From NCBI GenBank assembly GCA_021738725.1, contig JAIPBE010000016.1, positions 1-64,000 of the forward strand: a stretch of DNA of 64,000 bases, read 5' to 3'. The DNA is from Saprospiraceae bacterium. Its GTDB lineage: Bacteria; Bacteroidota; Bacteroidia; Chitinophagales; Saprospiraceae. Shown one piece after another: positions 1 to 64,000 of this stretch. A model generated the notes under the pieces. That model searched no databases. It had not been told where the DNA came from and was given only the letters and a program-made list of their open reading frames with translations. Each line of letters opens with the position of its first letter. Position 1 is the first letter of the stretch. The translations under genes were made by a program, and so were the position numbers.

Positions 1-18
1 TGCAAGAGAGTTTGATAG

Positions 19-150
19 TTTTCTGAAGTGGAGGGTAGTCCACTAAGAAATCATGGAGAGGTCAAATTCTCTTCGTCCCTCAGTCTCTCAGTCTCTTCGT
101 CTTCATTTCACCACAGAGGCCACAGAGTTTCACAGAGTCTCAAAGTCCCA
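19..150. repeat. Dispersed intergenic repeat, copy A
   Basis: The flank downstream of the RNase G gene holds a block with the phrases 'ttctgaa.tggag', 'ccactaagaaatc' and 'gtctcttcgtct', and then 'ccacagaggccacagag'-type low-complexity sequence. A diverged second copy of the first part lies at 42703-42815. Neither copy has a plausible reading frame. This looks like a degenerate dispersed repeat, of unknown origin. Confidence 0.5.
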
Positions 151-163
151 CAGTATTCATCCA

Positions 164-1717
164 TTACAGCCGGATCTCGTCTTCGTTTTCGTCGAAGAAT
201 ACATATTTGGTGATCGGGAAGTCGCTGTTGGCATACACCGGTATCCACTTGTAATACTGACTGTACCACTTCCGTTGTGTTTTCCGGAGGGACTGTTTGA
301 GGAAGGCATCGATGAATGGATGTACATGGAGAGACACCTTGGCACGCGCCCGGTTCTGCATGATGAAATCCAGATCGCGTTCGATATCTTCTGTCACCAG
401 GACGGTGGCATTCACATTTCCGGTTCCGCTACAGGTAGGACACACCTCTGAAGTGTCCACTTTGAGTTCAGGGCGTACCCGCTGTCGGGTGATCTGCATG
501 AGCCCGAATTTACTCAAGGGGAGGATGGTGTGCTGGGCTCGATCGCTGGTCATGAATTCCTGCATGGCCTGGTAGAGCTCTTTGCGGTGCTCGGCATTGC
601 GCATATCGATAAAATCGATGATGATGATGCCCCCGATATCACGCAGACGCATCTGGCGGGCAATTTCCTTGGCCGCTTCCATATTAACGCTGAGCACGAT
701 ATTCTCCTGGCTGGCGGTACCGCCCACTTTGGGTCCGGAGTTGACATCCACCACATGCATGGCTTCTGTATGTTCGATCACCAGATAGGCACCGCTGGGG
801 AGTGTAAAGGTTTTGCCAAAGGAAGATTTGATCTGACGGCTGACACCGAAATGTTCAAAAACAGAACGGGTTCCCTTGTAATGGGAGAGCACCTTGACAT
901 GGTCCGGAGAGATCGACTCGAGGTAGCCTTTGATGTGCTGATAGGTCTCCCGGTCATTAGTGACGATCCTGTTGAAGGAACCATTGAGGAGATCACGCAG
1001 GATGGAGGAGGTCTTGTCGAGTTCGCTCAGCAGTTTTGTGGGGGCTTTGGCCTTGTGCAGATTCTTGTGAATCTCATTCCACTTGTTGAGGAGGCCAGTC
1101 ATTTCTTCGTGAAGGTCTGCGACTTTCTTGCCCTCGGCGGCTGTTCGGATGATGACACCAAAATTTTTGGGACGAATGCTTTCCACCAGGGTAGCCAGGC
1201 GACGCTTTTCCTCTTGTGTGCTCACTTTTTTGGAGACAGCAACACCTTCAGAGAAGGGAGTCAGGACCATGTACCGACCCGGGATAGTGATCTCGCAACT
1301 GAGACGAGGCCCTTTGGTGGAGATCGGCTCTTTCAGAATCTGCACCAGCAGTTCATCTTTTTTCCCCAATACTTGCTCGACCTTACCTGTCTTGACGATC
1401 TCGGGCTCCAGTTCAAACTTGTCCAGCGAGGGGGTGTTGTGGGCACCTGTGATGGACTTTTGCGTGAATTTGCGCAGGCTGCGCAATTTGGGGCCGAGGT
1501 CGGTATAATGCAGGAAGGCCTCTTTGGGGTGGCCAATATCTACAAAGGCGGCATTCAGTCCGGGGATCAGTTTACGTATCCTGCCGAGAAAGATGTCTCC
1601 AACCGTAAAATTGTCGTTGGTCTTCTGGTAGTGGAGCTCCATGAGCCGACCATCTTCCAGTATCGCTATTTCCACGACGGTAGGCGTGGAATGGATAACC
1701 AGTTCTTTTTCCACCAT
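164..1717 (-). CDS. rng: Ribonuclease E/G family endoribonuclease (RNase G)
   Basis: Endoribonuclease of the RNase E/G family, acting in the cytoplasm in rRNA maturation and mRNA turnover. The 517-residue protein is close in length to E. coli RNase G. An S1-type RNA-binding segment spans about residues 38-110, with GDIFLGRIRKLIPGLNAAFV at its start. The acidic metal-binding motif IDFIDMRNAEHR lies near residues 366-378, and the zinc-link motif CPTCSGTG near 426-433. I chose the start giving MVEKELVIHS; the frame stays open 162 bases further upstream, but that stretch is low-quality protein. It is the last gene of a minus-strand run (HU, TPR protein, small basic peptide, rng), with a 294-base gap ahead of it that could be a leader. 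The family assignment is certain; whether it acts as RNase E or RNase G is inference from length. Confidence 0.95.
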   Translation of the reverse strand: MVEKELVIHSTPTVVEIAILEDGRLMELHYQKTNDNFTVGDIFLGRIRKLIPGLNAAFVDIGHPKEAFLHYTDLGPKLRSLRKFTQKSITGAHNTPSLDKFELEPEIVKTGKVEQVLGKKDELLVQILKEPISTKGPRLSCEITIPGRYMVLTPFSEGVAVSKKVSTQEEKRRLATLVESIRPKNFGVIIRTAAEGKKVADLHEEMTGLLNKWNEIHKNLHKAKAPTKLLSELDKTSSILRDLLNGSFNRIVTNDRETYQHIKGYLESISPDHVKVLSHYKGTRSVFEHFGVSRQIKSSFGKTFTLPSGAYLVIEHTEAMHVVDVNSGPKVGGTASQENIVLSVNMEAAKEIARQMRLRDIGGIIIIDFIDMRNAEHRKELYQAMQEFMTSDRAQHTILPLSKFGLMQITRQRVRPELKVDTSEVCPTCSGTGNVNATVLVTEDIERDLDFIMQNRARAKVSLHVHPFIDAFLKQSLRKTQRKWYSQYYKWIPVYANSDFPITKYVFFDENEDEIRL

Positions 1718-2011
1718 AGAACGGTGAATGGGGGGCCCGCATTCGCTCCGGAAGTGCACCTGAGGAATAGGTAGGGAGGACGGATAGCACAAAGGCCAGA
1801 TGCTGGTGGCACCCGGCGCTGGAAGTCCTTTACGATGGATCTGGCGAAATGAGCCTACTTTGGGCCCGCCAGATCGCAACCAGTCATGCGACTGATTTCA
1901 TAAACCAGCGTTTTTCTTTCATGCAGCGTGGCAAAGACACCGGCTGAGAAGATCCGTTCCCCGTTCCTGATCGAAAGGGCGCATAAGCGCGCACAGGCAC
2001 CGGGTTATGAA

Positions 2012-2107
2012 CTATTTGTTCTTCTTCTTGTGACGGTTCTTCCGCAAACGCTTCTTCCGCTTGTGTGTGGCAATCTTATGCCGCTTTCTTTTTTTTCCGC
2101 AAGGCAT
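2012..2107 (-). CDS. AURKAIP1/COX24-domain small basic protein (31 aa)
   Basis: A 31-residue, extremely basic peptide starting MPCGKKRKRHKIATHKRKK and ending in RHKKKNK. It matches the short Bacteroidota proteins annotated as AURKAIP1/COX24-domain proteins, relatives of mitochondrial ribosomal protein mS38. A role on the ribosome is inferred from that relationship. The ATG lies 17 bases downstream of the TPR gene's stop codon, so it is probably co-transcribed with HU and the TPR gene and lies upstream of rng. About two thirds of the residues are Lys, Arg or His. At this length gene callers often skip it. The recognition rests on the near-complete match to the family pattern I remember, not on a search. 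Confidence 0.8.
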   Translation of the reverse strand: MPCGKKRKRHKIATHKRKKRLRKNRHKKKNK

Positions 2108-2124
2108 TCTTACGCGATTTTATC

Positions 2125-2907
2125 TTACTTAATGATATTCGTCTCACATTTGTCGTAGGCTTCCTGAGCCTCTTTTGCATGGCCCGCAGCCGATTCGGCT
2201 TGGGCGAGTAGGCACCAGGTATCCCGGTGTTCAGGTCGAAGAAGGGCAGCTTTTCGCAACCGCTCAACGGCCTTATCTGTTTGTCCCGTTTGCAAAGCCA
2301 ATCGCCCCAGATGATACAGGACCGATGGATTGTCGGGGTTTTGTTTGTTCAGGTCAACCATCATCAGGATCCCTTTCATGGGGTTGTCCTGAGGGGGCAT
2401 TTCTGTGTAGAGCAGGGCCAGATTCAATCGATGCTCGATTTGATCCGGTTCCAGAGAAGCTGCCTTTTCAAAAGCGGAAACCGCATTTTCAAGACAGTAG
2501 GAACGAACCTTCTCATCTGTACTCTGCTGCAGGGCCAGGGAGAATGTACTCCCTGCTATGCTCCAGGCAGAGGCCGTGCCTTCCAGTTCGGCTACCTCGT
2601 TGGCATAATGACCGGCAATGGCACCATGACCGGCACTATACCAGGCAGATGACAATGCTTTCAATTGGCCGGGTTCCGGATTTTCCAGATCCAACGCCTG
2701 TTCCAAACCGAGAATCTGATTGGCAACGGGGCCAGTCAGATCTTTCCGAGCCTGGGCGATCAGCGTACTGACATCCGTAGTGGTCGCTGTCGCAATTCTC
2801 GATCGCTCGACCTGCTCAAACGTAGAAGGGGTTGTCCGAAAACCGAAATACAAGAGGACAACAGCCAAAAGAGCAATGAGAAGCGCCAGTAATTGCGGTC
2901 GCTGCAT
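2125..2907 (-). CDS. Membrane-anchored TPR protein
   Basis: 260 residues. An N-terminal hydrophobic segment (about residues 6-24, LLALLIALLAVVLLYFGF) has no cleavage site or lipobox, so it is probably an uncleaved anchor with the rest in the periplasm. Tetratricopeptide-like helical repeats fill the second half, for example around residues 140-175 (AVSAFEKAASLEPDQIEHRL) and 195-255 (VLYHLGRLALQTGQTDKAVE). Its start codon overlaps the HU stop by one base (TAATG), so the two are translationally coupled, and the 31-residue basic peptide follows after 17 bases. TPR proteins are scaffolds; no partner or pathway is visible here. The placement between HU and RNase G is a conserved Bacteroidota order as far as I recall. 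Confidence 0.85.
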   Translation of the reverse strand: MQRPQLLALLIALLAVVLLYFGFRTTPSTFEQVERSRIATATTTDVSTLIAQARKDLTGPVANQILGLEQALDLENPEPGQLKALSSAWYSAGHGAIAGHYANEVAELEGTASAWSIAGSTFSLALQQSTDEKVRSYCLENAVSAFEKAASLEPDQIEHRLNLALLYTEMPPQDNPMKGILMMVDLNKQNPDNPSVLYHLGRLALQTGQTDKAVERLRKAALLRPEHRDTWCLLAQAESAAGHAKEAQEAYDKCETNIIK

Positions 2908-3218
2908 TAATCTTCAGACTCTTCAGATGGCAGTTCGGTCACGTTTCCTTTGACCTGTTCTACAAATACCTTAGCCGGTTTGAAAGACGGAATGAAATGT
3001 TCCGGAATTTCAATGGCCATGTTTTTCTTGATATGACGGCCGATCTTTTTCGCCCGTTTTTTAATAACAAAAGAGCCGAAGCCCCGGATATAGACATTCT
3101 CTCCATCAGAGAGGGAACTTTTGACCTCTTTGAAGAAGGTTTCCAATGTCACCAGGACATCAACCTTAGGGACGCCTGTTTTTTCCGCGATGGCATTGAC
3201 CAAATCAGCCTTTCTCAT
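2907..3218 (-). CDS. HU family DNA-binding protein
   Basis: Histone-like nucleoid protein of the HU/IHF family, 103 residues. The start MRKADLVNAIAEKTGVPK is the first HU helix pair, and YIRGFGSFVIKKRAKKIGRH is the beta-arm region. It bends and compacts DNA as a dimer. An acidic tail (ELPSEESED) follows the canonical ~90-residue fold. It is the first gene of the minus-strand run to rng. A -7-like sequence, CATCTTTG (minus strand of 3277-3284, one mismatch to TAnnTTTG), lies about 60 bases upstream of the ATG. Whether it is closer to HU-alpha, HU-beta or IHF cannot be settled from the sequence. Confidence 0.95.
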   Translation of the reverse strand: MRKADLVNAIAEKTGVPKVDVLVTLETFFKEVKSSLSDGENVYIRGFGSFVIKKRAKKIGRHIKKNMAIEIPEHFIPSFKPAKVFVEQVKGNVTELPSEESED

Positions 3219-3363
3219 TAGGGTGCTGGTTTAGAATCAGTTATGAATGAATTTCTCCTTACGGAAAAAGCGGTTGCAAAGATGGCCTTTTTTTTGGTTT
3301 CAGGAAAGAGCAACAGAAAAAAACTTATGCTGAATGGCTGGATTTCAAGCAGATGTGATTGGC

Positions 3364-3371
3364 TATCTTTG
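3364..3371 (+). promoter_or_regulatory. -7 promoter element of yicC-gmk
   Basis: TATCTTTG fits the Bacteroidota -7 consensus TAnnTTTG and lies 21 bases before the chosen yicC ATG. It supports the internal start at 3393 over the longer open frame from 3243. Confidence 0.6.
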
Positions 3372-3392
3372 CTTTTTATTCAACACAGCTGC

Positions 3393-4271
3393 ATGTTGCA
3401 CTCCATGACCGCCTACGGGCGGGCCACCGCACACTCTGGCCAGATCAAGTCAGAAGTGGAACTGCGATCAGTCAATTCCAAATTTCTGGACCTGCGGATC
3501 AAGATGCCCCTCTTGTTCAAAGATAAGGAAATGGAAATACGTCAACTCGTCACCACGCATGTTGAGCGGGGAAAGGTCGAATTGAACATCACCATCACAG
3601 GATCAGAAAACACCATTGAAGCTCCTAGCATTGATCCGGTCCTGTTTCGAAAGTATGTACGAGAGATCCAGGCCCTGACCAAAGAACTGGATCTCCCTCC
3701 AGGCGATATCATCGCCCAGGTCCTCCGCATCCCCCAGGTTTTATCACCCAGCGAAACTGGTTCCTCCAAGCTGGAGTGGCAACTCACCCATCAGGCTTTG
3801 CTCGAATCCTTCCAGGCATTTATTCATTTCCGCAAGACAGAAGGTGCCGCGATGGCTTCCGACCTGGTCCTCCGCATCGAATCCATCCAGGCACTGATCG
3901 AAGAACTGACCCCTTTGGAAAACGAGCGGATCAAGAAGACCCGCGCGCGCATCCGACAGAACCTTTCTGAATTTCTGGAAAACGAACAGTTGGATCACAA
4001 CCGGTACGAGCAGGAGATTCTGTTCTATCTGGAGAAAATGGATATCAATGAAGAAAAGGTACGCCTGGGACAACACTGTATCTATTTCCTCCAGGAGATC
4101 GAAACGGATGATCATGAAAAGGGGCGAAAACTCAATTTTATCAGTCAGGAGATCGGGAGAGAGATTAATACGCTCGGAGCAAAAGCCTATGACTCAGGCA
4201 TTCAGCAGATCGTCATTCTGATGAAGAATGAACTGGAGAAGATCAAGGAACAATTGGCCAATATTCTATGA
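3393..4271 (+). CDS. yicC: YicC family endoribonuclease-like protein
   Basis: 292 residues of the YicC/YloC family, described elsewhere as stress-linked endoribonucleases or RNase adaptors. The start MLHSMTAYGRA is the family N-terminus, and the C-terminal DUF1732 portion carries the signature ETDDHEKGRKLNFISQEIGR. The frame is open back to 3243, but the upstream residues do not resemble the family, and a -7 box sits between. The last four bases overlap the gmk start (ATGA), so yicC and gmk are translationally coupled. That arrangement is widespread in bacteria. Confidence 0.93.
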   Translation: MLHSMTAYGRATAHSGQIKSEVELRSVNSKFLDLRIKMPLLFKDKEMEIRQLVTTHVERGKVELNITITGSENTIEAPSIDPVLFRKYVREIQALTKELDLPPGDIIAQVLRIPQVLSPSETGSSKLEWQLTHQALLESFQAFIHFRKTEGAAMASDLVLRIESIQALIEELTPLENERIKKTRARIRQNLSEFLENEQLDHNRYEQEILFYLEKMDINEEKVRLGQHCIYFLQEIETDDHEKGRKLNFISQEIGREINTLGAKAYDSGIQQIVILMKNELEKIKEQLANIL

Positions 4272-4846
4272 CCAAACCGGGAAAACTGCTGATCATCACT
4301 GCTCCTTCCGGAGCCGGGAAGACTACCATTGTCAAGCATCTGCTCGCCACGTTGCCCGAATTGAGATTTTCGGTATCCGCCACCAACCGAGCTCGCCGTC
4401 CCATGGAGATCAATGGGCGGGACTATTACTTTCTGACCACAGAGCGGTTTCGTCAAATGGTGGATCAGGGTGCTTTTCTGGAATGGGAAGAAGTGTATAC
4501 AGATCAGTATTATGGCACACTTCGCAGTGAGGTCGATCGAATCCTGGCGGAAGGAAAAACAGTCATTTTTGACATTGATGTCAAAGGCGCTCTGACCTTG
4601 AAGATGACCTATGGCGACCAGGCCTTAGCCGTATTTATCCAACCACCCTCTCTGGAGGAGTTGATCAAACGATTGAACAACCGAAAGACCGAGGATGCAA
4701 CAAGCATGAAAAAAAGGATCGAGAGGGCCACCCATGAATTGACCTACCGAAATCAATTTGATTGTACGATCACCAATGATGATCTTGCCGTTGCTTTGGA
4801 AGAATCCGTAGCACTGGTTCGCCACTTCCTGGGAAAAACTCCCTGA
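4268..4846 (+). CDS. gmk: Guanylate kinase
   Basis: Phosphorylates GMP to GDP with ATP in purine nucleotide synthesis, in the cytoplasm. The 192-residue length is typical. The P-loop APSGAGKTT is at residues 12-20, the GMP-binding region SVSATNRARRPMEINGRDYYF follows, and FDIDVKGAL is the Walker B-like strand. It overlaps yicC by four bases and precedes corA by 32 bases. Confidence 0.97.
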   Translation: MTKPGKLLIITAPSGAGKTTIVKHLLATLPELRFSVSATNRARRPMEINGRDYYFLTTERFRQMVDQGAFLEWEEVYTDQYYGTLRSEVDRILAEGKTVIFDIDVKGALTLKMTYGDQALAVFIQPPSLEELIKRLNNRKTEDATSMKKRIERATHELTYRNQFDCTITNDDLAVALEESVALVRHFLGKTP

Positions 4847-4878
4847 AAGGACAGATCAGATGATGATACTTAAATAGT

Positions 4879-5949
4879 ATGGCGCCAAAAACCAAGAAGC
4901 ACAGAAGATCCAAAAAGTCCGGATTGCCACCCGGAGCACTCGTATATGTGGGCGATCGGGAAGGTGATCCCCTGGCGATCACCCGGGTGACTTGTGAGGA
5001 GGAAGACGTGCGGACATCGGTCATTAGTACGGTCAGCGAACTGGAGGATTGGTCCTCCTGGACGGGACTCAACTGGATCAATATTGATGGCATCCATGAC
5101 ATTGCCCAGATCGAAGAGATGGGTCGGGTGTTCAAGATCCATTCCCTCATCCTGGAGGATATTGTCAATACCGAACAACGACCCAAGGTAGAGGCCTATC
5201 AGGATCAGGTGTTTTTGACCATGCGCATGATCGATCATCGTTCTTCTGAGAAATCAGATGGTGGCGAACAGGTCAGTATTATCCTGGGGCCTACCTTTTT
5301 GCTCACCTTCCAGGAACATCCTGGAGATGTGTTCGATCCCATTCGTATTCGGATGCAAAAGCCTGAATCCAGGATTCGCACAAAAGGCAACGACTACCTT
5401 TTATATGCGCTGGTCGATATCATCGTAGACAATTATTTTTTGATACTGGAAAACTTCGGTGATGAACTCGAAACGCTGGAAGAAGAGTTTTATCAGGACC
5501 AGGACAGCTTGTCACTTCAACATCTCCAGAAGCGGAAACGCCAGTTGCAACAATTTCGCCGGGTGGTCAATCCCTTGCGAGACGCTATCAGCAGTTTGTC
5601 CCGCGACGACCATTTTCTGATCCAAGAAGTCACAAGGCGATATTTCAGCGATGTACATGACCACCTGATCCAGGTGCAAGAGATCCTTGACACCCACCGT
5701 GAATTTTGCATCGAACTGAGGGAGACCCATCTGGCACTGTTGGGCAATCGCACCAACGAGGTGATGAAGGTGCTGACCATCATAGCGACCATCTTTATTC
5801 CATTGACTTTTATCGTAGGTGTTTATGGAATGAACTTCGACTACATGCCAGAACTGAAGTACAAGTGGGGTTATCTGATAGTGTGGGTGATCATGGTTCT
5901 CTGTGCGTTGGGATTGATCCGGTATTTCCGGATAAAGCGGTGGTTGTGA
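4879..5949 (+). CDS. corA: CorA-type magnesium/cobalt transporter
   Basis: Inner membrane Mg2+/Co2+ channel of the CorA family, 356 residues. The N-terminal two thirds is the soluble funnel domain. The selectivity motif YGMNF has GMN at residues 317-319, at the end of the first membrane helix (VLTIIATIFIPLTFIVGVYG). The second helix is WGYLIVWVIMVLCALGLIRY, followed by the basic tail RIKRW. The N-terminal ~20 residues are basic and variable. No promoter is obvious; it may be read with yicC-gmk, 32 bases upstream. Confidence 0.95.
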   Translation: MAPKTKKHRRSKKSGLPPGALVYVGDREGDPLAITRVTCEEEDVRTSVISTVSELEDWSSWTGLNWINIDGIHDIAQIEEMGRVFKIHSLILEDIVNTEQRPKVEAYQDQVFLTMRMIDHRSSEKSDGGEQVSIILGPTFLLTFQEHPGDVFDPIRIRMQKPESRIRTKGNDYLLYALVDIIVDNYFLILENFGDELETLEEEFYQDQDSLSLQHLQKRKRQLQQFRRVVNPLRDAISSLSRDDHFLIQEVTRRYFSDVHDHLIQVQEILDTHREFCIELRETHLALLGNRTNEVMKVLTIIATIFIPLTFIVGVYGMNFDYMPELKYKWGYLIVWVIMVLCALGLIRYFRIKRWL

Positions 5950-6620
5950 TCTACAATTGTGGAAGATGTCACTTCACCTCTTCCTATGCAATGGTGAATG
6001 AATATGAAGGGAGTCGATCTATACGCCCAAGAAACTCTTTCAATACAGCAGCATTGATTGAATGATCGTAACAGTACGACCCCTACAGGGCCGCTGTCTA
6101 TCATCCCGATTACCAGCTATAAACGTTTGGCCCCTACGGGGCCATAGATCGATTTAACAAGCGTGGTCTCTCGGCTGCTCAGCGATAGATGAATACCAGT
6201 CGCGTTTTACATCCACTGCAGTGGCGAAGATTTGTCAACTCATGGATTGGCACCAAACAAGCCCCGTTGGGGTGACACCTTTATAGCATTTATTGGTCTC
6301 TCCCTTCCCTCGCCCCGTAGGGGTGATACAGGGAGTCTCGTTTCAAAGACGGGCTGTGAAGCATTTAGATGGGATGGTACAGGAGACATAAATTCCACCC
6401 GAATGGATCCACCCCCAGATTAGACCATGCTCGATTCGAATCCACCAGAGTTCCGGGTGCGTGAACATCGATCTATCGACTCGGGTTTCATGTGAGATAT
6501 CTGTGAACTTCATAGATTCGCTATGGATCAGCGAAATGAGAAGTGTCTTTATTTTGATCTTTTTCAGGGCAAGGGTTGCTTATTACCTTCCGGAATCTGA
6601 TTTTTATCCACGCAAACACG
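5950..6620. other. Intergenic region with CCCCGTAGGGG-type inverted repeats
   Basis: 670 bases without a convincing gene. It holds four short GC-rich palindromic units built on 'ggcccctac.ggggcc' or 'gccccgt.ggggtgaca' at about 6078-6094, 6129-6145, 6260-6277 and 6312-6330, spaced 35-115 bases apart and separated by unrelated sequence. The last two have opposite flanks to the first two. The repeats resemble REP-type units scattered in environmental Bacteroidota genomes. Short open frames here look random. Confidence 0.55.
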
Positions 6621-7007
6621 ATGGAAACAACGATCACACAGGGCATTCGGGTCAGTGTCGAGACCTTTTATCAGGAAAAACATTCCAGTCCTGTGGATGA
6701 ACGTTTCGTCTATGCATACCGGATCACGATCCGAAATGAAAGCAATGAGACGGTGCAACTGATGCGTCGTCACTGGTATATCCGTGATTCCAATAATATC
6801 CTCCGAGAAGTGGAGGGAGAAGGGGTCATTGGGCAACAGCCCGTTCTGGAACCCGGAGAGCATCATGAATATGTCTCCTGGACGAATCTACTTACAGATG
6901 TAGGGAAAATGTATGGTATCTATACCATGCGAAAAGAAGGTGATGACACCCGGATCGATGTGCAGATACCGGAGTTTACCATGGTGGCTCCTTACCGATT
7001 GAACTAA
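6621..7007 (+). CDS. apaG: ApaG (Co2+/Mg2+ efflux-associated protein)
   Basis: 128 residues, the usual ApaG length, forming a single fibronectin-III-like beta sandwich. The core YAYRITIRNESNETVQLMRRHW and the LEPGEHHEYVSWT segment are characteristic. The chosen start METTITQGIRV matches the family; the frame extends 45 bases upstream without family similarity. ApaG is linked genetically to cobalt/magnesium resistance and to Ap4A metabolism, and its biochemical role is unsettled. The convergent gene downstream ends 13 bases away. Confidence 0.93.
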   Translation: METTITQGIRVSVETFYQEKHSSPVDERFVYAYRITIRNESNETVQLMRRHWYIRDSNNILREVEGEGVIGQQPVLEPGEHHEYVSWTNLLTDVGKMYGIYTMRKEGDDTRIDVQIPEFTMVAPYRLN

Positions 7008-7020
7008 GTCCCGACGGCCA

Positions 7021-8937
7021 TCAAGACCGTTCCAACAGGCGGCTAGATACACGCAGAAAGTCCATTTCCGTTATAATGCCTACGAGTTCATTGTCCTGGA
7101 CAACAGGCAAACAACCGATCTGATTATCCCGCATCAGGTTCATAGCATCGATCAATGTGGTTTCCTGGGTCGTGGAAAGGGGCGATGTGATCATGATATC
7201 CTTGATCATGGTAGGAGGTGGTCCTTCCAACGAATAGTCCTTGGAGTAATGGCGCAACAGCAGTCGGGAAGTGATCAACCCCACCAGAATGCCTTTCTCA
7301 TTTTCGACGGGCATGTAGCGAATCTTGCGCCAGTCCATCATTTCTGTGACCATCGGGATCAGGTCATCACCATGAGCAGTGAACAGATCCGTAGTCATGA
7401 ATTCTTCAACCTTCAATGTCCCAGGTTTATATTGTCCTAATTGATTCGGATCGGGCAGTTCCCAGGCATGCCCGGGTAGATCATTTTCCTGGTTTTGCAT
7501 AATACTTGCGGTTAGAGTACTCAGGGCTTCATCCTGAGTGACTTCGTTTTTCAATTTCGTATAGGCACGCAACATCCAGCGAGCCCCGTTCATATGCAGT
7601 TTGGTCCGTTCTTCGATAATGCCGAGGTACTTGTCAATGTCCTCCTGATCCACCTTGGCATGGGTGAGCCCTTCACGGGCCATAGGGAGGAGCTCATTGA
7701 GGATCAACTCGATGGTGCTGACCTTTTTGTCGTCGAACCAATTCAGTTGCGTATCGATCCCGAAGCGGGCCACTTTCCCAAAATTATCCCGCACATCCTC
7801 CCAGCTGATCAGGGTGGTGACATCTTCGATCCTGCGCCCCATCCCCAGCATGGTTCCCAGCCAGAAAGCCGAATTGGCGATCTCATCCTGTACCGTGGGG
7901 CCACTGGGGATCACCCGGTTTTCAATTCGAAGGTGTGGTTTGCCATTGGGGCTGATCCCATAACAGGGTCTGTTCCAACGATATACGGTGGAGTTGTGCA
8001 CCTGCAAGGCTCTTAATTTGGGCACCTTTCCATCTTTGACCAATTGCAGTGAATTCTCTTCCTGGGTGCTGCTGATCAACACTCTGAATCGGGCGATGTC
8101 CTCCTTATAGATATCCATGATAGAATTGCGCAACCAGCCACTACCGAATTGGACGCGCGGACTGCGTTCCCGCATATGGTCATGTGATGTTCGGGTATCA
8201 ATGGATTGCTGGAAGAGTGCGATCCTGGATTCATGCCAGAGCCGGCGACCAAAAACGATGGGTGAATTGGCGGCTGCCGCCAGGACAGGTGCTGTGATCA
8301 CCTGAGCGATGTTATACATCTTCACAAAGTCATTCGGGTGGATCTGCAGGTGAATCTGGAAACTGGTATTACACGCTTCGAGGAAAGGAGTGTCATGTTT
8401 GACCAGCAATTCATCTATGCCGGTCAGACGCAGTTCAAAAGCAGAGCCCAGCTGCATTTTTTTCAAGGCATCCATCAGGGCATAATATCGCTCCCGTGGC
8501 GTGATATTATCCAGGGTTAGATCCAGTTTGCGGAGAGTGGGCAGGATGCCTGTCAGGACAAGGCCTGCCCCTTTCTTCTTCAGGGCTTCCCGGATCACAT
8601 GGAGATAACCCGTCACCTCCTCATGTGTTTTGCGGAAACAGGAACCCGTCAATTCATGGGGATTCATATTCACCTCCAGGTTGAATGCAGCCAGTTCAGA
8701 GGTCAACCATGGATATTCCGAAAGTTCTTCAAGAATCTCATCGGCGATGATGGCTGGCTTGAGCGTATCGAGATGAACCAGGGCCATTTCCTGTTCGGCC
8801 CCCATGCGAACAATGCCGGTTTCAAACCAATCATTGTCCAGCATATATTGCAGCGCCTGAACATCCTGGAGGAGATGTCGGACGAAGTGGTGCATCTCCT
8901 CTTGTTGATGCACAAGATTCACTCTCTGTTCACCCAT
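7021..8937 (-). CDS. Glutamate-cysteine ligase (GCS2)-like protein fused to a CBS pair
   Basis: 638 residues with two modules. Residues about 40-480 are a GCS2-type carboxylate-amine ligase domain (GAEQEMALV at 46-54, then FNLEVNMNPHELTG and later HLRIENRVIPSGPT). Residues about 515-636 are two CBS motifs (VEEFMTTDLFTAHGDDLIPM and IKDIMITSPLSTTQETTLID, with GCLPVVQDNELVGIITEMDF). GCS2 enzymes join glutamate to cysteine or a similar amine using ATP, and CBS pairs bind adenosyl nucleotides, so an energy-sensed ligase is plausible. No glutathione synthetase lies nearby and the true substrate is unknown. It is divergent from the M90-like gene and convergent with apaG. Confidence 0.88.
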   Translation of the reverse strand: MGEQRVNLVHQQEEMHHFVRHLLQDVQALQYMLDNDWFETGIVRMGAEQEMALVHLDTLKPAIIADEILEELSEYPWLTSELAAFNLEVNMNPHELTGSCFRKTHEEVTGYLHVIREALKKKGAGLVLTGILPTLRKLDLTLDNITPRERYYALMDALKKMQLGSAFELRLTGIDELLVKHDTPFLEACNTSFQIHLQIHPNDFVKMYNIAQVITAPVLAAAANSPIVFGRRLWHESRIALFQQSIDTRTSHDHMRERSPRVQFGSGWLRNSIMDIYKEDIARFRVLISSTQEENSLQLVKDGKVPKLRALQVHNSTVYRWNRPCYGISPNGKPHLRIENRVIPSGPTVQDEIANSAFWLGTMLGMGRRIEDVTTLISWEDVRDNFGKVARFGIDTQLNWFDDKKVSTIELILNELLPMAREGLTHAKVDQEDIDKYLGIIEERTKLHMNGARWMLRAYTKLKNEVTQDEALSTLTASIMQNQENDLPGHAWELPDPNQLGQYKPGTLKVEEFMTTDLFTAHGDDLIPMVTEMMDWRKIRYMPVENEKGILVGLITSRLLLRHYSKDYSLEGPPPTMIKDIMITSPLSTTQETTLIDAMNLMRDNQIGCLPVVQDNELVGIITEMDFLRVSSRLLERS

Positions 8938-8994
8938 CCCAATCCGTTTTGTGATGCAGTATACTTAAATTTTGCGATTTTCAGGATGACATGA

Positions 8995-9783
8995 ATGTAT
9001 CTTGCGGACATGTTTGCACGGTATCTGCTTGTTCCAATTGTCCTGTTTACTCTGGTGGGTTTATATCTGAGTTGGGAGGTTTCGGCTGACTATTCCTGGC
9101 TGATCATAGTGGGGGTTATGCTGGCGGCCACCATTCATGTGTTCAGTCCCCAGATCAACTGGTGGTGGTATATACGTCACCCGAAGGATCTGGATCCGGC
9201 AATGCAGGCTTTTCTCGAGCGATTTGATCTCTATTATCAACAGCTTGGACCCATTGCAAAAACAAGGTTTCGGCATCGGATCGACCTGTTTCTCCTGGGG
9301 AATGAATTTATGCCCCAGGGATGGGATTCAGTACCTGAAGACATTCAGGTACTCATTGCGTCTGCTGGCGTGAAAGTACGGTTGGAGGAGGAAAATTTAC
9401 TCTACTCCAATTGTGAAAAGATCGTGGTCTATCCCATGGCTTTTCCCACACCCATTCATCCGCATGAGTGGCATTCCAGTGAGTGGTTTGCGGAAGATGG
9501 AGTAGTACTCTTTGCGGCAGATGCACTGATGAAAGGAATGATGAATCCGACGAAACATCTCGATCTGGCCATTTACGAATATTGCCGTATCCAAGATGCC
9601 CTGACGGGCTCTGTTACCCATTCTTCGGATGCCGATCCCTGGCCAGAGATTCTGGTTCGGACCGGGTGGGATCAATTAGCAGTACAGGGAATGGTCGGGA
9701 TCCGTGCCGTTGACGGTCATGCCGTGCTGAAAGCCATCTCCTTTCAGCCTCTGTTAGAGGTGAATAGCGGGAGTAAGGTGTAG
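8995..9783 (+). CDS. MtfA/M90-like membrane protein lacking the zinc motif
   Basis: 262 residues. Two N-terminal membrane helices (about residues 9-26 and 34-50) are followed by a soluble domain aligning by eye with the MtfA (M90) zinc peptidase fold: VYPMAFPTP, then HEWHSSEWFAEDGVVLFAADAL. Where M90 enzymes carry HEFAH, this protein has YEYCR (residues 194-198), so both zinc-binding histidines are lost. It is probably a non-catalytic relative. The start is uncertain: 8995 is used here, but TATCTTGCG at 8998 could be a promoter box for a start at 9010 (MFARYLLVP). No operon partners. Confidence 0.65.
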   Translation: MYLADMFARYLLVPIVLFTLVGLYLSWEVSADYSWLIIVGVMLAATIHVFSPQINWWWYIRHPKDLDPAMQAFLERFDLYYQQLGPIAKTRFRHRIDLFLLGNEFMPQGWDSVPEDIQVLIASAGVKVRLEEENLLYSNCEKIVVYPMAFPTPIHPHEWHSSEWFAEDGVVLFAADALMKGMMNPTKHLDLAIYEYCRIQDALTGSVTHSSDADPWPEILVRTGWDQLAVQGMVGIRAVDGHAVLKAISFQPLLEVNSGSKV

Positions 9784-9835
9784 TTGATGTACAACGACCC
9801 TCAAGTTGATCGCCAAGTTGCAAAGGATGAGCCAA

Positions 9836-11992
9836 TCAATTTGGGATGGGATCCGCCTTTTGTTGCCGATGCCAGTTCGCCAGGGCTACTTTGATCTGGC
9901 CGAATCCAATACCAGACGGCAATTTCTGAATAACTGTATTCAACGATTCTGGTCGACCCAGTTCATGCCAACGGGTCAGGATGGCAGACTGATGTTCAGC
10001 TGATAGAAACAGGTCGATATCGAGGTCTTCCCCCTGGTCGATCAACCAGGCGAGATGACCATAGAGGGTCTCCATTCCCAGTCCACGGCTTTGGCTGATC
10101 TCTTCCAGTGAGATACCTGCGTGCAGGTAGTCCAGGGTTTCGAGATAGGTGGCTCCCTTGATGGATTTCACCCATTGTTGGCCATTGCAATAGGCCCTAA
10201 TTTCCTGGAGAATATCGGACCCATAGTGCTGACGCTTGTGGGCTGAAAATCCGGGAATACTTTCCAGTTGAGCAGGAAACAGGGTGGGCACCTCTGCCAT
10301 CGCTGTCAGAGTGGCATCACTAAGCAAGTGGGTCGGGCTGACGCCTTCCTGGTCGGCACGTTGCTTGCGCCAAAGGGAGATGCGGACCAGCAATTCACGA
10401 CGAAAGGCCTGTCGCGGGGTTTCTTTTTGAAAGGATTCTCCCTTTTTCTTTTCCTTGTATTCCACTGGCTCTGTCAACAAGACTCCGGTCCGACCATAGA
10501 GGACATCATCACCCAAAGGCGTGACTTTGAGGCGTCCGTATTCTGTATAATCGATGGACATCAGACCCCTGTCGATCAGTTGGGTGACATATTGTACCCA
10601 ATGGTCACGCGACCAGGCTCTGCCGGCACCATAAGTGCGGATGCGGTCATATCCACCTTGTCGGACCTCCTGATTGTTTGCTCCGCGCAGGATATCAACC
10701 AGAAGCTGCATACCAACTGTCTGCTTGGAACGGGCGACTGCAGATAAGGCGATCTGGGCAATACGGCTTCCATCAAAGGAAGAGACCGGCTGGTCGCATC
10801 GATCGCAGTGCCCACAGCCCAGCTCCGGATGTTCACCAAAATAGGAGAGGATGACATTGGTTCGGCAGGAGGTGGCCTGGGAATAGGAGAACATCCGATC
10901 CAGCTTTTGTACCTGAACCTCTTTGAAGACATCCGGGGCATCGCTGTCCATGATCATCCGACGGTAGGTGTAAACATCGCCGAATCCGGCGAAAAGCAAG
11001 GTACTTGCAGGCAGCCCATCCCGGCCGGCCCGGCCGATCTCCTGGTAATAGCTTTCGATGTTTTTGGGCAGATTGTAGTGGATGATCCAGCGGATATTGG
11101 ATTTGTCGATGCCCATTCCAAAGGCAATGGTGGCACAGATGACCTGAATGTTGTCGCGCTGAAAGTCTTCCTGGACGCGCTCGCGCTCATGCCGATCCAT
11201 CTGAGCATGGTAGTGGGCGGCGTTGATGCCCTCATTCCTCAGCTGGGCAGCGACCTTTTCGGTCGACTTGCGGGACAGGCAGTACACAATCCCTGGTTCA
11301 CCCTGTCGATCGTTGAGAAAACGAAGGATACGGCCCATCCGCTGGGTGGCGGGTTGGACCTCAATATGGAGGTTTTCGCGTTCGAAACTGCCCAGGAAAA
11401 CACTGGCATTGCGCAGGGCGAGCTGTTTGATGATGTCTGCCTGCGTGGCCGGGTCGGCCGTCGCGGTTAGGGCGATGACCGGGACACCTGGCAACCGCTC
11501 CACCACGGCCGAGAGTTGGGCATATTCCGGACGGAAGTCGTTGCCCCACATGGAAACACAGTGTGCTTCATCGATGGCGACCAGCGAAAGTGGCAGGGTG
11601 GTGAGATAGTTCAGAAAGTTGGCCGACATCACTTTTTCAGGAGAAACGTAGAGCAGTTTTACGCTACCGCTGGCGATCTCTTCATGGATACGCTGTTTTT
11701 CGCCACTGTCGAGGGTGCTGTTGATGGCGTGGGCATTGATGCCGTTCGCTCGGAGAGCTTCTACCTGGTCCTTCATCAAAGCGATCAGCGGGGAGATCAC
11801 CAGGGCTACACCTGTTTTCACCAGGGCGGGGATCTGATAGCACAGGGACTTCCCTCCGCCGGTGGGCATGATCACCAGGGCGTCCTGGCCGGACAATACC
11901 TGTTCGATCGCCTCCTGTTGGTGGGGCCGAAATTGACCATATCCAAATACTTCCTGTAGAAGCTGTTGCGGATCCCGGGTTTCCTGTGCCAT
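9836..11992 (-). CDS. recQ: ATP-dependent DNA helicase RecQ
   Basis: 3'-5' DNA helicase for recombination and fork repair, 718 residues. The Walker A TGGGKS is at residues 44-49, and the DEAH box lies in AIDEAHCVSMWGNDFRPEY. The arginine-rich motif VI region ends QEIGRAGRDGLP. The RQC zinc cluster includes LGCGHCDRC. An HRDC domain (LESIPGFSAHKRQHYG) is followed by a C-terminal winged-helix-like segment (ISLEEISQSRGLGMETLYGH). The start MAQETRDPQQLL is supported by a TAGATTTG box 15 bases upstream; 67 upstream in-frame residues are rejected as they lie beyond that box. Confidence 0.96.
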   Translation of the reverse strand: MAQETRDPQQLLQEVFGYGQFRPHQQEAIEQVLSGQDALVIMPTGGGKSLCYQIPALVKTGVALVISPLIALMKDQVEALRANGINAHAINSTLDSGEKQRIHEEIASGSVKLLYVSPEKVMSANFLNYLTTLPLSLVAIDEAHCVSMWGNDFRPEYAQLSAVVERLPGVPVIALTATADPATQADIIKQLALRNASVFLGSFERENLHIEVQPATQRMGRILRFLNDRQGEPGIVYCLSRKSTEKVAAQLRNEGINAAHYHAQMDRHERERVQEDFQRDNIQVICATIAFGMGIDKSNIRWIIHYNLPKNIESYYQEIGRAGRDGLPASTLLFAGFGDVYTYRRMIMDSDAPDVFKEVQVQKLDRMFSYSQATSCRTNVILSYFGEHPELGCGHCDRCDQPVSSFDGSRIAQIALSAVARSKQTVGMQLLVDILRGANNQEVRQGGYDRIRTYGAGRAWSRDHWVQYVTQLIDRGLMSIDYTEYGRLKVTPLGDDVLYGRTGVLLTEPVEYKEKKKGESFQKETPRQAFRRELLVRISLWRKQRADQEGVSPTHLLSDATLTAMAEVPTLFPAQLESIPGFSAHKRQHYGSDILQEIRAYCNGQQWVKSIKGATYLETLDYLHAGISLEEISQSRGLGMETLYGHLAWLIDQGEDLDIDLFLSAEHQSAILTRWHELGRPESLNTVIQKLPSGIGFGQIKVALANWHRQQKADPIPN

Positions 11993-12007
11993 GGGATGGG
12001 TTTGTCG

Positions 12008-12015
12008 CAAATCTA
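12008..12015 (-). promoter_or_regulatory. -7 promoter element of recQ
   Basis: Read on the minus strand, TAGATTTG matches TAnnTTTG, 15 bases upstream of the recQ ATG. It fixes the start at 11992. Confidence 0.6.
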
Positions 12016-12308
12016 AACAAAATGTTTTGAAAAGTAAAAAAGGATTATAGCAGAGGACGGAAAATGTGTTCCTGCGTTCCTGGTTCCTGGATGTCTTCGG
12101 ATTTTGTAATTTAATGAAGGTTGGCTGCTTGCCAGACAAAGGTTCGGGTACCTGTTTAAAAGTCAGTGTGTCCCCCGCTGGCGGGGGTGTCAAAGTGAAT
12201 TGCCATCAGCCATTTCCTTTGACAGGGGTGGACCCGCGAATATCTACAATGTGCCGAATCTGGTATATGGCAAAGGACCAACTTACCGAATACCGAACGC
12301 CGCATATT

Positions 12309-12353
12309 GTCAGGATCAGGATTCACATGATTTGAGGATGAACAGGATGAGGG
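12309..12353. repeat. 45-base direct repeat, copy 1
   Basis: Begins gtcaggatcaggattcaca and ends aacaggatgaggg. Identical to 12502-12546. The pattern resembles the 'caggat...aacaggat' words common in environmental bacterial intergenic DNA. Confidence 0.85.
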
Positions 12354-12501
12354 GTTGGTAAATGGCAGATTAACGAAAACCGAAAATTGTCAGCATCACG
12401 GAATTCGGGATTTCACAAGATGACTTTGTTTTGGTCATTTGAATTTGGTCATTGAGAATTATTTGTGATTTGGTGCTTGGAATTTGGTACTTCCTTACCA
12501 A

Positions 12502-12546
12502 GTCAGGATCAGGATTCACATGATTTGAGGATGAACAGGATGAGGG
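12502..12546. repeat. 45-base direct repeat, copy 2
   Basis: Identical by eye to 12309-12353, with starts 193 bases apart. Confidence 0.85.
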
Positions 12547-12666
12547 TCAAGGGCGAATGGCTGACCTGCTGAACACCGAAGGCCGAATACCACTCCTTCG
12601 AAATATCGAAATAACCCAATAACCAAATAACTTTTTGCTCTGTAAAGGTGCCAAGTAATGGTGGCT

Positions 12667-12674
12667 TACCTTTG
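12667..12674 (+). promoter_or_regulatory. -7 promoter element of the EamA transporter gene
   Basis: TACCTTTG, an exact TAnnTTTG, lies 32 bases upstream of the TTG start of the transporter gene. Confidence 0.6.
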
Positions 12675-12706
12675 CGGGCTTTCTTTCTTCAACGAACGCG
12701 ACTGGA

Positions 12707-13627
12707 TTGTCTACATCTCAACGTACCGGTATTCTCTTTGTCATTGTTGGCAATATCCTCTTTTCGGCAAAGGCCATTTTTGCGAAGCTGATCTATCCGT
12801 ACGGGGTGGATGCCACCACGTTAATGACCTTGCGTCTGGGATTCTCGTTTCCCTTTTTCGCCATGGCCGCGATCTGGGCCTGGTGGAAGAAATCTGATTT
12901 TAGGCTGAGTGCTCAAGACTGGCGGAAGTTATCCCTTTTTGCCTTTTTGGGATATTATGGAGCCAGCTTTCTGAATTTTCTGGGATTGAAGACCGTGTCG
13001 GCTGGACTGGAGCGACTGATCCTGTTTACCTATCCCACCATTGTGGTGGTCCTTTCCTCCCTGTTTCGAAAGATTCCCATCACCAGGCAACAAGGTCTGG
13101 CTCTGATCCTCACATATGGGGGGATCGCTCTTGTGCTTGTGCCCGGTTTGCGGGAGTCGGCCGAGATGGGATGGGGAGCTTTACTCATTCTGGGGAGTTC
13201 CATCTTCTTTGCCTCCTATTTATTGTTGGTTGGCGATACCATTGCTCGTCTGGGGAGTATGCTGTATACCAGTCTGATCATGATGATTGCCGGCTCCATG
13301 ACCTTCATCCACTTTACTCTCACACGATCACTGGCAGATCTGGAGTGGCCCATGGAAGTGTATCTGCTTTTTCTGGGGCTGAGTATTTTTTCAACGGTGA
13401 TCCCGGTCTTTCTGATCTCCGAGGGCATACGCCGTCTGGGCGCAAGCAATACGGCCATCATTGCCAGTATAGGGCCGGTCGCTACCATCGTCCTGGCTTT
13501 CTTCTTCCTGCATGAGCCGATCACAGCTATTCAGCTTGCCGGAACTGCGCTGGTCCTGATCGGGGTCTGGCAGGTAAGCAAGCGATCGGATCGACCATTA
13601 GCAGATACACCGGTGAGGGTGAGGTAG
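12707..13627 (+). CDS. EamA/DMT family transporter
   Basis: 306 residues with about ten hydrophobic helices forming two EamA repeats. Typical segments are TGILFVIVGNILFSAKAIFAKL at the start and ASNTAIIASIGPVATIVLAF in the second repeat. Drug/metabolite transporters of the inner membrane export amino acids and other metabolites; the substrate here is unknown. No in-frame ATG fits the first helix, so a TTG start (MSTSQRTG) is used, placed 32 bases after a -7 box. The gene ends beside a palindromic repeat shared with the convergent GIN gene. Confidence 0.9.
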   Translation: MSTSQRTGILFVIVGNILFSAKAIFAKLIYPYGVDATTLMTLRLGFSFPFFAMAAIWAWWKKSDFRLSAQDWRKLSLFAFLGYYGASFLNFLGLKTVSAGLERLILFTYPTIVVVLSSLFRKIPITRQQGLALILTYGGIALVLVPGLRESAEMGWGALLILGSSIFFASYLLLVGDTIARLGSMLYTSLIMMIAGSMTFIHFTLTRSLADLEWPMEVYLLFLGLSIFSTVIPVFLISEGIRRLGASNTAIIASIGPVATIVLAFFFLHEPITAIQLAGTALVLIGVWQVSKRSDRPLADTPVRVR

Positions 13628-13629
13628 AA

Positions 13630-13775
13630 GGGGAAATCACAAACAGTAAATCCCAAATCCCAAATAAATACGAAGCACCAATTCCCAATGACAAAAACGG
13701 GAGGTCGTTTCGGTCATTGAGATTTCGGATTTTGAATTTGTTTGTGATTTGCTGCTTGGAATTTGTGATTTCCCC
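13630..13775. repeat. Palindromic intergenic element, copy 1
   Basis: A 146-base element with perfect 14-base inverted ends (ggggaaatcacaaa / tttgtgatttcccc) and a central stem 'caatgac...cggtcattg'. It fills exactly the gap between two convergent stop codons, so it may act as a two-way terminator. A related copy lies at 14651-14790 and a fragment near 12430-12495. Confidence 0.75.
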
Positions 13776-14512
13776 TAATTGGCATCGATCACTTCTCCAG
13801 ATCCTGTAATGGTTGTGGAGACACTTGGATTCCCTTTATAGAAAACATTGCCACTGCCGGCAATAAAAATCGACAAGTGATCCCATGCGTACACATAGGC
13901 ATTCCCACTACCGGTGATGCTCACCGTGGCCTCATTGGTCTGAATAGGATAACCCCGATAGTTGCCACTGCCGGTGATTTCAATGGAGAGCGTTTCCAGA
14001 TCAGGGAATGCACCATGACCGATAATATTTCCGCTCCCATGAATGCCAACAGTGAGCTTGGTAGTTCCGGTGACTTCTTGGAGGTTGATGTTTCCCGAAC
14101 CGAGGATGCGCGCAGTCAGATCGGTCTGATCACTGAAGTTATCCATGTCAATATTGCCGGAGCCACTGAGCAGTACCTGATCCAGATCGGGCACGGTGAT
14201 CGTCAGTACGAGGTTGTCATAGTTGTAACATTTGTCATCATCCAGTTGGATCAACCACACTCCGTTGACCACTTTGGTTTCCAGATCGTCGAGGATATTT
14301 TCGTTTCCAATAGCTGTTACTTTCTGAGCAGGTCCCTGGATCAGGTTAACTTCAGCAGCGATCTGCAGATCAATACCAGTAAAGGGATCTACATCTATGG
14401 TTTGAGAGATCAGATCTCCGGTGCCTTTGATGCAGAAATGATCACGAAAACACCCCGTCACAAACAGTGAGGTGAATGCAACCAGGCTCAAAAAAGCTAT
14501 ACCTGTTTTCAT
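13775..14512 (-). CDS. GIN-domain (DUF2807) lipoprotein
   Basis: 245 residues. The signal peptide ends in lipobox VTGC with Cys21, so it is a probable outer membrane or periplasmic lipoprotein. The rest is a DUF2807 'head GIN domain', a beta-helix-like repeat with recurrent G-S-G-N turns (LSGSGNID, ILGSGNIN, IHGSGNII, ITGSGNYR, ITGSGNAY, IAGSGNVF). The family is annotated as putative auto-transporter adhesin, but its role is not established. A second paralogue sits in the ABC operon at 21801-22556. It is monocistronic here. Confidence 0.85.
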   Translation of the reverse strand: MKTGIAFLSLVAFTSLFVTGCFRDHFCIKGTGDLISQTIDVDPFTGIDLQIAAEVNLIQGPAQKVTAIGNENILDDLETKVVNGVWLIQLDDDKCYNYDNLVLTITVPDLDQVLLSGSGNIDMDNFSDQTDLTARILGSGNINLQEVTGTTKLTVGIHGSGNIIGHGAFPDLETLSIEITGSGNYRGYPIQTNEATVSITGSGNAYVYAWDHLSIFIAGSGNVFYKGNPSVSTTITGSGEVIDAN

Positions 14513-14863
14513 CTTGTATGCGTTTGTTTGATTCCAAAACGAATGCCTGTTCGGATGTGTGAGCCATGGGCTTCCATATTGACATTTTTATAACACTTTA
14601 CCTGAATGGATGAAGCGAAGCTTATGTGCAAGTTCTGGGATATAAATGGGCATAGGAAGCACCAAAAATCAAATTCCAAATCCCAAATAAATACAAAGCA
14701 CCAATACGCAATGATCCAAACGAACTTCCGTTTCGGTCATTGGATATTGGGATTTGAAGGTTATTTGATTTTTGAGATTTGTCATTTGTTGTTTTCCTCC
14801 CACCCTTTCCCCACTTGCAACTTGCTTGACAACAGAGTATCTTGGGGTTCTCAATCCCTCCTC
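14513..14863. other. Intergenic region with palindromic element, copy 2
   Basis: 350 bases between a divergent GIN gene and the M28 peptidase gene. From about 14651 to 14790 it holds a diverged copy of the 13630-13775 element, sharing 'aaatcccaaataaatac.aagcaccaat' and 'cgtttcggtcattg'. The M28 frame is open through it, but the residues are not protein-like. TATCTTGG at about 14839 is a weak -7 candidate for the peptidase. Confidence 0.6.
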
Positions 14864-16441
14864 ATGAAAACCTTTTTCTCCCTGGCCATTCTGATGGCCT
14901 TCTCGCTGTCTTTTGTTTCTGCTCAAAATACCGCACCCCAGGTCGTGATCACCAATGTAGCTGTGGATGAACCCTCTCAGGCAGTCTATGTCACCTATGA
15001 TCTGTTGGATCAGGAATATGACCCGTGTGAGGTCTGGTTCGGGATCTCCCTGGATGGGGGTGCGACCTTTTTAGTGGAGAACGGTACTGTTTTCGGGGAT
15101 ATTGGCACAGGGATTCAACCCGGGACAAACCGCCAGATCTCCTGGTTTGCCCAGGATGTGCCCGATCTCTATCAAGCCGTTATTCGGGTGGTCGCTGACG
15201 ATGGTCATCCAGTCGATATCCAGTCCCTTGTGGACCAGGTCGATGAGCCGGGACTGTATGATCGACTCGGCCAGATAGCGATCAAACGGCATCATTCTGC
15301 CGCTCCGTCCGGTCTGGATGAAGTGCGAGATTCCATTCTTTCAGCACTCAACCAATATGGCCTGCAGGTCGAAGAACAACCGACGACCTATCAGGGAGCG
15401 ACATACCCGAATATCCTGGGTCGGCAGGGAGGCTGGGTGCATGAAGACACGACCTATATCGTGGATGCGCATTATGACGGAGTCAGCGCAGGCCCAGGAG
15501 CAGACGATAATGCTACCGGGACGGTTGCTATGATGGAAGTAGCGCGAATTCTGAGCCAGGTGCCATGTCGAAAAAGTCTGCGTTATATCGGTTTTTGCTT
15601 TGAAGAACAGGGTCTGGTGGGCAGTAATCAATATGTCAACAAAGGTGGGATCAAACCCTGGGAGAAGATCAGTGGTGTTCTGAATATGGAAATGATCGGG
15701 TACTTCAGTAACAAGATCAACAGCCAGGATATTCCTCCCGGATTTGATCTGTTGTTTCCAGCTGCAACGGCAGATATCGAAGCACAACTCAATCGGGGTA
15801 ATTTCCTGATCGTGGTGGGAAATGTAGCTTCTCAATCTTTGATCGATACCTATGTTGCGGCGGCTGATCAATACGTTCCCCAACTGCGTACCGTTTCCCT
15901 GGCGGTTCCCGGGAATGGTCAGATCGCTCCAGATCTGCGCCGAAGCGACCACTCACGCTTCTGGGATGATGGCTATCCCGCACTCATGCTGACCGACGGA
16001 GCAGAGACCCGGAACAAGAATTATCATACATCCAAGGATGTCATCGACAGTTTGAATCTGACCTTCTTTGCGCAGAACGTCCGGGCCACCCTGGCCACCG
16101 CAGCGACCCTGGCCGAACCCATGCATGCAGGTATGGATCACTACCAACTGAGTGACCTTGTTGGCATCCAGGATGGTGCCATCTTCGCTTTTCCCTGTGA
16201 AGTCAGGCTTTCTCCCAATCCTGCAAGTGATCAGCTGGTTGTCCAATTTGGAGATTGCACGCTGGACAACCTGACGCTTACCTTGTATACAGCAGATGGC
16301 CGGCGATTGCAAACACAACAGTTGCCAGAAATTACACCGGAAGGAGTCCACTTCTCCTTGAGTGATCAGCCTTCGGGCACCTACTTACTGACCATTCGTA
16401 CCGGGAAGTACCTCACTAGCAGGAGGATCTTTGTCAAATAG
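14864..16441 (+). CDS. Secreted M28 family metallopeptidase with T9SS signal
   Basis: 525 residues. The signal peptide ends SFVSA-QN (about residue 20). A beta-rich N-terminal domain (about 25-115) precedes an M28 aminopeptidase domain with zinc ligands visible in DAHYDGV (H203), GADDNATG (D214) and FEEQG (E247/E248), and a late YHTSKD histidine. M28 enzymes usually remove N-terminal residues from peptides using two zinc ions. The C-terminal ~75 residues (LSPNPASDQLVVQF, then GTYLLTIRTG and RRIFVK) are a type A T9SS sorting domain, so the enzyme is secreted or surface-attached. The start is set by the signal peptide; the 86 upstream in-frame residues cover a repeat. Confidence 0.9.
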   Translation: MKTFFSLAILMAFSLSFVSAQNTAPQVVITNVAVDEPSQAVYVTYDLLDQEYDPCEVWFGISLDGGATFLVENGTVFGDIGTGIQPGTNRQISWFAQDVPDLYQAVIRVVADDGHPVDIQSLVDQVDEPGLYDRLGQIAIKRHHSAAPSGLDEVRDSILSALNQYGLQVEEQPTTYQGATYPNILGRQGGWVHEDTTYIVDAHYDGVSAGPGADDNATGTVAMMEVARILSQVPCRKSLRYIGFCFEEQGLVGSNQYVNKGGIKPWEKISGVLNMEMIGYFSNKINSQDIPPGFDLLFPAATADIEAQLNRGNFLIVVGNVASQSLIDTYVAAADQYVPQLRTVSLAVPGNGQIAPDLRRSDHSRFWDDGYPALMLTDGAETRNKNYHTSKDVIDSLNLTFFAQNVRATLATAATLAEPMHAGMDHYQLSDLVGIQDGAIFAFPCEVRLSPNPASDQLVVQFGDCTLDNLTLTLYTADGRRLQTQQLPEITPEGVHFSLSDQPSGTYLLTIRTGKYLTSRRIFVK

Positions 16442-16505
16442 GACCAAAGCGACTCATATTGACGATCAGATGCCTATCGGTGGGGGAGAAGGCCATCGGA
16501 GAAAC

Positions 16506-16513
16506 TACCTTTG
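16506..16513 (+). promoter_or_regulatory. -7 promoter element of rlmD
   Basis: TACCTTTG, an exact consensus, ends five bases before the rlmD ATG. Transcription would begin at or next to the start codon, implying a leaderless mRNA. Confidence 0.6.
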
Positions 16514-16518
16514 CACCT

Positions 16519-17922
16519 ATGGGAAGACGTAAACGACCCCTGGTGCAGGGAGTGACCATTACCGGATTGGCGGACAAGGGCCGCGGAGTTGGCCGTGATG
16601 AAGCGGGCCGGGTTTATTTTATCAAGGAAACGGCACCTGGTGATGTGGTCAATGTACAGGTATTACGCAAGAAGAAATCCTTTTTCGAAGCGGTCGTCAC
16701 CGAGTATGTTACCATGTCTCCACATCGGGTTAAACCCTTTTGTGAAGACTTTGACTTTTGCGGCGGCTGTTCCTTTCAACATGTCGATTATACCGTCCAA
16801 CTGGCGGAGAAACAACGCCAGGTAGAGGATGCCTTTCGCCGGATCGGGCATATCGATCCCGGGGAAGTGTTGCCCATCCTGGGCTGTCCAGAGACGACAC
16901 ACTATCGGAACAAGCTGGAATTCGGGTTTTCCTGTAAGAAATGGCTGACCCGCGACGAGATCGCTTCGGGGATCACCAACGAGCAGAATGTGCTGGGACT
17001 GCACCCCCAAAAGGCATTTGACAAGATCCTGGATCTGAAAACCTGTCATTTACAGGCCGATCCTTCCGAAGCCATCCGACATGCCTGTCGTCAGATCGGT
17101 CTGGATCAGGACCTTACTTTTTATGATGTGATGGAACATCGGGGGTTCTTGCGCCAGTTGGTGGTGCGGGTGTTCACCACCGGCCAGGTGCTCGTCGTGG
17201 TCGGGTTTGGGGAGGATGATCCCGATAAACGGTATGCCTATATGAAGGAGGTGCTGGCTGCTGTACCACAGATTACCAGCTTGCAGTATTTCGTCAATCA
17301 AAAAATGAACGACTTCTTTCTCGATCTGCCCATCCATGTCTATCATGGTTCACCTCATGTCATCGAGGAACTGGGACATGTCAAGTTTCAGGTGGGTCCC
17401 AAATCTTTTTTCCAGACCAATACCAGACAAGCCCGTCGGTTGTATGATGTGGTGGTGAAATTTGCCGGTCTGACTGGATCAGAGCGGGTATATGACCTGT
17501 ACACTGGATTGGGGAGTATCGCGCTTTACGTGGCTCAATCCTGTTCCTCTATCGTCGGGATCGAGGAGGTTGAAGCGGCCATTGAGGATGCACAGGAGAA
17601 TGCTAAATTGAATGGGATCACCAATGCAACCTTTTATGCCGGAGACGTCAAATTGGTCATGGACAAAGACTTTATGGCTAAATACGGACAACCCGATCTG
17701 TTGATTACAGATCCGCCCCGTGCAGGTATGCATGCGGATGTGGTGGCTGCCATTCGTGAACTGGCTCCACCACGGATCGTTTATGTCAGCTGCAACCCGG
17801 CTACCCAGGCCAGGGACATCAGCTTGCTAGGTGAAGGATATCGGGTGGTTCGTACGCGTGCGGTGGATATGTTCCCCCATACCCACCATGTAGAAAATGT
17901 AGCGCTACTGGAAAAGATCTAA
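16519..17922 (+). CDS. rlmD: 23S rRNA (uracil-C5)-methyltransferase, RlmD/RumA type
   Basis: 467 residues from MGRRKRPLVQG. A TRAM RNA-binding domain covers about residues 8-65. The iron-sulphur cysteine motif CEDFDFCGGCSFQH follows, and the SAM-binding region VYDLYTGLGSIALYVAQ and catalytic region IVYVSCNPATQARD complete the RumA family. It methylates a uridine of 23S rRNA (U1939 in E. coli) at C5 using SAM. The frame extends 20 residues upstream, but a -7 box lies inside that extension, which supports the chosen start. The exact uridine is inferred; related paralogues modify other sites. Confidence 0.9.
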   Translation: MGRRKRPLVQGVTITGLADKGRGVGRDEAGRVYFIKETAPGDVVNVQVLRKKKSFFEAVVTEYVTMSPHRVKPFCEDFDFCGGCSFQHVDYTVQLAEKQRQVEDAFRRIGHIDPGEVLPILGCPETTHYRNKLEFGFSCKKWLTRDEIASGITNEQNVLGLHPQKAFDKILDLKTCHLQADPSEAIRHACRQIGLDQDLTFYDVMEHRGFLRQLVVRVFTTGQVLVVVGFGEDDPDKRYAYMKEVLAAVPQITSLQYFVNQKMNDFFLDLPIHVYHGSPHVIEELGHVKFQVGPKSFFQTNTRQARRLYDVVVKFAGLTGSERVYDLYTGLGSIALYVAQSCSSIVGIEEVEAAIEDAQENAKLNGITNATFYAGDVKLVMDKDFMAKYGQPDLLITDPPRAGMHADVVAAIRELAPPRIVYVSCNPATQARDISLLGEGYRVVRTRAVDMFPHTHHVENVALLEKI

Positions 17923-17927
17923 TCGCC

Positions 17928-17935
17928 TACCTTCG
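17928..17935 (+). promoter_or_regulatory. -7-like element of the 119-residue gene
   Basis: TACCTTCG (one mismatch to TAnnTTTG) ends eight bases before the ATG at 17944, again close to leaderless. Confidence 0.45.
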
Positions 17936-17943
17936 CAGCGAGC

Positions 17944-18303
17944 ATGGAAGCGGAAAATAAATTGCAACAGATCAAAACCGATCTGCAACCTTATATCAAG
18001 ATGATGGGTAGTCTGGCCGACCAGGTACTGGTGCAGGACGTATCCAATTATCCCATTTTTGTGATCCATCCGGATACCATTGAACTGGGATTGCCAGTGG
18101 TGGAAAAAGGGCCCAACAGTCCCTGGGCGATCCATGTGTCTACGTTGGAAGAATTTTCAGCCAAACAACTGATTCAGGAGGAAAAGGTGGCCGAGTTCAG
18201 AAAAGTTTACAAGGATCCGGAGCATCATCTTTGTCTGTTTGTCCTTTCCGACCTGGGGGCTCAGTTTATTTTTCTTCCCCGGGCTGAACAGGCTCCGTCC
18301 TGA
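17944..18303 (+). CDS. Conserved hypothetical protein (119 aa)
   Basis: 119 residues, soluble, mixed alpha/beta in appearance, without a signal peptide or membrane segment. Features: an N-terminal helix (ENKLQQIKTDLQPYIKMMGS), a central strand region (YPIFVIHPDTIELGLPVVEK) and a C-terminal segment (LCLFVLSDLGAQFIFLPR). I do not recognise a named domain. It lies 21 bases after rlmD with its own -7-like box and 131 bases before comF. The composition matches its neighbours, so it looks like a real, native gene. Function unknown. Confidence 0.75.
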   Translation: MEAENKLQQIKTDLQPYIKMMGSLADQVLVQDVSNYPIFVIHPDTIELGLPVVEKGPNSPWAIHVSTLEEFSAKQLIQEEKVAEFRKVYKDPEHHLCLFVLSDLGAQFIFLPRAEQAPS

Positions 18304-18434
18304 TCACTATCCACTTGCCAATGATCAACCAGGCGGCAATAACCTTCCATTAATCGGGAGGAGATTTCTGAGTTCTCCTTATCTTTCACAGGGACCAACC
18401 TTCAGGTATTGCATCATTTCGAGAGAAGAGAGAG

Positions 18435-19142
18435 ATGTTAATAGCTGGTTTAAGTCAACTGGGAGAGGCCTTTCTGGATCTTCTTTATCCGCGGCTGTGT
18501 GCAGCTTGTGGCATCCATCATCCCATCCGGGATGCAGCACTTTGTGTCAGCTGTCAATTGGAACTACCCCGTACTGATTACCATCTATTCGAAGAAAACC
18601 CGATCACCCGACGATTGATGGGTCGCTTCCCCTTGCAATCAGCGACATCCATGTTTTACTTCGTCAAGGACACCCCCATTCAGCATCTTTTGCACCGAAT
18701 CAAGTATCTGGGTCGAAAGGAAGCGGCCTGGTCGCTGGGTCGACAATATGGTCGTGAACTCAGGGAGCTGGAGCCATATGCTAAAATTGATCTGGTGATC
18801 CCGGTCCCTTTGCATCCATCTAGAGAGCATCAACGGGGCTATAATCAGAGTGCATGGCTTGCGCGGGGGCTCGCCGAAGGACTGGATCGACCTGTTCGTG
18901 AGCGAGCGTTGTCCCGGGCGCGAAAAACAGAGACCCAGACACACAAATCCCGTCAGGAACGGCTCTTCAATACGGAAGGAGCCTTTCTTGTCCGGGAGCC
19001 ACGTCGCATCATCGGTAAGCATGTCTTACTGGTCGATGATGTTATGACCACAGGGGCTACGCTCGAAGCCTGTGCACTGCCGCTTCTACAGGCAGAGGGC
19101 GTTCAACTGAGCATCGTCACCCTGGCCATTGCCCAGGATTGA
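18435..19142 (+). CDS. comF: ComF family phosphoribosyltransferase-like protein
   Basis: 235 residues. An N-terminal zinc finger (CAACGIHH...CVSC, about residues 21-40) is joined to a PRTase domain with LVIPVPLHPSREHQRGYNQS and the PRPP-binding loop VLLVDDVMTTGATLE near residues 196-210. ComF proteins are needed for DNA uptake in some species, with a suggested role in processing incoming DNA. No other competence gene lies nearby, so the assignment is family-level. Confidence 0.93.
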   Translation: MLIAGLSQLGEAFLDLLYPRLCAACGIHHPIRDAALCVSCQLELPRTDYHLFEENPITRRLMGRFPLQSATSMFYFVKDTPIQHLLHRIKYLGRKEAAWSLGRQYGRELRELEPYAKIDLVIPVPLHPSREHQRGYNQSAWLARGLAEGLDRPVRERALSRARKTETQTHKSRQERLFNTEGAFLVREPRRIIGKHVLLVDDVMTTGATLEACALPLLQAEGVQLSIVTLAIAQD

Positions 19143-19153
19143 GCCCAATCTCA

Positions 19154-19711
19154 TCAATACGCCCGCAGGTTGATAAAGTGACGAAACCCAAAATTGGCAT
19201 ACAGCTTCTCCGTGGTTGTATTCAGCCCACCTTCCAGGAAGAGCTCCATGTTATTCTTATAGTCCCGTATCCGGAAATAGCTCAATTCAATGCCTACCGT
19301 GTATTGCAGGTTGTCTTCGTCCAGTGAGAACAGATATTGCATCCCTCCTTTGGCCATGGCTGTGAAGGCGTTGCTATTGTGAGCAGCACACTTGTTGCCA
19401 TTGGTTCGCCAGAGGCCAGCGCCTACTTCCAAGCGGACAAAAGGTTGAAAATCTATCGTTTCTTCTATTGCTTCGGAATCGAAATCTGCTGTTACAGTTG
19501 TTCCGCCCTGAAAGCGGCCCATAAAATTATGAGTGCCAATGCCAAAACCTGCATCAGCGCCAAGGCCCGCATTCTGGGTGAGTTCAGAAATATTGGATGT
19601 GTGCAGATAGATGCCTGGAATATCCAGGAATAGGCGTGCCTGCTGAGCCTGAAGAGACAAGCCACTGACCAGAAGTGCAAGGGTGAGGATGAACTTGAAG
19701 GGTCCTTTCAT
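19154..19711 (-). CDS. Putative outer membrane beta-barrel protein
   Basis: 185 residues. The signal peptide ends LSLQA-QQ near residue 22. The rest alternates amphipathic beta strands (FQPFVRLEVGAGLW, LQYTVGIELSYFRIRDYK, KLYANFGFRHFINLRAY) and ends in a strand with aromatic residues, as expected of a small eight-strand barrel. Two cysteine-adjacent loops (NKCAAHNSNAF) are unusual. Convergent with comF, 11 bases apart. Role unknown. Confidence 0.75.
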   Translation of the reverse strand: MKGPFKFILTLALLVSGLSLQAQQARLFLDIPGIYLHTSNISELTQNAGLGADAGFGIGTHNFMGRFQGGTTVTADFDSEAIEETIDFQPFVRLEVGAGLWRTNGNKCAAHNSNAFTAMAKGGMQYLFSLDEDNLQYTVGIELSYFRIRDYKNNMELFLEGGLNTTTEKLYANFGFRHFINLRAY

Positions 19712-19796
19712 GTTGTGTGTTTCTTTAGGGGTAGATACTGTTTCCGCAAAAATAGCTGCCTTATCCGAATGTAGGGTCTGTTGCAGTGGGACAAAC

Positions 19797-19804
19797 TATC
19801 TTTG
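19797..19804 (+). promoter_or_regulatory. -7 promoter element of purF
   Basis: TATCTTTG, an exact consensus, 15 bases before the ATG at 19820. It argues against the longer frame from 19781. Confidence 0.6.
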
Positions 19805-19819
19805 CAGACGATTCAGATT

Positions 19820-21712
19820 ATGAGTGATCAGATCAAACACGAATGTGGTCTTGCGTTTGTCCGGTTGTTGAAACCGGTCTCCTACTACAATGAGCACTAC
19901 GGAAACCCTCTTTACGGGCTGCAAAAGGTACGGTTGCTCATGCAGAAAATGCGCAACCGAGGACAGGACGGTGCTGGGTTAGCCACGATCAAGCTGCATG
20001 CTGAACCTGGCGAACGATATATCAGTCGTCGCCGCAGCATCGATTCCGACTATTTGAAAGACCTGTTCAAGGGGGTGTATGACCATTTTTCCGAATTGAC
20101 CCCCGAACAGGTACAGGATGCGGACTGGTTGTACAAGAATATGCCCTATACCGGAGAGTTGCTCATGGGGCATCTGCGCTATGGCACCCATGGCGATAAT
20201 TCCATCGAGACCTGTCATCCATTCTTACGCCAGAACAATTGGATCACACGAAATCTGGTATTGGCCGGTAATTTCAACATGACCAACGTCGATGAGCTGT
20301 TCAACGAACTTGTCGAATTGGGTCAATATCCCAAGGAGCGTTCAGACACGGTCACCGTGATGGAAAAGATCGGTCACTTCCTGGATGACGAGGTCCAGCG
20401 ATTGTACACCTGGTTCAAACCGGACGGGTATGACAACCAGGAGATCAACGAGTTGATCTTCGAGCATTTGGATATCCAACGATTACTGCGAAGGGCCAGC
20501 CGAAAGTTTGACGGAGGATATGTGATTGCCGGTATGATCGGTCATGGTGATGCGTTTGTGATCAGAGACCCTGCAGGTATCCGCCCGGCGTATTATTATC
20601 AGGACGATGAAATCGTTGTGGCGGCTTCTGAACGGCCCGCCATTCAGACCGCACTGGATATCAAATTCGAACAGGTCAAAGAATTACAGCCAGGTCATGC
20701 ACTGATCATCAAGCGGAATGGCGAGGTCGCGGAATTGCCCTTTACAGAGCCGTCCAATCGGGCTGCCTGTAGTTTTGAACGCATCTATTTCAGTCGGGGA
20801 ACGGATCGGGAAATTTATCAAGAGCGCAAAAAGCTCGGCGAATTGTTGGCAGAGCGCGTGTTGGAAGAGGTCGAGTATGATGTCGAGAATACAGTTTTCT
20901 CCTTCGTACCCAATACCGCAGAATCTGCCTTTTTCGGATTGATCGAGGGGATTGACAATGCGCTCAACAAACGGAAGGTCGGAGAGATCCAGGCGCTGGG
21001 TTCCAATCCGTCCAGTGAGGATCTGGCGCGGATCCTCCACCGTCGAGCTCGGGTGGAGAAGCTGGTGGTCAAGGATGCCAAATTGCGCACATTTATCAGT
21101 GCCGACCAGGCTCGCGGAGAACTTGTGAGTCATGTCTATGATGTGACCTATGGTATTGTCCGAGACAGTGTGGATACTGCAGTTTTACTGGATGATTCTA
21201 TCGTACGAGGGACGACCTTGCAGGATAGTCTGATCACGATCGTGGCTCGATTGAATCCGAAACGGATCATCATTCTTTCCTCAGCACCACAGATTCGATA
21301 TCCGGATTGTTATGGTATTGACATGTCGAAGATGGGTGAGTTCGTTGCCTTTCGTGCGCTGGTCAATTTATTGCGTCGGGATGGACGGATTCATCTACTG
21401 GATGAGGGATATGATCGATGTAAATTCTCAGAGACATTACCGTTGTCAGAAATGCAGAATGAGGTCCGCAACATTTTTGATGCATATACTGCACAGGAAA
21501 TCTCAGATGAGATCGCGATGATCGTAACGCCAAAGGGATTGGATATTCCGGTGACGGTCATTTATCAAACTCTGGAGAATCTGCATATTGCCTGTCCCCT
21601 CAATACAGGCGACTGGTATTTTTCAGGGCGTTACCCTACACCCGGTGGGAATCGGGTGGTCAATCGGGCATTTATCAATTATATGGAGAAGAAAAATGTG
21701 CGGGCATATTAG
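19820..21712 (+). CDS. purF: Amidophosphoribosyltransferase (long Bacteroidota form)
   Basis: 630 residues from MSDQIKHECGLAFVR. It comprises an N-terminal Ntn glutaminase domain (candidate nucleophile Cys9, then NRGQDGAG and LLMGHLRYGTHG) and a C-terminal PRTase domain with the PRPP loop AVLLDDSIVRGTTL. PurF makes 5-phosphoribosylamine from PRPP and glutamine, the first step of purine synthesis. Usual PurF is about 470-510 residues; this ~630-residue form is, as I recall, a Bacteroidota paralogue. Cys9 is preceded by eight residues, so N-terminal processing differs from classical PurF, where Cys is residue 2 or follows a short propeptide. Whether it is the main enzyme of the pathway is not shown. 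Confidence 0.88.
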   Translation: MSDQIKHECGLAFVRLLKPVSYYNEHYGNPLYGLQKVRLLMQKMRNRGQDGAGLATIKLHAEPGERYISRRRSIDSDYLKDLFKGVYDHFSELTPEQVQDADWLYKNMPYTGELLMGHLRYGTHGDNSIETCHPFLRQNNWITRNLVLAGNFNMTNVDELFNELVELGQYPKERSDTVTVMEKIGHFLDDEVQRLYTWFKPDGYDNQEINELIFEHLDIQRLLRRASRKFDGGYVIAGMIGHGDAFVIRDPAGIRPAYYYQDDEIVVAASERPAIQTALDIKFEQVKELQPGHALIIKRNGEVAELPFTEPSNRAACSFERIYFSRGTDREIYQERKKLGELLAERVLEEVEYDVENTVFSFVPNTAESAFFGLIEGIDNALNKRKVGEIQALGSNPSSEDLARILHRRARVEKLVVKDAKLRTFISADQARGELVSHVYDVTYGIVRDSVDTAVLLDDSIVRGTTLQDSLITIVARLNPKRIIILSSAPQIRYPDCYGIDMSKMGEFVAFRALVNLLRRDGRIHLLDEGYDRCKFSETLPLSEMQNEVRNIFDAYTAQEISDEIAMIVTPKGLDIPVTVIYQTLENLHIACPLNTGDWYFSGRYPTPGGNRVVNRAFINYMEKKNVRAY

Positions 21713-21745
21713 AATTGGATACTCCCGGTTTTTGTAAATACACTA

Positions 21746-21780
21746 AAAGGCCATTTATTCATGTCGAATAAATGGCCTTT
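21746..21780. terminator. Bidirectional terminator between purF and the GIN gene
   Basis: Perfect 15-base inverted repeat aaaggccatttattc / gaataaatggccttt with loop atgtc, flanked by A and T runs on both sides, between two convergent genes. Confidence 0.88.
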
Positions 21781-21800
21781 GTATATTATATCAACAGGTT

Positions 21801-22556
21801 TTACCTTTTGTTCAATTCTCCGCTTCCATACATTTTCGAATTGACAATTCCCGCATTGCCCGAATAGGTCACATCTCCACTACCATTGACTTGAACATTC
21901 AGTATGGAGTCAGCGAAGACCCGCGCATCGCCCGAACCAGAAATGAATAGGTTGACTCGGTTGCAAATAAATTGATCGGCATAAATATCTCCGGAACCAT
22001 TCGTCTGAACGACAAATGAATTTGCTGAACCACTCAAACGCAGATCAGGTGATCCACTCATATCGGCATTGACCACATCGTACAACAGATCCAAATTTAT
22101 ATCCCCGGACCCATTCGACTGGATATCCAGTGTGGTGCCATTGATCTGGCTTTCAGAGCGTACTTCCCCACTGCCGTGAAGACCGATCTCTCGCCATTGG
22201 GGTGATTGCACCAAGATCCGGATATCGGATCCTATCTGGAAGGAGAAACCGTCTTTATAAGCGATATGCAAGACGTTATCATCGGTCAATTCCGTGGTGA
22301 TGTGTTCCAGGATGTTTTCATCTGCATCGATCTCCACTAGATTTTCCTCACCCTGTTTGATGGTGGTAGTGAATGAACCGTGGATCTCAACCGAAGAAAA
22401 ATCAGATAGATGTCGAACCTCATGTTTGGTGATCCCTGAGCCGATGATTTTTTCGCCTATGTCAATGCCGAAAAATCTCATGTAGATCATGGAGGAGATC
22501 ATAACAAAAACACCGGTGCCCAGGAGAACGAGCAAGAATTTATTACTGGTCTTCAT
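21801..22556 (-). CDS. GIN-domain (DUF2807) protein in an ABC/GntR operon
   Basis: 251 residues. One N-terminal membrane anchor (about 7-28) has no lipobox. A DUF2807 repeat domain with G-S-G-D/E turns (LHGSGEVR, SNGSGDIN, TNGSGDIY, ISGSGDAR, VNGSGDVT, MYGSGELN) follows. It differs from the copy at 13775 by being membrane-anchored rather than a lipoprotein. It is the last gene of an operon with an ABC ATPase, a membrane protein and a GntR regulator, and begins 2 bases after the GntR stop. It may sense or act on the envelope stress the ABC unit responds to; that is inference. Confidence 0.82.
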   Translation of the reverse strand: MKTSNKFLLVLLGTGVFVMISSMIYMRFFGIDIGEKIIGSGITKHEVRHLSDFSSVEIHGSFTTTIKQGEENLVEIDADENILEHITTELTDDNVLHIAYKDGFSFQIGSDIRILVQSPQWREIGLHGSGEVRSESQINGTTLDIQSNGSGDINLDLLYDVVNADMSGSPDLRLSGSANSFVVQTNGSGDIYADQFICNRVNLFISGSGDARVFADSILNVQVNGSGDVTYSGNAGIVNSKMYGSGELNKR

Positions 22557-22558
22557 AT

Positions 22559-22924
22559 TCAGATCTGTTGTTTGTGTCGATTGAAAAGAGTCTGGAGGTC
22601 ATCCAGATCAATGCCCAGTAGTTCCATTGTTCGGAATAACTGCGGTATTTCTTCCTTGATGAATTGATCGCGTTTTATGGATTTTACTTTTTGATACGCA
22701 TCTTCTGCGATGAAGAACCCGATCCCACGTTTATTATCCAGAATACCTTGATCCTGTAAGAAAGAATAACTGCGCTGGACAGTGTTTGGGTTGACTTCTA
22801 TGCTGGATGCCATTTCTCGGACGGAAGATACACGTTCCCCATCAGGCAAATCGCCGGCAAGGATGGTATCACATATGAGATCGGCAATCTGCACGTAGAT
22901 GCTTCGTTGATCTGCAAATTGCAT
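22559..22924 (-). CDS. GntR family transcriptional regulator, YtrA subfamily
   Basis: 121 residues. The N-terminal winged helix-turn-helix (YVQIADLICDTILAGDLPDG, RVSSVREMASSIEVNPNTV, then GILDNKRGIGFFI) is followed by a ~45-residue helical tail, the short form typical of YtrA-type repressors. These usually control a linked ABC transporter. The start codon overlaps the membrane protein's stop (TGATG). An inverted repeat of YtrA type (24550-24571) covers the promoter of this operon, so autorepression is likely. The regulator is third in the operon rather than first, which is unusual. Confidence 0.92.
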   Translation of the reverse strand: MQFADQRSIYVQIADLICDTILAGDLPDGERVSSVREMASSIEVNPNTVQRSYSFLQDQGILDNKRGIGFFIAEDAYQKVKSIKRDQFIKEEIPQLFRTMELLGIDLDDLQTLFNRHKQQI

Positions 22925-23685
22925 CAGACTTCTTTTTCGTTAAGTTTGAGAAAAGAGATCCACCAGAACAGAGGGATCAAAACCAACCAGAAGATGACTT
23001 TTCCAGTTTGGCCTATCCAATAGTTCGAATGTTCGGACAGATTGAATGAAAATGGAGAATTGACCATAACGCCATCTGTAGCTACCCCTTGGAATAGCAT
23101 CCAGGCAGTCACCCCACCGATAAAGGATATGATGGTCATGATGATCAGGATGGTCAGTGCCGTTTTAATGGTTGCTGATTTATTAAAATGGACGGCACCT
23201 ATTATAAATATAGCGTGTGCGACTGTATATATTTTCCACAGGGAAAATACCTCGCTATGGTAGGGTTGGAAGGATAAATAGATTTCTCCAAATGCCACCA
23301 GACAGATCAGGTTCATGATCCATGACGCAATCCAGTATATCAGTGTATAGGCAATGAGGTAGAATGGTAATGTCCGAAACCAGCGAGATGCCCATTTTTC
23401 CAGGTTGGAAGCGGGAAGGAGTAGATAGTCTTGTCGCGTAGCTGGTTGTGCGAATTCTGCATACACCCCACCTGTTTGTAGAATGCCAAACAGGAACAGG
23501 AAGATCCCATACCAGGTCATATGGAAATCGGGATCTGGAGGGCCCGGGTTCATTTTACTCGTCACGCCAAACAGGCAGAGAAGACCCAGCAGGACACCGG
23601 CAAATATGAGTGCTGATTTCTTGTTGATGTATAGATCCCGGAAGACCAGATGCCGAACAATAGGCAGGCGAAATGTCATATCCAT
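22924..23685 (-). CDS. ABC transporter-associated membrane protein (permease)
   Basis: 253 residues with about six hydrophobic helices (for example KKSALIFAGVLLGLLCLFGV, MTWYGIFLFLFGILQTGGVY, FYLIAYTLIYWIASWIMNLI). LLLPASNLEKWASRWF resembles the conserved segment of Bacteroidota ABC-2-like permeases. It lies 11 bases after the ATPase gene and overlaps the GntR start. Substrate unknown; an envelope or antimicrobial-peptide stress exporter is the usual role of YtrA-type operons. Confidence 0.8.
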   Translation of the reverse strand: MDMTFRLPIVRHLVFRDLYINKKSALIFAGVLLGLLCLFGVTSKMNPGPPDPDFHMTWYGIFLFLFGILQTGGVYAEFAQPATRQDYLLLPASNLEKWASRWFRTLPFYLIAYTLIYWIASWIMNLICLVAFGEIYLSFQPYHSEVFSLWKIYTVAHAIFIIGAVHFNKSATIKTALTILIIMTIISFIGGVTAWMLFQGVATDGVMVNSPFSFNLSEHSNYWIGQTGKVIFWLVLIPLFWWISFLKLNEKEV

Positions 23686-23696
23686 TGTAAAAAGAA

Positions 23697-24548
23697 TTAG
23701 GCGTTAAATAATTTCTGGATCCGGTCGGGGTGCTGAATAATTGCATTGAACAGTACTTCTAGATCGACATCCGTGTCTTCTCCAATGGTGTTTTCACTGA
23801 CAACCAGATAACCGCCCGGAATACGTTCGGCATACCATGCGTCCAATGGTTCCTGTAATCCGTTATGAATATGGAACCGGAGTTTTTGGGCCACAGTGGC
23901 CAGGTCTTGCTGGAAGATGATCTTTCCCTGGTCAAGTATGATCAATGGATCGATCAGGTTTACCATGTCGCGGACCTGATGGGTGGAGATCAGCATACAT
24001 GTTTCATCATGGATACTGGAGGAAATGATCTTTCGAAACCGACTTTTGGAAGGGATGTCCAGTCCGTTGGTCGGTTCGTCCAGAATAAGGAGCCTGGCTT
24101 TGGTGGCCAGGCTAAAAGAGATAATGGCTTTCTTCTTTTGACCAAAGGAAGAACCGGTCAGTTTGCCAGTAGTTGGCAACTCGAATTCTTGTACCAGTTT
24201 CCAAAACAGAGCTTCATCAAACTTTGGATAGAATGGAGCATAAATGCGGGGCAGGTCGCGGATATCCATGTCGGGGACGGCCCATTCTTCCGGGATGAAG
24301 CAGATATCTGCCAGCATGGCGGCATTTCTGTCGAATGCGGAGTAGCCAAGCGTTGTGACCTCTCCATTCCAGGGTTGCAGAAGTCCTGCGATGATGCGAA
24401 GCAGTGTTGTTTTTCCCGCTCCGTTTCTTCCGAGTAAGCCATAGATCTGACCGCCTTTCAGTTGAAGATCGAGCTCGGAGAAGAGCGGCGTTCCTTTTTT
24501 GTAGCCGAAATGGAGGCTATCTATTTGAATCAATGTTTCTATAGTCAT
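23697..24548 (-). CDS. ABC transporter ATP-binding protein
   Basis: 283 residues. Walker A GRNGAGKTT is at residues 40-48, Walker B LLILDEPTNGLD and the H-loop ISTH follow. The signature motif is degenerate: GSSFGQKKK instead of LSGGQ. A ~60-residue C-terminal extension (LRFHIHNGLQEPLD..) follows the nucleotide-binding fold. It powers the linked membrane protein. It is the first gene of the four-gene operon; its ATG lies at the edge of the inferred GntR operator. Confidence 0.92.
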   Translation of the reverse strand: MTIETLIQIDSLHFGYKKGTPLFSELDLQLKGGQIYGLLGRNGAGKTTLLRIIAGLLQPWNGEVTTLGYSAFDRNAAMLADICFIPEEWAVPDMDIRDLPRIYAPFYPKFDEALFWKLVQEFELPTTGKLTGSSFGQKKKAIISFSLATKARLLILDEPTNGLDIPSKSRFRKIISSSIHDETCMLISTHQVRDMVNLIDPLIILDQGKIIFQQDLATVAQKLRFHIHNGLQEPLDAWYAERIPGGYLVVSENTIGEDTDVDLEVLFNAIIQHPDRIQKLFNA

Positions 24549-24549
24549 A

Positions 24550-24571
24550 GTGTACTACATTACTAATACAC
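24550..24571. promoter_or_regulatory. Inferred GntR (YtrA-type) operator
   Basis: GTGTACTA-N6-TAATACAC: an eight-base inverted repeat with one mismatch and a six-base spacer. It resembles YtrA-type operators. It lies between the -7 box and the first start codon, where a bound repressor would block transcription. Confidence 0.65.
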
Positions 24572-24573
24572 CA

Positions 24574-24604
24574 CAAATGTAGTCATCCTATTGAATAAAA
24601 CAAA
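24574..24604 (-). promoter_or_regulatory. Promoter of the ABC/GntR/GIN operon
   Basis: On the minus strand: TTTG (24601-24604), 19 bases, then TACATTTG (24574-24581). This matches the Bacteroidota -33/-7 arrangement exactly. The ATG lies 25 bases downstream and the inferred operator overlaps the start of transcription. Confidence 0.75.
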
Positions 24605-24739
24605 GAAATGATTATAAATATTCTGATTTCAGCTGGAATGGAGGGCCTTTGCTACTGGTTTGGGCACATAACACTTGTAAGAAGGTATGCTTTGGCAAAC
24701 TATTTGTACTTGACCTGGGTGGACCTTTAAACTGTAAGC

Positions 24740-25192
24740 ATGGTCAAGCAGGCACGTTATTGGGTGGATCGGCACATCATCGACATGTTGCGCATGAGTA
24801 TCGGCATTTGTTATGTCTGGTTTGGCATGTTAAAATTCTTTCCTCATCTGAGCCCGGCTGAAGACCTTGCTGGTGAGACCATCACTTTATTGACCTTCGG
24901 ACTTGTCCAACCGCCGCTTTCCTTAAACCTTTTGGCAATCTGGGAGGTCGGAGTGGGGTTGATGTTCATGTCCAATCGTTGGATGCGTTTTGCCCTTTGG
25001 GCCATGTTCGTACATATGATCTGTACGCTGACTCCTGCATTTCTGATCCCCGACGCCTTCTTTACCCACTTTCCATACGGGTTGACCCTCGTTGGTCAGT
25101 ATATCATCAAGAACTTTGTCTTTATTGCTGTAGCCATTGCATTGATGCGCAAGGTGCAACCGGTAGAAGAAGGCATGGAAAAGCAAAGCTGA
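24740..25192 (+). CDS. DoxX-like four-helix membrane protein
   Basis: 150 residues with four hydrophobic helices (MLRMSIGICYVWFGMLKFFP, LLAIWEVGVGLMFMS, RFALWAMFVHMICTLTPAFL, IIKNFVFIAVAIALM). The pattern of a helical bundle with 'GIxYxWFGxLKFF' near the start fits the DoxX/SURF4 group, though I cannot name a subfamily. Located 27 bases before nadC, which has its own -7 box. Function unknown. Confidence 0.7.
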   Translation: MVKQARYWVDRHIIDMLRMSIGICYVWFGMLKFFPHLSPAEDLAGETITLLTFGLVQPPLSLNLLAIWEVGVGLMFMSNRWMRFALWAMFVHMICTLTPAFLIPDAFFTHFPYGLTLVGQYIIKNFVFIAVAIALMRKVQPVEEGMEKQS

Positions 25193-25207
25193 TCTGCTGG
25201 CAGGGCG

Positions 25208-25215
25208 TATCTTTG
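25208..25215 (+). promoter_or_regulatory. -7 promoter element of nadC
   Basis: TATCTTTG ends four bases before the nadC ATG, implying a leaderless mRNA. Confidence 0.6.
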
Positions 25216-25219
25216 GCCC

Positions 25220-26080
25220 ATGCATGCCTATCATCCAGAGCCCAACCAGATCCAGGATTTCATTACACGCTGCCTGAAGGAGGATATTGATACAGGAGAT
25301 GTAACTACTCTAGCTTGTATTGATCCTCTCAGTCGAAGTACCGGCAAATTGCTGGTCAAAGATGTCGGTATCATTGCCGGTCTGGAATTGGTAGAGGCCA
25401 TTTTCAAACATGTAGATCCTGCAGTTGAACTGGAGTGGTTCAACAAAGATGGCGATGCTGTGCATGAAGGTGATATTGCCTTTCATGTCCAGTGTAGCAC
25501 ACACGCACTCTTGCAAGCGGAGAGGCTTGTACTGAATAGTATGCAGCGCATGAGTGGGATCGCCACGCTGACCAATCGTTTTCTTTTCGAAGTGGAAGAT
25601 TTACCCGTCAAATTGCTGGATACGCGCAAGACAACACCGGGTATTCGGTTTTTGGAGAAGTGGGCTGTCGAAATGGGAGGTGGTCATAACTATCGTTTCG
25701 GATTGTACGACTGGTTTATGATCAAGGACAATCATATTACCGCATGTGGCACCGTATCAGATGCCATCGAACGAGTAGCAGCCTATCAGAAAGCGAAAGG
25801 GATTGCCCTGAATGTCACAGTGGAAGTAAAGAACCTGATGGAGTTGTTTGAGGTCCTGGATACCGGCAATGTCACCCGTATCATGTTTGATAATTTTGAA
25901 CTGCCCCTCCTAAAGGAGGGAGTCCGACTGGTGAACAAACGCTTCGAGACCGAAGCATCAGGCGGCGTCCATCTCGGATCTGTTCGCAAGATCGCCTTGA
26001 CCGGAGTGGATTATATCTCCATAGGTGCGTTGACGCATTCAGCGCAGGCACTGGATATGAGTTTGAAGATCATCGACTGA
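25220..26080 (+). CDS. nadC: Nicotinate-nucleotide pyrophosphorylase (carboxylating)
   Basis: 286 residues, the usual QPRTase length. It converts quinolinate and PRPP to nicotinate mononucleotide, CO2 and pyrophosphate in de novo NAD synthesis. Family motifs: KEDIDTGDVTT near residue 20, LLDTRKTTPGIRFLEKWAV, GGGHNYRFGLYDWFMIKDNHI and the C-terminal VDYISIGALTHSAQALDMSL. No nadA or nadB is present in the window. Confidence 0.97.
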   Translation: MHAYHPEPNQIQDFITRCLKEDIDTGDVTTLACIDPLSRSTGKLLVKDVGIIAGLELVEAIFKHVDPAVELEWFNKDGDAVHEGDIAFHVQCSTHALLQAERLVLNSMQRMSGIATLTNRFLFEVEDLPVKLLDTRKTTPGIRFLEKWAVEMGGGHNYRFGLYDWFMIKDNHITACGTVSDAIERVAAYQKAKGIALNVTVEVKNLMELFEVLDTGNVTRIMFDNFELPLLKEGVRLVNKRFETEASGGVHLGSVRKIALTGVDYISIGALTHSAQALDMSLKIID

Positions 26081-26089
26081 GAGCGTCGC

Positions 26090-26272
26090 TCACACATAAT
26101 GGGTGACGCCGATCCCGATCAGAAAGCCCAAACACAGGATGGAAATCCAGAAGCGTATATCCCGATAGAATCCGTGGTGTCTGTCCCAAATGATGCTACC
26201 GATCACTGTGATGAGGATAAAAGAGATAATGAATAGCATGATTACCCGTTTTCGATCAATAATAGGATGCAT
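26090..26272 (-). CDS. Small two-helix membrane protein (about 60 aa), tentative
   Basis: Open frame of about 60 residues (from MHPIIDRKRV) with two clear hydrophobic helices, MLFIISFILITVIGSIIW and FWISILCLGFLIGIGVTHYV, joined by a charged loop. A GTG start 30 bases further up is also possible. No clear promoter is present; TGTATTTG lies a little upstream with one mismatch. It fills the gap between nadC and pyrD, running convergent to nadC. It could be a chance frame, but the two-helix pattern favours a real gene. Confidence 0.45.
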   Translation of the reverse strand: MHPIIDRKRVIMLFIISFILITVIGSIIWDRHHGFYRDIRFWISILCLGFLIGIGVTHYV

Positions 26273-26339
26273 GCACAGGCCATATCTGGTGGTTGGCCAC
26301 ACAAATACAACCGTGATTGGCTGGTTCGAAAAGGGGGAG

Positions 26340-27395
26340 TTAATTGGTAACGGGATGTAATCTCAGATCTGTTTTGATCGATTTTACCAGTTGAGGACCA
26401 GCAAAAATCAGACCACTGTAGACCTGAATCAGAGAAGCACCGTTCGCAAATTTTTCTCTGGCGGATGCAGGAGAGTCAATCCCTCCAACACCAATCAAAG
26501 GCATGTTTGCAGGGCAGTGCTTTGATAGATAACCAAGCACATCGTTAGAACGTTCCCGAAGAGGCGCACCACTCAGTCCTCCTGCCCCGATTTCTTGCCA
26601 TGTTGTCGCTTCGGTGACTAATGGATCTCTGGAAATAGTGGTATTGGTAGCCACCAGGCCGGCTAGTTTGGCTTCTGCCGAAATCTCTACGATATCATTT
26701 AACTGACTGTGTTCAAGATCCGGTGCGATCTTGAGCAGAAGGGGTCGGACACGACCGTGTTTCTGGTTTTCTTCCTGAAGGGTCAGCAAGAGCCTGCGCA
26801 GAGGTTCTTTGTCCTGCAGTTCACGCAAACCAGGAGTGTTGGGGGAAGAGACATTCACCACAAAATAGTCCACCCAGGGCTTCAATTTTTTCAGACAGAT
26901 GAGATAATCCTCCACTGCCTTTTCGTTCGGGGTGTCTTTGTTCTTGCCGATGTTTCCGCCCAGGATCAGTCCTTCTGGACGGTTTAAAATTTCCAGTCGC
27001 CGCACGGCGGCATCAACACCTTCATTATTGAATCCCATCCGATTGATCAGTGCCCTATCCTCAGGCAATCGGAACAGCCTCGGTTTGGGATTTCCGATTT
27101 GTGGTCGGGGTGTCAATGTGCCGATCTCTATATATCCGAAACCGAGCAAAGCCAATTCACGGATATACTGTGCGTTTTTGTCAAAACCGGCAGCCAGGCC
27201 GATTGGATTTTTAAATGTGAGTCCAAAGACCTGCCGGGACAAGTGTTGATCATCACCCTGCCACATCTTTTTCATCAGATCATGTGCAGGAGGAATATCG
27301 GCTAGATTCTGAAGTGTGCCCATCGTGAGATGGTGGGCCTTTTCAGCGTCCAGGCGAAAAAGGACAGGTTGCAGCAGGTGGTAAAGGCTTGGCAT
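26340..27395 (-). CDS. pyrD: Dihydroorotate dehydrogenase (quinone), class 2
   Basis: 351 residues from MPSLYHLLQPVLFRLDAEKA. The N-terminal helical pair for membrane/quinone contact marks class 2. The FMN barrel has NPIGLAAGFDKNAQ, the catalytic serine segment FVVNVSSPNTPGLR and GVGGIDSPASAREK near the C-terminus. It oxidises dihydroorotate to orotate in pyrimidine synthesis, passing electrons to quinone. The start is supported by TACCTTTG seven bases upstream; 20 upstream in-frame residues are rejected. Confidence 0.96.
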   Translation of the reverse strand: MPSLYHLLQPVLFRLDAEKAHHLTMGTLQNLADIPPAHDLMKKMWQGDDQHLSRQVFGLTFKNPIGLAAGFDKNAQYIRELALLGFGYIEIGTLTPRPQIGNPKPRLFRLPEDRALINRMGFNNEGVDAAVRRLEILNRPEGLILGGNIGKNKDTPNEKAVEDYLICLKKLKPWVDYFVVNVSSPNTPGLRELQDKEPLRRLLLTLQEENQKHGRVRPLLLKIAPDLEHSQLNDIVEISAEAKLAGLVATNTTISRDPLVTEATTWQEIGAGGLSGAPLRERSNDVLGYLSKHCPANMPLIGVGGIDSPASAREKFANGASLIQVYSGLIFAGPQLVKSIKTDLRLHPVTN

Positions 27396-27402
27396 AGGAC
27401 GG

Positions 27403-27410
27403 CAAAGGTA
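27403..27410 (-). promoter_or_regulatory. -7 promoter element of pyrD
   Basis: Minus strand TACCTTTG, with a TTG 20 bases further upstream, ends seven bases before the pyrD ATG: a near-leaderless arrangement. Confidence 0.65.
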
Positions 27411-27538
27411 ATGTGCGCCCACCATCTTGCCAATGTCTTTACGATGCATAACCATACATATCTATTATGTTGAACGACTTTTGAGCAGAGGGTCGAAAAG
27501 GAATGTGTACAATAGAAGTCAAGGTTACGGTTACAACC

Positions 27539-27546
27539 TATCTTTC
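27539..27546 (+). promoter_or_regulatory. -7-like element of the inositol phosphatase gene
   Basis: TATCTTTC (one mismatch) ends four bases before the ATG at 27551. It argues against the longer frame from 27503. Confidence 0.5.
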
Positions 27547-27550
27547 GACA

Positions 27551-28354
27551 ATGGAAACAGAGCAAGAATTATCTGTCCTGGCGCGCCAAGCCAGTGCGGT
27601 GGTCCGAAGGGTAGCACTGCAAATTGGGGAGGCATATGGCACTGTCCAGGCATGCGAGGTGGAATTGAAAAGCCGAAACAGTCTGGTCAGCCGGGTGGAT
27701 CGCGAAGCGGAAGAATCGCTGGTGAAGGGGTTGCGTGCCCTGCTACCGGATGCAGGATTTCTGACCGAGGAAGGAACAGTCAAACAATCCAGAGCTCGAA
27801 ACCGATGGATTATTGACCCCCTGGATGGCACCACCAATTTTTTGCACGGACTGCCTTTTTTCGCCATCAGTATCGCCCTGGAACGGGACGGACAGCTGGT
27901 GTTGGGTATCGTACATGAGGTCAGCCGGAACGAGCACTTTGTTGCCTGGAAGGATGGTGGAGCCTGGTGCAATGAACAGCGTATCAGTGTTTCGAAGCAA
28001 GAGAAGCTGGCGGACAGTTTGATCGCGACAGGCTTTCCCTATTATGATTTCAGTCGGACGGAAGCATATATCGAGGTGTTGAAAGCCTTTATGCGTCAGA
28101 CCCGGGGCGTGCGCCGGATCGGTAGTGCTGCACTGGATCTGGCCTATGTGGCGTGCGGGCGATTTGAGGCCTTTTATGAATATGCCCTCCATCCCTGGGA
28201 TGTAGCTGGTGGGATCGTTCTGGTCCGGGAAGCAGGTGGTGTAGTCACGGATTTTGCGGGTGATCAGGAGGTTTGTGCCAGCGGATCCGAGATCCTTGCG
28301 GCAGGTCCATTCATTCATCCGCTTGCACAGGAACAAATCAAATTGTATTTTTAG
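27551..28354 (+). CDS. Inositol-phosphate phosphatase family protein
   Basis: 267 residues from [12 protein letters not shown]. Metal-binding motifs of the IMPase family: FLTEEGTV (E of motif 1), [21 protein letters not shown] and the C-terminal [22 protein letters not shown]. These Mg2+-dependent phosphatases act on inositol monophosphate, sugar phosphates or 3'-phosphoadenosine phosphate; the substrate is not decided by sequence. The stop codon lies in a short inverted repeat ahead of the ZIP gene. Confidence 0.93.
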
Positions 28355-28367
28355 GCCAGCCTAAAAA
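28348..28367. repeat. Inverted repeat at the IMPase stop codon
   Basis: TTTTTAGGC-CA-GCCTAAAAA, nine-base arms with a two-base centre, spanning the stop codon. The hairpin is AT-flanked but lacks a clear T tract afterwards, so a terminator function is uncertain. Confidence 0.5.
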
Positions 28368-28374
28368 AACATTT

Positions 28375-29199
28375 ATGGATACCGCATATACATGGTTTGC
28401 CGAGCAACATCCCGTCTATCAGGCCTTACTGGCAACCATCTTCACCTGGTTTGTTACGGCATGGGGAGCTGCACTGGTCTTTTTCTTCAAGAAAATGAAC
28501 CAGAAAGTGCTGGATGCGATGTTAGGTTTTGCTGCGGGCGTCATGATCGCCGCCAGTTTTTGGTCCCTTTTGGCTCCGGCTATTGAGATGAGCAAGGAGA
28601 CCAGTAGTCTGCCCAAATGGGCGCCTGCATTAATCGGATTTCTGGCAGGTGGACTTTTTCTGGCCTTACTGGATAAGCTCTTACCCCACCTTCATCCAGG
28701 ATTATCCATGAAGGAAGCTGAAGGCCCCAAGACCAGTCTGCGACGCAGTGTCCTTTTGGTACTGGCCATCACCTTGCACAATATCCCGGAAGGGTTGGCC
28801 ATTGGTGTTGCCTTCGGAGCCGTTGCCTATGGTTTGCCATCAGCAACGCTTGGAGCAGCCATCGCCCTGGCCATCGGTATCGGGCTACAAAACTTTCCGG
28901 AAGGCACTGCCGTATCTGTTCCACTGCGACGTGAAGGGATGAGTCGAAAAAAAGCCTTCTTCTACGGCCAGCTGTCGGGTATTGTGGAGCCCATCGCCGG
29001 AGTGGCCGGCGCTATGCTGGTTTTAAGCATGCAATCTGTACTGCCTTATGCCCTGGCCTTTGCAGCCGGCGCCATGATCTTTGTGGTGGTCGAAGAACTT
29101 ATACCCGAATCGCAACTGGCTAAGAATACTGACCTGGCAACATTGGCCACCCTGGCAGGCTTTGCCGTCATGATGACCCTGGATGTAGCCCTGGGATAA
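28375..29199 (+). CDS. ZIP family metal transporter
   Basis: 274 residues, about eight helices. Helix IV carries the metal-site motif [15 protein letters not shown] and helix [17 protein letters not shown], both diagnostic of ZIP transporters, and the inter-helix loop is histidine-poor (LPHLHPGLS). It probably imports zinc or another divalent cation across the inner membrane. The start [13 protein letters not shown] is chosen 20 bases after the IMPase stop; the frame continues upstream only as a shadow of IMPase. Confidence 0.94.
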
Positions 29200-29276
29200 T
29201 ATTTCTTGAAAAGGAGCTTTCGTGACAACACCTTTCAGGCTTTTACTGTTTTCTGAGCCAAACCTCGTGGAGTCAT

Positions 29277-31679
29277 ATGAAGCACCTGATCATCCTGTTT
29301 ACTTTTTTCCTATCAGCTGGAATCCAAGCCCAAACCGGTGTGATCCAGGGCACCGTAACCGATGCCCTGACCAATGAACCGATCTTGTTGGCCACAGTCT
29401 CCATACCCGGAACCACCACAGGAACCACCACGGACCTGGAAGGAACATACAAACTGGAGGGTTTGACACCCGGATTGTACATCCTGAAGGTGAGCTATCT
29501 CGGCTATGAGGATCAGAGACGAGATGAAATCCAGGTCACCACCGCGAGGCCGGTCGTATTGGACTTCCGGCTGGAAGAACAATCCACCCAATTGGAGGAA
29601 GTAGTAGTTAAGGCCTCACCTTTTAAAAAGCCAGAAGAAAGTCCGCTTTCACTGCGGACTATCGGGGTGGCAGAGATCCAGCGCAATCCAGGCGGAAACA
29701 GGGATATCTCTAAGGTTATCCAAACGCTTCCAGGTGTCACCACGGTTTCTTCTTTCCGAAATGACCTGATCATCCGTGGAGGTGCCCCGAATGAAAATCG
29801 ATTTTATCTCGATGATGTAGAAGTCCCCACTATCAATCACTTTGCTACGCAGGGAGCGTCCGGAGGTCCGGTCGGTCTGATCAATGTCAATTTTATCCGG
29901 GAGGTCGACTTTTACAGTGGTGCTTTTCCCGCCAATCGGGGTAATGCATTGAGTTCCGTATTTAATTTTCAGCAGGTAGATGGCCGGTCGGATCGGATCG
30001 GTGGAACTGCTATGATCAGTGCCACAGATCTCGGCGCTACATTGGAAGGTCCGATCGGTGATAAAACCACATTTTTACTTTCGGCCCGACGCTCCTATCT
30101 CCAATTCCTGTTTCAGGCATTGGGCTTGCCTTTTCTGCCGACCTATAATGACTTCCAGGCCAAGGTCAAATATCGGATCGATCAAAAAAATGAGCTGACC
30201 TTTATTGGCCTTGGCGCGATTGATCAATTTACGCTCAACCTGGATGCGAACGAGACAGAGGAACAACAGTATTTGATCAACAATTTGCCGGAGAGCCCCC
30301 AATGGAACTATACCAATGGTCTGGTCTACAAGCACTTCACAGATCAGGGGTACTGGACATTTGTCCTCAGTCGGAATATGCTGGATAACCGGGCCAACAA
30401 ATATGCCGACAATGACAACAGTTCGGAGGACAACAAGATCCTGGACTATGAAAGTCGAGAGATCGAAAACAAGGTGCGCATCGAGAATACCACCCGGATT
30501 GGAGACTACAAGTTCAATCTGGGAGGAGGATATGAATTTGTCAAATATGACAACAGGACCTTCAATCGGATATTTACAAGCGCGGGGCCACAGACGGTGG
30601 ACTTTCGTTCCGATCTGAACTTCCACAAAATGGCCCTGTTTGGCCAGGTCAGCCGAAAATGGATGGATGACCGTCTGATCCTTTCCCTGGGTTTGCGGAT
30701 GGATGCGAATACCTTTTCGGATGAGATGATCAATCCATTGGAGCAGTTATCTCCTCGATTGTCAATTTCCTATGCGTTGACGGACCGGCTGACCATGAAT
30801 GCCAATACGGGGCGATTCTACCAGTTGCCACCCTATACGGTGTTGGGCTATCAAGAGAACGGTTCCCTCATCAACAGGGAAAACAAGATCGATTTCATTC
30901 AGGCGGATCATGTGGTGGCTGGATTGGCATTCAACACGGTGACCAACTCGAAGATATCTGTAGAAGGTTACTACAAGTCCTATTCGGATTATCCCTTTCT
31001 GTTGCATGACAGCCTGACCCTGGCCAATCTCGGAGGCGATTTTGGGGTGATTGGCAATGAACCTGCAATCTCGAAAAGTGATGGACGTACGTATGGTGTA
31101 GAGGTACTTTTCCAGCAACGTTTGTATAAAGGATTTTATGGGATAGCCGCTTATACATTGGGGTGGAGCGAATTTGAAGATAAGGATGGTCGTCTGGTAC
31201 CTTCATCATGGGATGCCCGGCACATTGTCAACCTCACCTTCGGCGTAAAGTTTGGCAAGAACTGGGAGGCGGGGATCAACTGGCGCTTTCAAACAGGTCT
31301 ACCTTATACCCCTTTTTCATCCGCTTCAGATCTGGCCCAAAACTGGGATGTGAATGGCAGGGCTATTCCGGATTATACCCGATTGAACACGCTTCGGTCT
31401 GCGCCGATCAATGGCATTGATATCCGATTGGATAAAAAATGGTTCTTCTCCCGATGGAGTCTGAACGTGTACCTGGATATTGAAAATCTGACGGCAAATG
31501 CAGTTGGACTGCCCCAGTTGATCCTGGATCGGCCCCTGGATGAGAACAACCATCCGGTAGGCGGACCGGTCATTACCAATCCGAATGCACCTGCCGATCA
31601 GCAGCGATATGCACTCAAAGAGATCAACGATGCGACAGGGACGCGGATCCCCAGCATCGGGGTCATGGTGGAATGGTAG
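29277..31679 (+). CDS. TonB-dependent receptor
   Basis: 800 residues. The signal peptide ends GIQA-QT. A carboxypeptidase-regulatory-like beta domain covers about 20-105 (GVIQGTVTDALTNEPILLAT, LRVSYLGYE-type end), then a plug domain (about 115-235, DLIIRGGAPNENRFYLDDVE) and a 22-strand barrel to the end. It takes up a ligand across the outer membrane with TonB energy; no SusD partner is present, so a glycan role is not implied. A small TonB-C-domain protein follows 32 bases later. The ligand is unknown. Confidence 0.94.
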   Translation: MKHLIILFTFFLSAGIQAQTGVIQGTVTDALTNEPILLATVSIPGTTTGTTTDLEGTYKLEGLTPGLYILKVSYLGYEDQRRDEIQVTTARPVVLDFRLEEQSTQLEEVVVKASPFKKPEESPLSLRTIGVAEIQRNPGGNRDISKVIQTLPGVTTVSSFRNDLIIRGGAPNENRFYLDDVEVPTINHFATQGASGGPVGLINVNFIREVDFYSGAFPANRGNALSSVFNFQQVDGRSDRIGGTAMISATDLGATLEGPIGDKTTFLLSARRSYLQFLFQALGLPFLPTYNDFQAKVKYRIDQKNELTFIGLGAIDQFTLNLDANETEEQQYLINNLPESPQWNYTNGLVYKHFTDQGYWTFVLSRNMLDNRANKYADNDNSSEDNKILDYESREIENKVRIENTTRIGDYKFNLGGGYEFVKYDNRTFNRIFTSAGPQTVDFRSDLNFHKMALFGQVSRKWMDDRLILSLGLRMDANTFSDEMINPLEQLSPRLSISYALTDRLTMNANTGRFYQLPPYTVLGYQENGSLINRENKIDFIQADHVVAGLAFNTVTNSKISVEGYYKSYSDYPFLLHDSLTLANLGGDFGVIGNEPAISKSDGRTYGVEVLFQQRLYKGFYGIAAYTLGWSEFEDKDGRLVPSSWDARHIVNLTFGVKFGKNWEAGINWRFQTGLPYTPFSSASDLAQNWDVNGRAIPDYTRLNTLRSAPINGIDIRLDKKWFFSRWSLNVYLDIENLTANAVGLPQLILDRPLDENNHPVGGPVITNPNAPADQQRYALKEINDATGTRIPSIGVMVEW

Positions 31680-31687
31680 GAAGGTCG

Positions 31688-31695
31688 TACTTTCG
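31688..31695 (+). promoter_or_regulatory. -7-like element of the TonB-C protein gene
   Basis: TACTTTCG, one mismatch to TAnnTTTG, 16 bases before the ATG at 31712. The gene may also be read with the receptor gene upstream. Confidence 0.4.
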
Positions 31696-31711
31696 ATAAA
31701 AATATACGGGT

Positions 31712-32158
31712 ATGCAACGTCTTTTTCTGATCTCCGGATTCTTCCTTCTTTCCCTCCACATCCATGCACAGGATCAACTCGCACTGGAGGCGGAGCAATG
31801 GACAGACAATGAGATCACCGAGTTCTTCAGTGGCATGCCGGATGCCGCTGAGCCCATCATACTCGATGCCAAACCATTGTTTTTGAAGCAAGCTGTGGTA
31901 GAAGCTTTTCAAGCGTTGAAATATCCGACCATCGCTCGGGAAAACGGTGTGACCGGAACGGTAAAGATTCGGGTGCACCTCGATGCAAACGGACGGTATA
32001 TCAGTGCGGTACCCGTACAGAAGATCGGAGCCGGTTGTGATCAGGAGGCATTATTCATGGTCCAGAAGATCATCCGGAGAGGGGTCAAACCGGCAGAGAA
32101 AAGTGGCGTGGCGGTACCGGTCATCTTTGACTTTCCTGTGAAATTCACCCTCCACTAG
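31712..32158 (+). CDS. Secreted TonB C-terminal-domain protein
   Basis: 148 residues. A cleavable signal peptide (ends HIHA-QD) is followed by about 55 residues and a TonB C-terminal domain (FQALKYPTIARENGVTGTVKIRVHL to the end). It lacks the membrane anchor and proline-rich linker of true TonB, so it should be free in the periplasm. It lies directly after the TonB-dependent receptor and may be a dedicated partner. Convergent with gldD. Confidence 0.82.
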   Translation: MQRLFLISGFFLLSLHIHAQDQLALEAEQWTDNEITEFFSGMPDAAEPIILDAKPLFLKQAVVEAFQALKYPTIARENGVTGTVKIRVHLDANGRYISAVPVQKIGAGCDQEALFMVQKIIRRGVKPAEKSGVAVPVIFDFPVKFTLH

Positions 32159-32195
32159 AGCCAGGATCGCATTCAGTTCCTATCACGTCCACCAA

Positions 32196-32795
32196 CTATT
32201 TCCACTGAAAGGATTGAATAATCCCTGTCAAGTCTTCCCGTACGAATTCGGTCACTGGACGAAGAGAATCCGGTTGTGGCCGGGCGTTGAAATAGAGACT
32301 GCCCCGGAAGAAATGCTGGATACTATCCGTCAGAAAGAACTGGAATGGTGAAGCGCTCGGTCCTTCCATATTGAAGGCCATCCCGGATATTCCATTGGGC
32401 AGGGAGATCTTGAAATCCTCGATATAACTCGCGCGTTTGTTCTGTTCGTTAGCGAGACGGAAGGCATCCTGTACCAGCTGTTGGAATTGGGTATAGTTGC
32501 TGAACGGTGTATACGTGCAGTGCAGATCCGCATTGAAACAATCGGCATGCAGATTGAACCAGCAAGGGTTGTCTATGTGCGCATCAAAATAGGTGCTGTC
32601 TCGACGCAGATCGAAATAATCCGGAAAGGAGAATGTGTAGGGGCATTCTTCCTGGGCGTAGGACCGGATCGTTCGTTCCGGATAATGGACCTTGGGATAG
32701 GCCCTGGGGCGAGGGCTGATATCGTCACCACGGCTACATGACCAGGAAGTCAGCATCAAAAGGCAGAGTCCGAAGAAGGGGAGGCGGTGGTTCAT
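32196..32795 (-). CDS. gldD: Gliding motility lipoprotein GldD
   Basis: 199 residues. The signal peptide ends with lipobox SWSC (Cys20). Family segments: PRPRAYPKVHYPERTI, CPYTFSFPDYFDL and NPCWFNLHADCFNADLHCTY, with several conserved cysteines. GldD is required for gliding and T9SS function in Flavobacterium; its molecular role is unknown. The start overlaps the gldE stop by four bases, and the gldE-gldD pair near ssb and mutY is a known Bacteroidota order. Confidence 0.94.
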   Translation of the reverse strand: MNHRLPFFGLCLLMLTSWSCSRGDDISPRPRAYPKVHYPERTIRSYAQEECPYTFSFPDYFDLRRDSTYFDAHIDNPCWFNLHADCFNADLHCTYTPFSNYTQFQQLVQDAFRLANEQNKRASYIEDFKISLPNGISGMAFNMEGPSASPFQFFLTDSIQHFFRGSLYFNARPQPDSLRPVTEFVREDLTGIIQSFQWK

Positions 32796-34201
32796 CCTGG
32801 TTCTGGTAAGGTCAATTTGATCTCTTCGATCCGTTTTTTATTCACTTTCGTCACTCTGAAAAAGTAACCATTACACTCTACTACGGTATCTCGGCGGGGA
32901 ATGATCCCAGCCAGCTCAAGGACTAGTCCGGCCAGAGAGTCCGCATCATCCTTGACCTCGTCAAAAGTAGAGACATCGATCCCCACGATTCGGCAAACAT
33001 CGTTGATCAAGGTCTTGCCCTCAAAGAGAAAATTGCGTTCGTCGAGTTGTTGATAATTCACTTCCTCCTCATCATCAAATTCATCCTTGATCTCGCCGAC
33101 GATCTCCTCCATGATATCTTCGAGAGTGACCAGACCGGCGGTACCCCCGTATTCATCGACCACAATACCGATGTGGCGTCGTTCGGATTGAAACTCCTTC
33201 AACAGGTCATTGATCTTTTTGGATTCGGGGATGTATAACACCTCTGTCCGAACGAGGGTCTGCCATTGAAAATCGCTGGATTCCTGCAAATAACCGATGA
33301 GGTCTTTGGTGTAGACAACACCGAGAATATGGTCCAGATCCTCTTCGTAAACCGGAATCCGGGAGTATCCTGAATCTCGGACGATATGCAGCAATTCCGG
33401 GAAAGCAGCATGAGTATCGATCGCCACAATATCCGTTCGTGGACGCATGACCTGTTTGGCGGAGACATCTGCAAACTGAACGATCCGTTTGAGGATATCC
33501 ACTTCTTTGATCGTATTTTTTCCGTCACTGACGGTCAGGTCGATAGCGCTATTGATCTCAGAAGAACTGGGACCTTCTTCGATCCGATGCCGAGCCAGTC
33601 TTTTTTCAAGGACATCCGTCCAGTTGACCATGATAGCGGTCATTGGCCGAAACACACGGGAAAGAATAAACAGGGATTGAGACATCGAGCGAGCCAATGA
33701 AAGCACATTCAGGCGGGCGTATATCTTGGGTAAAATTTCTCCCATCAGGACCAGGATGGTGGTTACCCCAACTACAGAAAGACCAAAATGCAATCCCTTC
33801 CCCAGGCTATCTGTGGACAGGCCCAGATGGCCGATATGGAAATGGATCCAATCAGCCCATCCGATGCATGTGGAGACTGGTAGCAGGCTGCGCAGAATGA
33901 ATTCTGACACAATAATGATGGAAACGTTGACAAAGTTGTTGCTAATCAGAATGGTCGCCAGCAACGTACCAGGTCTGTTCAACAGGCGAAGAATTCTTTG
34001 TGAAGAAGCGGAACGCTCTTCTTTCAATTCTTCGAGGTCTGTTACAGAAATAGAAAAGTAGGCTACCTCAGAAGAGGACAGCAATCCGGAGCAGATCAAC
34101 AAAACGATAAAGAGCAATAGACCCAAAATGGTACCTGTATCGATACTCATCGACAAGGCCATTCCGGCCCATGCAATTGCAGGCTCAGGATCGACTTCCA
34201 A
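32792..34201 (-). CDS. gldE: Gliding motility-associated protein GldE (CorC/HlyC type)
   Basis: 469 residues. DUF21 membrane domain with about four helices (residues 24-210), a CBS pair (about 225-345, MRPRTDIVAIDTHAAFPEL and HIGIVVDEYGGTAGLVTLED) and a C-terminal CorC/HlyC transporter-associated domain. GldE supports gliding together with GldD and is a paralogue of cation efflux proteins. Four-base overlap with gldD. The start MEVDPEPAIAW matches the usual N-terminus. Confidence 0.94.
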   Translation of the reverse strand: MEVDPEPAIAWAGMALSMSIDTGTILGLLLFIVLLICSGLLSSSEVAYFSISVTDLEELKEERSASSQRILRLLNRPGTLLATILISNNFVNVSIIIVSEFILRSLLPVSTCIGWADWIHFHIGHLGLSTDSLGKGLHFGLSVVGVTTILVLMGEILPKIYARLNVLSLARSMSQSLFILSRVFRPMTAIMVNWTDVLEKRLARHRIEEGPSSSEINSAIDLTVSDGKNTIKEVDILKRIVQFADVSAKQVMRPRTDIVAIDTHAAFPELLHIVRDSGYSRIPVYEEDLDHILGVVYTKDLIGYLQESSDFQWQTLVRTEVLYIPESKKINDLLKEFQSERRHIGIVVDEYGGTAGLVTLEDIMEEIVGEIKDEFDDEEEVNYQQLDERNFLFEGKTLINDVCRIVGIDVSTFDEVKDDADSLAGLVLELAGIIPRRDTVVECNGYFFRVTKVNKKRIEEIKLTLPEPG

Positions 34202-34248
34202 GGACGAAAGATTTGGTGACCAATTCGCTAATAGTAGCGTTCAACACC

Positions 34249-34698
34249 TTAGAAGGGGAGGTCATCACTGTCATCTCCATTCGTGGTATTGGATTTGGGT
34301 TCAACTGGACTAGAGGAATCAGAGGGTGGCGCATCCTGTTCGCCGGGAAATTGTCCAGGGCTGGAACTGCGTTCACTGCGCTCCAATATCCGGAGCATAT
34401 TACCGACTACTTCAGTCACATACCGATCGATATTATTCTGATCCGTGTATTTTCGATGGGTCAGTTTACCTTCGATATAGACCAGTTTTCCCTTTTTGAG
34501 ATCGCGTTCAGCCCGTTCGGCCAACTGCCGCCAAACAACGACATCGTGCCATTCGGTTTGTGTCTGCCATTCACCGCTTTTATCCTTGTAGGATTCATTG
34601 GTTGCCACTGGAAATTTGGCGACGACGACACCATTGTCCAGTCGACGAACTTCAGGATCACGGCCTAAATTTCCGACGAGAGTGACTTTATTAATCAT
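34249..34698 (-). CDS. ssb: Single-stranded DNA-binding protein
   Basis: 149 residues. The OB fold (MINKVTLVGNLGRDPEVRR to about residue 108) is followed by a disordered Ser/Pro/Asp-rich tail ending DDLPF, the protein-interaction tip. It coats single-stranded DNA in replication and repair. It lies 47 bases before gldE in the conserved mutY-ssb-gldE-gldD locus. Confidence 0.97.
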   Translation of the reverse strand: MINKVTLVGNLGRDPEVRRLDNGVVVAKFPVATNESYKDKSGEWQTQTEWHDVVVWRQLAERAERDLKKGKLVYIEGKLTHRKYTDQNNIDRYVTEVVGNMLRILERSERSSSPGQFPGEQDAPPSDSSSPVEPKSNTTNGDDSDDLPF

Positions 34699-34859
34699 GA
34701 TCTATTGGGTTCAAAGAGAAGAAAGAAAGAATCGGTAGAGTGTCCTTTCCAGAATCATTTTCAACAGGCAAAGGTAGTGAAGTTTGCGGCACAATCGAAG
34801 AAACCAGGGATCCATCTTCACTGGGGTTGACCAAAGGGGACCTGCCATGGGGAAACGGC

Positions 34860-36077
34860 TCAATATCCCAGAAGTGTCAGGACAAAGCGGATAGCAAGAC
34901 CACCCAATCCCACATTGCCCAGGATGAACCAGCCGTAATAGGCGGTTTGCTTTTCTGATTGGTGTATCAGGAGGTTGAAGGCCATGGTGAGAGGCAATAA
35001 CACCCGCGTAAATGCAAATTGACCTGCGAGAACGGAAGGTCCGAGAAAAGGAAACAGAACAGCAAAACCGATACCGAATTGCCAGTATCTGTTTGACCAT
35101 TTGGGTTTGAGAAACAGATAGAGTGCCTGGACAAAGATGGAACACAAACTGACGGATTCCAGAAAGAGGCCGATCCGATAGAACAAGGGTTCTCCTGCGG
35201 ATGCCACCAAAGCAGTTGAGGATTCGGTCAGCTTCTCTACCACCCCGAAGAACGGGAGTGTGAAATTGCCGGATTGTGTAGGTCTGCCTGCCGAGAGTTG
35301 ATATTGCACATAGATGGCCCACATGGCAACAGGGAGTATGAGCAATCCTGCCTGGATCAGGGTCTTTTTACTGAATAGGCCATTTTGTTTGAAGGATGAC
35401 CAAGCCGGCACAAAGCTGAGGATGGTCGTTTCCTTGAACAGGGCCGCTATTCCCAGAAGGATGGCCCAACTCCATCCTGTACTCGGAAGGACGACAGCAG
35501 AATAGCTGATCACTGCAGCAGGCAGATCGGTCAGGGCCTTACTGATGGAGATCAATGTGCCAGTTGTCCACAAAAGTGAGCAGGCCAACAGGACATCTCG
35601 AATACGCTTGAACCCAATTGTCTTCCAGAGGATAAAAAAGAGAAGAAACCAGAATACAAGGTTGAGTGCAGCATATATCTGGAGGGTCCACCAGGCATGA
35701 CCGAAACCCAGTAGATAGGCCATGACGGGTAGTCCGATACGATGTGCACGATATCGTGCACGGTCCATGGCACGTTCCATTCCAGGATCCTGCAAGGATG
35801 GGTCCAGCGCTAATTGCGCATAGAATTGGCCATCATAGCCAAATCGTGTAGGTGTGATGACATCCATCTCATATACTGGTGTCAATTGTCGAGCATTCCA
35901 ACGTTTTCCAAAATTGATGACAGGTATCAGCCCCTCTTCTTGAGTATACTGATCGATCACCATCCCCACAGGAATGGTGGCAAATAGACAGAACAGAAGG
36001 AGTGTCCACCATCTGCTGTTTTGGATCATTCTGACTGTATTCCACATGTGGATCGGAGGTTTACCCTGGAAGTTCAT
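34860..36077 (-). CDS. Polytopic membrane protein, probably of the AZOBR_p60025 glycopolymer family
   Basis: 405 residues with about nine hydrophobic helices. The segment RFGYDGQFYAQLALDPSLQD, followed by ARYRAHRIGLPVMAYLLGFG, matches the pattern I associate with the AZOBR_p60025 cell-surface glycopolymer formation family (GT-C-like architecture). It would sit in the inner membrane and act in surface glycan assembly; this is inference. Between ssb and mutY it interrupts a locus where these two are usually adjacent. No partner genes for glycan synthesis are near. It could instead be an unrelated multi-helix protein. Confidence 0.6.
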   Translation of the reverse strand: MNFQGKPPIHMWNTVRMIQNSRWWTLLLFCLFATIPVGMVIDQYTQEEGLIPVINFGKRWNARQLTPVYEMDVITPTRFGYDGQFYAQLALDPSLQDPGMERAMDRARYRAHRIGLPVMAYLLGFGHAWWTLQIYAALNLVFWFLLFFILWKTIGFKRIRDVLLACSLLWTTGTLISISKALTDLPAAVISYSAVVLPSTGWSWAILLGIAALFKETTILSFVPAWSSFKQNGLFSKKTLIQAGLLILPVAMWAIYVQYQLSAGRPTQSGNFTLPFFGVVEKLTESSTALVASAGEPLFYRIGLFLESVSLCSIFVQALYLFLKPKWSNRYWQFGIGFAVLFPFLGPSVLAGQFAFTRVLLPLTMAFNLLIHQSEKQTAYYGWFILGNVGLGGLAIRFVLTLLGY

Positions 36078-36191
36078 CTCTCAGGAAAGATGGGAAATCC
36101 ACACAATTTCTCTGGATTTGACTTCAATGAGGGTATACTCTAACCGTATACAACTACTATCATGCCTTTTTTGGATCGCCGACGGAAGCGA

Positions 36192-37277
36192 TCAGATCGG
36201 AAGGCCATAGGACTCCAGATACGTTTTCAGAATGCGGGGGAGTGCCTGCGCACTGAAGTCTCCCTTACGTACAGATACCCAATCGGCAGGAACCTTTGTT
36301 TTTGCTGGTAGATGCACGGGTAAAAAATAGCCATGGATTCGTTGGTGACTGAGGAGTTGTTTCAGTTCGGGTGCATGGGGAAAACGAATGGAAAGATCCA
36401 ATCCCGTCCAGGCCTGTAATTGATTCCGGAGTTGCAGGGGCCGCTTTTTTTCCGGGATGGCCGTAACTTCTAAGGCGGGAAAGGTGAACAATTGTGGCCA
36501 GATATCCTGATGACCGCGTTGCATCAACCAGACTGTCTCCTCCTTATGGAATATGTAGAATACAAAGTAGCGATCGGCAACCGGTTGTTTTTTTCGTTTG
36601 ATCGGCAGGGAGGAAACTGCATCCGTTAAAAAGGCCACACAGTCAGATGCAAAAGGACAGGTTGGACAGTCCGGGTTGCCAGGGATGCATTGGATGGCGC
36701 CAAAATCCATGATGGCCTGGTTATAAGTGGCAGCATTTGCGGTTCCCATCAACTCATTTGCCAGGTACTGTATTTGCTGTCGGATGGCGGGTTGATCCAC
36801 GGGATCTTGCAGGCCCATCAGTCGGGAAATAACCCGGAGTACATTGCCATCCACGACGGCATGGTGCCGCCCGAAGGCGAAGCTGGCAACGGCTGCCGCT
36901 GTATACGGACCGATCCCTGGCAAGGCCAGCAGTCCTTCGTAGGTGTCCGGAAATTGCCCTTTGAGCTCTGTATGAACAATCTGCGCAGTTTTGTGAAGAT
37001 TGAGTGCCCGGTTGTAGTAGCCAAGACCCTCCCACATCTTCAGGACAACATCTATCGGGGCATCACTGAGATCCTGAACGGTGGGAAAAGCCTTCAGGAA
37101 CCGATGATAATAACCGACCACAGTATCGGCCCGTGTTTGTTGTAACAGTATTTCGGAGAGCCAGATCCGATAGGGATCACGTTCCCGGCGCCAGGGCAAT
37201 GGACGATCGACCTGCTTTGACCAGGTGATCAGCCGATTGTTGAATCGTTGAGGCAAGACATTCTCCAAAGCATCCAT
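36192..37277 (-). CDS. mutY: A/G-specific adenine glycosylase MutY
   Basis: 361 residues from MDALENVLPQRF. Catalytic Glu42 (SEILLQQTRAD), helix-hairpin-helix LPGIGPYTAAA (119-129), Asp143 (VVDGNVLRV), and a [4Fe-4S] cluster C197-X6-C204-X2-C207-X5-C213. The C-terminal Nudix-like domain recognises 8-oxoguanine. It removes adenine mispaired with 8-oxo-G. The start follows a terminator at 37291-37320; the ten upstream in-frame residues are less likely. Confidence 0.95.
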   Translation of the reverse strand: MDALENVLPQRFNNRLITWSKQVDRPLPWRRERDPYRIWLSEILLQQTRADTVVGYYHRFLKAFPTVQDLSDAPIDVVLKMWEGLGYYNRALNLHKTAQIVHTELKGQFPDTYEGLLALPGIGPYTAAAVASFAFGRHHAVVDGNVLRVISRLMGLQDPVDQPAIRQQIQYLANELMGTANAATYNQAIMDFGAIQCIPGNPDCPTCPFASDCVAFLTDAVSSLPIKRKKQPVADRYFVFYIFHKEETVWLMQRGHQDIWPQLFTFPALEVTAIPEKKRPLQLRNQLQAWTGLDLSIRFPHAPELKQLLSHQRIHGYFLPVHLPAKTKVPADWVSVRKGDFSAQALPRILKTYLESYGLPI

Positions 37278-37282
37278 GGTAC

Positions 37283-37320
37283 AAAGAAAAAAAAGGTGAC
37301 GATGCAAATCGTCACCTTTT
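37283..37320 (-). terminator. Terminator of the ECF sigma factor gene
   Basis: On the minus strand: aaaaggtgacgat / atcgtcacctttt (13-base arms, loop ttgc) followed by a T-rich tract. It lies between the sigma gene (upstream on minus) and mutY. Confidence 0.85.
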
Positions 37321-37355
37321 ATAGAAAGTGGCTATGAGAGTTCTTGAGATGAGGT

Positions 37356-37904
37356 TTAATCCTGATCGACTTTATGATCACCATACAGTTCTGCTGTTTC
37401 GCTGTATCGAGTGCGAACCATACCCTTCAATGCCTTGCGTGCAAAGAAAATCCGGCTTTTCACGGTGCCTAATGGCAACTCCAATGCATCGGCGATCTCC
37501 TGGTATTTATACCCCTGGTAATGCATGAGGAAAGGGACGCGAATGCTGTCATCCAAGCTATCCAACATGCCATTCAGTTCCTTCATCATGATGTTGGAAC
37601 CAGCATCATTGTGGACCTGGTTGGAGCCACTGTTAATGTAATATTGGTTGTCGGTGGAGTCGAAAAGCGTGTTGGCTTTGACCTTTTTACGGTAGTTGTT
37701 GATGAAGATGTTCTTCATGATCGTAAACAACCAGGCCTTGAAATTTGTCCCGGGGCGAAATTTGTCCCGGTTTGTCAACGCGCGAAAAGCCGTCTCCTGG
37801 AACAAATCCCTGGAATCATCCACGTTTTTCGTCAGATTGTACGCGAAGGCCTGCAAGTAATTGCGCATCTGATTAAACTGTTGATTGAACTCTATGGTCG
37901 ACAT
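37356..37904 (-). CDS. ECF-type RNA polymerase sigma factor
   Basis: 182 residues from MSTIEFNQQFNQMRNYLQ. Region 2 spans DSRDLFQETAFRALTNRDKF to KAWLFTIMKNIFINNYRKK; region 4 ends in the helix-turn-helix YKYQEIADALELPLGTVKSR. No anti-sigma factor gene lies beside it. It resembles the Bacteroidota sigma factor conserved near mutY. The ATG is chosen by the consensus -7 box (TATATTTG) 19 bases upstream; 18 upstream in-frame residues are rejected. Confidence 0.92.
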   Translation of the reverse strand: MSTIEFNQQFNQMRNYLQAFAYNLTKNVDDSRDLFQETAFRALTNRDKFRPGTNFKAWLFTIMKNIFINNYRKKVKANTLFDSTDNQYYINSGSNQVHNDAGSNIMMKELNGMLDSLDDSIRVPFLMHYQGYKYQEIADALELPLGTVKSRIFFARKALKGMVRTRYSETAELYGDHKVDQD

Positions 37905-37923
37905 AACACCTCTTTTGTTGAAC

Positions 37924-37931
37924 CAAATATA
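37924..37931 (-). promoter_or_regulatory. -7 promoter element of the ECF sigma gene
   Basis: Minus strand TATATTTG, an exact TAnnTTTG, 19 bases before the ATG at 37904. Confidence 0.6.
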
Positions 37932-38142
37932 CAAGTCTTTTAAACAAAAAAAAGCCATTAGCTTCGATTATTTAGAAGGATTCTAATATAATTATCATAA
38001 AATGTTGATTATCAATAGTATTAGTGAACCATTAGAAGATGGTTAAGAAAATCTTAATTCATTTATTTTTGAAAGATTGTCGCCCAGGCGCTATTACAGT
38101 GCAGGGTTCGAACGCGAGATAAACATCCGAACAGACAGATCC

Positions 38143-38943
38143 TTACTTGCACAAATTGTTGACACCCAGGATGTAATGTTCTACAACCCCGATTTGAGTA
38201 GCCGTTTGATCACCCAGAAAACCCTGGATATCCTCATCCTTCAACAAAGTAGAGGCCTGGCGGGTGAGGGAGCGCGCGACGGGCATCCATGACCAGTGCC
38301 ATTTTTCTTCTTCATAGCCGTAAGGGCGATCGGTGCCTTTCGGGCTATAGGGTTGACAAAATCCGAATGAAGCAGCATGTTCGACCAGCCAGGTGTAGAC
38401 CTTCAGTCCTTCTCCTTGCTCAAACCAATCGTTCTCCAGATGATTCAGGTCGATATCCGTCCCCCAGTGATGTCGACTCGTACCGGGCATGGAACTGTAC
38501 CGCAAGATCCGTTTGGCTCGCAGGACAGGATCCGATTCAGTTTTGGCCAGATCGATACCTCCTTCCACCAGCGTAGCGCCGGTCCATTTCTTTTCCCAGA
38601 TCAGTTTTTGCCGCTCGAAATTACGCGTAGCGGAAATGATCCGAAGTTGGATTCCGTCCTGTTTGGCCGCAGTAAACATCTCAACGAATGCAGCATATGC
38701 ATCCGCTCGGAGACGTAGTCCGGATTGGTTGGCATGTTCAGGAAGTATGGTCGTAAACGCCGAATGGATGAGCGGGTCAAACTTCCCCGTCACATATGCG
38801 ATAGAGAAACTGTCAGCTGGACTTTCCCGGAAGGCCTCTTCCAAGTTAGCAGATCTACGTTGTTCAGGAGGTGTAGAAGGTGGAGATGTACATCCAGAAA
38901 GGAGAAACAGAAGGGAAAGGGTCAACATTATACAAATCTTCAT
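38143..38943 (-). CDS. D,D-carboxypeptidase-like lipoprotein (M15B/VanY type)
   Basis: 266 residues from MKICIMLTLSLL. Lipobox LSGC with Cys18, then about 60 residues of linker and an M15 peptidase domain. Zinc-site motifs SRHHWGTDIDLN (His and Asp) and EKWHWSW (His) are intact. It should trim peptidoglycan stem peptides in the periplasm. The start is set by the lipoprotein signal; the longer frame overlaps the DUF5682 gene's end. TATCTTTC about 20 bases upstream is a near-consensus -7 box. Confidence 0.88.
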   Translation of the reverse strand: MKICIMLTLSLLFLLSGCTSPPSTPPEQRRSANLEEAFRESPADSFSIAYVTGKFDPLIHSAFTTILPEHANQSGLRLRADAYAAFVEMFTAAKQDGIQLRIISATRNFERQKLIWEKKWTGATLVEGGIDLAKTESDPVLRAKRILRYSSMPGTSRHHWGTDIDLNHLENDWFEQGEGLKVYTWLVEHAASFGFCQPYSPKGTDRPYGYEEEKWHWSWMPVARSLTRQASTLLKDEDIQGFLGDQTATQIGVVEHYILGVNNLCK

Positions 38944-38989
38944 ACCAGGTCTTATCCAAAGGAAAGATACAAAACGGCCCATGCATTGA

Positions 38990-41203
38990 TCAGACTTTCG
39001 AAGGGAATATCCATCGATGAAGGACGGGCAGGACAGTATCTCGGAAAGCGTCCTCCAGGATAAATGGTTCTGATATTCTGGTGGACCCGGCACCCCTTCG
39101 TTGTTTGATCAGAATGGCGATCTGGCGTTTAGATCCCACACTATAGCCAGTAAAGGTTCGACGTAAAATGGGTAGGACGGTCGTGAACGATGCTTCCGGA
39201 ATGGCGGCAACCCATGCATCAATCGCTTGCCACAGATCCGGTTGATGGAGTAATAAAGCCTCTGAACCTGTCAGCAATCCACTGCACCAGGAAGAGGCCT
39301 TCATCATATCCGGTTCTCCTTGTAATTGTTCGCGCAGATGCCGGACGAATTGATCGGATGTCCAAATTCCTTCTTCAAGAAGGAAACGTGCCAGGGCACC
39401 ACCCAGATAGGGATGGATACCATCTGATTCTATAGCATTGACCAGGATCTGAAATATGTTTTTCTTTTCTTCCTGATCCTTCAAAAGCTGCATATCAACA
39501 GTCAATTGACGTATCCGACCAGGCATTTCCATGGCCTGTTCATCACTCAAACCCAACAGAGATGAGGCCAGTCCGACGCGAATACGAATCATCAGGCGAT
39601 CGATCAGGGTGAGAAGTTCCTCCTGAACTGCTGGTTTGCGCTCTCCATACTGAGTGACATAGACCAGAGGGGTCAATGTTTTCATGAGGTCCAGAATATC
39701 CACACTTTCGGCGACCCTGGCCATCAGGATCTGCGCCAGACGGGCCGAGGTATGAGGAAGATCTGCAGACAGACATTCCCGCAACCATTGTGACACCGGG
39801 GCCATGTCCACGGTTTCTTCGGCCCGATGAATCGTATATCTGTGAGCTGCCTCAGGAAGTGTCAATCCCCATAACCCGGCTTCCAGCAAGCGCATACCAA
39901 ACAGCTTCTTCCATTGCAATGTCCATCGTTCTCGGAAGCTGCCCTTTACCCGGTCACCGGCAGATCGAAGTACACCCCAGGGCAGATTCAACAGAATGAG
40001 CCGATGGAGGAGAATACTGGCCAGAGCATTGGTCTTTTTCCGCAGATCCAGATCCAGAAGGACCTTTTCCGGAGTTTCCAAAGCACGTTTTAATCTGGCT
40101 GACCGAACGGTTGTATGAAAATCTTCCTGTAATGGCGTTTGTGGAATGGTATCCGGCACCTTACCCATCCGATCACCGATCAGGTTCTTGTCGCGTATCA
40201 CCTCCAGCCAACTCAAGTCCCCATGGGCCATCGTCGCCAAAGCTGCTTCTTCCAACTCTACGAACCCGGGCTGGTGCATATTTCGCAAGGTAGCCAGTGC
40301 TTCCGCCATTTCAACAGATGCAGGTACTGAAGCTGGTGGAACAGTGTGGTCTTTGCTGCGCAGTAATTGTGCCGTCCGAGTCATCCAATGAATGGTTGTC
40401 CGATCTCGGTGTTCAAACAGGAGGTCATACCACGCCGGACTGAGGACACCTGCGCCGTATCCACTTTGGGTCGCCAGATTGTGATAGGTCCAGGGAACCC
40501 AGGTCGAAGCCGTTGGAAAGGCAGCAACTTGTTGCACCAATGCCTGGTCAGTGACGGCATCAAAATCCTTCAGATTCAATCCGGGTACATGGTAGGCTCC
40601 GCAGACAACGGCGATTCGTTGATATCCCCTGGCCTGATATTCACGCATGGTCCGTCGCATCCAGGCTTCCCGCATCTGCAATTCCGGATCATCTGCATCA
40701 TCCATTTCATTTCGGATCTCCGACATCAAGCCGGCAATGGCTGGAAACAGATCTTCATCTCCATGAACCTGTTCAAAGTAATATTCCCACCAGCGTTCTG
40801 TGTCGGTGTATCCCATGTGCGTCGCCACGATGGCAAACGGGTCTTTTCGTCGTTGACCCGGAATCTGGTCGGGCAACTGATCCTGGATGCCCCAGGGGAG
40901 ATCCATGGCAATGACCGGCACTTTTCGGGAAGTAGCATACCGGGCAGCCAGCCATTCGGGGGAAAACCGGGCAAAGGGTAAATGAGCAGCATTGCCTGGT
41001 CGTTGCGGGGAGTAGATCAACAGAGCCAACGGGGGGACCAGGCCGGGATCACCGATCAGATCAAGTGCAGCCTGTCCATCTGCAGGACACTCGATGAGTA
41101 TGCAGTCGGGTTTCCAATGATGGAGTGCTTCCAACAACCGACGTGCTGATCCGGGGCCGTGATGTCGGATACCAAATATTCGAAGGTCACTGGAGAGATT
41201 CAT
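38990..41203 (-). CDS. DUF5682 family protein
   Basis: 737 residues, soluble, no signal peptide. It starts IFGIRHHGPGSARRLLEALHHWKPDCILIECPADG, the hallmark of DUF5682, with further family segments YQRIAVVCGAYHVPGL and PTASTWVPWTYHNLATQSGYGAGVLSPAWYDLLF. The C-terminal half is helical repeat-like. DUF5682 genes usually sit with a MoxR ATPase, a VWA protein and sometimes a SWIM zinc-finger protein; here only the MoxR gene is present, 87 bases upstream. Proposed as part of MoxR-VWA conflict or chaperone systems; the function is unproven. Confidence 0.88.
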   Translation of the reverse strand: MNLSSDLRIFGIRHHGPGSARRLLEALHHWKPDCILIECPADGQAALDLIGDPGLVPPLALLIYSPQRPGNAAHLPFARFSPEWLAARYATSRKVPVIAMDLPWGIQDQLPDQIPGQRRKDPFAIVATHMGYTDTERWWEYYFEQVHGDEDLFPAIAGLMSEIRNEMDDADDPELQMREAWMRRTMREYQARGYQRIAVVCGAYHVPGLNLKDFDAVTDQALVQQVAAFPTASTWVPWTYHNLATQSGYGAGVLSPAWYDLLFEHRDRTTIHWMTRTAQLLRSKDHTVPPASVPASVEMAEALATLRNMHQPGFVELEEAALATMAHGDLSWLEVIRDKNLIGDRMGKVPDTIPQTPLQEDFHTTVRSARLKRALETPEKVLLDLDLRKKTNALASILLHRLILLNLPWGVLRSAGDRVKGSFRERWTLQWKKLFGMRLLEAGLWGLTLPEAAHRYTIHRAEETVDMAPVSQWLRECLSADLPHTSARLAQILMARVAESVDILDLMKTLTPLVYVTQYGERKPAVQEELLTLIDRLMIRIRVGLASSLLGLSDEQAMEMPGRIRQLTVDMQLLKDQEEKKNIFQILVNAIESDGIHPYLGGALARFLLEEGIWTSDQFVRHLREQLQGEPDMMKASSWCSGLLTGSEALLLHQPDLWQAIDAWVAAIPEASFTTVLPILRRTFTGYSVGSKRQIAILIKQRRGAGSTRISEPFILEDAFRDTVLPVLHRWIFPSKV

Positions 41204-41289
41204 TTGTTGTCAACTCGAAGATGGGTGAATGGGGCCTCATTTTCGGAGGAGAAACCTTGCCATTCGAGGAATACAGTTTGGCATCATTC

Positions 41290-42408
41290 TCAAAACTCCA
41301 GGCGACATGCCTCATAAAGGTCGGCCCATTCTTTTCGTCCTTTCATCACGGTATCCCGGTATTCCTGCCAGATCTCCGTATCCGCAGCGGGGTCCTTGAT
41401 CACCGCCTGTCGTATACCAGGTGCCAGATCATGTGCCGAAAGAGTGCCATCCCCGAAGTAAAGGGACATCGCCAGGCCTTGATTGATGACAGAAATGGCT
41501 TCAGCAGCACTCAGTGTTGCGCTGGGGCGTTTCAACTTTTCCTGTTGATCCTCCGTTCGCCCCTGTCTCAACTCCCGAAACACGGTGACCAGGCGTTCGA
41601 TCTCCCGCACAGGGAGAGGAATTTCCTCTTTCATGGTATGCAGAAAATCGGCTCGGACGCGATCCTGGACAATTTGAACCTCCTCCTTTAAAGAGGAAGG
41701 CATGGGCATGACCACCGTATTGAATCGCCGGCGCAAGGCGGAACTCAGGTCGTTGATGCCCCGGTCCCGATCATTGGCCGTGGCGATCAGGTTGAACCCG
41801 GGCAGTGCCTGCACGCGGGTATTCAGTTCGGGAACAGGCAGGATCTTTTCGGAGAGAATGGTGATCAGACTGTCCTGGACATCAGAGGGAATCCGGGTCA
41901 ACTCTTCCACCCGGATGATGGCACCCTGTTCCATGGCGTGATAAACTGGACTGGGCACCAGGGCTTCCTGGACGGGTCCGTCCTGGAGGAGTCGGGCATA
42001 ATTCCAGGAATAGCGAAGGGATTCTTCTGCCAGTCCGGAGGTGCCCTGGATGAGCCGAGTAGAATTACCGCTGATGGCGGCAGCGAGATGTTCGGCGACC
42101 CATGTCTTCGCCGTGCCCGGCACCCCGAGCAGGAGTAAGGCACGATCGGTAAGCAAGGTGGCAATGGCTGCTTCGATGATACGGGGCTGACCGATATATT
42201 TAGCGCTGATGATTGTGCCATCCGCCAGTGTGCCTCCCATGAGATAGGTACGAACAGCTCCCGGTGACAAGCGCCATTGCGGGGGGCGATAGCCTTTGTC
42301 ACTGGCGACCAGAGCATCCAGTTCATGACGAAAGACATCTTCTGCCGGTGGCCGAAGGACATGGGTAGAAGAAGGATCGAGGACAGCTTTTTTGTTGGCC
42401 ATGGCCAC
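41290..42408 (-). CDS. MoxR family AAA+ ATPase
   Basis: 372 residues. Walker A GVPGTAKT (95-102), Walker B-like GAIIRVEELTRIPSDVQDSL, sensor 1 FNLIATANDRDRGINDLSSALRRRF with the arginine finger. The Walker B uses VEEL rather than IDEI/DEAN, as in the DUF5682-linked subfamily. MoxR ATPases remodel partner proteins together with a VWA protein. Located 87 bases before DUF5682. The start MAMANKKAV could also be the Met at residue 3. Its upstream region carries three GTGATC repeats. Confidence 0.9.
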   Translation of the reverse strand: MAMANKKAVLDPSSTHVLRPPAEDVFRHELDALVASDKGYRPPQWRLSPGAVRTYLMGGTLADGTIISAKYIGQPRIIEAAIATLLTDRALLLLGVPGTAKTWVAEHLAAAISGNSTRLIQGTSGLAEESLRYSWNYARLLQDGPVQEALVPSPVYHAMEQGAIIRVEELTRIPSDVQDSLITILSEKILPVPELNTRVQALPGFNLIATANDRDRGINDLSSALRRRFNTVVMPMPSSLKEEVQIVQDRVRADFLHTMKEEIPLPVREIERLVTVFRELRQGRTEDQQEKLKRPSATLSAAEAISVINQGLAMSLYFGDGTLSAHDLAPGIRQAVIKDPAADTEIWQEYRDTVMKGRKEWADLYEACRLEF

Positions 42409-42428
42409 AATTTACGCCAACTGTTCGA

Positions 42429-42458
42429 GTGATCGGGTGATCATTCATATGTGATCGG
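42429..42458. promoter_or_regulatory. GTGATC direct repeats ahead of moxR
   Basis: GTGATCGG at 42429-42436 and 42451-42458, with GTGATC at 42437-42442 between, all in the same orientation. The two full copies are 22 bases apart, about two helical turns, as expected for an operator. The moxR ATG is 20 bases away. No binding protein is known. Confidence 0.4.
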
Positions 42459-42537
42459 TTCTTGTTGACAGCTGGAACCATTTGCCCGTAAACAACCTTA
42501 TATATATAGACCAGAAGCCGACACCAAAGATCGATCA

Positions 42538-42569
42538 CCCGCTCCGAGCCATCGGATGCGGGTTTTTTT
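42538..42569 (+). terminator. Orphan plus-strand terminator
   Basis: Stem cccgc-tccga with loop gcca and tcgga-t-gcggg (one bulged t), followed by seven T's. No gene on the plus strand precedes it; its 5' arm overlaps a nine-base complement of 42434-42442. Confidence 0.55.
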
Positions 42570-42702
42570 ATGCGGTGCGAGAAGTAGATCGAAATGGGTG
42601 GAAGTTGATTTACTATAAAATTTACCAGAATTCAAAAAACCACTCAGTCACTAAGAGATATGTATCGGTGAAATGCAAATTATACTAGAGAATTTAGGAG
42701 TG

Positions 42703-42815
42703 TTCTGAAATGGAGAGTTGGCCACTAAGAAATCCTGGAAGAGTACTTCATCTTGGAGTCTCTTCGTCTCTATACCTCACAGTTTCCAAGTCCCATCGTC
42801 ACAAAATTCTCACCA
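42703..42815. repeat. Dispersed intergenic repeat, copy B
   Basis: 'ttctgaaatggagag..ggccactaagaaatcctggaagag' followed by 'gtctcttcgtctc', a diverged copy of 19-150. Confidence 0.5.
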
Positions 42816-42825
42816 TTACGAGGAT

Positions 42826-45800
42826 CTATCGGATCAATGTAATATCACCTCGCAAAGCTTCTCGCCTTCCATCGAGGTATTCCACCTCAATGACGTAGGC
42901 ATACACTTCCATCGGGCAGGGCTCCCCCTTGTAAGTACCATCCCATCCCGTTTCGGGGGTATCATTATCGTAGACCAGGGTACCCCAACGACTGTAGACC
43001 TTCATGGTCAATACAGAGATCTCATCCAACGTTCCACCAGGCACATAGATCTGGAAATAGGAATTCGTCTGATCACCGTTTGGAGTGAAGAGATTGGGTA
43101 CATCAATCATATCCGGGATCACATCCACCAGGTAGGTCACTGTCGTTTCAAAACATCCGATCTGATCCTGGATGAGCAGGGTGTATTCCTGGTCCAGATC
43201 ACTGATCAGTTCTGGTTGGGCACAGGTCGTACAACTCAGCCCGGTCGATGGACTCCACAAATAGGTATATCCGGTTTGAGCTGGTCCGGGCAAGGTCACT
43301 GGTACACCTTTGACAACGATGGTATCCCAGGGAGGATAGCTGAATGGTTCAAGAACTACCACGGTTACCTGTCCGGTTGCCATACAGCCGGTCGTATCAG
43401 CGGCGGTTACGGTGTAAGTGGTGGTTACCGTTGGAGTTGCCTGCGTCACGGCAGAATCCGGGTGGATCAGGGTAGACTTTGGCGTCCAGGAGAAGGTAAA
43501 TCCCGGCAGACTATCCAGTACGGCGATGACAGCAGTATCCCCCGGGCAGATCGTATCGCCCAAGAGTTGCTTCAACTCAATTTCGCCAATCACCAGTGGT
43601 TTGGAAATGGTATCCACACATCCAACTGTGTCATTGATCGCCACCAGTTCGATCAGGTAAGTGCCCACACCAGGGGAGGTCGGGATGGGATCAGTTTCAT
43701 CTGAAGCTTCACCCCAGGAGAATGCCCATTGGTACAGTGTTGCATTACTGCTGGTATTCTCAAGGGGAATCAGTGAGCCCGGACAATAGAATCCCGGAGG
43801 AATGGTAAAGTCGGCATTTACGACAACGATGGGGACAGGGTATAGTAATTGGTAGGTACAAAATCCCGTATTGTCTGTCAATACGAGGGTTGCGATCGTG
43901 GCACTATCTGGCGGTAAATAGGTGTAAGTGTGGACAGCCGGATTGCCGCCAAACTGTTGTGTCCCGTCTCCAAAATCCCACAGCCAGTCGCCCACATCGG
44001 TGGTGTCTTTCAATGTAAATGTCAGGGATTCGTGTAGACAAACGAAATCCTTATCAAATTCGAAATCGCCTTCAGGACCGATCAGGGTATACGATTTAGT
44101 GATCGTATCCGCACAACCGGCAGACGTCTGGACGATCAAAGTCGCTGTATATGTTCCTTTTTCAAATGTGGTGGCAGGATCATTGACCACACTATGCTGT
44201 CCATTAGAAAAGGACCAATTGTATGCAAGCGGATACCCTGAATCCGAGGCATCTTGAAAGAAGATATTTTGTGGATAACAAAGAATATCCAGAGTATCGA
44301 CATTGGATGTGAACGCTGCTTGTGGATAACCCTGAACCTGGATCGTCCGGGTAAGACTGTCCGAGCAGCCAGTGGCCACTTCCGTAAAAAAAAGATGAAT
44401 CGTGTAGGCCCCGGGATCTGGATATGTGGTTGTTACCGACTTCCCGTTTCCGCCATTTCCATTTCCATACGTCCAATGATACGTCAGATAGGAGCCATAT
44501 GTCGTAAAATCATTTCCTGTCATGGTCATGTCCTCACCTTCACAGATCAGGCTGCCGGGTTCCAGGTAAATAGAAGAAACCGGTTTGTAGACAAAAACGG
44601 AGTCAATGGTGGTGGCAGGACACCCGAGGGTGGTGTATGCTGTAATATTGATGTATGAATATTTGTCTTTAACTAGTGTCCCGGACGGAATATCGAGTGT
44701 TACATCTGTCCCGTTTGTGGAGATGTTCTCTACGGACCAAACCACCTTATCCAAGTTACCACAAGTGACGACAGCACTAGCGGTACCAGTGATCTGAGCC
44801 GGTAAACATATATTTTCCTCCAGGACATTTCCGGTCACTTCAATTTTCTGAATATTGATGGTCTTGCTGATGGATTGTGTACACCCATTTATGTCCGTCA
44901 CGACAAGGATCACATCTTGTTCGCAAGGTTCATTGAACGCGACGGAATCGATAGGAACACCCCATGTCCGGGGTCGTTGACCATTGGAAAAGAACCAGGT
45001 ATAACCTTGATGACAAGTGCCATTTACATGTACAGAGGCAGAAGCATCCAGAGAAACCGGCTGGCCCAGGCATGCATCGGGGGGCATATTGAAGTCTGCT
45101 TTCAGGTCGCGGATATGGACGATCACAGAATCTCGGTGTGGCTTACATTCGGAGGGTTCGTTCCACGCAGAGAGATAGACCGTGTAATCACCCGTATCTG
45201 GGAATGTAAAAGTGAACGATGGATCAGTGATCAATGTGCCATCCGGAAGTTCCCATTCCAGATGGGTGGCATTCATACTGGAATCAATAAATTGAATGGT
45301 ATGTGGATCCGCGCAATCCATGCGATAATTTGGCCGAGCCCATGCCCCCTGGACCTGAAATAGATCAAGAAGATAGAGTGAATCTCTATCACCATAGATC
45401 GATTCCCAGGAGAGCTTGTAATCCTGCCATCCGGTTTCATGGTTAAACACCCACAAGAGTGAGTCAAAACCAGGCGTACTGTTGGGGCAATGAAAGAGCC
45501 GATCGTGGTCGGTTTCCAATCTGAAATATTCGACCAATGGCCCTGCGATCACGCTAAAAATAAGGGAGTCACCATGACATAATGGTGTTCCGGGGGGAGG
45601 AGGAGGACCAGGATCGCCAGGGATACAAATGCCACCGCCGCCATTAAGGGTGTCTGGCTCACAACCACACACTTTTACTTCGATAGCATAGGAAGAATCC
45701 TGGCATCCTTGTGCATCATCTACGATCAAATAGGGATAATACAAGCCACAGGTATCATAGATGTGGATCGGCGGATCCGGATCCGTGGTTTCCAGGGTCT

Positions 45801-47226
45801 GTCCATCATCAAAGACCCAGGTCCACTTGGTGATCATTGTAGGCGAGTAGGAGTGGTCTTCAAAAAAGAAAGTATCACCCACACATTTCTGGTAGTCATC
45901 AATCTCAAATACAGAGGTCAACAATCGGAAGGTATCCACAATTTTTAGGGTGTCGATACAACCGCCGACCGAAGTCATGATCAGGGTGACAGGTACCCGG
46001 CGTTCGCCATAAACGCTATAAATGTTCGGGTCGACAGGATAGGTGAATACCGGTGATTCTTCTGTGGATGTTGCAAATATGCCAAACGTCCAGTCATATG
46101 TTCCTCCGGAATAATTCGAGCTGTATGGTGTGACGACCGGTGCTGAACAATGTTCAGGAATATCGCTGTAGATCTGCAGATCAATTTCCTCGACCTTGAT
46201 GGTGAAGGTCGTGTCTATCTGACAGGTTTTGGCAGGATTGAACCATGTGTAGGTAACGGCATAAGTGCCTGGCTCATGAAAGGTGACCTTCGGGCTGCGG
46301 ATCACCGCGGTGGAAGGGGTGGCGGCCGGGCCAAAATTCCAACTGTGTACCCCGGCTGGCGTCTGATTATCGGGACTGAACTCCGTCTCCAGGCAAATAG
46401 TATCCGGTAAACTGACCTCCAGGGCATTAGTCCCGACTCGAGCGATATCGGTTGCAGAACCGGTACAACCATAGGCATCGGTGACGATCAATTTAATGGT
46501 GAAGGTCCCGGATTGCAAATAGGTGACGGTATCAGGTGTCAGCCCGGAATTAGAGGTCCCGTTCCCCAAAGTCCACTCATAGGAGAGAGGATCTTTTCCA
46601 GATGAAGTATTCACGAACAGCAAATTCAAGGGTGGCTCACAACTGGAAGGTGGATCGGGGTCTGTTTCGAAAGATGCAACTGGCGGCGTATACACTTCGA
46701 TGAAATCAGTGAAAGACTTTGTGATATTACAACTCGGAAAGTTGGTGATGACCGCCAGCGTGATCGAATAAAATCCTTCCGTTTGATAAGCGTGCATGGG
46801 CGCTGTTTCGTTTGCGCCTACGCCATCACCAAAAGTCCATGACCAACTGTTGGGGATCACGCCCACAGGATAAGCGGTGGTATCAGAAAAGTCGATCTGT
46901 TTCCCGGGACAGTTGGCAGCAGGAGAAGCGGCAATGGTCAGATCAGGCTTTGGATAAACCGTGATCGGGATGGTACCGATAACAGGACTTGATGAGGTCA
47001 GTCTGAATTCGACCTCATAATTACCCGGGGTGATAAAAACATGAGACGGATTGGACAGGTCGGATGTGGCGCCATCCTTAAATGCCCAGAAAAAACTGGG
47101 TTGGCCGGCAGGAGGGGCAAACATTACATTCAAGGGGACACAACCCTCTGTTACAGAGGCAGTTTGTGCTTGCACCAGGATGGGTACAAAGCTGGAGAGA
47201 ATGAACAGCAATCGTAGACGTGCCAT
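42826..47226 (-). CDS. Giant PKD-repeat surface protein with T9SS type B signal
   Basis: 1466 residues from MARLRLLFILSSF; signal peptide ends VQA-QT (about residue 20). Numerous PKD-type Ig domains recur with 'Y-x-W-x-F-G/S-D/N-G' and 'G-x-Y-x-V/I-x-L' (for example NSWSWTFGDGVGANETAPMH, YEWTLGNGTSNSGL, WKWDFGDGTQQFGG-like copies). A Pro-rich spacer (GDPGPPPPPGTPLC) lies near the middle. The C-terminal ~95 residues are the gliding-motility-associated domain (VPNLFTPNGDQTNSYFQIYV to the end), a T9SS type B signal. A secreted or surface adhesin is probable. It contains many cysteines. The 15 upstream in-frame residues are rejected. Confidence 0.9.
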   Translation of the reverse strand: MARLRLLFILSSFVPILVQAQTASVTEGCVPLNVMFAPPAGQPSFFWAFKDGATSDLSNPSHVFITPGNYEVEFRLTSSSPVIGTIPITVYPKPDLTIAASPAANCPGKQIDFSDTTAYPVGVIPNSWSWTFGDGVGANETAPMHAYQTEGFYSITLAVITNFPSCNITKSFTDFIEVYTPPVASFETDPDPPSSCEPPLNLLFVNTSSGKDPLSYEWTLGNGTSNSGLTPDTVTYLQSGTFTIKLIVTDAYGCTGSATDIARVGTNALEVSLPDTICLETEFSPDNQTPAGVHSWNFGPAATPSTAVIRSPKVTFHEPGTYAVTYTWFNPAKTCQIDTTFTIKVEEIDLQIYSDIPEHCSAPVVTPYSSNYSGGTYDWTFGIFATSTEESPVFTYPVDPNIYSVYGERRVPVTLIMTSVGGCIDTLKIVDTFRLLTSVFEIDDYQKCVGDTFFFEDHSYSPTMITKWTWVFDDGQTLETTDPDPPIHIYDTCGLYYPYLIVDDAQGCQDSSYAIEVKVCGCEPDTLNGGGGICIPGDPGPPPPPGTPLCHGDSLIFSVIAGPLVEYFRLETDHDRLFHCPNSTPGFDSLLWVFNHETGWQDYKLSWESIYGDRDSLYLLDLFQVQGAWARPNYRMDCADPHTIQFIDSSMNATHLEWELPDGTLITDPSFTFTFPDTGDYTVYLSAWNEPSECKPHRDSVIVHIRDLKADFNMPPDACLGQPVSLDASASVHVNGTCHQGYTWFFSNGQRPRTWGVPIDSVAFNEPCEQDVILVVTDINGCTQSISKTINIQKIEVTGNVLEENICLPAQITGTASAVVTCGNLDKVVWSVENISTNGTDVTLDIPSGTLVKDKYSYINITAYTTLGCPATTIDSVFVYKPVSSIYLEPGSLICEGEDMTMTGNDFTTYGSYLTYHWTYGNGNGGNGKSVTTTYPDPGAYTIHLFFTEVATGCSDSLTRTIQVQGYPQAAFTSNVDTLDILCYPQNIFFQDASDSGYPLAYNWSFSNGQHSVVNDPATTFEKGTYTATLIVQTSAGCADTITKSYTLIGPEGDFEFDKDFVCLHESLTFTLKDTTDVGDWLWDFGDGTQQFGGNPAVHTYTYLPPDSATIATLVLTDNTGFCTYQLLYPVPIVVVNADFTIPPGFYCPGSLIPLENTSSNATLYQWAFSWGEASDETDPIPTSPGVGTYLIELVAINDTVGCVDTISKPLVIGEIELKQLLGDTICPGDTAVIAVLDSLPGFTFSWTPKSTLIHPDSAVTQATPTVTTTYTVTAADTTGCMATGQVTVVVLEPFSYPPWDTIVVKGVPVTLPGPAQTGYTYLWSPSTGLSCTTCAQPELISDLDQEYTLLIQDQIGCFETTVTYLVDVIPDMIDVPNLFTPNGDQTNSYFQIYVPGGTLDEISVLTMKVYSRWGTLVYDNDTPETGWDGTYKGEPCPMEVYAYVIEVEYLDGRREALRGDITLIR

Positions 47227-47426
47227 CAAAGAATATCTTTCACTGGCATCCAAATTAGATGAGAAACCCAAGAGCAGGTGAAAAAAAAGAACAATTGTCA
47301 GCCAGCGGCTAATACAGTTACTAATTATGCAATTACTGGTATTAGTTTCATAATATTACAAAACAACAGCATTATTCATTGAATTAAATAGTGATGCAGG
47401 CGCAGCCATTTTTCAAGTCGATCATT

Positions 47427-48257
47427 ATGAACAGTTCGAACCAACAGTCAATCCTTCGTGTGACCTTTCTAATCTCCATGATCATCCTGATGTGGAATCC
47501 TCTGCAGGCACAAGCAGTTTCATATACTACGAAGGAGGAAAGCCTGCCATGTATAGACAAGGAGTTTTCCATTTTTGTCCATGTGATCCGGGACAGCCTT
47601 GGGAACTCCGGTATTTCCGTTGAAACAATCGAGGAGCAGTTGGAGGGATTAAATGCGCTGTTTTCTCCGATCTGCGCGCGTTTTTCTATGTGTAATATCG
47701 AATATTACCCCACTTATCAATTCAAGGATATCTGGAAAAAGGATCAGGTGGTCGAAATGGAAAAGAGGTATTTCGTGAGGAATGTCATTAATCTTTTCGT
47801 GATCGAAAGTCAGCAGCTTTATCCGGGAGACCAATGTGGATTCGGTCGACATTTGGGTGTTATGTATCCGGATTCAGGTTCTATTTTTATACAAAAATCG
47901 TGCTTCCAGACAAATATCATCGCCCATCAGCTCGGTCATTATTTTGGCTTACTCCACACTTGGACCGGTAGTGGTGCAGAATTAGTGGATGGCAGTAATT
48001 GTACAACTGCAGGAGACTTCATTTGTGATACGCCGGCAGATCCTTATGATCCTTTTGTCGACGAGCCACCATTTTTGGGTATGGGTAGAGAAGACTGTTT
48101 GTTCATCTATCCGGCCACAGATGCCAATGGGGAGTACTATCGACCGGATGTTGGCAATATCATGTCTGCCTACCAGTATTGCTATTGTGGATTTAGCAGG
48201 CAGCAATTTGCATTGATGGCCTTCCATTATCAAATCAGTCTGGATAAGAAGTGGTGA
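47427..48257 (+). CDS. Pappalysin-like (M43) secreted protein with HQxxH in place of HExxH
   Basis: About 276 residues from MNSSNQQSILRVTFL; the start is uncertain (47391 is also open). Signal peptide ends LQA-QA. The M43 zincin pattern is present: AHQLGHYFGLLHTWTG, then GDFICDTPADP and the Met-turn NIMSAYQYCYCGFSRQQ. The catalytic Glu of HExxH is Gln (CAG at 47928-47930), so hydrolytic activity should be lost, though zinc binding (three His) is kept. It may be a binding protein or an inactivated protease. No T9SS tail. Upstream is AT-rich. Confidence 0.78.
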   Translation: MNSSNQQSILRVTFLISMIILMWNPLQAQAVSYTTKEESLPCIDKEFSIFVHVIRDSLGNSGISVETIEEQLEGLNALFSPICARFSMCNIEYYPTYQFKDIWKKDQVVEMEKRYFVRNVINLFVIESQQLYPGDQCGFGRHLGVMYPDSGSIFIQKSCFQTNIIAHQLGHYFGLLHTWTGSGAELVDGSNCTTAGDFICDTPADPYDPFVDEPPFLGMGREDCLFIYPATDANGEYYRPDVGNIMSAYQYCYCGFSRQQFALMAFHYQISLDKKW

Positions 48258-48287
48258 TCTTCCTCTCTGCACAAACGGATACCCAGA

Positions 48288-48325
48288 AAAAAGCGGCCTC
48301 TTCTGTTCAGAAAAGGCCGCTTTTT
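48288..48325. terminator. Bidirectional terminator between the M43-like gene and fbaB
   Basis: aaaaagcggcc / ggccgcttttt (11-base arms) with an inner ttctg/cagaa stem; A and T runs flank both sides of two convergent genes. Confidence 0.85.
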
Positions 48326-48343
48326 CATTTAGTTAGCCATGGA

Positions 48344-49402
48344 TCAGGCCAACGTAATACTCTTATCCAGATACACATCCTGTACGGCTTCCAACAGGGC
48401 CACACCATCGCCGACCGGGCGCTGGAAGGCTTTTCGCCCCAGGATCAGTCCGGTACCACCGGCGCGTTTGTTGATCACGGCTGTAGTCACCGCTTCCGTG
48501 AGGTCGGCCGCTCCGGAAGAAGCGCCACCTGAATTGATCAATCCGGCACGACCCATATAGCAGTTGGCCACCTGGTAGCGGGTCAGATCGATAGGGTGAT
48601 CGCTGCTGAGTGTATCGTACATCTTCGGATGCGACTTTCCGATTTTCAGTTGGGTGTAGCCTCCATTGTTTGTCGGTAATTTCTGCTTGATGATATCCGC
48701 TTGAATGGTCACACCCAGATGATTGGCCTGACCGGTCAGATCGGCGGAGGCATGATAGTCAATACCATCTTTTTTAAAGCTGTTGTTCCGGGTATAACAC
48801 CAGAGGATGGTGGCCATTCCCAGTTCGTGCGCACGCTCGAAAGCCTCAGCTACTTCGACGATCTGGCGGTTACTTTCGGGTGATCCAAAATAAATAGTAG
48901 CGCCAACGGCGACAGCGCCCATGTTCCAGGCTTCGTCGACAGAACCGAACATGATCTGATCGTAGGATTCGGGAACGGAGAGGAGTTCGTTGTGATTAAT
49001 CTTCACGATGAACGGGATCTTGTGAGCGTATTTGCGACTCATGGTAGACAGGACACCAAATGTCGATGCGACCGCATTGCAACCGGCTTCTATGGCCAGT
49101 TCGATGATCTTCTCCGGATCAAAGTAGATGGGATTGGGCGCAAAAGAAGCACCGGCACTGTGTTCGATGCCCTGGTCGACCGGGAGGATGGACAGGTAGC
49201 CGGTACCACCGAGGCGTCCGTGATTGTGCAAGGTCTGCAAGCTGCGCAGGACCTGATTATTGCGGTTGCTCAGAGTCCAGACCCGGTCAATGAAGTCATG
49301 TCCCGGGGCATGAAGCATGGATTTGTCAATGGTGGTACACTGGTGGTCCAGCAGATATGCTGCCTGGTCACCCAGTAGCTGTTGCAGATTCGAATTTGCC
49401 AT
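48344..49402 (-). CDS. fbaB: Class I fructose-bisphosphate aldolase, FbaB (DhnA) type
   Basis: 352 residues of the archaeal-type class I aldolase family. [21 protein letters not shown] is the family N-terminal signature; the Schiff-base region is [15 protein letters not shown] and the phosphate-binding end [14 protein letters not shown]. It splits fructose 1,6-bisphosphate in glycolysis or makes it in gluconeogenesis. A TACTTTTG -7 box lies 21 bases upstream of the ATG. Confidence 0.95.
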
Positions 49403-49423
49403 AACAAGGAACAGTTAAGGCCA

Positions 49424-49431
49424 CAAAAGTA
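49424..49431 (-). promoter_or_regulatory. -7 promoter element of fbaB
   Basis: Minus strand TACTTTTG, an exact TAnnTTTG, 21 bases before the fbaB ATG. Confidence 0.55.
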
Positions 49432-49477
49432 GCTTGCCCCGGCTATTTGGCCTAATCGGATGATGGAGAAGAGAGAA

Positions 49478-50137
49478 CTACACGTTCAGATAGTGCATCA
49501 AGGCATCAAAATTCTCCTTGAGTGACTCGCTGTAGTCAGATTCCTGGTAGGAAGCTTTGACCTTATATTTAAAGCGTTCGAGGCTGGATACGATGCGGCT
49601 CATGGAAGGGGCATGGAGCTTCAATGTGATCTCGATCAGTTCCAATTGGGGTTCAGAGGAGAGGTACATCATCAACACCACGCCATTCTCGCCTTCGATG
49701 ATCCGGGAGATTTCACTGGGGGAATAATCCCGGCGATTGACCTCCAGGATCAGGATGCTGCCGTTCTCTGCGAGGGAGGTGGCCCGGGCCAGATGGGTCA
49801 GCAAGTCTTCCTGGGTGATCACACCCAGATAGTCACCGGCATCATTCAGTACTGGAATCAGGGTCAATTTGGATTGACCGATCACCCGAAGGACCTCCAC
49901 CAGGTGGTCATTCGCATGGACAAATGGTTTAGGGATGGTCAGGGCGTAATTGCCAACTGGCTGATCCAGGTCGCCTTCGAGCAGATCATCTTCGGAGATC
50001 AAACCGAGGAACTGGGTGTTGTTGACGATCGGCAAATGACGGACCACAGCATCCCGCATCAATTGCATAGCATCCTCTCCGGACGTGGATGTCCGCAGGG
50101 GAAGGATGGATTCAGTGATCAGATCTTTTGCCAGCAT
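49478..50137 (-). CDS. CBS-pair protein with ACT-like C-terminus
   Basis: 219 residues. Two CBS motifs (AKDLITESILPLRTSTSGED to about residue 120, including LPIVNNTQFLGLISEDDLL and LIPVLNDAGDYLGVITQEDL) are followed by an ACT-like segment (SILILEVNRRDYSPSEISRI). These stand-alone proteins sense adenosyl nucleotides, often next to enzymes they regulate; none is obvious here. Monocistronic between fbaB and the TM2 gene. Confidence 0.85.
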   Translation of the reverse strand: MLAKDLITESILPLRTSTSGEDAMQLMRDAVVRHLPIVNNTQFLGLISEDDLLEGDLDQPVGNYALTIPKPFVHANDHLVEVLRVIGQSKLTLIPVLNDAGDYLGVITQEDLLTHLARATSLAENGSILILEVNRRDYSPSEISRIIEGENGVVLMMYLSSEPQLELIEITLKLHAPSMSRIVSSLERFKYKVKASYQESDYSESLKENFDALMHYLNV

Positions 50138-50199
50138 GGCGTTGATTCAGTGTTATCTCTATTCAGAAGATGATCAAAAGGGAAAAAATGTTGCACGAC

Positions 50200-50964
50200 C
50201 TATCCGAACAAATTGCGTTTTCGCATGTCAAATTCTTCGGAAGTCAGCATTCCCTGCTCTCTTTGCTCGCTCAATTTGCGCAATTCCTCCAACAAGTTGC
50301 CATCTCCCCCTGATTCAAGGGCTTGATGTTCTGTCAACGGTTTATATCCGTTGGCGACAAACGCCCTGAAATCGGGTTGGATCCGTAAAAAAGCAAGGGA
50401 ATCGTGGGTTTGAATTTTTTCCTCATCCCGAAATCCGTGGGTCATTGCCAGGCTGAGGTGGTGAAATCCTTTTTCGGCATTTTCCATCATAGAATAGGTA
50501 CACGCCAGATTGAAATGAACGGTTGCCGATCGGGGATCCCGTTCCTCTGCCTGCAAAAAATCAGCCAAAGCACCTTTGAGGTCATAATTGCGGAATTTTT
50601 TCATGCCGTTCTTGATGAATTTGCCAGCTCCGCTGAAGATAGCGGCAGGACGAGGAGCACTGCGTGTAGATCTTCGCTGGGCACGTTTCTGATGGCGTTC
50701 TGCACGGGTGGATCTGGGCGCAGCCGTTTCTACACTATTGTATTTCTGATCAAAGGTCTCCTGATCCATGGTAGCCATGAGTATTCCTTCCAATATGGCG
50801 ATCACGGTCAGGATCACCAGGACAACCGGCCAACGAAGGAAAATGGCAAGAAAGAAAAAGACCAGTCGGCCGCTACCGGCATTCCAGCCGCGCAAATACA
50901 TTTTATGCAAACCGACAACGCCGCCGAAAAAAGCAAAAAAGACTGCTACAAATCTGTTTTTCAT
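50200..50964 (-). CDS. TM2 domain / TPR / SHOCT fusion protein
   Basis: 254 residues from MKNRFVAVFFAFFGG. An N-terminal TM2 module (FFGGVVGLHKMYLRG and a second helix to about residue 65), a basic linker rich in Arg/Lys (RAERHQKRAQRRSTRS), one to two TPR-like helices (YDLKGALADFLQAEERDP) and a C-terminal SHOCT motif (LLEELRKLSEQREQGMLTSEEFDMRK). The three modules in one chain are uncommon. Probably an inner membrane scaffold; function unknown. Confidence 0.8.
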   Translation of the reverse strand: MKNRFVAVFFAFFGGVVGLHKMYLRGWNAGSGRLVFFFLAIFLRWPVVLVILTVIAILEGILMATMDQETFDQKYNSVETAAPRSTRAERHQKRAQRRSTRSAPRPAAIFSGAGKFIKNGMKKFRNYDLKGALADFLQAEERDPRSATVHFNLACTYSMMENAEKGFHHLSLAMTHGFRDEEKIQTHDSLAFLRIQPDFRAFVANGYKPLTEHQALESGGDGNLLEELRKLSEQREQGMLTSEEFDMRKRNLFG

Positions 50965-51045
50965 AGGTACTGAGGAAGTGGCAAGTTCAAACATTTTTTT
51001 CGTTTGTTCAAATAACGTGGATCACCTCCGAAATCGCGGGTTTTT

Positions 51046-51834
51046 TCAGACCAACGATCCTTGCTCATCGACGGGAAACAACCGATTTGTCAAGGAGACA
51101 AAGGCATCCACACCCAATTGCTCGGGTCTGAGAGTGAACAGTTCCTCCTCCAGCAGGTCTGGATTCTCGCAAAGAGGTCTCAACGTATTCCGCATCATTT
51201 TCCGCCGTTGACCAAAGGCGGTTTTCACTACCTGGATGAATCGAATTTCGTCGCATCCCAAGGTGGCATTCTCCTTCCGCCGCAAACGAATGACTCCGCT
51301 TTGTACCTTGGGTGGAGGTTGGAAGGCACCCCGATCAACGGTGAACAGATAGGTGCCGTCATACCAGGCCTGGGCCAGGACGCTGAGGATGCCATAATCC
51401 TTATTTCCCGGTCCGGAAACAATGCGCCGGGCTACCTCCCGCTGGAACATCCCCACCATTTCGGGGATGATCTCGCGGTTCTCGATCATCCGAAAAATGA
51501 TCTGAGAGGAGATATTGTAGGGAAAATTGCCAATCAGCTGGAAGCTTTGTCCGTCAAAGACCCGGGTGAGATCGAGCTTCATAAAGTCTTCCTCCAGGAT
51601 CTGTTCCGTCCATTCCGGATGATGCTCAACCAAGTAGGCAACCATATCCCGGTCGGCTTCAACAGCTTTGAATGAGGGGAACCGATCGGCCACAAATTTG
51701 GTCAAAATCCCTTTTCCGGGGCCTACTTCGAGTACCCGACCCTCCGTCAGATCCACACTCAACCCCATGGCGATCTTTTCAGCGATCTCGGGATGCTTCA
51801 GGAAATGCTGACCATATGACTTTTTCGCTCTCAC
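51046..51834 (-). CDS. rsmA: 16S rRNA dimethyladenosine transferase (RsmA/KsgA)
   Basis: 262 residues. SAM motif VLEVGPGKGILTKFV, catalytic IGNFPYNISSQI (family N-L/F-P-Y). It dimethylates two adenines in helix 45 of 16S rRNA (A1518/A1519) late in 30S assembly. The start codon is GTG, giving MRAKKSYGQHFL, the usual N-terminus. Divergent from pdxA. Confidence 0.96.
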   Translation of the reverse strand: MRAKKSYGQHFLKHPEIAEKIAMGLSVDLTEGRVLEVGPGKGILTKFVADRFPSFKAVEADRDMVAYLVEHHPEWTEQILEEDFMKLDLTRVFDGQSFQLIGNFPYNISSQIIFRMIENREIIPEMVGMFQREVARRIVSGPGNKDYGILSVLAQAWYDGTYLFTVDRGAFQPPPKVQSGVIRLRRKENATLGCDEIRFIQVVKTAFGQRRKMMRNTLRPLCENPDLLEEELFTLRPEQLGVDAFVSLTNRLFPVDEQGSLV

Positions 51835-51845
51835 TGGTAAAATGC

Positions 51846-51853
51846 TACTTTTG
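51846..51853 (+). promoter_or_regulatory. -7 promoter element of pdxA
   Basis: TACTTTTG, an exact consensus, gives a leader of about 50 bases before pdxA. Confidence 0.5.
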
Positions 51854-51908
51854 AAGCTCCAAGATGAGTAAAAAGACTGCGTCTCAGACGCATTGTGGAG
51901 GATAACCT

Positions 51909-52982
51909 ATGGCAGTACCAAAAATTGGCATCTCAATCGGCGACGTGAACGGGATCGGTCTGGAAGTGATCATCAAGACATTATCCGAACAAAAGATCCT
52001 CAACTATTGCACCCCGGTGATCTACGGATCCACCAAGGTGGTTAGTTATCATAAGAATATTGTTGCCGGGCACCAGCTGCATGTACAGACAGCCGGGACA
52101 GCTGCAGAGGCCCAACCGGGGAAGATCAATCTGGTGCAGACCTGGCTGGATGATGTCGATATCAGTCTGGGAACAGCGACGGAAGAAAGTGGCAAGTTTG
52201 CCTATCTCTCCCTGGAAGCAGCTGTGAATGATCTGAAATCCGGAGACATCCAGGGCCTGGTCACTGCCCCCATCCATAAACATGCCATGGAGCTGGCCAA
52301 CTTCACTGATATCGGGCACACAGAATATCTGGGGCGCCGATTTGAGGGTTCAGATCCACTGATGATCATGGTCAGTGATACGCTTCGTGTCGGACTGGTG
52401 ACGGGTCATGTACCCGTGGGCAGCGTAACCAGTTTACTGAACAAGGATCGGGTCATAAAGAAGATCGAAGCCATGAACCGGTCGCTCAAGGTTGATTTCG
52501 GGATCGAACGTCCCGTGATCGCTGTGCTGGGTCTCAATCCCCATGCGGGTGATGATGGATTGATCGGCACAGAGGATGAGCAGATCATCACACCTGCCAT
52601 CATGGAGTGTAAAAAAATGGGCATCATGGCCATGGGTCCCTTGCCAGCCGACGGATTTTTTGGCAGCAGGACCTATCAGAAAGTAGATGGGATCCTGGCC
52701 ATGTATCACGATCAGGGGCTGATTCCTTTCAAGGCCTTGAGTTTTGGTACAGGTGTGAATTTTACAGCGGGATTACCGGTGGTTCGCACCAGCCCGGACC
52801 ATGGCGTGGCCTTTGATATAGCAGGTAAGAGCGAGGCTGATCCCGGATCATTTCGGCATGCCTTGTTTCTGGCCCTGGATGTCATTCGTCAGCGTGCAGA
52901 GCATGCGGAATGGCATGCGAACCCTCTTGTCAAATCAAAGGGAAAATTCCGGCCGAGCGAGGATGATCGGGAGGAAGATTAA
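51909..52982 (+). CDS. pdxA: 4-hydroxythreonine-4-phosphate dehydrogenase
   Basis: 357 residues. N-terminal GISIGDVNGIGLEVI replaces the commoner GDPAGIG, as in many Bacteroidota copies. Metal-binding segments TAPIHKHAM, GHTEYLGRRF, LGLNPHAGDDG and AMYHDQGLIPFK are present. It oxidises 4-phosphohydroxythreonine toward pyridoxal phosphate with NAD. It is divergent from rsmA, whose start lies 74 bases away; that pdxA-rsmA neighbourhood is common in bacteria. Confidence 0.94.
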   Translation: MAVPKIGISIGDVNGIGLEVIIKTLSEQKILNYCTPVIYGSTKVVSYHKNIVAGHQLHVQTAGTAAEAQPGKINLVQTWLDDVDISLGTATEESGKFAYLSLEAAVNDLKSGDIQGLVTAPIHKHAMELANFTDIGHTEYLGRRFEGSDPLMIMVSDTLRVGLVTGHVPVGSVTSLLNKDRVIKKIEAMNRSLKVDFGIERPVIAVLGLNPHAGDDGLIGTEDEQIITPAIMECKKMGIMAMGPLPADGFFGSRTYQKVDGILAMYHDQGLIPFKALSFGTGVNFTAGLPVVRTSPDHGVAFDIAGKSEADPGSFRHALFLALDVIRQRAEHAEWHANPLVKSKGKFRPSEDDREED

Positions 52983-53005
52983 AGAGATCTCCAATCAAAG
53001 ATGAC

Positions 53006-54145
53006 TCAGGATCGATGGAGGATCGGGCCCGTTTCGGAAGAATTTGCCTTCGACACGGCGACCGTTTCATGATTCATGACGCCCCCTTGTTGCCGGATGG
53101 ATTCGTTATGGATGGCCTGAATCAGATCCCGTGCGAAGGTTTCGCTGAGGCCTGCCTGCAGCGCGGTTTGCACCCGCGATTCAAAAATATTACTCCATCG
53201 GTTCATTTGCAGGATGGTCACCTCATTTTCGCGTTTGAAGTGACCGATCTCCCGACTGACTTCCATCCGTTGACCCAGACTGCGGATGATCTCCTGGTCC
53301 AGATTGTCGATATCATACCGAAGCGCTTCGAGGTTGGCCAGGAATTCCGGATCATCGACGCTGGTCCGGCGGTGCACGAGACTGTTCAGCGCACTGCCTA
53401 ACTGGTCTGGTGTGAGTTGCTGAGCAGCATCACTCCACGCATGGTCCGGATCGATATGGGTCTCGATCATCAGTCCGTTGAAATCAAGGTCAATGGCATG
53501 TTGGGCGACATACCCGATCAGCGATCGATTGCCGGTGATGTGACTGGGATCGACGATGATATCCAGGGTTGGAAATTGTCGTCGCAGTTCGATCGGCAGC
53601 TCCCACATCGGAGCGTTGCGGTAGATCCCCGGCTTGTACACTGAAAAACCTCTGAAGATGGCCCCGAGGCGAGAGATACCAGCCATGGAAATCCGTTCGA
53701 GGGCCCCGATCCAGAGATCCAGGTCGGGGTTGACCGGGTTTTTGACGAACACTGGGACATCTACGCCTCGTAGTGCGTCCGCGAGCTCCTGTACGGTAAA
53801 CGGATTGGCAGTGGAACGAGCGCCGATCCACAGGATATCCACTCCGGCCTGGAGGGCCAGTTCTACATGCCGTGCAGAGGCGACTTCGATGGCTACTGGT
53901 TTTCCGGTCACCTTTCCCGCTTCTACAATCCAGGGCAATCCGGCTTCGCCAATGCCAGCGAAGGCTTCCGGGCGGGTGCGTGGTTTCCAGATCCCGGCAC
54001 GCAGGATATGTGCACCACGCTCAGCAGCTCCCTTGCAGCTGTCCAGAGTTTGTTCGGCCGTTTCAGCACTGCAGGGTCCTGCGATCAGGATGTGTTCATT
54101 CTCGGGTATGGGCCAGCCCCATTGCCGAACTGGTATCGGTTGCAT
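53006..54145 (-). CDS. Bifunctional DAHP synthase / chorismate mutase (type II CM)
   Basis: 379 residues from MQPIPVRQWGWPIP. The N-terminal ~270 residues are a KDO8P-like DAHP synthase (HILIAGPCSAET, RAGIWKPRTRPEAF, PVFVKNPVN, DPSHITG). The C-terminal ~90 are an AroQ chorismate mutase helix bundle (LEALRYDIDNLDQEIIRSLGQRMEVSREIG). It feeds the shikimate route and makes prephenate. TACCTTCG seven bases upstream supports the start; nine upstream in-frame residues are rejected. Confidence 0.93.
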   Translation of the reverse strand: MQPIPVRQWGWPIPENEHILIAGPCSAETAEQTLDSCKGAAERGAHILRAGIWKPRTRPEAFAGIGEAGLPWIVEAGKVTGKPVAIEVASARHVELALQAGVDILWIGARSTANPFTVQELADALRGVDVPVFVKNPVNPDLDLWIGALERISMAGISRLGAIFRGFSVYKPGIYRNAPMWELPIELRRQFPTLDIIVDPSHITGNRSLIGYVAQHAIDLDFNGLMIETHIDPDHAWSDAAQQLTPDQLGSALNSLVHRRTSVDDPEFLANLEALRYDIDNLDQEIIRSLGQRMEVSREIGHFKRENEVTILQMNRWSNIFESRVQTALQAGLSETFARDLIQAIHNESIRQQGGVMNHETVAVSKANSSETGPILHRS

Positions 54146-54152
54146 CACGCGG

Positions 54153-54160
54153 CGAAGGTA
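54153..54160 (-). promoter_or_regulatory. -7-like element of the DAHP synthase gene
   Basis: Minus strand TACCTTCG (one mismatch) ends seven bases before the ATG at 54145, near-leaderless. Confidence 0.45.
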
Positions 54161-54310
54161 AGGAGTTCCCACATGGAATAAGGAATGTTGGCTTCTTGTT
54201 CACTGGATGGTAATCGGAGATCTTCTCCATATTTTGTTTCTTTGGTCGTGTCAACCCGGATCGTGTGTTTCGTATGCATGAAGTCCTCATCGGGTTTGGC
54301 CCCTATTTTT

Positions 54311-54706
54311 ATGATCCAGGTGACCTGTGCCATTATCGAATCGGACAAAGGTGTGCTTTGTGCACAGCGAAGTACTTCGATGTCCCATCCGGGAAAATGG
54401 GAATTCCCCGGGGGAAAGGTGGAAGAAGGGGAGAGTGAAGAAGAATGCCTGATCCGGGAGATCCGAGAGGAATTGGCGGTGGAGATCAACATCCTGGAGG
54501 CACTGGCATCACATGCCCATACCTATGAAAACGGGTTTTCGTTGGTATTGATCCCCTTTCGCTGCCAGATCCAAAGTGGTGTGATCCGGGCGGTGCAGCA
54601 TGCCGAGGTGCGTTGGGTGCCGAGAAGTGAATTAATATTTCTGGATTGGGTGGGGGCAGATATTCCTATTCTGCAGGCCTATCTGGAAAGGGCTCACGTA
54701 AAGTAG
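54311..54706 (+). CDS. Nudix hydrolase (MutT-like)
   Basis: 131 residues from MIQVTCAIIESDKGVLCAQR. The Nudix box is GGKVEEGESEEECLIREIREEL (Gx5Ex7REUxEE pattern complete). Its length and the HPGKWEFPGGK segment fit MutT-type 8-oxo-dGTP pyrophosphohydrolases, which sanitise the nucleotide pool. The start is chosen by family fit; 42 residues of in-frame upstream sequence are not family-like, and TATTTTTA directly before the ATG could be a weak -7 box. Confidence 0.9.
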   Translation: MIQVTCAIIESDKGVLCAQRSTSMSHPGKWEFPGGKVEEGESEEECLIREIREELAVEINILEALASHAHTYENGFSLVLIPFRCQIQSGVIRAVQHAEVRWVPRSELIFLDWVGADIPILQAYLERAHVK

Positions 54707-55778
54707 GCGGTTGCCTGAGGGTTGGCGGGCGTTATAACCTCACCCCCACCCTCCTCGCCTTTCCGGGAAAGGAGAGGAGGAACCAGACAGAGATGCATTT
54801 TCAGATGAAAGTGACAATATGGACGAATGGGCAATGGAGAAGGTGAATAGCCCAGTCGTTTGAGCCTAAAACCTTTTCTCATTTCCCACGCGTAATGGCC
54901 GCCACTGTCCACGCACTCTTCGACAATAGGAACCGAACACCGAACACCGAAATTCGAATACCGCTGAGCCCTTCCGGGCTGAAAGGATGATAATTGACGA
55001 CGAAACGCCTGATAGTGGATATCAAGATATCCCAAGTGACAAATTCAAAAAAGGCAGTCCTCCGGAACCATATTTTCATTCCACTTTCATCCAGGATGGT
55101 TCGGTCATTACTGCGCCATGAGGGGTATTAGGTTAAAGGCAAGTCAATCTTCAGGATTCCCTGCCTCGCCAGCTGGTGACCGTCTATCTCATTCTAGATT
55201 CCTGCGTTCCTGATTCCTCATTCTGCATTGCCCCCAGACATCCGAATTTCACATTCCTTCCTCCCTTCCTTATGGCAGACGGTCCCCTTCCGATTTCCGT
55301 CTATTCTGGCAGTCATACTTTAATCTCAGTTCTTTCATCTAACCGTATCAGCGATATCCAAGAGTTTAGCATGTCAGCTGACCTCTCCGGCGGTTAAAAA
55401 GCAGCCGGTACGATTCATCCTTCGTGCAGTCTCAAAGTCTCCACCGTTGTCCTTTATCTGTGAAAATCGCGACATGGGTGGACATCCTTGATTCAGACAA
55501 GAAATTGGTATTCGTTGTTCGGTCATTTCAAGCGCTTGGAACCACATTGAACAGAGGGCTGACTTGTCGGACCTCCTTGAACGTTGAACGGCTAAGCCTG
55601 TGAAACCGACTACCTAAGCCCAAGTCAACATGGAACACAGGAACCAAGGAACCAGGCAGCTTATTCCTTCCCCACCTGAACCGTTAACTGACCAGACATT
55701 CTATTGCCTGACATAAAAAAGGCCAGCACTGTAGAGACAGTGCTGGCCTATTAATTTGTCACTGAATCAGAGAGTCTC
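54707..55778. other. 1-kb gene desert with low-complexity words
   Basis: 1072 bases without a supported gene. It contains pieces such as 'cctcacccccaccctcctcgcctttccgg', 'ccgaacaccgaacaccgaaattcg' and 'cctgcgttcctgattcctca', which recur in other intergenic regions here (12.1-12.6 kb), plus a terminator at 55715-55748. Short frames look random. It appears to be a deposit of degenerate repeats. Confidence 0.6.
55715..55748 (-). terminator. Terminator of the haloperoxidase-type gene
   Basis: ggccagcactgt / acagtgctggcc, perfect 12-base arms with loop agag; on the minus strand a six-T tract follows (55715-55720). 31 bases after the stop codon of the gene ending at 55779. Confidence 0.9.
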
Positions 55779-57116
55779 CTATTTCAGCTTGATGTGGTCC
55801 CAGACGTAGTTTCCAACTTCCCGGCCATTCATGCGGCCGCCTTCATTCCCCTGGCGATAATGGATACCTCCCCTGAGGCGACTCATTGCCGCTTGATCGG
55901 AGGCTTCATAAAAGGATGAAAACTCCCGCGCAGGTAGCTCGAAGATCACCTCTGTGCTATCCACAAATGGGAACGGGTCACCGAATGTGTGCATGAGGAT
56001 GGTTGCAGCCGCCGCAGAGATGGTGGCATGTGCGCTGGTATGTTCAGGGAATGGGGGTGTTTCGATGAAGGGTTTCCATTCCGGATCAATAAACTTGTTG
56101 ATATAGGTCTCCGGACGAACCAGTTCGGAGGTATACTTTTCTGTCCAACTGCTTAAAAAGCCATCCGCCAGCGCCAGCGCCACCAGAGTATACGTTCCAG
56201 TAGCTTCCATGATCGGCGTATTTGCCTTTCGGCAGGCAGTAGCGGTGATATTGATCCAGTGGCCGCCTGGAGTGATCTTCTTGGTAGCGAGCATCAGGTG
56301 TCCCATGACCGTGATCTCAAAGGGGTTACAGTCCCAGTAAATTGCGGTTTCCTTTACTTTATCATCCAGCGTTTTACTGATCTCGTACACCTCCATAGCC
56401 GCCTTGTAAAAATCGCTGTTGGGATCCTCACTATAGGGGATGTGAGGCTGTGGGCGAAGCTGGTTGGAAGAGTCCATGACCCAGGGGCGGATATCCTTCC
56501 AATAGGGCTCAATAGCATCGCCATAGGAAGGCGGAGTGGGCACCCATTTGGCGGGGTTTTCTTTCTGGATGGTGTATTTCGGAGCAGAACGCGTCTGTGC
56601 GTAATGATCCGACTTGGACCAGTTGATCACATGTTGGGCAACGGCATCTCCGAAAGCAACAGAACGATCATAGACATCCTGTGGAATATTCATGGTCTGG
56701 AACTCAAGGAAGATGGAATCTTGCAGTTCTTCCATGTCGGATTCCGAGAAGATCAGATGTTTCCCGACAGTCATCAAAGCAGTCAGAGAGGAGAGCGGAA
56801 AGCAGTATTCTTTTCCTGCTTCCGGTTGTGGACCTGCCTCGAAGTGCTTGATCTGTCCGGCAATGGTTTTGTATTCCGGATACCCTGGAATAAGGGCTTC
56901 GTACGCAGCAACAGCGGAGTAGGCATAGATCCGGGAAGCCACCGGAGGAGAAAAGATGTCCTCACGTATGATGTCCGTGATTCGGCGGAAGCCGCGATGA
57001 ATGAACTCCGGATTTTCGGCCAACTTTTGATAATCTGCGCCACCCGAAGAACAGGAGGGGAGCCAGAAGAGTGGCAGAATAAAGAGGGCCACAATGAGGT
57101 AAATAGAATGTTTCAT
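55779..57116 (-). CDS. Vanadium-dependent haloperoxidase-type lipoprotein (PAP2 superfamily)
   Basis: 445 residues. Lipobox LPSC with Cys22. The three vanadate/phosphate-site motifs are complete: K327-X6-R334-P335, S361-A362-H363 (PEHTSAHAT) and S412-R413-LRGGI-H419. The overall fold matches bacterial vanadium chloroperoxidase relatives. It may oxidise halides with peroxide or act as an acid phosphatase; sequence does not decide. It is anchored in the periplasm or outer membrane. Monocistronic with its own terminator. Confidence 0.9.
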   Translation of the reverse strand: MKHSIYLIVALFILPLFWLPSCSSGGADYQKLAENPEFIHRGFRRITDIIREDIFSPPVASRIYAYSAVAAYEALIPGYPEYKTIAGQIKHFEAGPQPEAGKEYCFPLSSLTALMTVGKHLIFSESDMEELQDSIFLEFQTMNIPQDVYDRSVAFGDAVAQHVINWSKSDHYAQTRSAPKYTIQKENPAKWVPTPPSYGDAIEPYWKDIRPWVMDSSNQLRPQPHIPYSEDPNSDFYKAAMEVYEISKTLDDKVKETAIYWDCNPFEITVMGHLMLATKKITPGGHWINITATACRKANTPIMEATGTYTLVALALADGFLSSWTEKYTSELVRPETYINKFIDPEWKPFIETPPFPEHTSAHATISAAAATILMHTFGDPFPFVDSTEVIFELPAREFSSFYEASDQAAMSRLRGGIHYRQGNEGGRMNGREVGNYVWDHIKLK

Positions 57117-57498
57117 GCGAGAAAAGTGAGGTTTTGTAGGGGTAAATATCCTTTTTTGTCTCTAAATCAAGGCTTGATTGGAGCATTTGGGCCCATTATG
57201 CGGCCTTTACGCTTGATTTGCAATGATCTGGGTCAGTATTTCTGTTCTAATGTTTCATTCTCATTGTCTATTTCCACTCAGGGTGCCTGCCAGAAAGAGA
57301 CGAATTCTAATGTGTGTACTACGAGTTGAGAAAAAAGTTTCACCATCGATCATCCCCTATCCATGAGTATGAGGGAGGGTCCAGATAAACGGGCGATTGA
57401 ACATGAATATTATCCCGGACAAATTCCGGCACCTCTGGGTTAATTTTCCGACCTTTGTGTCCGTTATACATCACTGAGAACACCAAAACCGAACCGTC
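57117..57498. other. Intergenic region upstream of hpt
   Basis: 382 bases between divergent genes. I see no gene or repeat. GACCTTTG at 57450-57457 (one mismatch) is a -7 candidate for hpt, giving a leader of about 35 bases. Confidence 0.5.
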
Positions 57499-58071
57499 AT
57501 GGTGGCCACTATTGAAGATCAACGAATCCAATTGGCTGATCTGTCTTTTGACCCCTATATTTCAGAGGATGAGATACGCAGCCGTGTCGCTTCTATGGGA
57601 GAGGAGATCAACGAATGGGATCTCGGGCCAAAGCCATTGCTGATCTCAGTGTTGAATGGTTCATTCATCTTTGCTGCTGACCTGATGCGTCAACTCAATT
57701 TCACAGCAGAGATCGCGTTCATTCAGTTGAATTCTTATGACGGGACTCGTTCAAAAGGTGAAATCGTCATGGAAGGTGCACAGTTGGGTGTCCCCGTTCG
57801 TAATCGGGACATCATCATCATTGAAGACATTGTCGACAGTGGATTGACCATGTTCTACCTGGTGCAGGAGTTGAAAAAAAGGCTTCCGGCTTCTATCCGG
57901 ATCGTCACCTTGTTGCACAAACCCGAAATGCAGGAGTTTCCAGTTGCACTGGACCAGGTCGGATTCTCCATTCCAGCAGATTTTGTGGTGGGCTATGGCC
58001 TGGATTACCGGGGATTAGGACGCAATCTCAATGGTTTGTACAAGTTGGCCGATCAGGATTCCATTCTTTAG
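57499..58071 (+). CDS. hpt: Hypoxanthine phosphoribosyltransferase
   Basis: 190 residues. PRPP-binding loop IIIIEDIVDSGLTMFYL, early LISVLNGSFIFAADLMRQL and C-terminal FVVGYGLDYRGLGRNL are family motifs. It salvages hypoxanthine and guanine to IMP and GMP. The gene stands alone, upstream of tRNA-Gln. Confidence 0.96.
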   Translation: MVATIEDQRIQLADLSFDPYISEDEIRSRVASMGEEINEWDLGPKPLLISVLNGSFIFAADLMRQLNFTAEIAFIQLNSYDGTRSKGEIVMEGAQLGVPVRNRDIIIIEDIVDSGLTMFYLVQELKKRLPASIRIVTLLHKPEMQEFPVALDQVGFSIPADFVVGYGLDYRGLGRNLNGLYKLADQDSIL

Positions 58072-58230
58072 GAAAATCTGAATGTCCAAATCCCTTTTCT
58101 TTTAACTTGATTTGGAGGATATGGTGTGGATTTTGACGGTTTTATCCTTCATTTGACCCGATTCATCCGTCAGGAGTGAAACCAGGATGGCCCCCTTCCA
58201 GACTAATTGAAAATTTCTGGACCGGGTGTC

Positions 58231-58261
58231 TTGAGTAAATACATAGAAAGTCTTACTTTTG
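58231..58261 (+). promoter_or_regulatory. Promoter of tRNA-Gln
   Basis: TTG (58231-58233), 20 bases, then TACTTTTG (58254-58261), an exact Bacteroidota -33/-7 arrangement; the tRNA begins 23 bases later. Confidence 0.75.
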
Positions 58262-58284
58262 CATCCGCTTCCTAAGAGCATGAT

Positions 58285-58355
58285 TGACCCATAGTGTAAT
58301 GGTAGCACTCCGGTTTTTGGTACCGTCAGTCAAGGTTCGAATCCTTGTGGGTCAA
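58285..58355 (+). tRNA. tRNA-Gln (anticodon UUG)
   Basis: 71 nt. Acceptor TGACCCA / TGGGTCA, D arm with AATGGTA, anticodon loop TTTTGGT giving UUG (Gln), T arm CAAGG-TTCGAAT-CCTTG, discriminator A. The top anticodon-stem pair (27-43) is C-T, a mismatch. The 3' CCA is not encoded (CCC follows). Confidence 0.93.
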
Positions 58356-58358
58356 CCC

Positions 58359-58391
58359 AAGCCATTCATCGTTTCGGTGGATGGCTTTTTT
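58359..58391 (+). terminator. Terminator after tRNA-Gln
   Basis: aagccattcatc / ggtggatggctt stem (12 pairs, two G-T) with a short loop, followed by six T's, four bases after the tRNA. Confidence 0.85.
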
Positions 58392-58504
58392 CTTTTCCTG
58401 ACGCGGGTATAAAATCAGCCTGCTTCGGGGTTTTGCCCGATTTGTCGCTTGTATTTTCCGCCATAAGGAACTAACTTAGCAGGATAGCCCAAACCCAGTT
58501 TCCT

Positions 58505-59410
58505 TTGAAGCACGCCCTACCCCTGCTCCTCCTGTTGATGGCGTTCTTGTCCTGCACTAAGGACAATGTCCTGATTCCCGACAATCAGCCCCCCAATTAC
58601 GAGGGTATACCGCTGATCAAGATCCAGAACTTTGTCAACCGTCTGTTTATCGACCTGTTGGCGCGTGAGCCCCTGGATCCAGAAATGGATGCCTTCGTTC
58701 AGGAGTTGCAATTGGCCAAATTGGCCCCGGAAACTCGATTGATCCAGGTGATCCGTCTCCAGACAGATACTGCTTTCATTGTCGGTGACACCAGCTATCA
58801 TCGGGCCTATATCCAGAACCTGTACAATCAGGCAAAAGCCCGTACCCTGGAAGGAGTCAGTGACGGGGATATCAAGGGCGATGCAGGGATCTTCCTCAAC
58901 GGTGCATATAAGGATAGCCTGGCAGGCAACTGGGAAGGCTACACCAAAAACATGAAGGCCGCAGAGCGGCTGCTCACCGTCATTCGCGGTCGCAGTGAGT
59001 TCCAATCCGAACAGATCACCTATGATCGTCTCTTTGCACGTTGTGTCAACAACTCGATCTACGACAAGATCAATATGAACACGGTCAACTTCGTGAACGC
59101 CACATTTGACAATTTGCTGTGGCGGTACCCGACCAAGTCGGAATTGCTGGAAGGATTCAATATGATCGAATACAACTTACCGGGGACCATCTTTGGCAAA
59201 CAGGGCACGAATAAAGATGACTATGTGGAGATCCTGACCAATTCCAGAGAGATGTTCGAAGGCTTGATCATCTGGTCTTATCAACAACTCCTGGCCCGGC
59301 GGCCGACTAGCGAAGAGACGGGAGTACTTCTTCAGGATTTTGCTGGTCACCGTGACATTCGCCTTATTCAACAACAGATACTGATCACTGATGAATATGC
59401 CAATTTCTAG
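58505..59410 (+). CDS. Lipoprotein with repeated R-x-P-T/L helical units (301 aa)
   Basis: 301 residues; TTG start giving MKHALPLLLLL. Lipobox FLSC with Cys17. Three similar helical units recur: FVNRLFIDLLAREPLDPEMD (from about 43), FDNLLWRYPTKSELLEGF (about 203) and SYQQLLARRPTSEETGVL (about 262). The 'LL-x-R-x-P-T-x-x-E' unit resembles the C-terminal motif of planctomycete DUF1553 and DUF1800 proteins. It is the first gene of a six-gene envelope operon; the next gene overlaps it by 20 bases. Function unknown; a partner of the DUF1501 protein is inferred. Confidence 0.75.
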   Translation: MKHALPLLLLLMAFLSCTKDNVLIPDNQPPNYEGIPLIKIQNFVNRLFIDLLAREPLDPEMDAFVQELQLAKLAPETRLIQVIRLQTDTAFIVGDTSYHRAYIQNLYNQAKARTLEGVSDGDIKGDAGIFLNGAYKDSLAGNWEGYTKNMKAAERLLTVIRGRSEFQSEQITYDRLFARCVNNSIYDKINMNTVNFVNATFDNLLWRYPTKSELLEGFNMIEYNLPGTIFGKQGTNKDDYVEILTNSREMFEGLIIWSYQQLLARRPTSEETGVLLQDFAGHRDIRLIQQQILITDEYANF

Positions 59411-59885
59411 AATACTGGCTTTCGGGCTGTTGCTAGGCACACTGGCTGGCAGCTGCAAAGAAGAGCAATACACTTATGGTGTTGAAGATGTGCTGGTCCA
59501 GCCAGTGGATCTCAGTGGTAAAAAGTCCAAGACACCCGAACAGTACCTCAACATCCTCTATGCCAATCTGTATCAAAAGGCCATGAGTGCCAACCAGCTG
59601 GTCAAGGCTACGGATGTAATCACATCCATCGGCGACAAACAGGTCGCTTATGAGACCCTGATCAGCAAGTTTATGAATGATCCGAATATCATTCTACCTA
59701 CGGAAGAAAGCATGCGTAATGATCCTGAGGCCTTTGTTCTGGAGACCTATCAGCGATTCCTTGTGCGGATCCCCACGGAAGCAGAAAAGACATGGATGAT
59801 CAATTTCATCAACTCTCATCCGGATGTGACACCGGAACATGTGTACTACTCCTTTGCCATCGCCAACGAATATTATTTCTATTGA
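59391..59885 (+). CDS. Small lipoprotein with one R-x-P-T unit (164 aa)
   Basis: 164 residues. Lipobox LAGSC with Cys22. The mid-protein is helical (YLNILYANLYQKAMSANQ) and the C-terminal TYQRFLVRIPTEAEKTWM repeats the helical unit of the preceding protein. It overlaps the previous gene by 20 bases (start could also be the Met at residue 3) and precedes the DUF1501 gene by 28 bases. Function unknown. Confidence 0.75.
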   Translation: MNMPISRILAFGLLLGTLAGSCKEEQYTYGVEDVLVQPVDLSGKKSKTPEQYLNILYANLYQKAMSANQLVKATDVITSIGDKQVAYETLISKFMNDPNIILPTEESMRNDPEAFVLETYQRFLVRIPTEAEKTWMINFINSHPDVTPEHVYYSFAIANEYYFY

Positions 59886-59913
59886 TCCCTGAGGGGTTAA
59901 AAGCCGATCGTGC

Positions 59914-61263
59914 ATGAAACGACGTGAATTTATAAAGAAGTCAGCCCTGGTTACTGGAGCTATTACGGTGCCGTATATCCTGCCCACAGGGCGTCTGTTT
60001 GCCCAAACAGGCAGTCAGAAGGCCGAGCATGTGGTCCTGGTACTCTTTGCTGGAGGTGTGCGCCATCAGGAATCCATCCTGCAGCACTATCTGGCAGAAA
60101 GTCAGGACCTGGATATCGAAGGGAACATCATGTACAATATGCTGACCGGCGATGCGCCTGAACTCAAAGTGGTGTATGGCACCACGCCTGCCGGCCAACA
60201 ACCCGGCATCCAGCCCATCAGTCGGATCCTTCAGACGCCATTGGACAAGCAGGGCACCCTCTTTCCGGAAGTTCGATTCTCCAAAGCGGGAACGGGCCAC
60301 TTTGTCGGATTGAGCACCGGTGTATCCGGACATTATGGAGTGACACAGGGGCTCCGCCAACGCCCGATCAATCCGACCATTTTTGAATATATCCGACGGT
60401 ATATGAATGCCAAAGCCACGGATGTCTGGTTTGTCGGCAACGGCATAGGCAACTCCACACCGCTGCTCAACCATTCAGACCATCCCGATTTTGGATACCG
60501 GTATGCAGCTAATTTCTTTGCCCCCAATGTGACCTTTGGTAGTAAGGGGGTCGAGTTCCTCAAAGGATTCAAGGTGTATCATCCGGATGAAGAGCTGGTC
60601 CCCATCCGCGAGATGCAGGCGTTTTTGAACAACAGCTTCAACCTGGCCGGAAAAGAGATCCCCCACCTCTACAACACAGATGAGGAAAAAGCGGATATCA
60701 AAAACTTCATTCGCACCACCTTCGAGCGACTGGAAAATAACCAGGTGAGCTTCCCGCCGGTCACGGATAATGGTGACCTGTCGACCATCGGTTATACCAC
60801 CGAGATTTTGCGCTGGTTCAAGCCGAAATTGACGGTGGTGAATATGAGTTCAGTGGATTCCTGCCATGGCAGCTATACCAGCTACCTCAAATCTCTACAT
60901 AGAGGAGATCATGCCGTGGGACACCTCTGGAATTTTATTCAGACCCAGATCCCGGAGATGAAGGACAATACGGTGATGATCATCCAGCCCGAACATGGCC
61001 GGAATTATGAACCGAATCCCATCACCGATGAGAATGACTGGTTTGCCTTTGACCACGATTCAGATGCGAACTCCCGTCGAATCTTCACGCAGATGGTGGG
61101 TCCGAATGTGCCTGCCAACCTGCGGGTGGGATCAGAACTCAATCCTGTCGGCGATGCGGCAGATGCAGTGGTGACCATTGCAGATATCCTGGGCATCAAA
61201 CAGGACGTTCTGGGTCGCGGACTGGTAGATTTCAACGCGATGTCTTTGTTTGATCGGATCTAA
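59914..61263 (+). CDS. DUF1501-like Tat-exported protein
   Basis: 449 residues. Twin-arginine signal MKRREFIKKSALVTGAITVP, then an alkaline-phosphatase-superfamily-like fold: VVLVLFAGGVRHQES near residue 40, VVNMSSVDSCHGSYTSYLKS and TVMIIQPEHGRNYEPNP near the metal-site end. DUF1501 proteins are plentiful in planctomycetes, paired with PSCyt/DUF1553 genes. Exported folded, so it may carry a metal. The whole operon suggests a periplasmic or surface complex. Catalytic activity is unproven. Confidence 0.82.
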   Translation: MKRREFIKKSALVTGAITVPYILPTGRLFAQTGSQKAEHVVLVLFAGGVRHQESILQHYLAESQDLDIEGNIMYNMLTGDAPELKVVYGTTPAGQQPGIQPISRILQTPLDKQGTLFPEVRFSKAGTGHFVGLSTGVSGHYGVTQGLRQRPINPTIFEYIRRYMNAKATDVWFVGNGIGNSTPLLNHSDHPDFGYRYAANFFAPNVTFGSKGVEFLKGFKVYHPDEELVPIREMQAFLNNSFNLAGKEIPHLYNTDEEKADIKNFIRTTFERLENNQVSFPPVTDNGDLSTIGYTTEILRWFKPKLTVVNMSSVDSCHGSYTSYLKSLHRGDHAVGHLWNFIQTQIPEMKDNTVMIIQPEHGRNYEPNPITDENDWFAFDHDSDANSRRIFTQMVGPNVPANLRVGSELNPVGDAADAVVTIADILGIKQDVLGRGLVDFNAMSLFDRI

Positions 61264-61271
61264 ACCCGCCT

Positions 61272-62231
61272 ATGACCAAATTGTACTTTCCCCTTATTGT
61301 GTTGTTGCTGGCTGGTTTGATGATAACCACTTTGGTCTCATGCGACAAAGCTCCTGATAACCCGTTCGACCAGACGGGGGGCCCGGATCCAATGGATACC
61401 ATACCGGATCCTGCCGATCTGGGGACCATCGAAGGTTTGCATGCCCGAATATTTTCAAAGACCTGCGCGAACAGCGGCTGTCATGATGGCACCTTTGAGC
61501 CTGATTTTCGCACCATCGAAAGCACCTACAATACCCTGGTGTATCATCCGATCATCAAGAATGATCCGATGGGTACCTACGAATACCGGGTTGTTCCAGG
61601 CAATCCGGATGCTTCCGTGATCATGGCTCGACTCACCTATGATATTGATGGCAACTCCGGACTGATGCCCCTGGTCGTGGATCCAGGGTCAGAATGGGCA
61701 ACCAAAAAGGATGAGTTCATCCAGGCGATCAAAACCTGGATCCAGAATGGGGCAAAAGACATATTTGGCCAGACCTACAGCCTTCTGGATGCTGTGCCAA
61801 CCATGCAGGGTGTGATCGCAGAATCGAATGGTGTGTATATGGAACGTAATGATGCCGGGCAGGGGGCCTTTCGGGTTCCACAGAATGTGACTCAACTCTC
61901 CATTTTTTTCAGTTTGCTGGATGATAAGACCCTGCCTCAGAATCTGACCGTCAACGAGATCAAATTTGCCAATGGTCCGGATGCATTTGCTGGAAATCCG
62001 ATCCAGAATCTGGAGGTCCTGACAACGCCTGTGACCTTCCAAGGTTATTATGGACCGCAGGTCCAGTACACCCACAGGATCGTCATCAACCCACAACAAA
62101 TGGCTACCCTTGACCAAACGATATATTTCAGGATCTATGTTCAGGACAATGTCAATCCGGTCACCGAGATCCCGACGGATGCCGGTGTGTATTATATCAA
62201 GAATTACTTCTCATTCACCATTGTGGAATGA
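61272..62231 (+). CDS. Lipoprotein with CX4CH haem-type motif
   Basis: 319 residues. Lipobox LVSC with Cys24. Near residue 65 FSKTCANSGCHDG gives C65-X4-C70-H71, a spaced variant of the c-type haem motif seen in planctomycete-type cytochrome domains; Met132 (SGLMPLV) could be the distal ligand. The C-terminal half is beta-rich. It lies 8 bases after the DUF1501 gene and overlaps the next by four bases. Electron transfer is inferred; haem attachment is not shown. Confidence 0.8.
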   Translation: MTKLYFPLIVLLLAGLMITTLVSCDKAPDNPFDQTGGPDPMDTIPDPADLGTIEGLHARIFSKTCANSGCHDGTFEPDFRTIESTYNTLVYHPIIKNDPMGTYEYRVVPGNPDASVIMARLTYDIDGNSGLMPLVVDPGSEWATKKDEFIQAIKTWIQNGAKDIFGQTYSLLDAVPTMQGVIAESNGVYMERNDAGQGAFRVPQNVTQLSIFFSLLDDKTLPQNLTVNEIKFANGPDAFAGNPIQNLEVLTTPVTFQGYYGPQVQYTHRIVINPQQMATLDQTIYFRIYVQDNVNPVTEIPTDAGVYYIKNYFSFTIVE

Positions 62232-62689
62232 AGCGACCCATCAACATTTCCGTCTTTCTTTTGGCCGTTGCAGTCATCGTTTTGACGACATCCTGCACAA
62301 AGGTGGACTCTTCGCCCACCTTTCCGATCGAACCCAGTATCAAGTTGATCGAGATCAATCAGCTGGAGGTCATGGAATTTCAGGATACCCTGGAAATTCT
62401 GTTGGCGTATGAAGATGGTGACGGGGATCTGGGCAATCTGGATCCGGATATTCCCAGCCTGGTGATCAAGGATGCCCGCCTGAGCCAGCCGGACAGTTTC
62501 CATCTGCAGCCCCTGGCACCGTATGGGGCACAGATATCCATACAGGGAGAGCTGCTCGTACGTCTACCTCAGTTATTTCTCCTGGGAAATGGCAGTACGG
62601 AGTCGACTCGGTTCAAGGTCAAACTATTGGATCGGGCCGGCCATGAAAGCAATGAGATCGAAACGCCTCAAATCAAGATCATCCGATGA
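62228..62689 (+). CDS. Small lipoprotein (153 aa)
   Basis: 153 residues. Lipobox TTSC with Cys23, then a beta-rich domain with an acidic stretch (LAYEDGDGDLGNLDPD) typical of Ca2+-binding Ig-like folds in Bacteroidota lipoproteins. Overlaps both neighbours by four bases (ATGA), so translationally coupled. Function unknown. Confidence 0.75.
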   Translation: MKRPINISVFLLAVAVIVLTTSCTKVDSSPTFPIEPSIKLIEINQLEVMEFQDTLEILLAYEDGDGDLGNLDPDIPSLVIKDARLSQPDSFHLQPLAPYGAQISIQGELLVRLPQLFLLGNGSTESTRFKVKLLDRAGHESNEIETPQIKIIR

Positions 62690-64000
62690 CGCGACTGCCC
62701 CTTTTTCTTGTTCTATTTTGCTGGCTGGCACTCATCGGACAAGCAGTAGCCCAGCCGACCTATGCCATGTCCAATGCTCTGGTGACCGATTGCGAAGGGA
62801 TTCTGACGGATAGCGAAGAAGGCCAATTGCCCGGTACATATGATCACAATGAGAATTTTACCTTCACCATCTGTATCAATCAAGCGGATAAGATTACGCT
62901 CAATTTTATCACTTTTTGTACGGAGGAGATCTTTGATATTGTCCGGATCTATGACGGTCCGGATACTCTCTCGACTTTGATCGGGGGCCCTTATTCCGGG
63001 GTGGTTGCACCCTTTAGTGTGACCGCTACCAGCGGCTGCATGACCGTTAATTTTATTTCTGATCCGAACGTAGTTTGCAATGGTTGGGTAGCCAACTGGG
63101 ATACAGAAGTGGATCCTCCCATACCCCCTGCGTTCCTACCCATGGCCAATGTGCCCTGTGGAAGTGATGAATTGATCTTGACCCTGGATAAGCCGGTATC
63201 CTGCGATTCTATCAATGCAGGCGCATTTACCGTCTTCGGGGCAAAAACCTATAATGTGGTCGCCGCTGTCCCCATCAATTGTGTCGGCGGAAAGACTACC
63301 ATGATCAAGGTGACATTGGGCACCCCCATTGATTTCAGCGGGGCCTATATTGTCCGATTCAAAGGCATTCAGTTGGATGAATGTGGATTTCCGCATCCAT
63401 TCAGTATTGAGACCGGATTCAGTGTGGTCGACTGCCCATTGTCAGTGGTTCTCTCTATCAACCCCGCTGAATTCTGCTCCGGAGGTTGCACACAGCTCAC
63501 AGCCACAGCTTCCGGAGGCGACCCCAATACCTATAGCTATACCTGGAGTGTGCCTGCACCGAATGTAAAGACCATTCCGATCTGTCTGACCGTACCGACG
63601 ACCTATAGTGTAACCGTGACGGATGGAGCAGGGTCTGTACCTGCAGTGGCGTCGATATTGGTCACGCCATTTGAGAAACCCTATATCGGGAATGATACCA
63701 CCGTCTGTCAATCGCAGGGACTGATCTGGTTTTCCACCACCATCCCCGGAGGGAATTGGTATGGTAAAGGAATCAATCCCGATCGCCGTTGGGAAAGTCG
63801 CTGGGATGCCTGGCGGTTGGGGGGATCTACTGTTGATGAGGTGATCTACGTCGATCCGAATGGATGTAGAGATACGTTGGTCGTTTCCAAAATACCGTTG
63901 AGTCAGGGCGGGCACGATGCAGCCTGTCCGGGTGCTCCACCATTTCAAGTTACGGGCGGTAGTCCTGCCGGGGGCACCTGGAGCGGCTCCGGGATTGCCC
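62686..64000 (+). CDS. Large secreted protein with CUB-like and Ig-like domains (cut by the window edge)
   Basis: At least 438 codons from MTRLPLFLVLFCWLALIGQA, open through position 64000. Signal peptide ends AVA-QP. A CUB-like domain covers about 30-145 (FTFTICINQADKITLNFITF, then VRIYDGPD), and later segments resemble PKD/Ig repeats (YSYTWSVPAPNVKTIPICLT) with 'GGNWYGKGI' and 'GGTWSGSGI' units. A C-terminal T9SS domain is expected beyond the window. It is the last visible gene of the operon, its ATG overlapping the preceding stop (ATGA). Probably an adhesin. Confidence 0.85.
   Translation, partial: MTRLPLFLVLFCWLALIGQAVAQPTYAMSNALVTDCEGILTDSEEGQLPGTYDHNENFTFTICINQADKITLNFITFCTEEIFDIVRIYDGPDTLSTLIGGPYSGVVAPFSVTATSGCMTVNFISDPNVVCNGWVANWDTEVDPPIPPAFLPMANVPCGSDELILTLDKPVSCDSINAGAFTVFGAKTYNVVAAVPINCVGGKTTMIKVTLGTPIDFSGAYIVRFKGIQLDECGFPHPFSIETGFSVVDCPLSVVLSINPAEFCSGGCTQLTATASGGDPNTYSYTWSVPAPNVKTIPICLTVPTTYSVTVTDGAGSVPAVASILVTPFEKPYIGNDTTVCQSQGLIWFSTTIPGGNWYGKGINPDRRWESRWDAWRLGGSTVDEVIYVDPNGCRDTLVVSKIPLSQGGHDAACPGAPPFQVTGGSPAGGTWSGSGIA

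Follow-up and report, generated by a model that had tools for sequence, protein, structure and literature searches.

A conserved envelope gene cassette of uncultured Bacteroidota combines a cytochrome-like lipoprotein with a DUF1501-like protein and a predicted surface protein

In Verrucomicrobia, a link has been drawn between PSCyt genes and sulfatase neighbourhoods (PMC5615132), and in Proteobacteria one between DUF1501–DUF1800 gene pairs and chitin synthase (PMC5122149). The literature that we found assigns no function to PSCyt/DUF1501 systems (PMC5615132, PMC4452313, PMC5122149), nor did the literature searched yield a tested function for DUF1501. In type IX secretion, type B substrates bind PorP/SprF carriers and depend on them both to be secreted and to be anchored (PMC9143113, PMC12618676), and the logic of SprB and SprF is established (PMC9143113, PMC12635249). 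Here we describe a set of five or six envelope genes that is common to many uncultured Bacteroidota, found in hundreds of species, and has no name; in agreement with a preliminary description of the locus, we found no named system with this gene set. DUF1501-type proteins and planctomycete cytochrome domains are abundant, and the cassette is an independent, compact arrangement of like parts in Bacteroidota.

The locus lies at the end of the window, the 64,000-nucleotide stretch of a Saprospiraceae contig that we analysed, where an ORF check gave six co-oriented + strand genes with gaps of -20, +28, +8, -4 and -4 bases, exactly the genes, places and gaps first described. We refer to the products of genes 1–6 as P1 to P6. 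A tRNA-Gln (ttg) gene called by ARAGORN on the + strand (58284..58359) ends 145 bases upstream of the cassette and is given as context only. The proteins carry lipoboxes (P1, P2, P4 and P5), an RR motif (P3) and a C-x4-C-H motif (P4), and five of the six window proteins matched no Pfam or NCBIfam family with confidence. The earlier view that all six products are bound for the envelope stands for the four lipoproteins, the Tat-type P3 and the surface protein P6, except that P6 is a type B substrate of type IX secretion and not merely Sec-exported.

A scan of GTDB genomes identified 391 loci with relatives of P3. We compared gene order in 51 flank-complete loci drawn from the best 80 of these 391, and in 45 of the 51, in Saprospiraceae and beyond, all six genes lay on one strand in the same order, which upholds the proposal of a single transcription unit with conserved gene order. 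Median gaps in 47 six-gene relatives were -20, +12, -1, -4 and -1 bases. Distances among the related sequences covary from one cassette gene to another (r 0.58–0.85), a figure that is descriptive only given the kinship among the sequences. An apparent fusion of the P5 and P6 genes in one locus (L046) was rejected, the run of N at this point being an assembly gap.

The fetched neighbourhoods fall into two cassette types. Type A has the order P1-P2-P3-P4-P5-P6, with P3 52–61% identical, and type B usually consists of P1–P5 without an adjoining P6, with P3 about 36–45% identical; about 13 of these paralogous type B loci keep the order of P1–P5 with no P6 beside them, and several genomes hold both types together. 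Those carriers that have a name are Saprospiraceae, Chitinophagales and Flavobacteriales assembled from metagenomes. Relatives of P3 (E below 1e-40) occur in about 48 of 119 genomes of the order, and among 296 high-quality genomes of the phylum a true P3 was found outside the order in one genome only (G159), the weak matches elsewhere being phosphodiesterase (PDE)-like proteins and not DUF1501. Within the host's family 19 of the 100 genomes searched have P3, and with this single genome beyond the order its distribution is patchy. The operon is split in one family, f16, which has P1-P2-P3 at one site and P4 at another (with P5 alongside P4 in one genus) and retains P1–P4 without P6; P4 was nevertheless kept in all six genomes tested. 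Copy numbers of P1 and P3 were equal in 15/15 genomes tested, five of which have two of each (two contig-edge fragments in G067 were taken as one gene). The split in f16 and the matching copy numbers indicate that P1-P2-P3 and P4-P5 behave like two sub-modules of one system. Gene order and co-occurrence show P1–P5 to be inherited together, and we consider it highly probable that they form one functional unit.

P3 (59914..61263, + strand) belongs to the alkaline-phosphatase superfamily, carries a Tat-type export signal and has an altered, DUF1501-like active site. An RR signal is present in 44/47 of its relatives, and the host genome encodes TatC. Its predicted structure (AF2, pLDDT 85.5) is an alkaline-phosphatase fold whose structural matches include PafA (Z 27.4) and nucleotide phosphodiesterases (NPP; Z about 24). 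The name 'DUF1501 protein' that it had been given is justified by fold and active site but not by Pfam: the window P3 gave no Pfam match and did not reach the DUF1501 (PF07394) cut-off, a search of its own genome found three other DUF1501 genes with P3 not among them, and the matches among 34 relatives were to Sulfatase (9), Phosphodiest (5) and, only below threshold, DUF1501 (best E=0.068). Profile–profile alignment with DUF1501 by hhalign gave probabilities of 97.3% (local) and 99.0% (global) and an E of 2.4e-11, and alignment with PDE-like Bacteroidota proteins of ∼370 aa was stronger still (E 1.4e-19).

Residues G47, H129, D315, H318, E360, D380 and H381 of P3 are each conserved in 62/62 close relatives, and the same residues are found in 34/34 members of a wider set apart from E360, which is Glu in 29 and Asp in 5. 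At the corresponding positions 15/15 DUF1501 sequences have G, H, D, H, E, D and H. In the global alignment G47 falls at the metal-binding Asp, and H129 at the Ser nucleophile, of enzymes; the PDE-like relatives retain the catalytic Asp and Ser. The P3 model agrees with these assignments, since a helix begins at H129 and G47–G48 close the first strand, as expected of those positions. The Ser/Thr/Cys nucleophile and first metal Asp of the Sulfatase and Phosphodiest families are thus absent from P3, where His129 and Gly47 are invariant. Sharing this G/H site pattern with DUF1501 while failing the Pfam cut-off, P3 is DUF1501-like by its site and not a Pfam DUF1501 member, and the comparison suggests that the DUF1501 class is without the ordinary phosphatase nucleophile. 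His361, the second metal ligand, is replaced by Cys in 27/62 relatives, and metal binding by P3 could therefore be partly lost.

P4 (61272..62231, + strand) is a lipoprotein whose predicted mono-haem c-type cytochrome domain resembles PSCyt1 and is followed by a beta-type domain at the C terminus. C65, C70, H71, M132 and P133 are invariant in 26/26 sequences, the CX4CH motif recurs in 47/47 of a second set, and the C-terminal part carries a WI-x2-GA motif; the P4 motifs are invariant or nearly so. The likeness to PSCyt noted in the preliminary description was confirmed by profile–profile comparison with PSCyt1-positive Bacteroidota lipoproteins (hhalign 98.8%, E 4.9e-17). PSCyt1 (PF07635) itself was matched by 0/26 P4 proteins in Pfam searches, and P4 is not among the PSCyt1 matches of its own genome. 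The sole PDB match of P4 is to a stretch of cytochrome FoxE (E 1.1e-4). Short members of the family (163–174 aa) consist of the cytochrome domain alone, without the beta-type domain, and the host has three cytochrome c assembly genes. Judged by what is known of this family, P4 probably holds haem as a mono-haem c-type cytochrome.

The two helical lipoproteins are P1 (58505..59410, + strand; TTG start), with tandem DUF4214/phycobilisome-linker-like domains, and the shorter, related P2 (59391..59885, + strand), with a DUF4214-like domain; their profiles match at 96.5%. At E<=1, DUF4214 (PF13946) was matched by 26/34 P1 family members (best 3.6e-10) and 24/34 P2 members (best 1.7e-7), the window P1 scoring 21.2 bits against a cut-off of 23.2 and the window P2 giving no hit. 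The phycobilisome linker family was matched by 16/34 P1 members, and phycobilisome linkers also head the Foldseek list of PDB matches for the P1 model (AF2, pLDDT 92.5), with low scores and none under E 0.001. PSCyt2/DUF1549 and PSD1/DUF1553, to which the helical units had originally been likened, were each matched weakly by 8/34 P1 relatives (best E 3.5e-4 and 0.0023), and against full PSCyt2-PSD1 proteins P1 aligned over one helical unit with a hhalign probability of 14%. That resemblance is faint, and homology of P1 or P2 to PSCyt2/DUF1549 or PSD1/DUF1553 was not borne out; by these profile matches DUF4214/phycobilisome-linker is the better class. DUF4214 has elsewhere been called a likely surface-anchoring domain (PMC12780176), and from family knowledge P1 and P2 may act as linkers. 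The small lipoprotein P5 (62228..62689, + strand) has an invariant D-x2-G-D-x-G and a conserved D-R-A-G-x-x-S motif in the alignment, and matched nothing convincingly in Pfam and nothing in the PDB.

The P6 gene (62686..64000 in the window, + strand; first 438 codons) is interrupted by the window end. The contig (67,174 bases) extends it 2.2 kb further to 66,195, giving a secreted protein of 1169 aa in which Pfam recognizes CUB (2.3e-8), PKD (3.3e-7), PKD_4 (6.4e-8) and, at residues 1084–1152, CHU_C (1.4e-16), in keeping with the surface protein first reported for the set. The C-terminal CHU_C marks P6 as a type B substrate of type IX secretion, and P6 is accordingly likely, by analogy with this family, to be surface-exposed. 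A PorP/SprF-like gene directly follows P6 in 10/57 loci, mostly overlapping by 4 bases, and its family was confirmed by Pfam for one such gene (L213; 4.5e-32). No PorP/SprF gene lies next to P6 on the window contig; the host genome has 15 elsewhere.

These data are consistent with an envelope module that builds one outer-membrane-associated, haem-bearing complex with P1–P5 as its core and P6 as its surface client, a mechanism that, taken whole, we put forward tentatively and judge to fall slightly short of an even chance. The composition and linkage of the module are well supported; its redox role we infer. P1 and P2 would scaffold P3, and P3 would bind metal, having lost ordinary hydrolysis of phosphate or sulfate esters. 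P4 might, more speculatively, swap electrons with P3 or sense through it. P5 would dock the P1–P4 complex to P6, the coupling of the two being equally speculative, and P6 would cross the outer membrane via the type IX system and stay on the surface through a PorP/SprF-type carrier, whose gene is a direct neighbour in some lineages and lies at other sites in the genome of this host. Overall, the module would assemble or operate a surface protein layer in a redox-linked manner. Type B cassettes without P6 imply that the core can work with no P6 beside it, which counts against this reading, as do the missing PorP/SprF neighbour in the window and the Cys that takes the place of His361 in 27/62 P3 relatives, and the lipid-anchored P4 may face the periplasm with P6 outside, so contact between P4 and P6 is not assured.

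Could the sole task of P1–P5 instead be the secretion, anchoring or movement of P6, in the way that sprC, sprD and sprF assist the gliding adhesin SprB, with the cytochrome-like fold of P4 being structural? The position of P6 directly after P5 in most close relatives, its type B signal, the PorP/SprF-like gene that follows in 10/57 loci and the SprB/SprF precedent (PMC9143113, PMC12635249) would all fit an accessory role. P6 is however the least conserved of the set (mean identity 0.35 versus 0.59 for P3), the roughly 13 ordered type B loci and f16 dispense with it, and invariant haem and Met-ligand motifs speak against a merely structural P4; we regard an accessory operon as rather unlikely. 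Less likely again, in our view, is a hydrolase module in which P4 and P1/P2 hold in place a P3 that is still active, in the manner of a sulfatase or phosphodiesterase, with surface polysaccharide or phospho-polymers as substrate. The fold and closest sequence kin of P3 are phosphodiesterase-like, and both the PSCyt–sulfatase neighbourhoods (PMC5615132) and the DUF1501–DUF1800 pairs with chitin synthase (PMC5122149) would suit such a role, yet Gly stands in for the metal Asp and His for the Ser/Thr/Cys nucleophile in every one of the 62 close and the 34 wider relatives of P3.

It was originally proposed that the cassette represents, in Bacteroidota, a reduced form of the planctomycete arrangement. 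As stated, this finds no support in the host's own family, in which genomes such as G031, G044 and G057 have PSCyt1-type cytochrome genes adjoining DUF1501-type genes and three G031 proteins that we scanned have the full PSCyt1-PSCyt2-PSD1 architecture; because true PSCyt1-PSCyt2-PSD1 and DUF1501 pairs exist there, the cassette is a parallel arrangement and not a reduced replacement. The same co-existence weighs against a divergent PSCyt1-PSCyt2-PSD1/DUF1501 system whose large cytochrome protein has been broken into P1, P2 and P4, as do P5 and P6, which have no counterpart in it, and the 14% alignment of P1 over a single helical unit. Helical, haem and DUF1501-type parts are common to both, P4 is PSCyt1-like, P3 shares the DUF1501 site and some P1 homologues match PSCyt2 or PSD1 weakly (8/34 each), and we nonetheless think such descent improbable. 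Across the profile searches PSCyt1 and DUF1501 were reached at the profile level only, Pfam cut-offs having failed, DUF1549/1553 were faint, and DUF1800 did not come up when the window proteins and all P1–P5 alignment members were run through hmmscan. Coincidental neighbours without a common function, for which nothing beyond the differing domain types speaks, are next to inconceivable given the order kept in 45/51 loci, the gene overlaps and co-occurrence after the operon split.

Returning to the haem-bearing complex that we favour, a broader conjecture, which we consider doubtful, is that P3, like the DUF1501 class at large, represents an alkaline-phosphatase-fold hydrolase turned metal or redox partner of c-type cytochromes, and that the pair in the cassette drives or powers a type IX-exported surface layer. 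Oxidative cross-linking and electron transfer to the cell surface are examples of what a P3–cytochrome pair might do at such a layer. Because the cassette divides into two sub-modules and its surface client can be defined, function becomes testable in a small number of proteins.

Set beside known systems, the cassette shares with the DUF1501 module of planctomycetes and Verrucomicrobia a DUF1501-type export protein, the same altered site residues, a PSCyt1-like haem domain and a helical partner. It differs in that separate lipoproteins supply the haem and helical parts, the latter being DUF4214-like, and in that P5 and P6 are extra. DUF1501–DUF1800 gene pairs, such as those beside chitin synthase (PMC5122149), likewise combine a Tat-type DUF1501-family protein with a partner, whereas P1–P6 are without DUF1800 and add a haem protein and a type IX substrate. 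The PSCyt1-family CX4CH lipoproteins of Bacteroidota (for example G000 C1:42161 and L182) have the haem motif, MP, lipoprotein character and closing 'WI.QGA' in common with P4; they have two haems and a second small cytochrome as partner, in contrast to the single-haem P4 with its beta-type C-terminal domain. The closest sequence kin of P3 beyond its own family are the Bacteroidota phosphodiesterase-like proteins (Phosphodiest/Metalloenzyme/Sulfatase, ∼370 aa; for example L080), which, unlike P3, keep the metal Asp and Ser nucleophile. Finally, P6 has the CHU_C signal of type B substrates and SprB/SprF-type operons, and in some lineages a PorP/SprF-like gene after it, although the Saprospiraceae loci examined lack an adjoining SprF; unlike in SprB/SprF operons, P6 is preceded by five core envelope genes that include a cytochrome and an alkaline-phosphatase-fold protein.

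Cassettes of type A, in which P1 to P6 follow one another, and of type B, which usually comprises P1 to P5 without an adjoining P6 and has a more distant P3, occur together in seven genomes (G424, G458, G012, G060, G004, G051 and G010), as exemplified by loci L035 and L067 of G012. That single genomes hold both types points to either an old duplication or separate acquisition.

On the 5′ side of the cassette in the window, the minus-strand gene at 55782-57116 encodes a 445-residue lipoprotein whose C-terminal part, read by eye, resembles a vanadium haloperoxidase or PAP2-type phosphatase. Immediately 3′ lies the N-terminal part of an ATPase with the P-loop GINGTGKST (locus L004, 4484-5075; contig 66483-67074), apparently truncated close to the contig end by what resembles the edge of an insertion element. 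Elsewhere, a pair of cytochrome lipoproteins recurs across many genomes of the order (L168-L183, with L182 at G000 C1:42161-42313); one member is di-haem, with CX4CH followed by CxxCH, and the other is ∼125 residues long with the lipobox context ‘CYYD’.

All 15 DUF1501 proteins aligned for comparison with P3 (set A9; for example, L001:1180-2370, L189, L191, L206 and L208) carry glycine and histidine where alkaline-phosphatase enzymes have a metal aspartate and the nucleophile, respectively, and DUF1501 proteins as a class may therefore not be ordinary hydrolases. Gene pairs of the planctomycete type, PSCyt1 with DUF1501, are numerous in genomes of the host's own family (G031, G044 and G057; loci L204-L212), and G031 yielded 10 matches to each of the two families; the gene after such a pair often encodes another CxxCH protein.
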